Source: an uncultured Clostridia bacterium
GTDB lineage: Bacteria > Bacillota > Clostridia > Oscillospirales > Acutalibacteraceae
Direction of reading: 5' to 3'
Length of the DNA: 39,957 bases
Assembly: GCA_944384825.1 (NCBI GenBank)
Contig: CALWUT010000009.1
Span: 1-39,957 of the forward strand
Shown: positions 1 to 39,957 of the stretch, piece after piece
Layout: each line of letters opens with the position of its first letter
How positions within the stretch are numbered: position 1 is the stretch's first letter
Position numbers and translations under genes: made by a program
The notes under the pieces: generated by a model
What the model saw: only the letters and a program-made list of their open reading frames with translations
Database searches by the model: none
What the model was told of the DNA's origin: nothing

Positions 1-175
1 CTTTTTATAATTAAAAATTAAGTTAATATTTTTATTAAATACTCCTAAAAAAAAATTAAAACTTAAAATTAATTTTATTATATTATTTAATAAAATTCAA
101 GATCAATTTAAATTTTGGATAAAAATAGGAGTATTTTGATAGTTAAAGTTCAATTTTTGTTAATGAATATAGCAT

Positions 176-937
176 TTAGTTTTTGCTTACCGAATTGTTT
201 ATAAAATAGTCTGAAATTCCGCAGTAAATGCTAAAGGCTATTTGGCTTTGATATTTTTCATCTATAAGTTTTTTAGCTTCTTCGGCATTCGATAAAAATC
301 CACATTCAACAACTACTGCGGGAATGTGAGCATTATTAAGTAAGTATATTTTTTCAGTAGCTGGTTTTATTTCTCTGGTATTTTCCGGCTGAATAAGGCC
401 TACTACTGAATCTTTAATTTTGATTGCCAGTTCTTGACTTTTTATTTCATTTTTGGAATAAAATATTTGGGTTCCAAAGTATTTCGGGTTAGGAAATTTA
501 TTTTGATGTATACTAATAAATATACAATTTTCTTTTTTATTTTTATTTATTATATCTGCTCTGTTATGAAGATCTGATATCTTTTTTTTGCGTAAACTAG
601 TAGCATCATCATCATAAATAGCTTGATCTGTTTCTCTGGTCATTATTACTTCGTACCCTGAAGCTTCCAAAAGGTCTCTTAGTTTTAAGGAAATAGAAAG
701 ATTTATATCTTTTTCCACTACCCCGTCCACTCCGACTGCTCCGCCATCTTCACCGCCATGTCCCGGGTCAAGGACTACTCTTCTTAAGCTGTTAGATGGA
801 TTTTCGTTGGAGATTTGTTCATTTATTTTAGCATAGGCAGCAAAAATAAGTGAGGAAAATACTACTATGCTAAGTGTACAAAACGTGTAGAATGGCCAGT
901 TATTTCTGCTGCTTTTTTTATGTTTTTTTGATTTCAA
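176..937 (-). CDS. cwlD: N-acetylmuramoyl-L-alanine amidase, CwlD-like (Amidase_3)
   Basis: A zinc amidase that cleaves the lactyl-peptide bond of peptidoglycan. CwlD of Bacillus acts with PdaA to make muramic-delta-lactam in spore cortex. One N-terminal membrane segment (about residues 20-40, numbered from the longest frame at 946) anchors it outside the cell. The catalytic domain follows: DPGHGG (H63), the EKD glutamate (E78), SIHQN (H147) and VECGF (E214) match the Zn-ligand and catalytic positions of Amidase_3. Length near 255 aa is normal for CwlD. The longest frame starts at GTG 946, but an AGGAG lies directly against that codon. TTG at 937 has the right 8-nt spacing, so I place the start there. 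The gene is divergent from the next one. Family assignment is firm; cortex role is inferred from family and the spore genes nearby. Confidence 0.9.
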   Translation of the reverse strand: MKSKKHKKSSRNNWPFYTFCTLSIVVFSSLIFAAYAKINEQISNENPSNSLRRVVLDPGHGGEDGGAVGVDGVVEKDINLSISLKLRDLLEASGYEVIMTRETDQAIYDDDATSLRKKKISDLHNRADIINKNKKENCIFISIHQNKFPNPKYFGTQIFYSKNEIKSQELAIKIKDSVVGLIQPENTREIKPATEKIYLLNNAHIPAVVVECGFLSNAEEAKKLIDEKYQSQIAFSIYCGISDYFINNSVSKN

Positions 938-1025
938 AAAATTCACTCCTGTTTAATAAATGTATTTGATAAAATAAAAAATAGTCGTATAATTAGATAG
1001 ATAAACTAACAAGTGAGGTAAAAAT

Positions 1026-1694
1026 ATGCAGCGTGTTTATGCTAAGAATGTAAACAACCGATTGGGAAGCGAATTTGGACTCCCTAATTACACTCGAGGT
1101 GAAGAAATTCTTAATGCTTTGACTCATGGAATAGGAATTGTATTTTCTGTATTCGCACTAGTTTTTTTACTAGTAAGCTATCCTAAAAACTTTAGAAATG
1201 TATTTTCTGTTTCTATTTATGCGACAACTCTTTTAGTTCTTTACACGATTTCGACTTTGTATCATTCTTTTAAAGTTTCAAAAGTTAAAAGTAATTTCAG
1301 AAAGCTGGATCATTGCTCGATATTTTTGCTTATTGCAGGTACCTATACTCCGCTTTGTATGTTATTTATAAAAGGGATTGAAAGCACTATTATTTTAATA
1401 TCTGTGTGGGCTACTGCTTTAATAGGAATTATTTTAAATTCCATAGATGTAAATAAGTTTTCAAAATTTTCACTTGCCTGTTATATTCTGATGGGCTGGA
1501 GTGTAGTATTTATAGCTCGAACCGCTCTGAAAGTATTATCGCCATGGCAGCTTACATGGCTTTTGGTGGGAGGAATATTTTATACTTTGGGAGCTGTAAT
1601 ATATGTTCTTGGAAAAAAGATAAGGTACATGCATTCCCTTTGGCATTTATTTGTACTTGGAGGAAGTATAAGTCATTTTATGGTGTTAGTTTAA
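1026..1694 (+). CDS. Hemolysin III / PAQR family membrane protein
   Basis: A 222-residue, about seven-helix integral membrane protein of the HlyIII/YqfA (PAQR-like) family. Visible family marks are the early EEILNALTHGIGI segment, YTISTLYHSF, the LDHCSIFLLIAGTYTP block and the C-terminal LWHLFVLGGSISHF. The conserved Ser/His/Asp set of these blocks forms the metal-dependent hydrolase-like site of the PAQR/alkaline-ceramidase superfamily. The physiological role in Firmicutes is not settled; the hemolysin label comes from a Bacillus cereus protein. An SD (gtgaggt) sits ahead of ATG 1026. The gene is divergent from cwlD and its 3' end faces the next, oppositely oriented gene with only about 19 bases between. 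Confidence 0.85.
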   Translation: MQRVYAKNVNNRLGSEFGLPNYTRGEEILNALTHGIGIVFSVFALVFLLVSYPKNFRNVFSVSIYATTLLVLYTISTLYHSFKVSKVKSNFRKLDHCSIFLLIAGTYTPLCMLFIKGIESTIILISVWATALIGIILNSIDVNKFSKFSLACYILMGWSVVFIARTALKVLSPWQLTWLLVGGIFYTLGAVIYVLGKKIRYMHSLWHLFVLGGSISHFMVLV

Positions 1695-1713
1695 GCGGAA
1701 AACTAATAAGCTT

Positions 1714-2010
1714 CTATTTAAATATTTTGCATAGAGGAGCAAAAAATCCTGCTTTTCTTCTGCGTTTCCAATTAGGGTTATAATTAACCAGTATAGTATC
1801 ATCTCCTATTACTTCTATATTTTCCCATTTTATAATAATGTCATCTTCTCTTCCCAGGAGTCCAAAGCACTTAAGACGTCCATATACTACAATAGCTATA
1901 ACTTTTGCACATACCATATCCACTTCCACATCATTTACGCATCCTATTCTGCATCCGTCCTTTACGCTTATTACTTCTTTGTTTTTCATATCTACTATTC
2001 TGCAAACCAA
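1714..2010 (-). CDS. YlmC/YmxH family sporulation-associated PRC-barrel protein
   Basis: A small beta-rich protein of the YlmC/YmxH family, a PRC-barrel-type domain found almost only in spore-formers. The layout matches: an opening strand, KEVISVKDGCRIG, a DVEVD acidic turn, a central hydrophobic strand, the FGLLGREDDIIIKWENIEVIGDDTILV block, and a basic C-terminus. The longest frame begins at ATG 2040, but family members start near the LVCRIVDM segment. The TTG at 2010 is preceded by a strong GGAAGGAAGGGG SD, so I prefer that start (98 aa). The molecular function of the family is unknown. Convergent with the HlyIII-like gene and divergent from the P-type ATPase gene. Confidence 0.75.
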   Translation of the reverse strand: MVCRIVDMKNKEVISVKDGCRIGCVNDVEVDMVCAKVIAIVVYGRLKCFGLLGREDDIIIKWENIEVIGDDTILVNYNPNWKRRRKAGFFAPLCKIFK

Positions 2011-2077
2011 TTTAACCCCTTCCTTCCTAACTTTTATCATTTAAATTTTACGGTTAATTTTTAAAAGGAGGTCAGAT

Positions 2078-4450
2078 ATGAGTCACCTTGATACGGAGAT
2101 TCAAAGATATAGTCCCACAAACAGTTTTGGACTTTCACATGAACAAGTAAAAAAAAGAATTTCTGAAGGACTTATAAACGTGGATAAAAATACCGCTTCA
2201 AAAAGTACTTCCGATATAATCAAGGACAATCTTTTTACGCTTTTTAACTTCATTAATTTAGTTTTAGCTATTGCAATACTTTATACTGGTTCCTATAGGA
2301 ATCTTATGTTTATGGGAGTCGTTATATGCAATGCAGTAATAGGAATAGCTCAGGAAATCAGAGCTAAAAAAACAGTAGATAAATTAAACCTTATACTTTC
2401 CAATAATGCTACGGTTATTAGAGAAGGAAAAAGAGAAAAAATAAAAATTGAAAAAGTGGTTTTAGACGACATAATTTGTTTCAGTAGAGGTAATCAAATT
2501 GTTTCTGATTCCATAATTACTGAAGGAAAGTGCGAGGTAAATGAATCTTTCTTAACAGGAGAGTCTGATCTTATACTCAAAAAAGAAGGAGATACTCTTT
2601 TATCAGGAAGCTTTGTAGTAAGTGGAAGCTGTAAAGCGAAAGTGGAGAAAGTCGGAGAGGATAATTACACTTCTCAACTTCTGAAGAAGTCAAAGTATAT
2701 TAAAAAAACCAAATCTGAAATTATTACTACTCTAAATAAAATAATAAAAATAATATCCATATCAATTATTCCTATAGGAGCTTTACTTTTTTACAGACAA
2801 TATAATGCTTCCAGCTATAATGTATCTTCGGCAATAGTAACCACTTCTGCCGCTCTTACCGGAATGATTCCCGAAGGACTGGTTTTACTTACAAGCTCAG
2901 TTTTAGCGGTAGGAGTTTTGAGACTTTCAAAGCGCAAGGTACTCGTACAGGACATTTACTGTTTAGAAACTTTGGCACGAGTTGATACGCTTTGTCTTGA
3001 TAAAACCGGGACAATAACCGAAGGCAGTTTTGAACTTCATGACATTGTAGCAGAAAACGGATATACTATTTCTGAAGTTAATGAAGCTGTTACTGCTATT
3101 ACCAGTATGCTCGGTGACAGCAACGAGACTTTTAATGCAGTTAAAAGTAAATTTCCTCCAACTGCTGATTTTCCCCGTCCGGATATTGTTATACCTTTTT
3201 CGTCTGAAAAAAAATGGTCCGGAGTTTATACTAAAGACCAAGGAAGTTTGGTTATGGGTGCTGCGGAATTTATATTTGGAGATACTTACAGCAAGATTAG
3301 AGATAAGACTTCATTTTATTCTAAAGAATATAGAGTTTTAACTTTAGCGCACTCTGAAAATCCTTTTAAGGATGGTAATTTACCTGATAATTTAAATCTT
3401 ATGGCTTTTATTCTAATAAAAGATAAAATTAGAGACAATGCAGAAAGAACTTTGAATTTCTTTAAAAAGCAGGGAGTAGAAATTAAAGTTATTTCCGGGG
3501 ATGACCCTTTAACTGTATCTCAGATAGCTAAGAGAGTTAATTTGCAAAACGCTGAAAAGTATATTGACATGTCCAAACTGCAATCGTCTGAAGAGGTAAA
3601 AGAAGCTGCTAAAAAATACACTATTTTCGGTAGGGTAACGCCTTATCAGAAACAAGAAATAATAAAGTCTTTAAAAGACGAAGGTCATACTGTAGCGATG
3701 GTAGGAGACGGAGTTAATGATGTTCTTGCGATGAAGGAGTCGGATTGCAGCGTAGCGATGGCGGGAGGAAGTGATATAGCAAGAAATGTTTCACATTTAG
3801 TGCTTCTTAATTCGGATTTTGCTTCAATGCCACGAGCGGTTGCCGAAGGAAGGAAAGCTATAAATAACATTCAGCGTTCTTCATCACTTTTTCTTGTAAA
3901 GACGATATATTCTTTTTTACTTTCACTACTTTTCTTTGCCATTCCTGCTCCATATCCGTTTATTCCTATACAAATGACTCTTTTAAGTGCTATAACAATC
4001 GGTATTCCTTCATTTGTCCTAGCGCTTGAGCCTAACCGGGATAAAATAAAAGGCAATTTATTCAAGAATATACTTGATAAATCTTTACCTGCTGCGATTG
4101 CTATTGTTTTTTCCATTTTACTTTCTGTAGGTATATACTCATTATTTGACATATCATATAAGAGGTATTCTACTGTTAACGTAGTTGTTACCGGAATTAT
4201 TGGACTTATTTTAATATACAAGATATCATTACCGCTTAATAAGCTTCGTAAGGCGTTACTGTGGAGTGTATGTATATTTTTTGCAATAGGAGTGTTGAAA
4301 TTTACAAGTCTTTTTGAGCTTGAGCCTTTGAATTGGATTAATTTATTAATCATATTAAGCGTAGCTTTTGTGTCGACAATAATATACGAGTACGTTTCTG
4401 TCATAAAATTTGATAAGCTCTTTAAGAGGAAAATCAAATCAAAATCGTGA
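2078..4450 (+). CDS. Cation-translocating P-type ATPase, CtpE-like
   Basis: A 790-residue P-type (E1-E2) cation pump of the plasma membrane. Motifs in order: actuator TGES (160-163), the membrane motif PEGLVLLTS (265-273), phosphorylation site DKTGT with D308, the P-domain SGDDPLT (473-479) and hinge GDGVND (543-548). Helix pairs lie near residues 52-95 and 222-282, and about six more follow residue 590. The P-E-G-L membrane motif and short N-terminus without CxxC metal-binding domains argue against Cu/Zn pumps and match the CtpE group, for which calcium uptake was shown in mycobacteria. Calcium as substrate here is inference. The ATG has a good AAGGAGG SD. No regulator is adjacent. Confidence 0.85.
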   Translation: MSHLDTEIQRYSPTNSFGLSHEQVKKRISEGLINVDKNTASKSTSDIIKDNLFTLFNFINLVLAIAILYTGSYRNLMFMGVVICNAVIGIAQEIRAKKTVDKLNLILSNNATVIREGKREKIKIEKVVLDDIICFSRGNQIVSDSIITEGKCEVNESFLTGESDLILKKEGDTLLSGSFVVSGSCKAKVEKVGEDNYTSQLLKKSKYIKKTKSEIITTLNKIIKIISISIIPIGALLFYRQYNASSYNVSSAIVTTSAALTGMIPEGLVLLTSSVLAVGVLRLSKRKVLVQDIYCLETLARVDTLCLDKTGTITEGSFELHDIVAENGYTISEVNEAVTAITSMLGDSNETFNAVKSKFPPTADFPRPDIVIPFSSEKKWSGVYTKDQGSLVMGAAEFIFGDTYSKIRDKTSFYSKEYRVLTLAHSENPFKDGNLPDNLNLMAFILIKDKIRDNAERTLNFFKKQGVEIKVISGDDPLTVSQIAKRVNLQNAEKYIDMSKLQSSEEVKEAAKKYTIFGRVTPYQKQEIIKSLKDEGHTVAMVGDGVNDVLAMKESDCSVAMAGGSDIARNVSHLVLLNSDFASMPRAVAEGRKAINNIQRSSSLFLVKTIYSFLLSLLFFAIPAPYPFIPIQMTLLSAITIGIPSFVLALEPNRDKIKGNLFKNILDKSLPAAIAIVFSILLSVGIYSLFDISYKRYSTVNVVVTGIIGLILIYKISLPLNKLRKALLWSVCIFFAIGVLKFTSLFELEPLNWINLLIILSVAFVSTIIYEYVSVIKFDKLFKRKIKSKS

Positions 4451-4470
4451 TAATTCGTCAAGTATTGATA

Positions 4471-4499
4471 TTGACTAAAAATTGCAGATGAAGTAGTAT
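4471..4499 (+). promoter_or_regulatory. Predicted sigma-A promoter for the 51-aa peptide gene
   Basis: TTGACT (4471-4476) and TAGTAT (4494-4499) are separated by 17 bases, about 40 bases upstream of the small gene at 4536. The spacing is ideal and both hexamers are near consensus. Confidence 0.55.
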
Positions 4500-4535
4500 A
4501 AAAATTAAATATATAAGTGAAAGGAGAACTGCAAT

Positions 4536-4691
4536 ATGAAAAGCAGTAAATACAGTTTAGCGTTTGTAATTGGGGTAGTAACTTCTATAGTTACTGTTTT
4601 GTCGTTAATTGTGGCCATTGTAGCTTTAATTGATAAAAAGAAGAAAGAAGACAGAGAATTAGAAGAATACTTGGACGCAAGTATAAGCTAG
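4536..4691 (+). CDS. Small single-pass membrane protein, 51 aa, function unknown
   Basis: ATG at 4536 preceded by AAAGGAGAACT gives a clean 51-codon frame. The N-terminal part holds one hydrophobic helix (about residues 8-32, mostly V, I, L, A). After it comes a highly charged tail: four lysines, then alternating acidic residues ending in a DASIS-like C-terminus. Charge pattern predicts N-out/C-in or a membrane-anchored cytoplasmic tail. I do not recognise the family. It has its own predicted promoter upstream and is followed by a separate strong promoter for greA, so it looks like a monocistronic micro-gene. The SD, promoter and biased amphipathic tail make real coding likely. Confidence 0.6.
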   Translation: MKSSKYSLAFVIGVVTSIVTVLSLIVAIVALIDKKKKEDRELEEYLDASIS

Positions 4692-4759
4692 GATTTTAAG
4701 TAATGTTTTTATGTAGTGCGCTACTCAGGCTCCAAAGAGAATGTTAAACTTAATTTTTC

Positions 4760-4789
4760 TTGACATCAATTATATATTTCTCATATAAT
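4760..4789 (+). promoter_or_regulatory. Perfect-consensus sigma-A promoter for greA
   Basis: TTGACA (4760-4765) and TATAAT (4784-4789), both perfect hexamers, with an 18-base spacer. The transcript would begin near 4796 and carry a leader of about 105 bases before greA. Confidence 0.75.
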
Positions 4790-4832
4790 TGCTCTTGTGA
4801 CGACTTGAGCTTAGAATGGTTATAAAAGAATC

Positions 4833-4861
4833 TCCCTCCCCTACAGTCATACCGGGAGGGA
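4833..4861 (+). promoter_or_regulatory. GC-rich hairpin in the greA leader, pairing with an SD-like GGGAGG
   Basis: TCCCTCCC (4833-4840) is perfectly complementary to GGGAGGGA (4854-4861) around a 13-base loop. It is the most GC-rich element for several hundred bases. No T-run follows on the plus strand, so it is not a standard terminator. The right arm is a near-ideal SD placed 7-8 bases before an ATG at 4869 that opens only four codons (M-L-T-K-stop). Confidence 0.55.
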
Positions 4862-4902
4862 AGTTATAATGTTAACAAAATAATAGTATGGAGTGGTCTA
4901 AT

Positions 4903-5376
4903 ATGGGTAAGCAAGTTATACTTACGGAAGAAGGACTTAAAAATTTAGAAACAGAACTAGAAAATTTAAAGACTGTTAAACGAAAAGAAGTAGCTGAAAA
5001 GATAAAAGTAGCGCTTTCTTTTGGAGACCTTTCAGAAAATAGTGAATATGACGAAGCAAAAAATGAACAAGCCATTATTGAAGCTAGAATACTTGAAATA
5101 GAAAATATGCTTAAAGATGTAAAAATAATAGATGAACATGAGCTTAGTACTGAAGTTGTATACGTCGGTTCCAAAGTTAAGGTCAAGGATAGAGAATATA
5201 ATGAAATTTTAGATTACAAAATAGTTGGGCCAAGCGAAGCAAATCCAAGAGAGGGGAAAATATCGGATGAGTCTCCGGTCGGGGCAGCGCTATTGGGACA
5301 TAAAGTTGGTCAAATAGTAAAAATAGAAACTCCGGGTGGAATTTGTACTTATGAAATTTTAGATATATATAAATAA
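4903..5376 (+). CDS. greA: Transcription elongation factor GreA
   Basis: GreA rescues backtracked RNA polymerase by stimulating cleavage of the transcript 3' end. From ATG 4903 the protein is 157 aa, the usual length. Residues 1-75 form the antiparallel coiled coil with the acidic tip [13 protein letters not shown], whose D and E residues act in the polymerase channel. The C-terminal FKBP-like domain carries [30 protein letters not shown] and the closing beta strands. An upstream in-frame ATG at 4888 exists, but the GGAG needed for initiation at 4903 lies inside those extra codons, so 4903 is the better start. Expressed from the consensus promoter upstream and followed closely by lysS, as in many Firmicutes. 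Confidence 0.95.
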
Positions 5377-5433
5377 AACTTTTTTCTGAATTTTAAGTAT
5401 TGCGTAAAATGACAAAAAAGCGAGGAATAAAAT

Positions 5434-6939
5434 ATGAGCGAAGACTTAAATACAAATGATATTGGTAAGTCTTATTCGGAAAATGAAATAATGCAAATAA
5501 GACGGCAAAAGTTCGAAAATTTAAAACAAAAAGGTATTAATCCTTTTGATATAACATCATTCTCCTGTACTTCGTGCGCTAAAGAAATTTCAGAAAACTT
5601 TGAGTCTTTCGAAAGTAAGGATGTAAAACTGGCGGGAAGAGTTATAAGCAGAAGAGATATGGGTAAAGCTACTTTTATGGATATTTTGGATGGAAGCGGA
5701 AGAATTCAGCTATACGTAAAAACAAACGATATAGGAGAAGATAAATATAACGATTTAATATCGCTTTGGGATATAGGAGATATTGTAGGCATTGAAGGAT
5801 TTGTATTTAAAACGCGCAGGGGAGAAATATCTGTTCACGTTAAGGATATTACCTTACTTGCCAAGTCGTTTTTGCCCCTTCCAGAAAAATTCCACGGACT
5901 GAAAGATACGGATACGAGATATCGTCAAAGGTACTTAGATCTTATTTCTTCACCGGAGACTAAAGACACTTTTATTAAAAGAAGTTTAATAATTAAAGCT
6001 ATTAGAAATTTTCTTGATAGTAAAGGATTTATTGAAGTTGAGACTCCAGTATTAAACGTCATTCCGGGAGGAGCGGCGGCCAGACCGTTTATAACGCATC
6101 ATAATACTTTGGATATGGATCTTTATTTGCGTATTGCTCCGGAATTATATTTAAAAAGACTTATCGTAGGCGGGATGGAAAAAGTTTACGAAATAGGCAG
6201 GCTTTTTCGTAATGAAGGAATGTCCACAAAGCATAATCCGGAATTTACTACTATTGAGCTTTACGAAGCTTATTCAGATTACAAAGATATGATGGAGCTT
6301 ACTGAGAAATTAATTAGAAAGTGTGCAGAGTCTGTTGGAACTTTTGGAGAAATAGAATATCAAGGAGAAAAAATTAAGATTTTTGATTCGTTTCAAAGAC
6401 TCACTATGGTAGAAGCTGTAAATAAATATACGGGTGAAGACTTTTTATCATTTATCGGAGATTCTAAAGAAGCTGCTAAAGTCGCTAAAAAACTGAATAT
6501 AGACTGTAAAAGTTCAGATTCTTGGGGAGATATTTTAAATAAAGTTTTTGAAGAAAAAGTAGAATCAAATTTAGTTCAACCGACGTTTATTTATGATTAT
6601 CCCATCGAAGTTTCTCCGCTTACAAAAAAGAAACCAGGTTCTGATTATCTTGTAGAAAGATTTGAACTTTTTATAACAGGACGAGAATTAGCTAATGCTT
6701 ATTCAGAGCTTAACGATCCTATTGATCAACGCGAAAGATTTGAACGTCAAATGAAACTGCGTGAGTCAGGCGATGAAGAAGCCAACATTATTGACGAAGA
6801 TTTTGTAACCTCTTTGGAGTACGGAATGCCGCCGACCGGAGGATTGGGAATTGGTATTGATAGGTTGGTTATGTTACTTACAAATAGCTTGTCAATTAGA
6901 GACGTAATAATTTTTCCGACAATGAAACCTAAAAATTAA
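5434..6939 (+). CDS. lysS: Lysyl-tRNA synthetase, class II
   Basis: Charges tRNA-Lys with lysine. The 501-residue length is typical. An N-terminal OB-fold anticodon-binding domain spans about residues 60-165 and the class II catalytic core follows. Motif 1 is near FIEVETPVL, motif 2 is the [18 protein letters not shown] block, and motif 3 is [14 protein letters not shown] near the C-terminus. A slightly unusual N-terminal insert holds CTSCAKE. The ATG at 5434 has a GAGGA SD. It lies 57 bases after greA with no terminator seen between, so co-transcription is likely. A hairpin terminator follows at 6950. Confidence 0.96.
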
Positions 6940-6949
6940 ATAGTTTAAT

Positions 6950-6979
6950 AAAGCTTATGCTTTTTAAGGCATGAGCTTT
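6950..6979. terminator. Hairpin between convergent lysS and DUF2508 genes
   Basis: AAAGCTTATGC (6950-6960) pairs with GCATGAGCTTT (6969-6979), 11 bp with one G-U pair and an 8-base loop. Moderately T-rich sequence follows, so it plausibly ends lysS. Confidence 0.6.
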
Positions 6980-7053
6980 GTTGATTTGCTTTATTTATTT
7001 TAGACAATAAAATAAACGTATTACTAATAAATTAAAATGGAACATTTTATCTT

Positions 7054-7296
7054 TTAAGTTTCTTTAAGTTTCAGTTTATTAATAAGATATCTATACCTAG
7101 CATTTAAAACTTCTCTCTGGTGAATACAAGCTTCTATAAGGTCTTCATCTACTTCCATCTGAAACCATCTGTTAGTTTTTCCCATTTCTAGGCAAATTTG
7201 TCTAATTTCATCTTTAACATCGGAGTTAATAGAATCGTCTTGAAGCTTAAGATTATTTTTTTTACGCTGAGATAATTTTTTAAGTAGATTTATCAT
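7054..7296 (-). CDS. DUF2508 family protein (YaaL-like)
   Basis: An 80-residue, charged helical protein. The pattern of a W near the middle (NRWFQMEV), a D-x-x-LIEACIH acidic helix, then a VLNARYRYLINKLK C-terminal helix fits DUF2508, whose Bacillus member is YaaL. YaaL lies near recR and bofA in Bacillus; here neither is next to it. Function is unknown. Read convergently with lysS. No strong SD is visible directly upstream of ATG 7296. Confidence 0.7.
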   Translation of the reverse strand: MINLLKKLSQRKKNNLKLQDDSINSDVKDEIRQICLEMGKTNRWFQMEVDEDLIEACIHQREVLNARYRYLINKLKLKET

Positions 7297-7520
7297 CTTA
7301 CCATCACAATCCTTTTTTATTTACTATTCTTATTTTTAGATTATGAGAACATATATGATATTTTATTCATAAAAGTAAAAAATAATTCCTATTTTTGAGC
7401 TCAAAATTCTTTTACGTTAATTTTTAACCTCATTTATGAATTTCAGAGTTGAAAAGAGATAATCTTTAAGATGTAAATTTGAATAATATTAGTATAAATT
7501 TATTAATAAAAAATATGTAC

Positions 7521-7548
7521 TTGACAAAATATATAAATTTTATATAAT
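7521..7548 (+). promoter_or_regulatory. Sigma-A promoter ahead of the 149-aa orphan gene
   Basis: TTGACA (7521-7526) and TATAAT (7543-7548) with a 16-base spacer, 50 bases before the start at 7598. The rest of the gene-free stretch 7297-7597 is AT-rich and holds nothing else I can support. Confidence 0.7.
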
Positions 7549-7597
7549 TAATAATGTCCTTTGTTTCAATAAATTAATAATGTAAGGAGTGTTGTAG

Positions 7598-8047
7598 ATG
7601 TTTTCTACTATTAAACCAAATAATGCTAATGTGGTATTTTCAAAGCAAATGTTTGGAAATGTAGGAGCACTTACTGAATCAGTAAAACAGTCTGAAGCAT
7701 TAGGTGATTTAGCTAATTTGTTTCATACAGATTTTAAAAAACATATGACTGGATTAAATAATGTGTTAAATGCAGTATTACAAGATCAAGATTTTCTAGG
7801 ATTACTTGAACAGGATAAAAAAACGGAGTTTACTAAGGCTGTTGGTGTTTTTCAAAAAACTTATCAGAAACTTGAATCTAGTAACGTTATAACAAAATGT
7901 GAAAAAATTTATCAGAGAATTGAAGCGTTACGCGATAGTCTTGGTGGTTGCAATGATCTTATTTGGCAAGGTCTATGTGCGTGCCTTAATAGAATTGTTT
8001 TTAATTTGAAATTGATTGTAAAAAATTTATCAAGTTTGAAACTTTGA
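7598..8047 (+). CDS. Hypothetical helical protein, 149 aa
   Basis: I do not recognise this protein. A strong promoter, an AAGGAG SD ahead of ATG 7598 and a clear terminator at 8067 show it is a real monocistronic gene. It looks soluble and almost wholly alpha-helical. The N-terminal 25 residues are Asn/Phe/Val-rich. The middle has heptad-like segments (LANLF..., MTGLNNVLNAVLQDQDFLGLL). A Cys-containing stretch (GGCNDLIWQGLCACLNRI) sits near the C-terminus. There is no signal peptide and no long membrane segment. The F/L/N-rich style is unlike its housekeeping neighbours, which suggests a lineage-restricted gene. Confidence 0.6.
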   Translation: MFSTIKPNNANVVFSKQMFGNVGALTESVKQSEALGDLANLFHTDFKKHMTGLNNVLNAVLQDQDFLGLLEQDKKTEFTKAVGVFQKTYQKLESSNVITKCEKIYQRIEALRDSLGGCNDLIWQGLCACLNRIVFNLKLIVKNLSSLKL

Positions 8048-8066
8048 TCTATTGAAAAATTCAGTT

Positions 8067-8092
8067 AAAGCACCTTTTAAGGTGCTTTTTTT
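8067..8092 (+). terminator. Rho-independent terminator of the 149-aa gene
   Basis: AAAGCACC (8067-8074) pairs with GGTGCTTT (8081-8088) around a 6-base loop and runs into seven T residues. Confidence 0.9.
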
Positions 8093-8218
8093 AGCGTTAA
8101 ATTAGGAAGTAAAGATTTCTCTTTATTTTCTACTTAGAACTTTTGCAGCAAATAATATTAAAAATAAATAATTTTAGTAGTAAAAAACATTTTAAAATGT
8201 GATTTAAGTAAAGAAAAT

Positions 8219-8258
8219 GTTAGCTTAAGTTTACTTTTTGCAAAAAATCAAGTATAAT
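8219..8258 (+). promoter_or_regulatory. feo promoter with overlapping DtxR-type dyad operator
   Basis: Promoter TTTACT (8230-8235), 17-base spacer, TATAAT (8253-8258). A 16-base interrupted palindrome (8219-8234, GTnAnCTTAAGnTnAC) covers the -35 hexamer. Its size and TTAAG centre fit metal-dependent DtxR/MntR-type operators, and a DtxR-type protein is encoded as the last gene of this operon. Confidence 0.6.
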
Positions 8259-8339
8259 ATTAGATGTAAAACATTATATTTATAAAAAATAGTATATTTA
8301 AAGTTAAAAAATACGAAAGTAAAGGATGTGTAAATAAAG

Positions 8340-10697
8340 ATGAAAACCCTAAACGACCTATCTTCAGGAGAAGAAGGTATAGTCAAGAAGTTAGGGAGCC
8401 GGGGAACCCTTCGACGCCGTATGATAGATATGGGTATAACTGCCGGAGCTAAAGTCAAATTTATAAAATCAGCTCCTACGGGAGACCCTATAGAAATAAA
8501 CATTCACGATTATAATCTCAGTATTAGGAGATCCGAAGCGAGAGAAGTTGAGCTTTTTGGAAATGAAAGATCAGTAAAGAAATTTAGCTGTGATTTAAAT
8601 AAAAAGCATAAGGTAACTAAAAAGCATGCTTTTAATTTATCAGTTTCGGGGAAAGTTTCAAGTAAAGAAAATATTTATAAAGTAGCATTGGTAGGTAATC
8701 CTAACAGCGGCAAAACTACTCTTTTCAATCAGCTGACAGGAAGTTATCAATACGTAGGTAATTGGCCTGGAGTAACTGTGGAGCGAAAGGAAGGAAGAAT
8801 CAAAGATGCGAAAGAAACAATCGATCTTATAGATCTTCCAGGGGTTTACTCTTTATCTCCTTACTCACCCGAAGAGGTGGTCACAAGAAATTACATAATG
8901 AATGAAATGCCGGATGTTATAATAAATATTGTGGATTCGACTAATTTAGAAAGAAATCTTTATTTAACTACTCAGCTTTTAGAATTAGATTGTAAAGTAA
9001 TTTTAGCACTTAATATGTCAGACTTACTTGTAAAAAAGGGTAAGAAAATAGACTGCAAAGAACTTGAAAAATTATTCGGAGTTCCAACAGTAACAATTTC
9101 GGCTGGTAAAAATAAAGGTATAGACGATTTACTGGAAGTATTGTCAGTTTGTATTAAAGATAGAGAAAAAGTAAGATATACAAGTACAATATACTCTTGT
9201 GAAGTTGAAAATGCGCTTGACGAAATAGAAAATTGTTTGAATCCCGGAAAGGCCTTTATTTCTAACAGTCGATTTAAAACCATAAAAATATTCGAAAGTG
9301 ATCCTTTAATCCTTAAAGAGTTTAATTTAACTCTTTCCCAAATTGATAAGATAGAATCCTTAAGAGATAAATTAAGTAAAATGTACGGAAAGGAAAAAGA
9401 TACAATCATTCCAGATGAAAGATATATGTACATACATGAAATATACAGAAAAGCAGTAAAAACTTTAAATAATAAAAAAAGAATTTCTTTATCTGATAAA
9501 ATCGATAAGTTATTGACTGGTAAATATACTGCTATTCCTTGCTTTATAGGTATGGTACTTTCAATCTTTTATATTACTTTTGGCCCATTGGGAATAATGT
9601 TGAAAAACATATGTGAAGATTTTATAAATATTCAGACTAAAGGTACTATAAGTAGAATTTTGAATTATGCAGGAGCGTCAGAATGGTCCAAAAATTTGGT
9701 TTTGGACGCAGTTATAGGAGGGGTAGGAGGGGTAATTTCCTTTTTACCGCAAATAATTCTTTTGTTTACGCTTCTGTCACTTTTAGAGGATTGTGGATAT
9801 ATGGCGCGTGCAGCTTTTATAATGGATAAGCCTATGCGGAAAATAGGACTTTCCGGTAAAGCTTTTGTGCCTCTTATAATGGGGTTTGGATGTACTGTTC
9901 CGGCGGTGATGGGAACCAAAATTCTTGAAAATAAAAAAGATAAAAATTTAGCGATATTTTTGATTCCGTTTATGTCATGTAGCGCTAAGACGCCTGTATA
10001 TTTGATGTTTGCGTCCACTTTTTTTCCTAATAATCAAACTTTAGTAATATTTTCTTTGTATATTATAGGAATAATCTGTGCTGTATTTACCGCTTATCTT
10101 TTTAAGGACAGTTTATTTAAAGGTGAAGCTTCTCCGTTTATTATGGAAATGCCGGATTATAAATGGCCTTCACTAAAAAATGTAAGACTAAGCGTTTGGG
10201 ACAAAACTAGAGATTTTGTTGAACGAGCGGGTACGGTAATTCTTGTTGCTACTGTTATAGTTTGGTTTCTCCAGTATTTTGGAACTGATTTCAGACCTGT
10301 TCAAGACAGTTCAGAAAGTATAATTGCAAAGATAGGAAATTTTATAGCTCCAGTATTTGGGCTATGCGGTTTTAATGATTGGAAAGTATGCGTTTCGCTT
10401 TTGACGGGAGTAATGGCAAAGGAATCAATTGTAAGCACGCTTGCGGTACTTTATTCAAGCGCGGGATGGAGTGATATATCCCAAGGGCTGGTAAGTTCAC
10501 TTAGTTTAGCAAGCGCAGTATCGGTTATGATATTTATCCTTTTGTACACACCATGCATTGCGGCACTTTCAACAATATACAGAGAAGTTAATAATAAAAA
10601 ATACGCTGTAATTTCAGTTTTGTATCAATTATTTATAGCATATATTATGTCTGCTCTTGTATATCAGTTTATAATTCTTTTTTCAAAAATTTCGTAA
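8340..10697 (+). CDS. feoB: Ferrous iron transporter: FeoA-FeoB fusion
   Basis: Membrane Fe(II) uptake GTPase. Residues 1-72 are a complete FeoA (SH3-like) domain (LSSGEEGIVKKLGS through EAREVEL), then a lysine-rich linker to about residue 112. The FeoB G domain has G1 GNPNSGKTT (119-127), G2 near GNWPGVTVERK, G3 DLPGVYS (165-171) and G4 NMSD (225-228). The membrane part begins near residue 390 and carries two Gate repeats with GFGCTVPA and the later KESIVSTLAVLY and YTPCIAAL blocks; the cysteines of those blocks are those implicated in iron passage. FeoA and FeoB are usually separate; the N-terminal fusion occurs in some Clostridia and others. First gene of a three-gene operon with its own operator-like promoter. 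Confidence 0.95.
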   Translation: MKTLNDLSSGEEGIVKKLGSRGTLRRRMIDMGITAGAKVKFIKSAPTGDPIEINIHDYNLSIRRSEAREVELFGNERSVKKFSCDLNKKHKVTKKHAFNLSVSGKVSSKENIYKVALVGNPNSGKTTLFNQLTGSYQYVGNWPGVTVERKEGRIKDAKETIDLIDLPGVYSLSPYSPEEVVTRNYIMNEMPDVIINIVDSTNLERNLYLTTQLLELDCKVILALNMSDLLVKKGKKIDCKELEKLFGVPTVTISAGKNKGIDDLLEVLSVCIKDREKVRYTSTIYSCEVENALDEIENCLNPGKAFISNSRFKTIKIFESDPLILKEFNLTLSQIDKIESLRDKLSKMYGKEKDTIIPDERYMYIHEIYRKAVKTLNNKKRISLSDKIDKLLTGKYTAIPCFIGMVLSIFYITFGPLGIMLKNICEDFINIQTKGTISRILNYAGASEWSKNLVLDAVIGGVGGVISFLPQIILLFTLLSLLEDCGYMARAAFIMDKPMRKIGLSGKAFVPLIMGFGCTVPAVMGTKILENKKDKNLAIFLIPFMSCSAKTPVYLMFASTFFPNNQTLVIFSLYIIGIICAVFTAYLFKDSLFKGEASPFIMEMPDYKWPSLKNVRLSVWDKTRDFVERAGTVILVATVIVWFLQYFGTDFRPVQDSSESIIAKIGNFIAPVFGLCGFNDWKVCVSLLTGVMAKESIVSTLAVLYSSAGWSDISQGLVSSLSLASAVSVMIFILLYTPCIAALSTIYREVNNKKYAVISVLYQLFIAYIMSALVYQFIILFSKIS

Positions 10698-10720
10698 TAG
10701 TTAGGAGGTTGAAAGTAGAA

Positions 10721-10879
10721 ATGAATTTAATAGATATTTTAATTTTGACAGCAGTTTTAATCATAATTTCAGCAATAATAATTTCTAAGTTTAAAAATAA
10801 AGATTCACGTAAGCAACTCTCAAAATGTTCCGGATGCTCTTTTGCAAGAACATGTAATAAAAGAAACAGAGAAAAGTGA
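10721..10879 (+). CDS. FeoB-associated Cys-rich membrane protein, 52 aa
   Basis: ATG 10721 follows a strong TTAGGAGG SD 24 bases after feoB. The frame has 52 codons: one membrane helix (about residues 4-22, L/I/A-rich), a short basic linker, then CSGCSFARTCNK, the CxGCx5C signature of the FeoB-associated Cys-rich membrane protein family (PF12669). Proteins of this family sit directly after feoB in many Firmicutes and are thought to assist iron transport, perhaps by handling Fe at the cytoplasmic face. Exact activity is unknown. The regulator gene starts 13 bases after its stop, so translation is probably coupled. Confidence 0.85.
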   Translation: MNLIDILILTAVLIIISAIIISKFKNKDSRKQLSKCSGCSFARTCNKRNREK

Positions 10880-10892
10880 GAGTGCTGATAAA

Positions 10893-11279
10893 ATGAATAA
10901 CTACCTTACTCATTCGCTCGAAAACTATTTGGAGATAATATATGTAATGAAAAATAGTGAGGACAGCGTAAGAGTTACTGATCTTGCTAATAGATTATCA
11001 TTTTCAAAAGCGAGTGTAAATAAAGCTATAAATACCTTGAAACAAAAAGGCATGGTAATTCAAGAAAAGTACGGAAAAATAATCCTGACTGAAGATGGTC
11101 TGGAAATTGCCAAATCTATTTATGAGAAGCATGAACTCTTGAGTCGTTTTTTTACAGAAATTTTAGGAGTGAATCCTTGCATCGCTTACGTTGACGCCTG
11201 CAAAGCAGAACACATTTTAAGCTTAGAAACCTTGAATGGTATAAAAAAATTTTTAAGTAAGATAGACAAGCAGTTTTAG
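10893..11279 (+). CDS. Metal-dependent transcriptional regulator, DtxR/MntR family
   Basis: From ATG 10893 the protein opens with LTHSLENYLEIIYVMK, the usual DtxR/MntR first helix. A winged helix-turn-helix follows (VRVTDLANRLSFSKASVNKAINTLKQKGMV...YGKIILTEDG), then a helical dimerization and metal-binding domain (HELLSRFFTEILGV...DACKAEHILS). About 128 aa is the short form without the SH3 domain. H, C/E and E residues in HELL, DACKAEH match the metal-ligand positions of MntR/IdeR. A longer frame from TTG 10842 lacks an SD and overlaps the previous gene. Encoded in the feo operon, so it probably senses Fe(II) (or Mn) and represses its own operon through the dyad at 8219. Confidence 0.9.
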   Translation: MNNYLTHSLENYLEIIYVMKNSEDSVRVTDLANRLSFSKASVNKAINTLKQKGMVIQEKYGKIILTEDGLEIAKSIYEKHELLSRFFTEILGVNPCIAYVDACKAEHILSLETLNGIKKFLSKIDKQF

Positions 11280-11315
11280 AAAAATTAATCAAAAAAATTT
11301 ATTGGAGGAAAAAAT

Positions 11316-12086
11316 TTGAATAAAAAAAAGTTTAAAGAAGAAAATTTAAAAAATGATTATATAATAGGACGTAATGCTATTTTAGAAGCATTGAAAAGCA
11401 AAAGAATTATAGACTCTGTTATGATTTCTTCTAAGGATAATTTTGGATCTTTAAAAGCTATTTTATCAATAGCTGCTGAAAGAAATATTACTGTAAAAGA
11501 AGTAAATAAAGGAGCTTTAGATGCTATTGCTGATGGCGGTGTTCATCAAGGAGTAATTGCAGTTGTGGGGACAAAAGAATATTCCAGTATAGAGGATATA
11601 CTGGATTTAGCTAAAAGCAAAGGCGAGCAGCCATTTATTATAATAGCAGAAGGTATAGAAGACCCACATAATCTCGGAGCAATTATACGTACAGCTGAAT
11701 GTGTAGGAGCGCATGGAATTATAATTCCCAAACGGCGTGCAGTAGGTCTTACAATGTCAGTTGGAAAGTCTTCTGCAGGAGCTTTAGAGCATATTTTAGT
11801 TTCTAAAGTTAATAATATTTCTGCTTCAATAGATATGCTAAAGAAAATGGGACTTTGGATTTATGGAGCAGATATGTCTGGAGAAATGTGGACATCTCAA
11901 GATTTAACTGGTTCGACAGCAATAGTGATAGGTTCAGAAGGGAAAGGAATAAGCAGTAATGTCAAGAAAAAATGCGACTTTATACTGTCAATTCCGATGA
12001 AAGGAAGAATAAACTCTCTTAATGCATCAGTAGCCGCAGGGATAATGATGTACGAAGTTTGCAGACAAAGAATGCAAAAAGTTTAA
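11316..12086 (+). CDS. rlmB: 23S rRNA 2'-O-methyltransferase RlmB/TrmH family
   Basis: SpoU (TrmH) family methyltransferase, most like RlmB, which methylates G2251 of 23S rRNA with SAM. The N-terminal L30e-like RNA-binding domain starts at YIIGRNAILEALKS. The SPOUT knot motifs are motif 1 EGIEDPHNLGAIIRTAECVG, motif 2 IVIGSEGKGIS, and motif 3 IPMKGRINSLNASVAAGI. Length 256 aa is normal. The start is a TTG at 11316 with a strong TTGGAGG SD 7 bases upstream. It ends head to head with spoVAC: the two stop codons share the same TTAA. Confidence 0.92.
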   Translation: MNKKKFKEENLKNDYIIGRNAILEALKSKRIIDSVMISSKDNFGSLKAILSIAAERNITVKEVNKGALDAIADGGVHQGVIAVVGTKEYSSIEDILDLAKSKGEQPFIIIAEGIEDPHNLGAIIRTAECVGAHGIIIPKRRAVGLTMSVGKSSAGALEHILVSKVNNISASIDMLKKMGLWIYGADMSGEMWTSQDLTGSTAIVIGSEGKGISSNVKKKCDFILSIPMKGRINSLNASVAAGIMMYEVCRQRMQKV

Positions 12087-12541
12087 TAAAGACCGAATAT
12101 CCACACTATTACACCATAAACCATTGAAGCTATTGTACCGAATACTATTACTGGCCCTGCCATTATAAACATTTTTGCTCCTATTCCAAAAACGTGACCT
12201 TCACTTTTAAACTCTATTGCCGGAGCTGTTATTGAATTTGAGAATCCTGTTATGGGGACTATAGTTCCTGCTCCTGCATGTTTAGCAATACTTCCATACC
12301 AATTTAATGCGGTAAGAATTGAACTTAAAGCTATTAAAGTTATAGAAACCCAAGTGCTGGCAGTTTTCTTATCAAAGTTGAAATACGACATATAAAACTG
12401 GTTTAAAGCTTGACCGATAACACATATTAACCCTCCCACTAGGAAAGCAAAGAATAAGTCTTTCCATATTGGACTTGCAGGAGAACTTTTACCTGTCATT
12501 TCAGTATACTGAGTCTTAGATACTTTCATTTTTAATGTCAC
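12083..12541 (-). CDS. spoVAC: Stage V sporulation protein AC (SpoVAC)
   Basis: Part of the SpoVA channel, which moves dipicolinic acid into the forespore and out at germination. SpoVAC of Bacillus is itself a mechanosensitive channel. The 150-residue protein has a short charged N-terminus, then DLFFAFLVGGLICVIGQ, a second and third helix, the conserved GAGTIVPITGFSNSITAPAIEFKSEGHVFGIGAKMF block, and a last helix. That block is diagnostic. It stands alone here: spoVAD and spoVAE, which normally follow it in one operon, are absent. Start is ambiguous between GTG 12541 and ATG 12529; an AAGG lies just upstream of both. Confidence 0.93.
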   Translation of the reverse strand: MTLKMKVSKTQYTEMTGKSSPASPIWKDLFFAFLVGGLICVIGQALNQFYMSYFNFDKKTASTWVSITLIALSSILTALNWYGSIAKHAGAGTIVPITGFSNSITAPAIEFKSEGHVFGIGAKMFIMAGPVIVFGTIASMVYGVIVWIFGLY

Positions 12542-12623
12542 ATCCTTTTTTGTGTATTGTTTCCGTTATGGATTGTTCATATACATAAAACAAAAACTTT
12601 TTCAGTCAAGGAGAAAATATAAT

Positions 12624-13961
12624 TTGAAAAAACATTTTTATAATGCGTTGATTGAATATAAAAACTTAGATCGTTCTTCATTTCATACTCCGGGACATAA
12701 AGGAAAATTTCTTTCTGAATTTGACCTTTTTTCACTTGATTTTACAGAACTTCCGTTTACTGATAGTCTTTATGAAGCTTCGGGAGTAATTAAAAAATCG
12801 GAAGAATCAGTAAGTAAACTTTATGGAAGTGAAGCTTCTTTTATTTCATCAGGAGGAAATACTCTTTGTATTCAGGCGATGATAAGACTTACGGCAAAAT
12901 CAGGAGATAAAATTTTATGCGATAGAGTTGTTCATAGGTCAGTGGTTTCGGCAATGGCGCTTTTAGGAATTGAACCTATATGGCTAAAAAGGACTATATG
13001 TGAAGACGCTGGCTTAGCGGGAGAAATCGATTTAGAAGATTTAAAATTGAAACTGAGTCAACACTTTGATATAAAAGCAGTTTATTTAACCAGTCCAAGT
13101 TACCATGGGGTTTTGCAGGATGTAGATCAGATTTCACTTATATGTAAAAATTATGGTATTCCTGTAATAGTAGACAATGCTCATGGTTCACATCTTAAAT
13201 TTTTGGGACTTCATCCATTGGACTTGGGAGCTTCAATGACCGCTGATTCTGCACACAAAACTTTACCCGTTCTTACTGGCGGAGCTTGGCTGCACGTGAA
13301 AGACGCTAAATTTAAGGAGCATGCAAAAGCAGCTATGTCACTTTTTGGATCAACAAGTCCTTCGTATCCTGTTATGGCTTCGCTGGACATTTGTCGTCAA
13401 TGGCTTGAAGAAAATGGAGAAAGGGAATTTTTACTTCTTAAAGAGCAGGTAACGCTGGTAAAGGAAATTGCTAGTGCCAGAGGAATATTTATACCGTCAG
13501 AATTATTACTTTCTGATCCTACAAGAATAGTACTGGGAGTTCATAAAATAGGTTATACAGGATTTGAGTTTAGAGAAAAGCTTTACGAATTTAAAATTGA
13601 ACCGGAGTTTTGCGATGATAGTTATGTAGTTTTAATTCCTTCTCCGTTTAATGACGATAAAGACTGGTTAAGATTGATAACTGCTTTGCAAAGCATAGAA
13701 ACGAGAAAAGGTAAAATTAAATCTGAAAATTTTGAAAAGAGCATGAGTTTACCTAAAATCCGAGCTTCTCTTTTTTCGGCACTTATTGCTGACTCTAAGA
13801 AGGTAAATACTAAAGATTCTTTAGGGGAGACTGCAAGTGAAATTATTTGTCCGTGTCCTCCGGGAGTGCCGGTAGTCATGCCGGGAGAAGAGATAGGGAC
13901 TTATGAAAAAGAACGCCTTATAAATTATGGAATCGAAGAGATAAATGTGATAAAATATTGA
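12624..13961 (+). CDS. Orn/Lys/Arg decarboxylase family PLP enzyme (YaaO-like)
   Basis: A fold-type I PLP enzyme of the Orn/Lys/Arg decarboxylase family, short form. Signatures: FHTPGHKG near the N-terminus, FISSGGNTLCIQAM, the cofactor-contact DNAHGSH, and TADSAHKTLPVLTGGAW with the Schiff-base lysine. The C-terminal domain ends with CPCPPGVPVVMPGE, the usual substrate-side block. The longest frame opens at 12552, but its first 24 residues look like translated leader. TTG 12624 has an AAGGAG SD 10 bases ahead and gives a family-normal start (445 aa). The true substrate of YaaO-type proteins is uncertain. It heads a yaaO-darA-holB-ricT cluster similar to Bacillus. Confidence 0.88.
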   Translation: MKKHFYNALIEYKNLDRSSFHTPGHKGKFLSEFDLFSLDFTELPFTDSLYEASGVIKKSEESVSKLYGSEASFISSGGNTLCIQAMIRLTAKSGDKILCDRVVHRSVVSAMALLGIEPIWLKRTICEDAGLAGEIDLEDLKLKLSQHFDIKAVYLTSPSYHGVLQDVDQISLICKNYGIPVIVDNAHGSHLKFLGLHPLDLGASMTADSAHKTLPVLTGGAWLHVKDAKFKEHAKAAMSLFGSTSPSYPVMASLDICRQWLEENGEREFLLLKEQVTLVKEIASARGIFIPSELLLSDPTRIVLGVHKIGYTGFEFREKLYEFKIEPEFCDDSYVVLIPSPFNDDKDWLRLITALQSIETRKGKIKSENFEKSMSLPKIRASLFSALIADSKKVNTKDSLGETASEIICPCPPGVPVVMPGEEIGTYEKERLINYGIEEINVIKY

Positions 13962-14016
13962 TTGAAATTCAAGGAATGATTCATCAGATATAAGTTTGAG
14001 TTCATGGAGGAAATTT

Positions 14017-14340
14017 ATGAAATTGGTTATGGCGATTATGAGTAAGAGCGATGCATCCATTGTTATGGACGCACTTACTGAGGAAGGTTTTCAGGTTACT
14101 AAGATGGCATCAACAGGAGGATTTTTAAAATCGGGAAATACTACTCTTATTATAGGAGTAGAAAATAATAAAACAAATAAAGTAATAGATATAATTTCAA
14201 GGTACAGCAGTAAAAGAAAACAACTAGTTACTGATACTACTCCGGTATATTTAAGTTCATTTACAAATACTCCTTTTGAAATTACTACCGGAGGAGCAAT
14301 TATATTTGTACTTGATGTTGATAGATTTGAAAAGGTATAG
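14017..14340 (+). CDS. darA: Cyclic-di-AMP receptor DarA (YaaQ, PII-like)
   Basis: A PII-like signalling protein that binds cyclic di-AMP as a trimer. The 107 residues start KLVMAIMSKSDAS, then the loop after the first helix (FQVTKMASTGGFLKSGNTTLIIGVE) and TPFEITTGGAIIFVLDV at the C-terminus, which contains the nucleotide-contacting glycines and TTGGA loop. ATG 14017 follows a GGAGG SD; the upstream ATG at 13996 lacks one. The gene lies 55 bases after the decarboxylase stop and is followed two bases later by holB, so it is operonic. Confidence 0.93.
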   Translation: MKLVMAIMSKSDASIVMDALTEEGFQVTKMASTGGFLKSGNTTLIIGVENNKTNKVIDIISRYSSKRKQLVTDTTPVYLSSFTNTPFEITTGGAIIFVLDVDRFEKV

Positions 14341-14342
14341 GT

Positions 14343-15140
14343 ATGAAAATGTCTGTTTCGAGGGAAGAACAAATTTTGTATAATTTCCAGAATTTAGCTA
14401 CAAAAAACAAATTGCCTCATGCCTTAATTATAGAGTGCTTGAATCAAGAAAAAGCTTTAAATGAAGCTATAAAGACAGTAAAAATTTCACTATGTCATTC
14501 AAACGAAAACATACCCTGCGGAATTTGCACTTCATGCGTCAAAATTGATAGTGGAAGTCATCCGGATGTTAAAATTATCTACCCTGAAGGGAGCTCCATC
14601 AAGGTGGAGGAAATAAGATATATACGTCAGGATGCATATATAGTTTCCAATGAAGGCAGGTATAAATTTTACATTATAAAATTTTCTGATTATTTAACTC
14701 TCCAAGCTCAAAATGCTTTCATAAAGATACTGGAGGAACCTCCTGAGAATGTAATATTTATTCTTTTATGTGAATCATCAGTTAGCCTTCTGGGTACGAT
14801 ACTTTCAAGGTGTGAAATTTTCAGAATTTCCGGTGATTTTAAGAAAGAATTAAATAACGAATGTTTCAAATTAGCTAAAAAACTTATGCACGCTAGTATT
14901 AAAGAGGATAAATTGGAAATTTTCAAATATATTTCTTGTATTCCTGGTGATAGGATGTATTTAAAAAGTTTAATAGAATCAATTTTAGAAAATTTTATAA
15001 TTGCTTTTAAATATGAAAGCTTAAGTTTGAATCTTGAAAAGACAATTGAAAAGATCGATAAACTTACATATATATCGAAACTTATTAAGAAGAATGTAAA
15101 TTTAAATTTAATTATAAGTTATTTAAGTATGGTTTTATAA
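14343..15140 (+). CDS. holB: DNA polymerase III subunit delta'
   Basis: Clamp-loader delta' subunit, 265 aa. It shows the AAA+ framework without a working Walker A: the P-loop site reads LPHALIIEC. The zinc module is CGICTSCVKIDSGSHPD. Downstream are the conserved I-RYIRQDAY, the sensor region SDYLTLQAQNAFIKILEEPPENVIFILL and the SRC arginine-finger motif (TILSRCEIFR). The C-terminal collar domain is poorly conserved. ATG 14343 starts two bases after the darA stop, and the stop overlaps the next frame, so it is translated in an operon. Confidence 0.9.
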   Translation: MKMSVSREEQILYNFQNLATKNKLPHALIIECLNQEKALNEAIKTVKISLCHSNENIPCGICTSCVKIDSGSHPDVKIIYPEGSSIKVEEIRYIRQDAYIVSNEGRYKFYIIKFSDYLTLQAQNAFIKILEEPPENVIFILLCESSVSLLGTILSRCEIFRISGDFKKELNNECFKLAKKLMHASIKEDKLEIFKYISCIPGDRMYLKSLIESILENFIIAFKYESLSLNLEKTIEKIDKLTYISKLIKKNVNLNLIISYLSMVL

Positions 15141-15160
15141 TGGTTAAAGGAGAAAAATTC

Positions 15161-15991
15161 ATGAGTAAAATTTTGGGAGTAAGGTTTAGAGAGGTAGGTA
15201 AAATTCATTACTTTAATTATCCTGATGAAGACATTAAAAGAGGGGATATAGTTATTGCCGAAACTATACGAGGAGAAGAATTGGGAAAAGTAATGATTTC
15301 AAAAGACGCTTTAGGGCTCAGTGAAGAGTCTGAACCTGTTGAAAAAATACTGCGTAAAGCGACTGATGTCGATTTGGAATCTGTGCGTTTAAAAGAATTT
15401 GAAGAAAAAGAAGCGGAAAGAGTTTTCAAAAAGAAAATTGATGAACATAAATTAAAGATGAAACTCGTTGATGTAGAGTACATATTTGATAGGCGTAAAT
15501 TAATCTTTTATTTTACTTCAGATACTAGGATAGATTTCAGAAATTTAGTCCGTGATTTAGCAGGAATTTTTAAAGTAAGAATTGAGTTAAGGCAAGTTGG
15601 AATGCGTGACGAAGCTAAAATTTTAGGAGGAATGGGAATATGCGGTCAATCACTTTGTTGCGCAAAATTTTTAAATAATTTTCATACTGTTACTGTAAAA
15701 ATGGCTAAAGATCAGGGAGTTTCGTTAAATCCTACGAAGCTTTCGGGAGCATGCGGAAGACTGAAATGCTGTTTGCAATACGAAGAAGAAGCTTACCTTG
15801 AAATGCTTGAAGATATGCCTAAACTTGATGAAACAGTGTGTACCCCTGAAGGGATAGGGACTGTTATAGGTTATAATCCTATTCAATCTACAGTAAAAGT
15901 GAAACTTAAGAAATATGAAGATGATATAAATTTTAAAATCTTTAAGGTGAGTGAGATTAAACAATTTATTTTAAGTACCGAAGAAAGTTAA
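15161..15991 (+). CDS. ricT: RicT (YaaT), PSP1 domain protein
   Basis: A member of the Ric complex (RicT-RicA-RicF = YaaT-YmcA-YlbF), which in Bacillus binds two [4Fe-4S] clusters, promotes mRNA maturation by RNase Y and is needed for sporulation and biofilms. The PSP1 C-terminal domain covers about residues 55-145. The cysteine blocks CGQSLCCAKFL and ACGRLKCCLQYE are the cluster-binding positions. A short beta domain (VCTPEGIGTVIG...) ends the protein. Start at ATG 15161 with AAAGGAG SD, although an earlier ATG at 15140 is in frame. YmcA and YlbF partners are not in this window. Confidence 0.93.
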   Translation: MSKILGVRFREVGKIHYFNYPDEDIKRGDIVIAETIRGEELGKVMISKDALGLSEESEPVEKILRKATDVDLESVRLKEFEEKEAERVFKKKIDEHKLKMKLVDVEYIFDRRKLIFYFTSDTRIDFRNLVRDLAGIFKVRIELRQVGMRDEAKILGGMGICGQSLCCAKFLNNFHTVTVKMAKDQGVSLNPTKLSGACGRLKCCLQYEEEAYLEMLEDMPKLDETVCTPEGIGTVIGYNPIQSTVKVKLKKYEDDINFKIFKVSEIKQFILSTEES

Positions 15992-16129
15992 AGTAAAATT
16001 CTAGTCTTAAAAGAAATTACTTTTAAATTAGCAATTAACTATTAATTATTTTAATGAATTTATATTAAAAATGGATAAACTTTTTGTTTAAATAGAAAAT
16101 TATGAATATTATGATGTGTTTTTAAACAG

Positions 16130-16158
16130 TTGATTTTTATGAAAAAATGAGTTATAAT
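16130..16158 (+). promoter_or_regulatory. Sigma-A promoter ahead of the pcrA-like gene
   Basis: TTGATT (16130-16135), 17-base spacer, TATAAT (16153-16158). The leader would be about 115 bases. The rest of the 288-base gap 15992-16279 is AT-rich without visible structure. Confidence 0.6.
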
Positions 16159-16279
16159 TATAAAATAAGAAATAAAATATTTTGAAGAGTTGTCAATTTA
16201 AATATTTACTTTGTAAGCATTGTTATGCAGAAATGCGTAGTAATTTTTTTGACTCTCTTGGTATGGTGGTGCTGGAACA

Positions 16280-18667
16280 TTGGTCGATAAAATTTCTCAG
16301 GAATTTAAACAACTCAGAATGAAGTTGCTTGAACGAGCTTTTTATGCTCTTAATAGTACCCAGCGTGAAGCGGTTTTTCAAATAAATGGCCCTGTTATAG
16401 TTTTAGCAGGTGCAGGTAGTGGAAAAACGACGGCGATTGTAAGTAGAATAGTTAATATGATAAGTTATGGAAATGCATATATGAGTAGTCAGGTTCCTGA
16501 TAATGTTAATGAAGAAATGGTAGGAGAGCTTAAAGATGCATATGAAAAAGGACTTGATGCTCGAAGTGTACGTGATATTATAAAAGTCGATGCGGTAAAT
16601 CCTTCAAGCATACTTGCTATTACTTTTACAAATAAAGCAGCCAATGAACTTAAAAGCCGTATCTGTACTGCTTTAGGAGATTCTGGAAAAGAGGTCTGTG
16701 CTTCTACTTTTCACTCATTTTGCGTTAGAGTGCTAAGAAATTATGCAGAAAAGTTAGGTTATTCTAATCATTTTGTAGTTTATGATGAAGAAGATTCTTT
16801 AAAAGTAGTTAAAGAATGCCAAAAATATTTGAAAATAGATGAAAAAGAGTGGAGCATTCGTAAGCTAAAGAATTTAATTTCTAGGCGCAAAGATAATTTA
16901 GTAGGTTATAAATCTTATAGTTTAGAATCGAATGATATTTTAGGAAGACTATATGAAGAATATCAAAAGAAGTTGATAGATTCTGATGCAATGGATTTTG
17001 ACGATCTTATATTTAACACTAATAAATTATTCAGAAATTTTCCGGATGTATTAAAACAATATCAAGAAAATTTCAAATATATACTTGTAGATGAATATCA
17101 AGATACGAATTATTCTCAGTATGTTTTGGTTAGCAGTCTTGCAAAGAAAAGTAATAATTTATGCGTAGTAGGAGATGATGACCAAAGCATATATAAGTTT
17201 AGAGGAGCTACGATAGAAAATATAATTAATTTTGAAAATAAATTTCCGGGTACTAAAGTCATAAGATTCGAGCAAAATTACAGATCTACTAAAAACATTC
17301 TTCAAGCTGCTAATGCGGTAATAGAAAATAATTTTCGAAGAAAAGGAAAAACTTTATGGACTCAAAATGAAGATGGTGGATGTATAAAAGTTCATACGGC
17401 TTACAATGAACACGACGAAGCTCATTATATTGCTGAAGTTATTCAAGATGGTGTGGCAAAAGGTAAAAGATATTCTGATTTTGCTATACTTTATCGAAGA
17501 AATTCTCAGTCTAACGTAATAGAAAAAGTACTTGTGAGAAGAGGGATAATGTATAAAGTATATGGCGGGGTAAGATTTTACGATCGAAAAGAGATTCGCG
17601 ATATGATTTCATACTTAAGCGTAATTAATAATCCTAAAGATGAGATCAGATTAAAAAGAATAATAAATCAGCCTCGACGTTCAATAGGTGAGAGAACGAT
17701 TTCTCAAGCAATGGAAATTGCTAACGAGAATGGTAAAGATTTACTGAGCATTATGAGAAATTCTGAAAGTTATGAAGGACTTAAACGAGTATCTGTAAAA
17801 CTTAAAGCTTTTTCTGACTTAATAGATAGTTTAATATTTAGTTATACTTCAAAAAATTTAAGTATTAGTGAACTATATAAGCTTGTATTAGAAAAAACGG
17901 GATATATAGATTACCTTAAACTTGAAAGAGATACAGCTGAGACAAAAATAGAAAATGTTAATGAGCTTTTAAATAATATTGTAAAATACGAAGAGGATAA
18001 AGGAGAAGAAGCATCCCTTTCGGGATTTTTGGAAGAAGTATCTTTATTTACTGATATTGATAATTACGAAGATACTTCTGATACTGTGTCTCTTATGACG
18101 CTGCATGCTTCTAAAGGTTTGGAATTCCCGGTGGTATTTTTACCGGGTCTTGAAGAAGGTATATTCCCGGGAATTAAGGATTCAGATAATGAAGAAGAAA
18201 TTGAAGAAGAGCGTAGACTTGCATATGTAGGAATAACAAGATGCATGAAAAAATTATACATCTTAAATTCTGACAGTCGTATGACAGCAGGCGTTACTAC
18301 TAGCAATAAAATATCTAGATTTGTATCTGAGATCCCAGAAAATCTTATTGAGAAAACTAAATCTCGTGCTTGGAAAGAATTAAAGCATGGGGAGCGCATT
18401 CCTAAGTCGGCGCAGGAATTGAGAGCTCAGTCCGTAATTGCTGCTCATCATTTCGGAGGAATTATAGGCCGATATAATCTTGAAAGAAATTCTTCTAAGT
18501 CTTCTATACTTAAAATAGGAGATCGTGTGTATCACAAAGCTTTTGGTGAAGGAAAAATAAAATCTGTAGTTAAAATCTGTAACGATTCCATGCTTGAGAT
18601 AGAATTTGGTGGGGCAGTAGGATCTAAAAGGATAATGGCAAATTACGCTAAACTTGAGAAAATATAA
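16280..18667 (+). CDS. pcrA: UvrD/PcrA-type ATP-dependent DNA helicase
   Basis: A superfamily 1A 3'-5' helicase involved in DNA repair, plasmid replication and removal of RecA or stalled polymerase. Motif Q FYALNSTQREAV, Walker A GAGSGKT (44-50), motif Ia ITFTNKAANELK, Walker B DEYQDTN (271-277), motif III GDDDQSIYKFRGA, motif IV FEQNYRST, then VSLMTLHASKGLEFPVV and EERRLAYVGITR. About 40 residues (near 63-106) lie between Walker A and motif Ia, longer than in PcrA of Bacillus. A C-terminal Tudor-like domain (GDRVYHKAFGEGKI) matches the RNA polymerase-binding tail. The start may be TTG 16280 (weak SD) or ATG 16319; I keep the former with low certainty. Confidence 0.92.
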   Translation: MVDKISQEFKQLRMKLLERAFYALNSTQREAVFQINGPVIVLAGAGSGKTTAIVSRIVNMISYGNAYMSSQVPDNVNEEMVGELKDAYEKGLDARSVRDIIKVDAVNPSSILAITFTNKAANELKSRICTALGDSGKEVCASTFHSFCVRVLRNYAEKLGYSNHFVVYDEEDSLKVVKECQKYLKIDEKEWSIRKLKNLISRRKDNLVGYKSYSLESNDILGRLYEEYQKKLIDSDAMDFDDLIFNTNKLFRNFPDVLKQYQENFKYILVDEYQDTNYSQYVLVSSLAKKSNNLCVVGDDDQSIYKFRGATIENIINFENKFPGTKVIRFEQNYRSTKNILQAANAVIENNFRRKGKTLWTQNEDGGCIKVHTAYNEHDEAHYIAEVIQDGVAKGKRYSDFAILYRRNSQSNVIEKVLVRRGIMYKVYGGVRFYDRKEIRDMISYLSVINNPKDEIRLKRIINQPRRSIGERTISQAMEIANENGKDLLSIMRNSESYEGLKRVSVKLKAFSDLIDSLIFSYTSKNLSISELYKLVLEKTGYIDYLKLERDTAETKIENVNELLNNIVKYEEDKGEEASLSGFLEEVSLFTDIDNYEDTSDTVSLMTLHASKGLEFPVVFLPGLEEGIFPGIKDSDNEEEIEEERRLAYVGITRCMKKLYILNSDSRMTAGVTTSNKISRFVSEIPENLIEKTKSRAWKELKHGERIPKSAQELRAQSVIAAHHFGGIIGRYNLERNSSKSSILKIGDRVYHKAFGEGKIKSVVKICNDSMLEIEFGGAVGSKRIMANYAKLEKI

Positions 18668-18831
18668 AATTAATGCGAAAAAATTATAAGTAACACAAAT
18701 TAAATACTCTCCATAGTATGCTAATGGAAACCCAAAGTAAAATTTTGGGATTGTTAGTAAATCAAGTACTAATTTATTTGATGAAAATAAAAAGTAAGTT
18801 TTAACTACCATTGACATCCATTAACATTTAT

Positions 18832-18838
18832 GGGGGGG
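18832..18838 (+). repeat. Homopolymeric tract of seven G residues in the SD position
   Basis: Seven consecutive G residues lie 7 bases upstream of the start codon of the Cys-rich gene. They take the place of a canonical GGAGG. A G tract like this is rare in such AT-rich DNA. Confidence 0.7.
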
Positions 18839-18845
18839 TTTTTAT

Positions 18846-19682
18846 ATGACAGAAAATTTTTCTACATTTTCATGTCGTGAAAATAATCAGTTAAAAGAAC
18901 AGGTGTGCATTGATGCTTACAGAGTTTATGATTCATGTGCCGATAAAGACTGTTTAGAGAATTTAAGAGTAAACTTTAATGAAGCAGGGCAACATGTAAT
19001 TGATCAAGCTAATAGTGTGCGTGTAAAAAACGTAAGTGTTATAACTACTTTTATTGATATTGAACCTGTACCTTTTCGTCGAGGGTATTACTCAATAGAT
19101 ATGACATATTTTTTTGAAGTTAACTTGGAAGCTTTTCTTGCACCATCAGTTATGCCAGCTTCCGTATCTGGACTTTGTGTATTTGGAAAAAAAGCTGTAC
19201 TATATGGTAGTGAAGGTAACGTAAGAATATTTAGTTCGGAATATGGTACCAATGAAATAGACATTCAAAATACATCTCTTAGGAACTTACCTCGTGCAGT
19301 AGTACAGATAGCAGACCCAATAGCACTCTCTGCAAAATTGTGTAATGCATGCGATTGCCGACCACAGCCTCAGTGCCGGGTACCGGAATGTATATGCAGA
19401 CGATTTGGAGGAGAATTCGTAAGGCCTACCCCAAATAATCGCACGGTTGCGGTTACATTGGGACTGTTCACAATAGTTCAAATAGAGCGAAACGTACAAA
19501 TGTTAGTTCCAGCATATGACTTCTGCATTCCAAATAAAGAATGCGTAACGTCTACAGATAATCCATGTGATCTGTTCAGAAGAATAGAATTTCCTACTGA
19601 AGAATTTTTCCCGCCTAGACTTCAAAATGATGAACCTGCTTCAGACTGTGGAGGATGTACTAATAGAGGAGAACAAAGTTAA
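18846..19682 (+). CDS. Cys-rich hypothetical protein, possible spore-coat component
   Basis: A 278-residue protein with no signal peptide. It holds about 19 cysteines, many in pairs: early CIDAYRVYDSCADKDC, a dense middle group (LCNACDCRPQPQCRVPECICRRF), and a C-terminal CGGC. Between them lie strand-rich hydrophobic stretches (VEPVPFRRGYYSIDMTYFFEV; residue style of self-assembling beta proteins). I recognise similar Cys-rich proteins from Clostridia, where they are uncharacterised. The Cys content and gene company suggest a spore-coat or exosporium role, but that is inference. No sigma-E/K promoter could be assigned with confidence. A terminator follows at 19714. Confidence 0.6.
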   Translation: MTENFSTFSCRENNQLKEQVCIDAYRVYDSCADKDCLENLRVNFNEAGQHVIDQANSVRVKNVSVITTFIDIEPVPFRRGYYSIDMTYFFEVNLEAFLAPSVMPASVSGLCVFGKKAVLYGSEGNVRIFSSEYGTNEIDIQNTSLRNLPRAVVQIADPIALSAKLCNACDCRPQPQCRVPECICRRFGGEFVRPTPNNRTVAVTLGLFTIVQIERNVQMLVPAYDFCIPNKECVTSTDNPCDLFRRIEFPTEEFFPPRLQNDEPASDCGGCTNRGEQS

Positions 19683-19713
19683 AGCTTTTAGATAATAAAT
19701 TCGATTTTTTTGA

Positions 19714-19757
19714 AATCTTTCTTGTAATTTTCTAGTATACAAGGAAGATTTTTTTAT
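19714..19757 (+). terminator. Rho-independent terminator of the Cys-rich gene
   Basis: A 13-bp stem (19714-19726 with 19738-19750, one G-U pair) and an 11-base loop, followed by a run of T residues. Confidence 0.85.
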
Positions 19758-19791
19758 TTTGTAGGTATTAATTAAATATTAAAATAAATCG

Positions 19792-19818
19792 ACATCCTCT
19801 AACATATTTAGAGGATGT
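19792..19818 (-). terminator. Hairpin downstream of the AGCS symporter gene
   Basis: ACATCCTCTA (19792-19801) is perfectly complementary to TAGAGGATGT (19809-19818). On the minus strand a T-rich stretch (CGATTTATTTTAA) follows, so it terminates the symporter transcript. Confidence 0.75.
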
Positions 19819-19841
19819 TTCCATACTGTATAGATTATAAA

Positions 19842-21242
19842 TTATTTCCAAAGTTCTGTATCCGTTATTCCACAGGCGGGAGCATTAAACGTTGGATCTT
19901 TATGATCTTTTTTTTGTTTTAAATAGTCTTTTAAGCACGTTATATATCGGTTAGAAAGTAAAATTATACTTATTATATTTACTATTGCAATAAGCGCCAT
20001 AGAGATATCTGATAAATTCCAAACTACAGATGCAGTAGCAACGCATCCGAAAATTATTGGGAATATACTTAGAATACGAATTGTTTTAATAAGTTTTGGA
20101 CTGTCTTTTATAAAGAGAAAATTTGGTTCACAATATCCGAAATTGCCTATAATAGCGGAGAAAGCAAATAATGTTATTGAAAGAGTTATAAAATGAACTC
20201 CCCAGCTTCCCAATTGACTTTTTAAGGCTTCTTGCATAAGAGGCATACCGGTGAGGTCCCCTTTAATATTTACGTTAGAAAGTAAAATAATGAAAGCAGA
20301 AGTAGAGCATATTAAAATAGTGTCTATAAATACGGACAGTATTTGAGCTATTCCTTGCTTAGCAGGGTGAGAAGTATCTGCGGAAGCAGCTGCGTTAGGA
20401 GCGCTTCCCATACCAGCTTCGTTTGATAGTAAGCCTCTTTTTATTCCTATAAGTATAACACTTCCGCTTAGGCCTCCTGTAAAAGATTGGAAGTTAAACG
20501 CTGATGAAACAATAAGAGAGAACACTTGAGGTATTCTAGAAAAATTAGTAAAGATGATATAGAATCCTACCACTAAGTATATAGTAGACATTATTGGAAC
20601 TAAATAGGAAGAAACAAATCCTATTCTTTTTATTCCTCCAAATACTACACTTGCAATTAAAGCGGAAAATACAACTCCTATTAAATAAGGCCATAAAGTA
20701 TTTTCATAATCGGGAATATAATATTTTAAAGCAGAAGACATATTATGTGCTTGGAGTGCATTAAAACCAAAGAGAAAGCAAAATATAAACAAACAAGAAA
20801 AAGTAACGCAGATCCATCTTGGTTTTAAGACTTTTTGTATGTAGTAAGAAGGGCCTCCTATAAAGGAATTTTCGTCCTTGCGTTTTATTTTATACATTTG
20901 TGCTAGTGTTGCTTCTGCCATCGAGGAAGAGGATCCTATAATGGCCATAATCCACATCCAAAACATAGCGCCGGGGCCGCCTATTACTAAAGCGGTGGCA
21001 ACGCCTGCAATGTTTGCAGTACCGACTTTGGACGCGGTACAAATCATAAGAGCTTGAAAAGAGGATATTCTTTTATTACGGGGTTTTTCGGACATAAGTT
21101 TTAGTGCATCTATAAAAAGACGTACTTGGGCGAACTTAGTGCGTACGGTAAAATATACTCCGCATATTACAAGTAGCGCTACAAGTACATAAACGTAAAG
21201 AGCATCACTTATAGGAGTAAGTAACGAATTTAGATAATCCAA
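19842..21242 (-). CDS. Sodium:alanine symporter, AGCS family
   Basis: A Na+-coupled amino acid carrier (alanine/glycine:cation symporter, AlsT/YrbD type) with about ten to twelve membrane helices over 466 aa. Family signatures include the N-terminal FTVRTKFAQVRLFIDALKLM, then ALMICTASKVGTANIAGVATAL, GGPGAMFWMWIMAIIG, the AEATLAQMYK segment and RGLLSNEAGMGSAPNAAASA, which carries the family's best-conserved block. Start is TTG 21242 with an AGGAGG SD nine bases upstream. Substrate (alanine, glycine or glutamine) cannot be told from the sequence. Monocistronic, with its own terminator. Confidence 0.92.
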   Translation of the reverse strand: MDYLNSLLTPISDALYVYVLVALLVICGVYFTVRTKFAQVRLFIDALKLMSEKPRNKRISSFQALMICTASKVGTANIAGVATALVIGGPGAMFWMWIMAIIGSSSSMAEATLAQMYKIKRKDENSFIGGPSYYIQKVLKPRWICVTFSCLFIFCFLFGFNALQAHNMSSALKYYIPDYENTLWPYLIGVVFSALIASVVFGGIKRIGFVSSYLVPIMSTIYLVVGFYIIFTNFSRIPQVFSLIVSSAFNFQSFTGGLSGSVILIGIKRGLLSNEAGMGSAPNAAASADTSHPAKQGIAQILSVFIDTILICSTSAFIILLSNVNIKGDLTGMPLMQEALKSQLGSWGVHFITLSITLFAFSAIIGNFGYCEPNFLFIKDSPKLIKTIRILSIFPIIFGCVATASVVWNLSDISMALIAIVNIISIILLSNRYITCLKDYLKQKKDHKDPTFNAPACGITDTELWK

Positions 21243-21431
21243 CGTTTAAAACCTCCTGAATTAATATATTTTTTATGTTAAAACTCAGATACACCTTAGA
21301 ATTTTATCATAATTTCTAAATTAGTAAAAGATACAAATTATTTTTTATTTTTAGAAGTGATTAAAATTAAATTTTATTTATTAAGGTGTAAAAGAGATCA
21401 ATAGAGTTTTAATATTTTTGGATATTTTTTG

Positions 21432-21461
21432 TTGTAATTACTCATTTTGTGTAGTTATAAT
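21432..21461 (+). promoter_or_regulatory. Possible sigma-A promoter for the ribbon-helix-helix gene
   Basis: TTGTAA (21432-21437), 18-base spacer, TATAAT (21456-21461), about 70 bases before ATG 21531. The remaining part of 21243-21455 shows nothing else. Confidence 0.4.
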
Positions 21462-21530
21462 TCATGTTAATAAATTAAACATACCTTTTCACGATTTAAA
21501 CGTGTAATATAAAAACGAAAGGGGAAAATT

Positions 21531-21752
21531 ATGTTAAATAAACTTGTAATTAATCCCAAGCCGCCTAAAGGAGAAGATGGTTATAGGACTTTTTCTGTTC
21601 GTATTAAAAGTGATATAGTAGCAAAGTTAGATAATTTATCATCTATAACTGGAAGAAGCAGAAATGAACTTATAGGAATAATGATTAACTTTGCACTTGA
21701 AAATTGTGGAGTAAAAGAATGTGATTCTAATTGCAAAAAAAATATTTTTTAA
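21531..21752 (+). CDS. Ribbon-helix-helix (CopG/Arc-like) DNA-binding protein
   Basis: A 73-residue protein. After a flexible Pro/Lys/Gly N-terminus comes a beta strand TFSVRIKSDIVAKLDNLSSITG and two helices (RSRNELIGIMINFALEN). This is the alternating strand (polar-hydrophobic FSVRIK) plus NELI turn of ribbon-helix-helix repressors, which bind DNA as dimers. The tail has two Cys (ECDSNCKK). Antitoxins have this fold, but no toxin gene lies next to it, so a stand-alone regulator is more likely. AAAGGGG SD at a good distance from ATG. Confidence 0.7.
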   Translation: MLNKLVINPKPPKGEDGYRTFSVRIKSDIVAKLDNLSSITGRSRNELIGIMINFALENCGVKECDSNCKKNIF

Positions 21753-21781
21753 ATTTATTTACTTTCAAATTGTACATAAAA

Positions 21782-21818
21782 AAATCAGCTGGATCGCCTG
21801 GTAGCGAAGAGCTGATTT
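21782..21818. terminator. Bidirectional terminator between the RHH gene and spoVM
   Basis: AAATCAGCT (21782-21790) pairs with AGCTGATTT (21810-21818); an inner TCGC/GCGA stem is nested in the loop. On the minus strand it runs into seven T residues after spoVM; on the plus strand into a weaker T-rich stretch. Confidence 0.85.
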
Positions 21819-21832
21819 AATTTTATAATATT

Positions 21833-21916
21833 TTAAATTTTTTCTTTTTTTATTCCAAATATTTTTCTGAGAAAAAAACCTAAGAATCCAGGACTTTTAA
21901 TTACAACAACTTTCAT
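21833..21916 (-). CDS. spoVM: Stage V sporulation protein M (SpoVM), 27 aa
   Basis: A tiny gene that automated callers commonly skip. SpoVM is an amphipathic helical peptide that lies on the convex forespore membrane, recruits the SpoIVA coat basement layer, and inhibits FtsH. The 27-residue translation MKVVVIKSPGFLGFF... shares the Bacillus pattern: MK start, I-K-x-P-x-FLG with the helix-breaking Pro at position 9, then an amphipathic helix with basic residues and a K-rich end. A perfect GGGAGG SD lies 10 bases upstream of ATG 21916, and a terminator starts 15 bases after the stop. The 47-aa gene just upstream is probably co-transcribed. Confidence 0.9.
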   Translation of the reverse strand: MKVVVIKSPGFLGFFLRKIFGIKKEKI

Positions 21917-21941
21917 CTGTAAAAACCTCCCTATATCAGAG

Positions 21942-22085
21942 TCAACGTTTTACAAGTAATATCGACAAAATTACTACAATAAGTGATGTTATTATAATTA
22001 TTATTGATTCAGGAAATATAAATGAAAGTATAAGCCCCAGTCCAAAGGCAAGTGATAAAATTCCCTGCTGTTTATAACTGCACAT
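21942..22085 (-). CDS. Small membrane protein upstream of spoVM, 47 aa
   Basis: The frame from ATG 22085 (SD GGTGGG) has 47 codons. A short polar N-terminus (CSYKQQ) leads into one long, I/L/V-rich hydrophobic stretch with a Pro-Glu break in the middle (about residues 25-26), so it is either one long helix or a helical hairpin, and it ends KR. I recall similar unnamed peptides in Clostridia genomes but cannot name a family. It shares strand and likely transcript with spoVM, with 25 bases between, and it follows the XRE gene by about 100 bases. A sporulation role is inferred only from position. Confidence 0.65.
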   Translation of the reverse strand: MCSYKQQGILSLAFGLGLILSFIFPESIIIIITSLIVVILSILLVKR

Positions 22086-22187
22086 TAAACCCACCGCCTG
22101 CATTTATAGATGGAACCAACGACTGAAACTTAACGTTTAGATATACTCTCATTACATTATATACAGCAGGCAGATAAAGTGTTATTT

Positions 22188-22562
22188 TTACTCAGAATCT
22201 GATAAAGCAACTGCAATAGCTACTTTAAGAGCAGTAGCTATCTTTTTTTTGTTAATCTCGTCTACAGGAACTCCATTGATCATTACATATTTTTTTGTTT
22301 TTATGAAGTCTATAAATTCAGTAACTATGCTATTAACGTCATCAAAATTTAAGTTATTTTCTTTATTATCATTGTTAATATCAAGAATGTAGTCACCACT
22401 TGCATTTAATTCTTTGCAAATACGAACTAGAATTGAGTTTTTTGGTTCGCGTCGTCCTTGTTCGTACATGCCTATAGACGATGGGGAAACATTTAATCTT
22501 TGAGCTAATTGGGCTTGAGTCAGACCGGATTTTGTTCTCAAGTTTTTTAGCTTTTTACTCAT
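22188..22562 (-). CDS. XRE family helix-turn-helix regulator
   Basis: Residues 1-60 are a Cro/C1-type HTH: LKNLRTKSGLTQAQLAQRLNVSPSSIGMYEQGRREPKNSILVRICKEL. The C-terminal half is helical with a conserved-looking VMINGVPVDEINKKKIATALKVAIAVAL segment, which in related Clostridia proteins I have seen end similarly. A TTG at 22580 extends the frame but its SD is only two bases away; ATG 22562 is 20 bases from the SD, so the start is uncertain. The predicted promoter (22727-22755) is covered by an ACAC-N5-GTGT dyad and followed by a perfect Spo0A box. Neighbours are spoVM and spoIIE. Confidence 0.85.
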   Translation of the reverse strand: MSKKLKNLRTKSGLTQAQLAQRLNVSPSSIGMYEQGRREPKNSILVRICKELNASGDYILDINNDNKENNLNFDDVNSIVTEFIDFIKTKKYVMINGVPVDEINKKKIATALKVAIAVALSDSE

Positions 22563-22699
22563 CTTATTGTTAATGCACAATCCCTCCCTCGATAAATGAA
22601 TTTTTAAATAAATATATTTTTACATTTTAATTTCGAAATTTTACTTGTTCTTTCTATTTTTCATTTTAAGTGTTTTATAGGAAGGAACTGGTAAAATTT

Positions 22700-22706
22700 T
22701 GTCGAA
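22700..22706 (+). promoter_or_regulatory. Spo0A box (TGTCGAA)
   Basis: The sequence TTTTGTCGAAA contains the perfect 0A-box core TGTCGAA (consensus TTTGTCRAA). It lies 20 bases downstream of the XRE -10 hexamer, where bound Spo0A~P could block transcription. A second near-match (TTCGACT, one mismatch) sits at 22879-22885 ahead of the plus-strand genes. Confidence 0.55.
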
Positions 22707-22726
22707 AAAAATTAAATTGTACAATT

Positions 22727-22755
22727 ATTATATCACTTACACGCTTAGTGTGCAA
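22727..22755 (-). promoter_or_regulatory. XRE gene promoter with ACAC-N5-GTGT dyad
   Basis: On the minus strand TTGCAC (22750-22755), 17-base spacer, TATAAT (22727-22732). The dyad ACACGCTTAGTGT (22739-22751) lies in the spacer and touches the -35, a likely operator for the XRE protein itself. The rest of 22581-22970 is AT-rich with only this promoter and the 0A boxes. Confidence 0.55.
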
Positions 22756-22970
22756 TAAATGAGTGAAAATATACTCTTTTTAAAATAAAATTATTTTTTT
22801 GTATTTTAATATTAAAAAAAAAAATATAGTTGACTCATTAATATACATATGCTACCATATTTATACGATTATACAAAATTCGACTAATAGTAATAGAAAA
22901 ATTAAATAATCATTAAATTTTATTTTTTGAAATTAAAACTACACAGAATGTGTTGCAGGATGGTGGATTT

Positions 22971-23186
22971 ATGTGTTATCGAAAACTCTGGGCACAGTAC
23001 CTAAGAGACGCGGAAATAGTAAAAACCCATATAAAATCTTTAAAGAAGTCCCAAAAGGACATACCTGAAGAAAAAAGTAAGAGTATTAAATACAGAATAG
23101 ATATCCTCTATAATATCTACCTGGATCTAATTCATACTGCAAAATACTTAGAGAAAAAATGTGAGGTCATGAAGCGTGGGAAATAA
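22971..23186 (+). CDS. Small hypothetical helical protein, 71 aa
   Basis: From ATG 22971 (SD GGTGGA) the protein is 71 aa, very basic and helical. Pattern: CYRKLWAQYLRDAEIVKTHIK, a Lys-rich turn (KKSQKDIPEEK), then LYNIYLDLIHTAKYLEKKC. I do not recognise it. The next gene starts inside its last codons (overlap of 11 bases), so both belong to one translational unit. Its partner is a sigma region-4-like protein, and similar small protein plus sigma-like pairs occur in phages and mobile elements of Clostridia. Confidence 0.65.
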   Translation: MCYRKLWAQYLRDAEIVKTHIKSLKKSQKDIPEEKSKSIKYRIDILYNIYLDLIHTAKYLEKKCEVMKRGK

Positions 23187-23475
23187 GTCGTTACATCTAG
23201 ATGAATTTACTGAATCACTAATAAGTCTTTCGAAATATCGGAAAAGTAATTTTTGTGAAAGAGATTTTAACTATAAAAAAATGATAAAGTCTTTGAAAAA
23301 TATTATTCAAGGAGAACTTACTCCAAAGCAGAGAATGTGTGTACTTCTTTACTACGGAGAAAAGATGACAATGAAGGAAATATCTATAAAATTAGGTATA
23401 TGTATTTCTTCGGTATCTAGGCATATAAAAAAAGGAAAACAACGCATTAAAAAGACTATGGAGTATTATTTTTAA
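23176..23475 (+). CDS. Sigma-70 region 4-like HTH protein
   Basis: A 99-residue protein whose second half is a clear sigma region 4 HTH: LTPKQRMCVLLYYGEKMTMKEISIKLGICISSVSRHIKKGKQRIKKTM. The first half is basic and helical with no region 2, so it cannot be a complete sigma factor. Such proteins (sigma-70 region 4-like, ArpU-like) act as phage late activators or regulators. GTG start at 23176 overlaps the previous gene. It ends 255 bases before spoIIE. The gap carries the spoIIE promoter. Confidence 0.8.
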   Translation: MGNKSLHLDEFTESLISLSKYRKSNFCERDFNYKKMIKSLKNIIQGELTPKQRMCVLLYYGEKMTMKEISIKLGICISSVSRHIKKGKQRIKKTMEYYF

Positions 23476-23648
23476 ATCTAATAATCATGAATTTAAGATT
23501 TTTATCGTACATAAAAATGCTTTTTATGAAAAATAACAATTAATTAGAACATAAATCGATATAAAACACATTGGAATGATATAAATTTCATTAATGTGTG
23601 TTTACTAAACAAAATAATTTATAAATACTAATAAAATTACAGCGCAGT

Positions 23649-23682
23649 TTGACATCTTTATTAATAAATCTATTAATATAAT
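23649..23682 (+). promoter_or_regulatory. spoIIE promoter: long-spacer Spo0A-type
   Basis: TTGACA (23649-23654) and TATAAT (23677-23682), both perfect, are 22 bases apart, five more than a normal sigma-A promoter. The -35 lies inside TTTGACA, whose complement TGTCAAA fits the 0A box TGTCRAA. B. subtilis spoIIG and spoIIE promoters have 22 and 21 bp spacers and Spo0A boxes over the -35 in just this way. Confidence 0.75.
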
Positions 23683-23730
23683 AAAGCCATCTAGTATTTT
23701 TAAAATTTAATATTCAGGTGGCGATGGAAG

Positions 23731-26070
23731 TTGAAAGAAGCAACTGTTAAAGTTAGCGGAAAACTATTAAACTCAGCAAGAAACTATTCCTTAAGGGTTA
23801 TTTTTGCAAAGACTATGTACTTTATATCGGCACTTTTGATTTCCAGAGGATGTATATTAGGAAGCTGTTATCCCTTTGGATTGTCATTATCAGCGGCTGT
23901 GTCTTCTAAAGGAGCGATTCCAACTATAATTGGAGCGGTATTAGGATATTTCTTGCCTTTAAAACTTTATTCAGGTATGAGATACATATCTACTTTAGTC
24001 GCTATAAGTGCTATTAAATGGACACTTAGCGATTTTAAAAAAATAATTAATCATTCGCTTTATGTTCCGCTAGTGGTATTTATATCTTCATTGGTAACTG
24101 GATTGGCGGTAAATTGTTCGGATGGTTTTGATAAGTATGGATTATGTCTTACTATTATAGAATGCTTATTAGCGGGGGGAGCAGCTTACTTTTTTGAAAT
24201 TAGTTTTAAGATTCTTTCCGATAAAAAACTTTATTCTTTAAATTACAAAGAATTTGCATGTATAGCAATAAGCGTAGGTATCTCTTTACTTTCGTTATCT
24301 ACAGTTTCTGTTTGCGGGATATCGCCTGGAAGAATTCTGGGGATTTTAATTATACTTTGTACTTCGTATGTTTTAGGCGTAGTTGGAGGTACATTGACAG
24401 GCGTTGCATTGGGAATAGTTTTTAGTTTACCATCTTTTGGACTTGCTTACATATCCGGATCTTATGCGTTTGCAGGAATGATTTCAGGAATATTTTCTTC
24501 ATTTGGAAGATTAGGAATTGGATTTGTATTTCTTTTTTCTTCTTTTCTTATATCCTTACGATGTGGAGACTTTTCTCAGATGTTAACCGGACTATATGAG
24601 TCTATAATATCGATAGTAGTATTTCTTTTAATTCCCAAGCTTTTTTTCAATAAAATTAAACACTGTCTTCCTTCTAAATTTACTCCTATAAAATATGAAG
24701 GAATGCGTGAAGCTTTAATTCAAAAATTAAAACTGACTTCAAACTGTTTGGCATCCATTACGGGATGTGTAGATAAAACAATAAGTAGTATGAGTAATTT
24801 AACGCCTGTTAGTTATAAAGAAACGTGTTTTAATGCAGTGAAAAGTTATTGTGGATCTTGTTCTCTTAATAATTTTTGTTGGGAAAGAAACAAAGAATCT
24901 ACTTGTAAATACGTTAATGATATAATCAGCAAATTCGAACGCCAAAATGAAAATCAGTTTCTTAACCCGGCTTCAAGATCACTTAAGTACTGTAACAAGT
25001 ATAAAGACATAGCTAATCAAGTAGCAACTGTTATAAAAGACTTTTCTATTAGCAGAGAAGTATGCAGTCAATCAAATGAATTTAAGAAAAAAATAGAAGA
25101 ACAGCTTTTGGGAATAAGTTATCTTTTAAACGATATTGCATTTAATTTTGGAGAGCTTAATTTTTTTGATGAAGCTTTATTGAAAAGTATTAAGTTTCTT
25201 CTTTCTAAAAATAATATATTAGTAGAAAGTATAAGCTGTAAAAAACATAGAGGTAATAAGATTTTTATAGAGATTGAAATCCCCGTTCATTTAAAAAATG
25301 AATTTAATAATAAATTAATAAGAGATATTTCTAAGTTATGCGGAAGGAGTTTAGATGCTCCCATAGTAGAAGTGATGGGAGACATTTGTAGAATTCATAT
25401 TTGTGAATTAAAGGCTTATTGTGTAGACTTTTCAGTGAGTCAGCATGCATGTAATGGAGGGCATTTTTGCGGAGATAGTTGCCGCTGCTTTGAAGATGGA
25501 GAAGGCAGATTTAATGTTGTCATAAGCGATGGAATGGGTACAGGAAGCAGTGCGGCAATAGAAGGTGGTTTAGCTTCAGAGCTTATAAAGAAATTTATCA
25601 AGTGTGGTATGAATTTTGAGTCTGTGGTCAGACTTGTTAATTCGGTTATGTTACTAAATCATAATGAAGAATCTTTAGTAGCTTTAGATGTAATTTCAGT
25701 TGATTTATTTACTGGAGAAGCGAAATTTATGAAGGCGGGTTCACCATCAAGTTTTGTAATTAGAAAAGGAGAAGTGCAGAAGATTAATTTTTCTTCTTTA
25801 CCTGTAGGGATACTTAAAGATGTGTCATTTTCTTGTAAAAGCGTAAATTTAAAACCGGATGATTGGGTTATAATGTTGTCTGACGGAGTTACGGATATAG
25901 GAGACCAGTGGATAATGGATATACTTAGTAATATACATTATACTACTCCGGGGGAAATCTCTAAATACATTGTAAGCAAAGCGGTGGAATCACGAAGAAA
26001 CACTCATGATGATGACATAACAGTATCAGTACTTCATATACAAAAAATAAAACAAAAAAATCTAATATAG
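23731..26070 (+). CDS. spoIIE: Stage II sporulation protein E (SpoIIE), PP2C phosphatase
   Basis: A membrane phosphatase that dephosphorylates SpoIIAA to release sigma-F in the forespore and also helps septum formation with FtsZ. The 779 residues show about ten hydrophobic helices up to residue ~310, a central regulatory region (with many Cys, e.g. SYCGSCSLNNFCW and a CxxHFCGDSCRCF near 580) and a C-terminal PP2C (SpoIIE family) domain: VISDGMGTG (near 598), LDVISVDLFTGEAKFMKAGSP, WVIMLSDGVTD (near 713) and HDDDITVSVL. The acidic residues are the metal ligands. Start is TTG 23731 with AGGTGG SD. Confidence 0.96.
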   Translation: MKEATVKVSGKLLNSARNYSLRVIFAKTMYFISALLISRGCILGSCYPFGLSLSAAVSSKGAIPTIIGAVLGYFLPLKLYSGMRYISTLVAISAIKWTLSDFKKIINHSLYVPLVVFISSLVTGLAVNCSDGFDKYGLCLTIIECLLAGGAAYFFEISFKILSDKKLYSLNYKEFACIAISVGISLLSLSTVSVCGISPGRILGILIILCTSYVLGVVGGTLTGVALGIVFSLPSFGLAYISGSYAFAGMISGIFSSFGRLGIGFVFLFSSFLISLRCGDFSQMLTGLYESIISIVVFLLIPKLFFNKIKHCLPSKFTPIKYEGMREALIQKLKLTSNCLASITGCVDKTISSMSNLTPVSYKETCFNAVKSYCGSCSLNNFCWERNKESTCKYVNDIISKFERQNENQFLNPASRSLKYCNKYKDIANQVATVIKDFSISREVCSQSNEFKKKIEEQLLGISYLLNDIAFNFGELNFFDEALLKSIKFLLSKNNILVESISCKKHRGNKIFIEIEIPVHLKNEFNNKLIRDISKLCGRSLDAPIVEVMGDICRIHICELKAYCVDFSVSQHACNGGHFCGDSCRCFEDGEGRFNVVISDGMGTGSSAAIEGGLASELIKKFIKCGMNFESVVRLVNSVMLLNHNEESLVALDVISVDLFTGEAKFMKAGSPSSFVIRKGEVQKINFSSLPVGILKDVSFSCKSVNLKPDDWVIMLSDGVTDIGDQWIMDILSNIHYTTPGEISKYIVSKAVESRRNTHDDDITVSVLHIQKIKQKNLI

Positions 26071-26084
26071 GAATTTAAAGAGTA

Positions 26085-26113
26085 TTGATTTTTAATTAAA
26101 TTTTAGTTATAAT
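26085..26113 (+). promoter_or_regulatory. Sigma-A promoter downstream of spoIIE
   Basis: TTGATT (26085-26090), 17-base spacer, TATAAT (26108-26113), 36 bases before the start codon at 26150. So this gene is independent of spoIIE. Confidence 0.65.
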
Positions 26114-26149
26114 AAAAACAAACAATAACTGAAAAAATTGGAGCTAGAA

Positions 26150-26533
26150 ATGAAAGTTAACATTCAAGAAGTAATTTTAAATGAAATTAATGCAGATGAG
26201 ACTGAACGCATTGCAGGAGGACAACCTTTTTTGCTTGAACCTATTGAATTAAGAAACGTTATAAACTATTATATTAATTTTCTTCCGTTCACTTATAGGA
26301 ATTATATTGAAATTAAAAGAGAAATAACTCAAGGCTGGAGAAACATGGGCAATTCCACAAATTCAATTTTTGAAAGAACGATTAAGGAAACACTTACTCA
26401 AAAAGACTTAAAATGGTCAAATCTTAACAAATCCGAAAAAATAGGAGTTTTAATTCCGGCTATGTTCTTTACATTTGTTTTTGCCTCTACTGCGGTTTGT
26501 GCAGTTTCTAGATATCTCAAAGGTAGTAATTAG
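26150..26533 (+). CDS. Hypothetical protein with double-glycine-like leader, 127 aa
   Basis: From ATG 26150 (SD GGAG, 7 bases) the first 24 residues read like a short leader ending in ERIAGG, with a run of alternating hydrophobic/acidic residues (VILNEINADETERIAGG), the pattern of GG-leaders cleaved by peptidase-containing ABC transporters. The next 100 residues contain many aromatic and basic residues, a KWSNLNKSEK segment, and one C-terminal membrane helix (about 103-122), then a basic KGSN end. I do not recognise the family. No transporter, immunity or modification gene is near it, so the leader reading is tentative. A terminator follows. Confidence 0.55.
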   Translation: MKVNIQEVILNEINADETERIAGGQPFLLEPIELRNVINYYINFLPFTYRNYIEIKREITQGWRNMGNSTNSIFERTIKETLTQKDLKWSNLNKSEKIGVLIPAMFFTFVFASTAVCAVSRYLKGSN

Positions 26534-26560
26534 TTTCAATTTTCACTTTTAATATAAAAA

Positions 26561-26600
26561 TTCACTGGAAAAAGAAATTTCTTCCTAGTGAACTTTTTTA
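26561..26600. terminator. Bidirectional terminator
   Basis: TTCACTGGAA (26561-26570) pairs with TTCCTAGTGAA (26582-26592), with one bulge, followed by six T residues on the plus strand. The minus strand also ends in a T-run, so it can serve rubrerythrin as well. Confidence 0.75.
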
Positions 26601-26613
26601 TTTTATATTAAAA

Positions 26614-27201
26614 TTACTGAATTGAAATCCAGTTATAACGTACGTAATAACCTTTTCCATGGTTGCATACTATGCATTTATCCGGTGCAAATTTTCCCTT
26701 ATGTATGTGACCGCAGTTTAGACAAAACCAAGTTTCTTCTTTGTCTGAACTAAAAAGACTGTTGTTTTCTATAAGTTCTATTAGTTTAGAAAAGCGATCT
26801 CCATGAATTTTTTCTATTTCAGCTATATTATAGAAAAGATTAGCGATTTCATTGAATCCTTCATTTTTGGCTTCATCTCCAAATGCCTTGTAAACATTGT
26901 TATATTCTTCGTATTCGTTATGCTGCGCGCATTTTAACAAATCTAACGAATTATCATATATATCTATAGGATAACCGCCTTCAATGTTTACATTTTGACC
27001 ATATAAAGGTTTTAAGTGGTTGTAGAAAAGTTTAGCATGTTCTTTTTCCTGGTTTGCTGTAAACGTAAAAACTTTCTCAATTATATTTAGACCTTCTTTT
27101 TTAGCTTGCGATGCTGCGAATGTATAGCGATTGCGAGCTTGACTTTCTCCTGCGAAAGCTTTCATTAGATTAATTTTGGTGTTGCTGTTTTCAAATTGCA
27201 T
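26614..27201 (-). CDS. Rubrerythrin
   Basis: A peroxide-reducing, two-domain, non-haem di-iron protein of anaerobes. Residues 1-140 form the ferritin-like four-helix bundle with E-rich ligand motifs (AGESQARNRYTF; NQEKEHAKLFYNHL; EYEEYNNVYKAFGDEA; IAEIEKIHGDRF). The C-terminal rubredoxin-like domain is CLNCGHIHKG...CIVCNH with two CxxC pairs for one iron. The longer frame begins GTG 27207; ATG 27201 lies better placed behind AGGTG. Length near 195 aa is normal. Convergent with the 127-aa gene and followed upstream by murC. Confidence 0.95.
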   Translation of the reverse strand: MQFENSNTKINLMKAFAGESQARNRYTFAASQAKKEGLNIIEKVFTFTANQEKEHAKLFYNHLKPLYGQNVNIEGGYPIDIYDNSLDLLKCAQHNEYEEYNNVYKAFGDEAKNEGFNEIANLFYNIAEIEKIHGDRFSKLIELIENNSLFSSDKEETWFCLNCGHIHKGKFAPDKCIVCNHGKGYYVRYNWISIQ

Positions 27202-27325
27202 TAGCACTTCACCTGCACCTTTCTTATAAATTATTATTAGTTCCTACCTTTTTAATAATACTATTTATTTATATGATCATCAATATCAAAGTTTGAAAGC
27301 AAAGCTACAAATTTAAGAAATACAT

Positions 27326-28699
27326 TCAGATATTTTTAGCGATCATGTTAGCGCACTCGTAAACATTGCCTCCGCCTAAAGTAATTATCAAATCTCCAGC
27401 TTCAGCGTATTTAACTACATAGTCACAAATTTCTTCAAAAGTTGGAATATAAATACTTTGAGGGATTTTAGCTGTTAAATCAGCCGAGTGGATATTGTAA
27501 ACGTTCTTTTCTCTTACTGGTAAAATATCTGATACAATCACTTTTTCTGCTATAGATAATGATTTCGCAAAGTCATTTAGTAGAGTAGCAGTTCTTGAAT
27601 ACGTATGAGGTTGAAAAATAGCCCATACTTTTTTGTATCCCATTTTAGAAGCTGATTCTAAAGTGGTTTTTATTTCAGTAGGATGATGTGCGAAATCGTC
27701 CGCTACGGTTATACCATTTTTGCAAGTTATAATTTCAAATCTCCTGTGTACTCCGCTAAAATTTTCTAACGATGATTTTATTATTGCCGGTTCAATTTCC
27801 AGACTCAAACACGTACAAAAAGCTGCGAGTGCGTTATACACATTATGCATTCCCGGAACTTTCAGATTAATGTTATTTATTATTTTTTCATTTCCGCTTA
27901 TAATATCGAACCTGGCGAATTGGTTTTTACTAAATGATATATTGGCGGCATAAAAATCATTTTTATTTTCTAAACCAAAGAAAATTTTATTTAATGTCGA
28001 ATCTTGCACGCATTCTCTTGCGGGTAAGTTATCTCCGTTAACTATTAATAATTCACGTGTTTGATTTGCATACTTTTTAAATGAGTTTTTTAAGTTTTCA
28101 AAAGTTTTAAAATAGTCTAAATGATCTTCATCTACGTTTGTTATAACTGATATTTTAGGGTTCAAGTGAAGAAAGCTGTCAACATACTCACACGCTTCAG
28201 CTACTATTACATCTGATTTTCCTGCACAGCTATTTGATTTGATTTTAGGAAGCGTACCGCCGATAATGCAGGTAGGGTCTAAATTAGCATCAATTAGAAT
28301 ACTGCTTATCATAGCGGTAGTGGTAGTTTTACCATGTGTACCGGAGACTCCTACCGAGTTATTATATTTTTTAAACATTAATCCCAGGAGGTAACTTCTC
28401 TCTATAAGCGGAATTCCTTTTCTAAGCGCTTCTTGAATTTCAGGATTTTCTTCTTTGATTGCAGCGGAAAATACAACTAAATCCTGATCTGATATATTAT
28501 CCTTAGAGTGAATGTCCGCTACCGGTATTTTTAGATCTTTGACTTTTTTTAGAGTATCTGATTCGTATGTGTCCGAACCAGTTATTTCAAATCCATTAAG
28601 ATGAAGGACATTAGCAAGTGGAAACATTCCGGATCCACCGATTCCTATAAAATGTATTTTTTTTATATTATCAAGTGTAGTAACTTCATTTTTATGCAT
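27326..28699 (-). CDS. murC: UDP-N-acetylmuramate--L-alanine ligase
   Basis: Cytoplasmic ligase that adds L-alanine to UDP-MurNAc, first amino acid step of peptidoglycan. 457 aa, full length. Motifs: N-terminal Rossmann fold HFIGIGGSGMFPLANVL, ATP P-loop GVSGTHGKTTTTAM, NVDEDHLDYFKTF, the glycine-rich GMHNVYNALAA, and the DDFAHHPTEIKTT substrate loop. GAGGAG SD ahead of ATG 28699. Upstream on the same strand come a frameshifted small gene, a 70-aa membrane protein and spoIIP. Confidence 0.96.
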   Translation of the reverse strand: MHKNEVTTLDNIKKIHFIGIGGSGMFPLANVLHLNGFEITGSDTYESDTLKKVKDLKIPVADIHSKDNISDQDLVVFSAAIKEENPEIQEALRKGIPLIERSYLLGLMFKKYNNSVGVSGTHGKTTTTAMISSILIDANLDPTCIIGGTLPKIKSNSCAGKSDVIVAEACEYVDSFLHLNPKISVITNVDEDHLDYFKTFENLKNSFKKYANQTRELLIVNGDNLPARECVQDSTLNKIFFGLENKNDFYAANISFSKNQFARFDIISGNEKIINNINLKVPGMHNVYNALAAFCTCLSLEIEPAIIKSSLENFSGVHRRFEIITCKNGITVADDFAHHPTEIKTTLESASKMGYKKVWAIFQPHTYSRTATLLNDFAKSLSIAEKVIVSDILPVREKNVYNIHSADLTAKIPQSIYIPTFEEICDYVVKYAEAGDLIITLGGGNVYECANMIAKNI

Positions 28700-28846
28700 A
28701 TTTTTCTCCTCTAAATTAGGGTTTAATTTTATTGTGTTTAAGCTTTTTTAATTTATATCTTGTGGAAAAATGCGAACCATAACTAATGGGAATTTTTATA
28801 TTATACGCTATAACTGATAAAATAGCTATTACACATAAACTTAAAG

Positions 28847-29289
28847 TTACATAACATAATGCGGTGCGTTTAATGCTTTTGGTTTTTTTACATTTGGTAA
28901 AGTTTTATTAATTTCAGAATTAAAGCTAATATCATCGTCATTAATTTCAGGGAGAGTAATTTGTACGTTGCTGGAACTCACGTAATTATGGTACTTAAAA
29001 GCGGTAATTTTATCTTTATGGATACTGTTATTTGTACTGAAAGCAAATTTTTTAGGGTGAAAATTATCATTTTTTGTTTTATCTTTAAATTTTTATCAAC
29101 AGTAAATGCTGGTGTTGAAGGTGTACAATGATGGTTAAGACGTAAATTCACCGAATGTGAAAAAATTGAAAACGAACTGGAAAAAGAGATTATTATCAAA
29201 AAATTAATTATTATTTTTAAATATATTGGTTTTGGTCTTTTAAAATAACAATTCATTTTATATTTTTCACCTTGATTCAAATAAGGCAT
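28847..29289 (-). pseudogene. Small membrane protein gene split by a -1 frameshift
   Basis: From ATG 29289 one frame runs 103 codons (stop at 28978). The first 65 residues look coding: a basic start, a membrane helix near residues 24-43, then polar sequence. After the sequence A AAT TTA (29092-29086) that frame turns into I/L/T-rich noise. The -1 frame instead opens right there (TGA TAA stop before it) and gives a good-looking polar, charged tail of about 80 residues (KFKDKTKNDNFHPKKFAFS..., ending NAPHYVM) to a stop at 28847. Joined, the product is 147 aa, one-pass, unknown family. It may be a sequencing or real deletion, a dying gene, or programmed frameshifting. No SD is obvious. Confidence 0.45.
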
Positions 29290-29317
29290 TAGCTTTTATT
29301 TTATTTTAACACTCTAA

Positions 29318-29530
29318 TTAAAAATTAAAAGTAAAATTTTGTCCCATGAAATGGATTTGAATAAATTTGATTGTAGAATCTTTAAATTCATATTTTAAAA
29401 AAGGCAGTTCATGTCCAGATATAATTAATTGAGTATTTTTTTCAACTATAGCTAGTCCGATAATCAAAGCTAAGATAAATCCCGAGAATATCATAGAAAT
29501 TAAAAAATACTTCTTTAATTTTTTATCCAT
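29318..29530 (-). CDS. Small membrane protein after spoIIP, 70 aa
   Basis: ATG 29530 with AGGAGG SD. The gene lies only 14 bases after spoIIP on the same strand, so it is operonic. Layout: basic start (DKKLKKYF), membrane helix about residues 8-28, and a polar, aromatic C-terminal part (LPFLKYEFKDSTIKFIQIHFMGQNF) likely outside the cell. I do not recognise the family. Sporulation involvement is only guessed from the spoIIP operon. Confidence 0.7.
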   Translation of the reverse strand: MDKKLKKYFLISMIFSGFILALIIGLAIVEKNTQLIISGHELPFLKYEFKDSTIKFIQIHFMGQNFTFNF

Positions 29531-29544
29531 GAAATTTGTACCTC

Positions 29545-30702
29545 CTATTTTATTAAGTCATTCAAAAGTTTAGAAAGGGCTTCACCCAGCATTGCTCCCG
29601 TATAAACAGACTCTTGAAGTGTATTTACTTCGCTGCCTATTTCTATAAGTAAAGAACCAGGGGTTAGATGTTCATTGTATTTTACCTTAGCAAAATTAAG
29701 AGGTCTTGTAATTCCGGGGAACATTGATTCACAGTACTTTTGGAGTCGTAAAGCAAGAGAAAGGTTTTTTCTCCAATTTTGGAATCCCAAAGTTTCGTCA
29801 GGATCACATCCGGAGATAATCATAAGTTGTGAAGCTTTTTTATCTTGATATGTAAATACGGGTTTTATTTTTCCGGATTCCTTTAACCCGAGACTGTCTC
29901 TGTGAATATCTATTACTACCTGAATGGAAGGATACTGTTCTAGATTTTGTTTGATGGTTTGAGCGGCTCTGGAGTAAGACCCGTTATAGCTTGGATTATC
30001 GTGATATACAGTACTATGAATAGCATTTATTCCATTTTTTATTAATGTTTCAGTTATAGTTTTTCCAACTTCAGTAATATTTTGTGAATTATTTAGAGAA
30101 CGGGGGTAAAAACTTTCATAAAAGAAATCCCTATCATGGGTCATATAGGACTCAGAAGTATGCGTATGAAGAATAAGTACTTGAGGTTCGTTAGTTTTTT
30201 TTATATTAATTTCTGGATCTTTAGCGAGATACTCATTAAAATTTATTTCTTGACCAGTAGAATTTTTAACATAGAAGTTTTCACATTTGGTTCCGCCTGT
30301 ACTTATATGACTTTCAATAATTTTATATGTTTTTTCATCGGGGGAGTGAGTCTCTTCGGGAAGTTCTTTAAAATCAGGAAGTACGAAATTATCTAAGTGA
30401 GAAATAGAGTTATTTGAGTCAATTTTGGTATTGCTTTGCAATACATTTTTACTTTCGGCAGTTTCATTGTATTCGATTTTTAAATTGTTTTTTTCTAAAA
30501 TTTTAGGCAAATCGAAATTACCTCTTGAAAATACTAATCTAGCTGCTAATACATCTAAAGCTTCAGGATTTAGTATGGATAAGGTTTGAAATCTTATCCA
30601 TAAGCAGGTTATGCCTATAAACAGAGTTACTAATGCTAGTACATCGCACGAAAAATTTAACATTCTTTTTTTTATACACGCTTTAATTTTTATCCCTCCC
30701 AC
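29545..30702 (-). CDS. spoIIP: Stage II sporulation protein P (SpoIIP)
   Basis: A peptidoglycan amidase/endopeptidase of the engulfment machine (SpoIID-SpoIIM-SpoIIP), made in the mother cell. The 385 residues include an N-terminal membrane anchor (about 18-40), a linker, and the amidase domain with VLILHTHTSESYM, a helix-rich middle, and VVIDIHRDSLG; H and E/D residues match the zinc-site. NEHLTPGSLLIEIGSEVNT carries the catalytic Glu region. The longest frame starts GTG 30702, inside a GGAGGG. That SD is ideally placed (7 bases) for an ATT codon at 30687. The first ATG in frame (30663) is too far. Start is unresolved. Confidence 0.94.
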   Translation of the reverse strand: MGGIKIKACIKKRMLNFSCDVLALVTLFIGITCLWIRFQTLSILNPEALDVLAARLVFSRGNFDLPKILEKNNLKIEYNETAESKNVLQSNTKIDSNNSISHLDNFVLPDFKELPEETHSPDEKTYKIIESHISTGGTKCENFYVKNSTGQEINFNEYLAKDPEINIKKTNEPQVLILHTHTSESYMTHDRDFFYESFYPRSLNNSQNITEVGKTITETLIKNGINAIHSTVYHDNPSYNGSYSRAAQTIKQNLEQYPSIQVVIDIHRDSLGLKESGKIKPVFTYQDKKASQLMIISGCDPDETLGFQNWRKNLSLALRLQKYCESMFPGITRPLNFAKVKYNEHLTPGSLLIEIGSEVNTLQESVYTGAMLGEALSKLLNDLIK

Positions 30703-30997
30703 ACTTAATTGAGTACAGTAATTTTCAGTACTCTTAAAGCTTCACATATAAGTTTATGATTGTTTTATAAGATTTATTCTATTACAAGTTTTCTAATTAA
30801 AGTGTAGTGATGAATAGTCTATGGAATGTTCGTTGCGCTTATTTTGGTTAATTAATAAGAAAACATATTATTTATTAGTATATTTTAGGTTTTAATTTAA
30901 TTTCTTAATAAAAGATTGAGTTTTTTTGATTGAGAGTTTAATGATTTTTTATTAAAATAAGATAAGTAAAACCTGTTGTTTAATTATGGAGGTAACA

Positions 30998-31276
30998 ATG
31001 ATAAAAAATATTTATATGCTGAATCAAAAAAATTCATTAGGTAGAGTTATTGAATATAATTTATATGAGAGTGGTGACATAAGTGAAAAATATTATGGAA
31101 TTCAAGTAAAATTGATTTCTGATAAAGTAAAAGAAGAGATAAAAATTGAAAATATTTCATGCGATATAAATTTTGTAATGAATATAATAGATTATTTATA
31201 TGAAAATGCAGTAGACACAGTACATTGTAAAGATATAATTGAAGACTATATACTTTTATTAGAAAACAAGGAATAA
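30998..31276 (+). CDS. DUF6514-like hypothetical protein, 92 aa
   Basis: ATG 30998 follows a TGGAGG SD (an earlier ATG at 30986 contains the SD itself). The pattern YYGIQVKLIS...KEEIKIENISCDINFVMNIIDYLYENAV...CKDIIEDYI resembles short Clostridia proteins annotated as DUF6514, beta strands then helices. Function unknown. Monocistronic, flanked by spoIIP (divergent) and the tRNA gene. The 295-base gap 30703-30997 holds a small dyad GAGTAC/GTACTC (30711-30733) near the spoIIP SD and nothing else clear. Confidence 0.6.
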   Translation: MIKNIYMLNQKNSLGRVIEYNLYESGDISEKYYGIQVKLISDKVKEEIKIENISCDINFVMNIIDYLYENAVDTVHCKDIIEDYILLLENKE

Positions 31277-31369
31277 TTTAACTTAATAAATCAAATTAAA
31301 GAGCCAAAAAATTTTGGGTTGACATTCACATGAACTTTTGCTAAAATTAAAGAAATATTGAATTAATTT

Positions 31370-31455
31370 GCCGATGTGGCGGAATGGCAGACGCGACGGA
31401 CTCAAAATCCGTTGTTCGCAAGAGCATGTGGGTTCAAGTCCCACCATCGGTACCA
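31370..31455 (+). tRNA. tRNA-Leu (CAA anticodon)
   Basis: An 86-base tRNA with encoded CCA. Acceptor GCCGATG (31370-31376) pairs with CATCGGT, the anticodon stem ACGGA/TCCGT closes the loop CTCAAAA with anticodon CAA, a long variable arm follows (TTGTTCGCAAGAGCATG), and the T arm is GTGGG-TTCAAGT-CCCAC. A73 then CCA complete it. The long variable arm is class II, as expected for Leu. Confidence 0.97.
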
Positions 31456-31470
31456 AAAAGATTGGTGGGA
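31434..31470. other. tRNA-Leu 3' end / prophage junction (candidate att site)
   Basis: The tail gene reads into the tRNA T-arm and acceptor. An 8-bp inverted repeat TCCCACCA (31439-31446) / TGGTGGGA (31463-31470) spans the junction. tRNA 3' ends are standard integrase targets, so this may be an attachment or deletion scar. Confidence 0.5.
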
Positions 31471-32939
31471 TTTGTGCTATTTACTGACATATAAATTGAG
31501 CCTACCGGGTAAATTAAATCAAAGATAGTTTTATCATTTATCGTAAGATTTCCCGTAAGTTTGGTATCCATGTTAATTTCAAAAGCATTCTGCGTTGAAA
31601 CTTTACCAATCGCCATACCTTTTCCGCTTTGATTGTAGTCTACAAGTGTATACGCAGTTGACAAGTTATGAGAATATTCCGCAGTACTAAGAAAATCAGT
31701 AGCAGAGGTTTTGAAATTGTACTCTGATTCTGTGTCTATATTCTGAATTATTTGCGCGGTGTTTAGTGTGTAATTTGTGTTATCTAAATCAAAAATATTC
31801 CATTCTGTTTCAGATATTTTTTTGTATTTAATTTGAAAAGATTTCGTGTTTTTAGAATTAACGCTTGAAATAGAGGACGAAACAACACACTTCGCACAAT
31901 TTCCTTCGTCATTCGGCGTCCCGTCTTGGTCACATCTTGAAACCGAAAAAGAGTTAATTGCCGGACTTGCATATGCTATAACGTTAAAAGTTACGCTTTG
32001 AGACTTTGTGCGACCTCTGCTGTCTTTAACGGTTACGGAGCAAGTATTGCTGCCGCTTGTTGTCAAGAAATCAGTTGTAAAACTGCTTGATGTATACGAC
32101 GCCCCATTGATACTTACAGAATATGAGCTAATTGTGCTTGAATAACTGCCGCTTGCCGAAATGCTACCTGAAATTTTAGACTTTCCCTGAACATAAGCTC
32201 CAAATTGAGCATAAATCCCTGAAACTGCTTCGGATAAATTAACCGAGTTAATTGTCGGTACAACACTTGACGGCACATTCGCAGTTAAACTTACACTATT
32301 GGCGCCGATATACGTACTTCCGTTATACGTTTCAAGCCAAAGTTTAACACTTAAACTTGTAGAATTCGGCGTGCTGTTGGCGAGGCTCATCGGAACTGTC
32401 CAGCTTTTACTCGTTCCGATACCCGTGCCAATAGTATTCCAGTCGCCCGAGCCAATTTGATAATAAAGCGAATGTGTGAAGCTGCTTGACGCTTGGTTTG
32501 TGCTTACTGTTACCGAGTTTCCCATAGTAACAGAACTTGAACTAAGTGTTGGGTTACTTGCTCGAGGGATTGTTGATAAAGTTTGCGAATATGATTGCTC
32601 GCTTGACGATAAAGGTGTGTCCATGCTTATCCAAGCAGAACAAGTAAGCGTTTTTGTTCCGTCGTTATTGTGATATATATCAAGAGTTTTGCTAAAAAGA
32701 TTTATTCCCGAATCTGTTATTTTTTGGCTCGGAGAAACTGTTGCAGAATAGGTTGTGCCGTTGATTTTACAATAGCAAGTTCCTGAGCCATAAGTTGTGT
32801 AGCCTGAGTTGTCGCGCCAAAACCTTACATAAACACTAACATTTGAGCAGTTGTTTGAAACATTTTGCGAGTTCTGATTTACTGTGATGTTATATTTAAC
32901 GTGCGTGTTACTGGTCGAAAAAGTGCTTGATGTTCCCAA
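31434..32939 (-). CDS. Phage minor structural protein, DUF859 type, C-terminally truncated
   Basis: A 501-residue Ser/Thr/Tyr-rich, beta-repeat protein of the siphovirus DUF859 family, likely a tail or fibre component. N-terminal part: Ig-like repeats (YSQTLSTIPRASNPTL, then SSVVPTINSV and YASPAINSF units). C-terminus: GKGMAIGKVSTQNAFEINMDT, then YPVGSIYMSVNSTNPTNLFG. In intact homologs the last motif continues with GGTW and a long tail domain. Here it ends after the sequence GTDGGT, which is the complement of the tRNA 3' end, and stops. Start is TTG 32939 with GAGGTG SD. So the gene is truncated by insertion or deletion at the tRNA. Confidence 0.85.
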   Translation of the reverse strand: MGTSSTFSTSNTHVKYNITVNQNSQNVSNNCSNVSVYVRFWRDNSGYTTYGSGTCYCKINGTTYSATVSPSQKITDSGINLFSKTLDIYHNNDGTKTLTCSAWISMDTPLSSSEQSYSQTLSTIPRASNPTLSSSSVTMGNSVTVSTNQASSSFTHSLYYQIGSGDWNTIGTGIGTSKSWTVPMSLANSTPNSTSLSVKLWLETYNGSTYIGANSVSLTANVPSSVVPTINSVNLSEAVSGIYAQFGAYVQGKSKISGSISASGSYSSTISSYSVSINGASYTSSSFTTDFLTTSGSNTCSVTVKDSRGRTKSQSVTFNVIAYASPAINSFSVSRCDQDGTPNDEGNCAKCVVSSSISSVNSKNTKSFQIKYKKISETEWNIFDLDNTNYTLNTAQIIQNIDTESEYNFKTSATDFLSTAEYSHNLSTAYTLVDYNQSGKGMAIGKVSTQNAFEINMDTKLTGNLTINDKTIFDLIYPVGSIYMSVNSTNPTNLFGTDGGT

Positions 32940-32972
32940 AATTTCACCTCATTTGAAAATTTAACTTTAAAA

Positions 32973-33001
32973 TTGCACAACATTGAGAATAATTGTATAA
33001 T
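32973..33001 (+). promoter_or_regulatory. Promoter of the VOC-fold cargo gene
   Basis: TTGCAC (32973-32978), 17-base spacer, TATAAT (32996-33001). It reads opposite to all phage tail genes. Confidence 0.6.
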
Positions 33002-33067
33002 GTGAATACAAGGAATTTTGCTATATATCAAATACAAAAATTAGAATTAGAAAGGGAATTTTAACTT

Positions 33068-33499
33068 ATGCAAAAAATGTATATGACGCATCCCATTTTT
33101 CCTACGCCGAACATCAAACAAACCGCTGATTTTTATGTTCAAAAGTTAGGATTTAATGCAGTTGAATATCTAAATTCCAAAGAGCCTCATATATGCCTAT
33201 ATAAAGACGACATTGAAATCGTATTGACAGATTCAAAAGGTCAAAAAGTTATTCCAAATCGTGAATTATATGGCTACGGCTATGATGCTTATGTGATTGT
33301 ATATGACCCTGAGGAATTACAAAAGGAATTTGACAGTATAGGACTTAAAATTGTAAGAAGGTTTTCTATTACCGACTATAATGACAAGGAATTGGTTTTG
33401 GAAGATATAGATGGTAGATGGCTTGCGTTCGGAGTAAAACTTGACACAGGAAATTGGAAAAATTTTACTAATAAAAATAAAAACAATATTCCTAAATAA
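33068..33499 (+). CDS. VOC (glyoxalase/bleomycin-resistance) fold protein
   Basis: A 143-residue protein with the beta-alpha-beta-beta-beta VOC module pattern: PIFPTPNIKQTADFYVQKLGF, HICLYKDDIEIVLTDS, DAYVIVYDPEELQKEF, and ELVLEDIDGRWLAFGVK. The E and H positions of metal-binding members are partly retained (H in the EPHICLYKDD strand, ED near the C-terminus), so enzyme or binding protein cannot be told. It stands opposite to the tail genes, has its own promoter and terminator, and AAAGGG SD. Probably a transferred cargo gene (moron). Confidence 0.8.
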   Translation: MQKMYMTHPIFPTPNIKQTADFYVQKLGFNAVEYLNSKEPHICLYKDDIEIVLTDSKGQKVIPNRELYGYGYDAYVIVYDPEELQKEFDSIGLKIVRRFSITDYNDKELVLEDIDGRWLAFGVKLDTGNWKNFTNKNKNNIPK

Positions 33500-33510
33500 A
33501 AATTTTTAAG

Positions 33511-33540
33511 ATAGCGCCTTAGGGTGCTATTTTATTTTCT
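33511..33540 (+). terminator. Terminator of the VOC gene
   Basis: ATAGCGCC (33511-33518) and GGTGCTAT (33523-33530), one G-U pair, then TTTATTTT. Its T-tail runs into the relic repeat. Confidence 0.8.
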
Positions 33541-33626
33541 TAAAAGATAAATTTCCGCTTGTTCTTGGATAAAAAGCAAAATTACCGAGCTGGAGTGAAT
33601 TTAAAAATTCTCAGTCGGTAATTTAA
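33532..33626 (-). repeat. Relic copy of the tail gene 3' end (pair of 34582-34676)
   Basis: About 95 bases match 34582-34676 at a constant offset of 1050, with roughly ten mismatches. It encodes the same C-terminus (EFLNSLQLGNFAFYPRTSGN...), but a TGA stop sits in place of a glycine codon at the upstream side, so it is a decayed fragment. Confidence 0.85.
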
Positions 33627-33659
33627 ATTTTCTATATAAACAATGCTTATATAAGAATA

Positions 33660-34478
33660 TTACTTAAGTAAAACATCCAAAGCTATTCTTGGTATAATAT
33701 CTTTTTTGACTTTGTATCTTCTTTGTTGCTCTTCATTGGTTCTACCGCTATACAGTGACTTATTTAATACAGTATTATCGGATATATTCATAATTGCTGA
33801 TGATTTTATGTTTACGATATTTGAAGTATGAAACAATGTCGCTGTTTCCATTTCAATGGTATTACAGCCCATTTGGATAAATTCCTCTATGTGAGCATAC
33901 TGTGAAAATATAGTGTCCACACTAAAAGTATATCCGCTATGAATTTTTATATCGGTATTTTTTGATATCTTATTTGCAGACTTCCAAAGTTTATCCGAAA
34001 ATTCTTTATCAGGGTAATATTTTTTACCATAGCAATCGTTTTTATCGGCAGTTTCCGTCGTCAAATATCTATCTGCACCAACTCCGCTGACTGAATATTG
34101 GGGAATAACAAGATCTCCTATTTTCATATCCTTGTCTAAAGCTCCGACAGACCCCATAAATAATATTTTATTGCAAGGAGTGCAGCCAAGAGATAAAACC
34201 GCATCTATAAGATTACAGGCGCCTACACCTGTTATAATATATGTTATCTTGTTGTCACCAATCTTTAACTCATATATGTTGTATCCATGACCTGTCGGAC
34301 CCGAAATATGCTTTATATTATCGGCATGATTTGAAAAAATATCAACTTCCCACGTTGGAGCAATAATAACTTTTTCATTTATTTCAAAAGATTTACACTT
34401 AAAATTAGATTCGCAAATATGATCTTTATTCGAACCGTATCTTTTATTTCCATTAATTAGACTTTCATAAATATCCAT
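33660..34478 (-). CDS. Nucleoside phosphorylase family protein (PNP/UDP superfamily)
   Basis: A 272-residue enzyme of the PNP_UDP_1 superfamily (purine nucleoside / uridine phosphorylase or MTAN type). Visible blocks: IITGVGACNLIDAVLSLG and ILFMGSVGALDKDMKIGDLVIPQ (phosphate and base loops), HSGYTFSVDTIF, and NTIEMETATLFHTSN, where the E-M-E residues contact the ribose. Active residues look intact. An extra N-terminal 35 residues carry Cys-rich sequence. It has its own promoter (34527-34555) and lies inside the tail module as probable cargo. Substrate cannot be assigned. Confidence 0.85.
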   Translation of the reverse strand: MDIYESLINGNKRYGSNKDHICESNFKCKSFEINEKVIIAPTWEVDIFSNHADNIKHISGPTGHGYNIYELKIGDNKITYIITGVGACNLIDAVLSLGCTPCNKILFMGSVGALDKDMKIGDLVIPQYSVSGVGADRYLTTETADKNDCYGKKYYPDKEFSDKLWKSANKISKNTDIKIHSGYTFSVDTIFSQYAHIEEFIQMGCNTIEMETATLFHTSNIVNIKSSAIMNISDNTVLNKSLYSGRTNEEQQRRYKVKKDIIPRIALDVLLK

Positions 34479-34526
34479 ACTTTATTCCAAACAATATCCT
34501 TTCACTAATTTTAGATTTCTTACACT

Positions 34527-34555
34527 ATTTTATCTTCTAAAACTTAGGGCGTCAA
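34527..34555 (-). promoter_or_regulatory. Promoter of the phosphorylase-like cargo gene
   Basis: Minus strand TTGACG (34550-34555), 17-base spacer, TAAAAT (34527-34532), about 50 bases before the start codon at 34478. Confidence 0.6.
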
Positions 34556-34576
34556 ATAATTGAAACTTTTGGTATC

Positions 34577-35296
34577 TTACCTTATCTTCTTGAATGATAA
34601 ATTTCCGCTTGTTCTTGGGTAAAAAGCAAAATTTCCGAGCTGGAGTGAATTTAAAAATTCCCCGTCGGTAATATAAAGTTTGTTGTCTGTCATATATTCA
34701 ACTTCGATTCCGTTTTGTAAAAAAGAAATTTTATCGTTGCTTATTTTAAGCATTAAATTGTTATTGACTTCGCCCAAAATGATGTCGCCTTGGACAAACC
34801 GAATATATCTTATGATGTTATTAAATTGCTCCGCCGAATCTGCATCTAAGTTATTTATAAGCTCCGTTAAATTACTAAACTGATAAGTAAAATCTTCGTT
34901 TGTCTGTGTAAACTGAGTTGTGATGTTGCTTTTGTATGTTTCGAAGTCTGTAATTTTGGTGTACAGTTCGGAAACTTGCGACATTATTGCTTGACTGTTT
35001 TGCTCGAATGCAGAACTGTTTTCGATTGTTTCATTCGCTATATCCGTAATACTGCCGTTATTTATATATCCACGCTCAACTCTGTCAACACGGGTGATAA
35101 TGTTATCCGTGTTTTTCTTGTTTTCCAAAACTTTATCCGTAAAAGTTAAAGACGATTTATTAATTTCAATTGTGGTTCCTTGTGGATTTTTCATATCAAT
35201 AGATATTTTTTGCAAAAGATATAAATCATCAATTCCATGTGGACTACTATAACAACCGGATATATTGCCCAATTGTAAAAGCACCAATCTGTTCAT
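34577..35296 (-). pseudogene. Tail protein (Tal) C-terminal part, out of frame with 35247-36296
   Basis: The 239-residue frame has a SSPHGIDDLYLLQKISIDMKNPQGTTIEI start that normally follows the N-terminal tail endopeptidase domain in one polypeptide, then a coiled, Asn/Gln-rich linker and a tail-fibre style end (YITDGEFLNSLQLGNFAFYPRTSGN). The ATG at 35296 is inside the overlap, not a real start. Together with the upstream ORF it is one Tal-like gene broken by one extra base near 35247-35260. Its 3' end is duplicated at 33532. Confidence 0.75.
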
Positions 35297-36296
35297 TTGT
35301 AAGCTTTAAATCAATAGCTTTTATTGTAATTTCATTTTTAAATTTTACGCTGTCGGCAAGATGTGAGAGGGCTTTAGATTGCAAATTTTCTGCAACTTTA
35401 ACATCTTCCCATTTAACCACTTCATAAATAGCCCCGTAAGTTTTCGCAAGTGTAGTGTTTAAAATATGGTCTCCAGTTTTTATAATTCCTTCAGATAAAG
35501 TTCCGTCCGGCAGACTTCCGATTGTCAAATATTCATCTGTTTGGTTTCCATCAGAATCTTCAATCCTTGCTCCAAGTGGGATAATTCCCGTCTTTATATC
35601 TGCTCCGCTAATTTCTTCTGTCAAATCAAGAAGATTAGCACCAAATTCTATCTTTTGTGTGCAAACGAATTTATTTCCTGTTTTCGTGCCGTCAGATGTA
35701 AAATCTTCAAGATAATCAAGATAGTTAATGCCATTTTCATCACGGATAATTAAATATCCTCCATAATTTTTAAGAAGCCTTGAGTTTATAACTTCCCAAG
35801 AACTTAAATATTCAATGCTTGAACGTGCAAGGTAATTATTCGGGTCGGTAACAGTTATATTCCCAAGCTGTATTTTTTGAAAATCTTTAACCTGCGAGTT
35901 ATGGCAAGTCAAAATCCAATTTAAAAAGTATTCTATGACATTGTCATGTTCATAATCTAAACTTGAAAATTGGTCATCATTTGGAAAATCAAATGGTCTA
36001 ATAACGGAATCCAGTAAAAAAGCGAGAACCCCCTCGCAAGTTATCTTTTTTTCATTATGGAATCCCAGCTCCGAATTAATGACCCGCCCTTTGAAAATTA
36101 AATTATTATCTCGATAAACTTTAATTAATGAACTCAATTTTGATATGTTATTAAAATATGGGTGGTTTTGATAAATAGTAAAAGTCAGCTCATTTGCCGT
36201 GTTTAATTCTTGTTTTAAAACAGGATTTTCAAGTTGGAATTCATTTAGCTGCGAATCGTATAAAATATAGTCATCGCAAAATATTTTATACTGCAT
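35247..36296 (-). CDS. Prophage tail endopeptidase / Tal N-terminal part
   Basis: The 349 residues match the N-terminal domain of the phage tail endopeptidase/minor structural protein family (Prophage_tail): an opening YKIFCDDYILYDSQLNEFQLENPVLKQEL, then VYRDNNLIFKGRVINSE, KITCEGVLAFLLDSVIRP and the later KTGIIPLGARIEDSDGNQ. The protein ends abruptly at IGQYIRLL-stop. The next residues (SSPHG...) are in another frame, so the gene is frameshifted. It starts at ATG 36296, whose first base is the last base of the Dit stop, so it is coupled. Confidence 0.85.
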   Translation of the reverse strand: MQYKIFCDDYILYDSQLNEFQLENPVLKQELNTANELTFTIYQNHPYFNNISKLSSLIKVYRDNNLIFKGRVINSELGFHNEKKITCEGVLAFLLDSVIRPFDFPNDDQFSSLDYEHDNVIEYFLNWILTCHNSQVKDFQKIQLGNITVTDPNNYLARSSIEYLSSWEVINSRLLKNYGGYLIIRDENGINYLDYLEDFTSDGTKTGNKFVCTQKIEFGANLLDLTEEISGADIKTGIIPLGARIEDSDGNQTDEYLTIGSLPDGTLSEGIIKTGDHILNTTLAKTYGAIYEVVKWEDVKVAENLQSKALSHLADSVKFKNEITIKAIDLKLTNEQIGAFTIGQYIRLL

Positions 36297-36931
36297 TAAA
36301 TTTCGCCCTCCTGAAAATTAAGAGTAGCATTGCCGCTTGAATTTAGAGTATTTGCACCACTTGTTAGCTTTATCGCTCTTAGGTGCGTTCCTGCACTATA
36401 AACCTTTGAATTTATCGTGATTTCAGCTTCATTTATCAAATCCGCATATACCGTCATTCTTGAATTGCTTACTGTGTTTGTGCCTTCGGTTAAATTGAAA
36501 GTAGTTATGTTTTTCTTATGTTTAAAAGGCTCGCAATCGCAAGAAATAACGATTTTTCCAAGTTTACTACTTGAATTATATTCATCAATCTGACATCTAC
36601 CGACATAATAAAAATCAGGGTCAGACCATGTTTTTATTTTCATTTTATGTCCGTGCAAAAAAGAAGAAATATTTATCATTTTAGCTTGCCAATCGGTTAT
36701 TTTATCAATGCTCTCAAAAGTGAATTTTAGCGTTCTGTTTTCGTATTTTATTTCACCGAAACACTCTGATAAATCAAGACTTCCGTCCATGCCCTCAATG
36801 CTCACGCTATAAGTTTTAGGCGAGGGAATACCAATATTTTGTTCCGTCAAGATAACACCGAAATCAGTATAGCTGTGTTTTGAAATATTTGTACTCCAAG
36901 ATGTAAAAGTAACTCCGTTTAAATTGCTCAT
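36296..36931 (-). CDS. Phage distal tail protein (Dit)
   Basis: A 211-residue siphovirus distal tail protein of the Dit/SPP1 gp19.1 type, which forms the hexameric hub between tail tube and tip. Blocks: FTSWSTNISKHSYTDFGVILTEQNIGIPSPKTYSVSIEGMDGSLDLS, FGEIKYENRTLKFTFES, and FYYVGRCQIDEYNSSSKLGKIVISCDCEPF, then a galectin-like C-terminal half. ATG 36931 overlaps the tape-measure stop (ATGA), typical of tail operons. Intact. Confidence 0.85.
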   Translation of the reverse strand: MSNLNGVTFTSWSTNISKHSYTDFGVILTEQNIGIPSPKTYSVSIEGMDGSLDLSECFGEIKYENRTLKFTFESIDKITDWQAKMINISSFLHGHKMKIKTWSDPDFYYVGRCQIDEYNSSSKLGKIVISCDCEPFKHKKNITTFNLTEGTNTVSNSRMTVYADLINEAEITINSKVYSAGTHLRAIKLTSGANTLNSSGNATLNFQEGEI

Positions 36932-39276
36932 CGTCCTCGCTCCTTGCTAATTTGAATTTTTGCAAGCTCTTGGTTTATGGGTGGCGTTAATTCTCCAACC
37001 AAAACACCTGTATCAAGACAAATCTGTCTGCTTTTAAGGCCGGGGATATAATATTCGAGAAATGACAAGATTGAATCAAGTTTCCCAAGTATTCCGCTAT
37101 TGCTCACTTCCGAAGTGGTTTTAATATTACTTATGGAATTAGTCGAACTTGGCAACATATTTAAGTCAGTATAAAAATCGGGTACAATTGCTTCCTGCAT
37201 ATCTTTTTTAACACCGTTCATAGCATTTACAAAACCTTCTCCAACACCTAAAGCCATGTTTTTTCCGACCTCTTGTTCAAATACCGTTGAGGGCGAATGT
37301 ATTCCGAGTGCAGATTTCATGCCGTCCAATATGCCTCTTGCAAATTCCCTGACTTTGCTTGTTATCCATCCAATTGAGTTTGAAATACCACTCCAAATTC
37401 CCGAAACAATATTTTTGCCAATTCCCCACATCTGACCCGGAATTTTTCTTACTTTATTCACAATTGCATTAAATAAACCTGAGGCAGCCTGATAACCTTT
37501 TGAAACCATATCAGAGCCCCAAGAAACAACTTTTTGAATAGTTTGTGAAAACCAGTTTCCAATTTGACCGGGAAGATTTTTTATTACATTTATCACACTA
37601 TTTAAAAATTCACTTGCTTTGGTTTTTGCTGTATTTACTGCATTTGTGAAAAATTCGTTAATTTTGTTCATAGTATTTTGAAGCCATTCTCCAATTTTGC
37701 CCGGGAGTTCTTTCACATAATTTATAATGTTGGTTATAAATTCGGAGGTTTTCGTAACACCTAAATTTATTATATTCCCAAAAAATTCTCCGATTTTAGA
37801 GATTGTTTCCGATAGCCATTCACCGATTTTACCGGGTAATTCTGAAAAATAAGTTATAACCTGGGATATAAATTCCGGCACTGTAACTGTAGCAAAATTC
37901 CATAAATCAAGGCCAAACTTAATTATATGTCCGATAGCTTCACCTATGACAAATCCCAAATTATACGGGAGCTCTTTAAACCATTCTAATACGCTCTCAA
38001 TCCACGCCGGAATTGTTTCGGTGAAGAATGAAACAATCGAATTCCAACCATTTACAAAAAGTTCTTTTATAGAGTTCATCGCATTTCCTATAAATGAGCC
38101 GATTTCATCACCAATATTTCTAAACCAATCAAACATCGGCTGCATAGCCGACATAATATTATCCCATAAACCACTAAGCCAAGCGGAAATTTGAGGCCAA
38201 AAGTCAGACAAGGTTTTAATTAGTGCCACAGGCCAAGCAGTAATCCAAAGTAAGATGTCTTGCCAATGCTCGTCCAAAAAGTCGGTTACTTTACTCCAAA
38301 TATCACTGCACCATGAAACAATCCCGTCCCATAAATCACTAAAAAATTTTGAAATTTGTGGCCAAAAAGCAACGATAAGTCCGGCGAGTGCTATTCCTAA
38401 CGCAACAGGCCACGCAGCAATTGCACTTGAAACTACAGCCATAACCGCAGATATAGCGGCGGCAATGGGAGGGCCTAAAGCAATAATTGCACCAACAATC
38501 AGCAAACCCCAACCCACAATTTGACCCGAAAAAGGCTCTATCGCAGCCCACAAACCTTCTCCGATTGCACTAATAATCTGTCCGCCAAGCTCTAAAAATG
38601 CTGGCATTTGATTAGATATTTCTGTAATTAAAGTTTTTACAGTTTCTTTGAAATTGCTAATTTCTCCGGATAAATCATCATCGCCGGAAATAATGGATTC
38701 CACAAGTTTTCCAAATGAATCTCCGACATCATAAGCTTTGTTTCCTATTTCACTAAGCATTGGTGCAAAAGAAAGTTTTATTTCATTTGCAATTTCTCCG
38801 ATTCTTGTCTGCGTATCTTCCAAGGCCGCAGAAAGCTGTGCCATTTTTCCTGCGTCTGTTTGTCCTAAAGCCTCATTCATGCCTCCGATTGACGAAGTTA
38901 TAACTTCCGTTAAAACCGCACATCTTTCTTCTTCGGTGCCATATTTTAAGATTTTTTCTTGTGCTTCATCAAATTTATATCCATATCTTGAAAGAGCTCC
39001 TGTTTGTCCGTCCATAACTTTTCCGAGCATGGTAGCGATATTTGCAGCTGATTCTTGCGAGGCATTTATTCCGTACTGCTGAGCTATCATATTATTCATA
39101 ACGGGGATTAATTTTTCGAGAGTTTCCTTTTTCGTTAGATAAGTGGAAAGCTCCTGAGCACCGCCGAGCTGGGCTGTTTTAGACACAACTCCGAGTTTTT
39201 CTTGGCTCGAGATTAATGCTTCAATACTTTCAGCGTCTTCAAGCCTTGCGTCCATGGTGTTTTGCATAACTTGCAA
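36928..39276 (-). pseudogene. Tape measure protein, C-terminal part after a frameshift
   Basis: The tape measure protein sets tail length and guides DNA through the membrane. This part starts in helical sequence (MQNTMDARLEDAESIEALISSQEKLG), then a very hydrophobic segment at about 253-305, then Trp-rich units and repeats of roughly 44 residues around ELPGKIGEWL, NLPGQIGNWF and KIPGQMWGIG, and a C-terminal GFVNAMNGVKKDM domain. The same frame is open upstream of 39276 (ISYVNTGIELSNAETENRQKLL), so the nominal ATG is not a true start. The N-terminal part is in another frame; one A is missing near 39375-39379. Confidence 0.85.
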
Positions 39277-39326
39277 AAGTTTTTGCCTATTTTCTGTTTC
39301 TGCATTTGACAGCTCTATCCCTGTAT

Positions 39327-39957
39327 TTACATAAGAAATGACGGCTTCTTTAATTTTCTTAAAGCCGTCAATAATTTTTCTATTCCTGTTTTTATTAAGT
39401 CTGCGGATAGGTTCGCTTTTAAAACTTCGCCGAAAATATTTGTTTGTTTTTCAGTATCGTCCATTTCATTTCCGAGCTCATCGGTTGCTTTTTCGGCCTC
39501 GTTTAATTTGTCTTTGTTTTCTTTTATATCGCCGTTTAAATCTTTTATCTGCGTTGCAAGTTCTTTAGCTTCGGAGCTGTTTTTGCCTTGTTCCAAAACC
39601 ACATTTTTATATTCCGTTTGCAATGATTTTAGCTCATTTTCCTGTTCGGAAATTTTAGCCGTTAGCTTCTCAAGGGGCGACCCACATTTAGTCATTTCGG
39701 AATTCACATCACTTAAATTTTTCTCCATTTTTGTAAGTTCAGTTTCTGCTTTGTTAAGTGATGTTCTCCAATTATTTGTGCGTTTATCGTTTTCGCCGTA
39801 TTTTTCGCTTGCTTCCTCAAGCACTCCCTTTAAAGTTGCAATTTTTTCTTTTTGGTTTTTAATTTGCTCATTTAAAACTTTACTTTGCGAAGACAGAGAA
39901 GAAACAGACTTATTGTTTTTTCCAAATTCCGCTGTTACTTTTCCCATTTCCGAAGCT
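39327..39957 (-). pseudogene. Tape measure protein, N-terminal part (continues beyond the window)
   Basis: Residues are strongly coiled-coil: VLNEQIKNQKEKIATLKGVLEEASEKYGENDKRT, then LTAKISEQENELKSLQTEYKNVVLEQG and further heptads. This is the typical start of a siphovirus tape measure protein. The frame is open to the window edge (codons before the ATG at 39947 are in frame), so the true start lies outside. It runs off-frame at the A-run and ends KPSFLM-stop. Adding one A restores DGFKKIKEAVISYVN and joins it to the 36928 frame. Confidence 0.8.

Follow-up and report, generated by a model that had tools for sequence, protein, structure and literature searches.

Large serine recombinases of the DUF4368/TndX-like clade include multi-targeting members, as described in a paper whose main text does not contain the word tRNA (PMC10083194). 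The integrase of a related genome, G001, is like these enzymes in that it carries DUF4368 domains and has close relatives at several targets; it is unlike them in that the targets here are several tRNA 3' ends with a common CA core. For the LI/A118 integrase, a model has been proposed in which the sites are pseudo-palindromic about a dinucleotide and the zinc-domain motif is shifted by 5 bp between attP and attB (PMC3783163). The sites that we describe follow the same plan, except that attB would be a tRNA T-arm with its CCA end, and that the half-sites are deduced from sequence only. Helper-embedded PICIs offer a precedent for integrase action within a late gene of a prophage (PMC10111431, whose main text does not contain the word serine). 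A similar action is proposed for our locus, with the difference that no satellite is present and that the outcome would be a deletion: the body of the tail gene concerned is uninterrupted and is joined to a tRNA gene. This body is similar to the DUF859/phrog_372 siphophage tail proteins, whereas the Gp10_C-type C-terminal domain of these proteins has been lost at the junction. Among the titles and abstract openings searched, no description of a serine integrase family with a CA core in the tRNA CCA end was found, which is weak evidence of novelty.

The window analysed here is the entire contig G000:C9, with a length of 39,957 bases, from an assembly (G000) of 1.18 Mb in 23 contigs. To the left of its tRNA-Leu gene lie genes that domain matches indicate to be chromosomal, of the SpoIIP-type and DUF6514 families, the DUF6514 gene being located at 30986..31276 on the plus strand. 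To the right, siphophage tail genes (DUF859, Tal-like, Dit and tape measure) point toward the tRNA and continue up to the contig end. The window is best explained as holding one end, that on the tRNA side, of a defective siphophage prophage, probably of a Clostridia bacterium. With a probability of about 0.6, we propose that attL was recombined by an integrase with a cryptic half-site of the tail gene; the integrase, the endolysin and the tail gene's 3' end would thereby have been deleted, and the prophage would be dead.

Junction of the tail gene with tRNA-Leu(CAA)

The tRNA-Leu(CAA) gene identified by ARAGORN (31370..31455, plus strand), which serves as an integration target in relatives, is complete and ends in an encoded ACCA. 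The DUF859 tail gene on the minus strand (31434..32939; domain match and homologue alignment) is truncated at its 3' end. Its open reading frame of 501 residues terminates at 31434, inside the complement of the tRNA, as GTDGGT-stop, in agreement with the initial annotation, which had described a phage tail gene that runs into, and ends within, the 3' end of tRNA-Leu. When compared with unjoined phage copies, the closest of which are G009:C15, G009:C11 and JAUNFB010000074.1, the phage homology reaches ACCA at 31452..31455, that is, the tRNA's own 3' end. Both G009 copies are identical to window positions 31452-31480 over 29 of 29 nt. The unjoined copies read TTTTTGGT followed by GGAAC, and the window reads TTTTTGGT followed by ACCGATGG, the latter part being tRNA; at the level of sequence, these alignments establish both the position of the junction and the form of the unjoined tail site. 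A microhomology at GGTGGGACTTG, suggested earlier, has to be abandoned, as these bases are native tRNA beyond the join and the common sequence stops at ACCA 31452-31455. Among the homologues seen, GGTGGGACTTG was found in a distant tail gene, G000:C15; the closest unjoined copies read GGTGGAAC.

No stretch other than ACCA was seen to be common to the tRNA side and the tail side of the join. This speaks for an illegitimate deletion, in which slippage or end joining between the two ACCA copies would have created the junction with no integrase, and with selection for an intact tRNA only; we judge this explanation, the main alternative to the one proposed above, unlikely overall, although it retains a real chance of being correct. 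The same four nucleotides bear on a second alternative, an artefact of assembly or strain mixture that joined non-adjacent chromosomal and phage sequences. Contigs C15 and C11 of G009 share 55 nt and both end at the tail position, and JAUNFB010000074.1 ends 5 nt beyond GGT, which speaks for such an artefact; nevertheless, 4 nt in common across the join were judged too little for an assembler overlap, the join falls at a biologically meaningful position and the tRNA is complete, and we consider it very unlikely.

An 8-bp inverted repeat detected by a repeat scan occupies 31439..31470, with arms at 31439-31446 and 31463-31470. Its centre, at 31454.5, falls on the CA dinucleotide at 31454-31455, which the att sites of relatives designate as the presumed crossover dinucleotide. 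The repeat had already been noted as spanning the junction, and it is real. Taken alone it is commonplace, as the window contains 96 perfect 8-bp inverted repeats with spacers of 0-30; it is its centring on CA that is unusual, arms so placed being present at only 2 of the 4046 CA/TG dinucleotides of the window, the other one with A/T-rich arms.

The extent of the loss can be read from the protein. The DUF859 match covers residues 11-492 (5.6e-56, 190.8 bits, for a Pfam cut-off of 28.8), and Gp10_C is matched over its first 26 positions only, out of 139, leaving the C-terminal domain incomplete. In G009:C15, the C-terminal piece corresponds to a Gp10_C domain and matches its positions 17-139. 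The nearest complete homologues have 621 residues, versus 501 in the window, where the last ~125 residues have been lost. All 12 homologues aligned beside the window continue with FGGTW, which supports the earlier statement that homologues go on with GGTW; at this position FGGVW and FFGVW occur as variants in two more distant homologues. A short alternative end (506 residues, ...GTTWNSV..KWVRKK) is found in G005 and G010. The initial annotation would have withdrawn its reading had homologous genes been seen to stop naturally at this residue: none does among the homologues examined, the two 506-residue forms ending differently, and among 20 distinct tail sites the only stop at this point is the window's own (one site, L155, is uninformative, as its contig ends here). 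Ten of the 12 named loci with close tail genes belong to Clostridia MAGs, some from goat gut, and the other two are labelled Elusimicrobia (sheep rumen) and Erysipelotrichia, probably through mis-binning.

The tail genes of G009:C15 and C11, which belong to prophages at different tRNA-Pro genes, have 55 nt in common and then diverge, and the assembly breaks there. C-terminal cassette switching was considered for this branch and rejected: the two copies adjoin separate integrases at different tRNA-Pro genes, and a tail sequence common to two prophages is enough to account for it. At least two kinds of C-terminal sequence are found on similar tail bodies among phages.

Further into the prophage, a glyoxalase/VOC-type gene (33068..33499, plus strand) and a phosphorylase-superfamily gene (PNP_UDP_1; 33660..34478, minus strand), both identified by domain match, are inserted as cargo between the DUF859 and Tal-like genes, and a 104-nt duplicate of the Tal-like gene 3' end lies between the two (33528..33631, minus strand). 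The segment 33068-34478 is thus a cargo site; a similar phosphorylase-type gene, recognised by eye, adjoins DUF859 in G008:C17. The Tal-like gene itself, a label chosen in this analysis for what the PHROG annotation calls a tail protein, extends over 34577..36296 on the minus strand and is broken into two frames (34577-35296 and 35247-36296). It is followed on the same strand by the distal tail protein Dit (36296..36931, PHROG) and by the tape measure gene (36928..39956), which is in two frames and reaches the contig end. With respect to the intact relative JAFXSD010000036.1, the frame changes are located at 35247-35296 in the Tal-like gene and at about 39348-39381 in the tape measure gene, and reflect either a decayed prophage or sequence errors. 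Decay elsewhere in the prophage, with these two genes each in two frames, adds weight to an ordinary microhomology deletion at ACCA, which for this reason keeps its place among the explanations. It is joined in this by another prophage of the same genome, at G000:C21, where two truncated genes, an integrase gene (from about residue 101) and a Tal-like gene, are fused; this is a second deletion in G000. On the same contig (1-2085, L091), a phage arm, a core and a second arm are found to the left of the truncated integrase, an arrangement like that of an attP or of a tandem prophage boundary.

Integrase loci and presumed att sites in relatives

A short flank, corresponding to the phage arm, and then a large serine integrase come after the same tRNA-Leu in G001 and G007; in G007 and G002 a small resolvase-type gene is located between the tRNA and the large integrase. 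The order in G001 is tRNA-Leu, integrase, further genes, GH25 endolysin and tail gene, in the same orientation as in the window, with 13.3 kb separating the tRNA from the tail gene. In G009, tRNA-Pro and the matching tail site are 8.3 kb (C15) or 5.0 kb (C11) apart, giving a size of 5.0-13.3 kb for the corresponding segment in relatives. The G001 integrase is composed of Resolvase, Recombinase, zinc ribbon and DUF4368 domains; the window itself contains no integrase gene. Matches to this integrase at E<=0.001 are present in 10 of the 11 genus genomes, many of them being distant serine recombinases, and matches with at least 65% identity over at least 466 residues in six of the 11 (G000, G001, G002, G006, G007 and G009). 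Across the family, 161 of 398 genomes have matches at E<=1e-60.

ARAGORN detected tRNA genes at 27 of the 33 best-matching integrase loci. The tRNA CCA is followed by 12 nt and then by ATAAGGGG or a variant of it, weakest in G261, and the opposite phage arm, seen in G008, G005, G000:C21 and G000:C12, stands at equal spacing on the other side of CA. Since CA is separated by 12 nt from the phage arm on either side, these two bases, the last of the tRNA, mark the centre of the site. A zinc-domain motif was built from positions 16-24 of the phage arms. Its best score falls at position 16 in 25 of the 27 distinct phage halves, and at position 11 in 21 of the 24 distinct tRNA halves; the two consensus sequences match at 8 of 12 positions for a shift of +5, versus 5 of 12 for the next best shift. 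This geometry is seen in the aligned relatives, and we infer from it that the tRNA flanks are functional att sites.

The phage-arm score was evaluated by leave-one-out on 30 tRNA flanks, namely those of 26 of the 27 tRNA loci and of four more G000 tRNAs. Twenty-nine were positive (7.4 to 27.7) and one scored -0.5. The 17 control flanks, from tRNAs not directly followed by such an integrase, ranged from -41.7 to -7.2, none being positive. The locus left out, L125, had its CCA taken 3 nt early (score -29.8) and was not counted as a control; its flank seems to hold a phage arm if read 3 nt on.

For the prophage of the window, no integrase, phage arm or reciprocal junction was found, the contig ending inside the prophage. 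A search for its far end by means of G007 head-region DNA gave no match in G000, a result that shows little as the search had no positive control. An orphan far-end phage arm is present at G000:C12 16182-16207 (L164), adjoining a methyltransferase-like gene (named by eye); its orientation is the one expected for the far end of the window prophage, but it could belong to another tRNA. The phage-end gene at 16282-17337 of the same contig has a sub-threshold ADP-ribosyltransferase match (20.1 bits, cut-off 23.4). At G000:C17 83-517 (L092), a small resolvase-type gene lies beside a tRNA-Pro, and the contig ends just beyond. In G005:C4 and G008:C55 (L039 and L040), tRNA-Leu(CAA) is followed by a phage arm at a distance of ~0.6 and 1.15 kb, and one ORF of at least 90 residues lies between tRNA and arm in each; these arms may be remnants of further lost prophages. 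A candidate for a syntenic empty site was considered in G009, where DUF6514 is near a tRNA-Leu(CAA) followed by gdhA (named by eye). This tRNA differs, and the same gene in G000 has no upstream tRNA, so that it does not provide a clean empty site.

A pattern search of 250 family genomes, three of them from the genus, revealed no second tRNA-tail fusion. It returned the window and three other matches: no tail gene was seen among the ORFs of two of these (L166 and L167), and the tRNA finder, the only method applied for this purpose, identified no tRNA in the third (L168). An exact pattern scan of viral_contigs gave no match.

The half-site retained in the tail gene

The window junction, at ACCA/CA 31452-31455, coincides with the presumed crossover position of the 30 aligned tRNA flanks. 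Scored as a phage arm, the tail flank obtains -21.2, compared with -0.5 to 27.7 for these flanks; the junction is therefore not a normal attL. Five other tRNA-Leu and tRNA-Pro genes scored in G000 (on C3, C6, C12, C17 and C18) have kept a phage-arm-like flank, and three more tRNAs of this genome without an arm (Gln, Ala and Lys) score -22.6, -36.2 and -7.2, as expected for tRNAs not used as targets. A join placed exactly at the presumed crossover dinucleotide, from which the phage arm has wholly gone while the five others retain theirs, argues against a deletion produced by chance between two ACCA copies.

The half-site retained from the tail gene (31456..31474, plus strand) resembles the tRNA half-site. 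Of its 20 positions, 12 agree with the tRNA-Leu half, eight of them in one uninterrupted run. In 165 kb of phage DNA, which contain 867 ACCA sites, 8-nt runs were found only at the corresponding tail site in its two G009 copies, and a single other site has more total matches (13 vs 12). On both halves the zinc-domain motif is found at position 11, in the attB register, with scores of 4.8 for the tail half (register 11-19, i.e. 31465-31473) and 5.8 for tRNA-Leu. Of 865 ACCA sites, three score as high as the tail half, including the homologous tail position in G000:C3; the G009 copies were dropped from this count because their contigs end too soon. With a general tRNA profile, the tail half has a negative score (-9.1), higher than that of any of the 30 phage flanks (-44.4 to -16.1), better values being obtained at 2 of the 867 ACCA sites. 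The half that was lost, as read from the unjoined tail site in G009, resembles neither partner, scoring -25.1 as a phage arm and -18.1 as a tRNA half.

This resemblance suggests that the tail gene already possessed a tRNA-like half-site before the join. Scores above 0 in the attB register were obtained for 8 of the 20 distinct tail sites (window included), versus 49 of 847 ACCA sites of phage DNA. As the conserved NP...FGGT coding motif accounts for part of the resemblance, the half-site need not have evolved as an att site.

The position of the junction at an att-like core could also be taken to indicate ordinary integration through a true attP inside the tail gene, whose 3' part would then lie at the far end of the prophage. 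Insertion of satellites into the late genes of prophages is indeed known (PMC10111431). A true attP of this kind is very unlikely here: the arms of related phages adjoin the integrase, and as a phage arm each half of the tail site scores well outside the range of the 30 flanks (-0.5 to 27.7), with -21.2 for the retained half and -25.1 for the lost one. Moreover, no tail 3' piece starting at the join was found in G000, in which three other C-terminal tail pieces each keep their own upstream tail sequence. The initial annotation had hesitated between an attachment core within a structural gene and a deletion; a deletion is favoured here over a true phage attP in the tail gene. The remaining features, namely the half-site in attB register and the repeat centred on CA, are not explained by a random deletion. 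Taken together, the sequences fit a mixture of the two ideas, in which the deletion would run from the presumed crossover dinucleotide of the tRNA to a cryptic, att-like half-site within the tail gene.

A proposed site-specific route to a defective prophage

In the recombination that we favour, a DUF4368-type large serine integrase, cutting at the CA of the tRNA CCA, probably inserted the ancestral phage at the 3' end of tRNA-Leu(CAA). The resulting attL, composed of the tRNA half, CA and a phage arm, may then have recombined with the tail site, composed of ACCA and the tRNA-like half-site. The integrase, the endolysin and the 3' part of the tail gene would have left as a circle, and the chromosome would have kept the tRNA half, CA and the tail half. 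Retention of these three elements would leave a repeat symmetric about CA and no phage arm after the tRNA. Two routes can be envisaged: a single aberrant excision, the tail site standing in for attR, or the entry of a second phage at the tail site, followed by its departure together with the intervening segment. When a serine integrase excises a prophage, the two host halves are joined and the two phage halves are released. The weak point of the one-step route is that the lost tail half carries no phage arm, a difficulty that the two-step route avoids. That this particular integrase was the agent, as well as the order of the steps and the size of the segment lost in the window, is what we infer.

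More generally, we would tentatively suggest, while regarding it as doubtful, that this integrase clade reads generic bacterial tRNA 3' ends by means of the CA crossover and of the zinc motif in the T-arm, so that one type of enzyme could settle at many tRNAs, that the conserved NP...FGGT motif encodes a cryptic half-site on the opposite strand of the tail gene, and that prophages delete their integrase, endolysin and receptor end by mis-excision, which would leave them permanently grounded.

If the proposed recombination is correct, it would constitute a site-specific route to defective prophages, whose scar is legible in the sequence, and the tail site would be an example of a coding constraint that creates a pseudo-att half-site inside a phage. 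It would also point to large serine integrases with an attB common to tRNA 3' ends, and such integrases are of interest as integration tools for Clostridia. A resident virus would in this case have been disabled by its own machinery.
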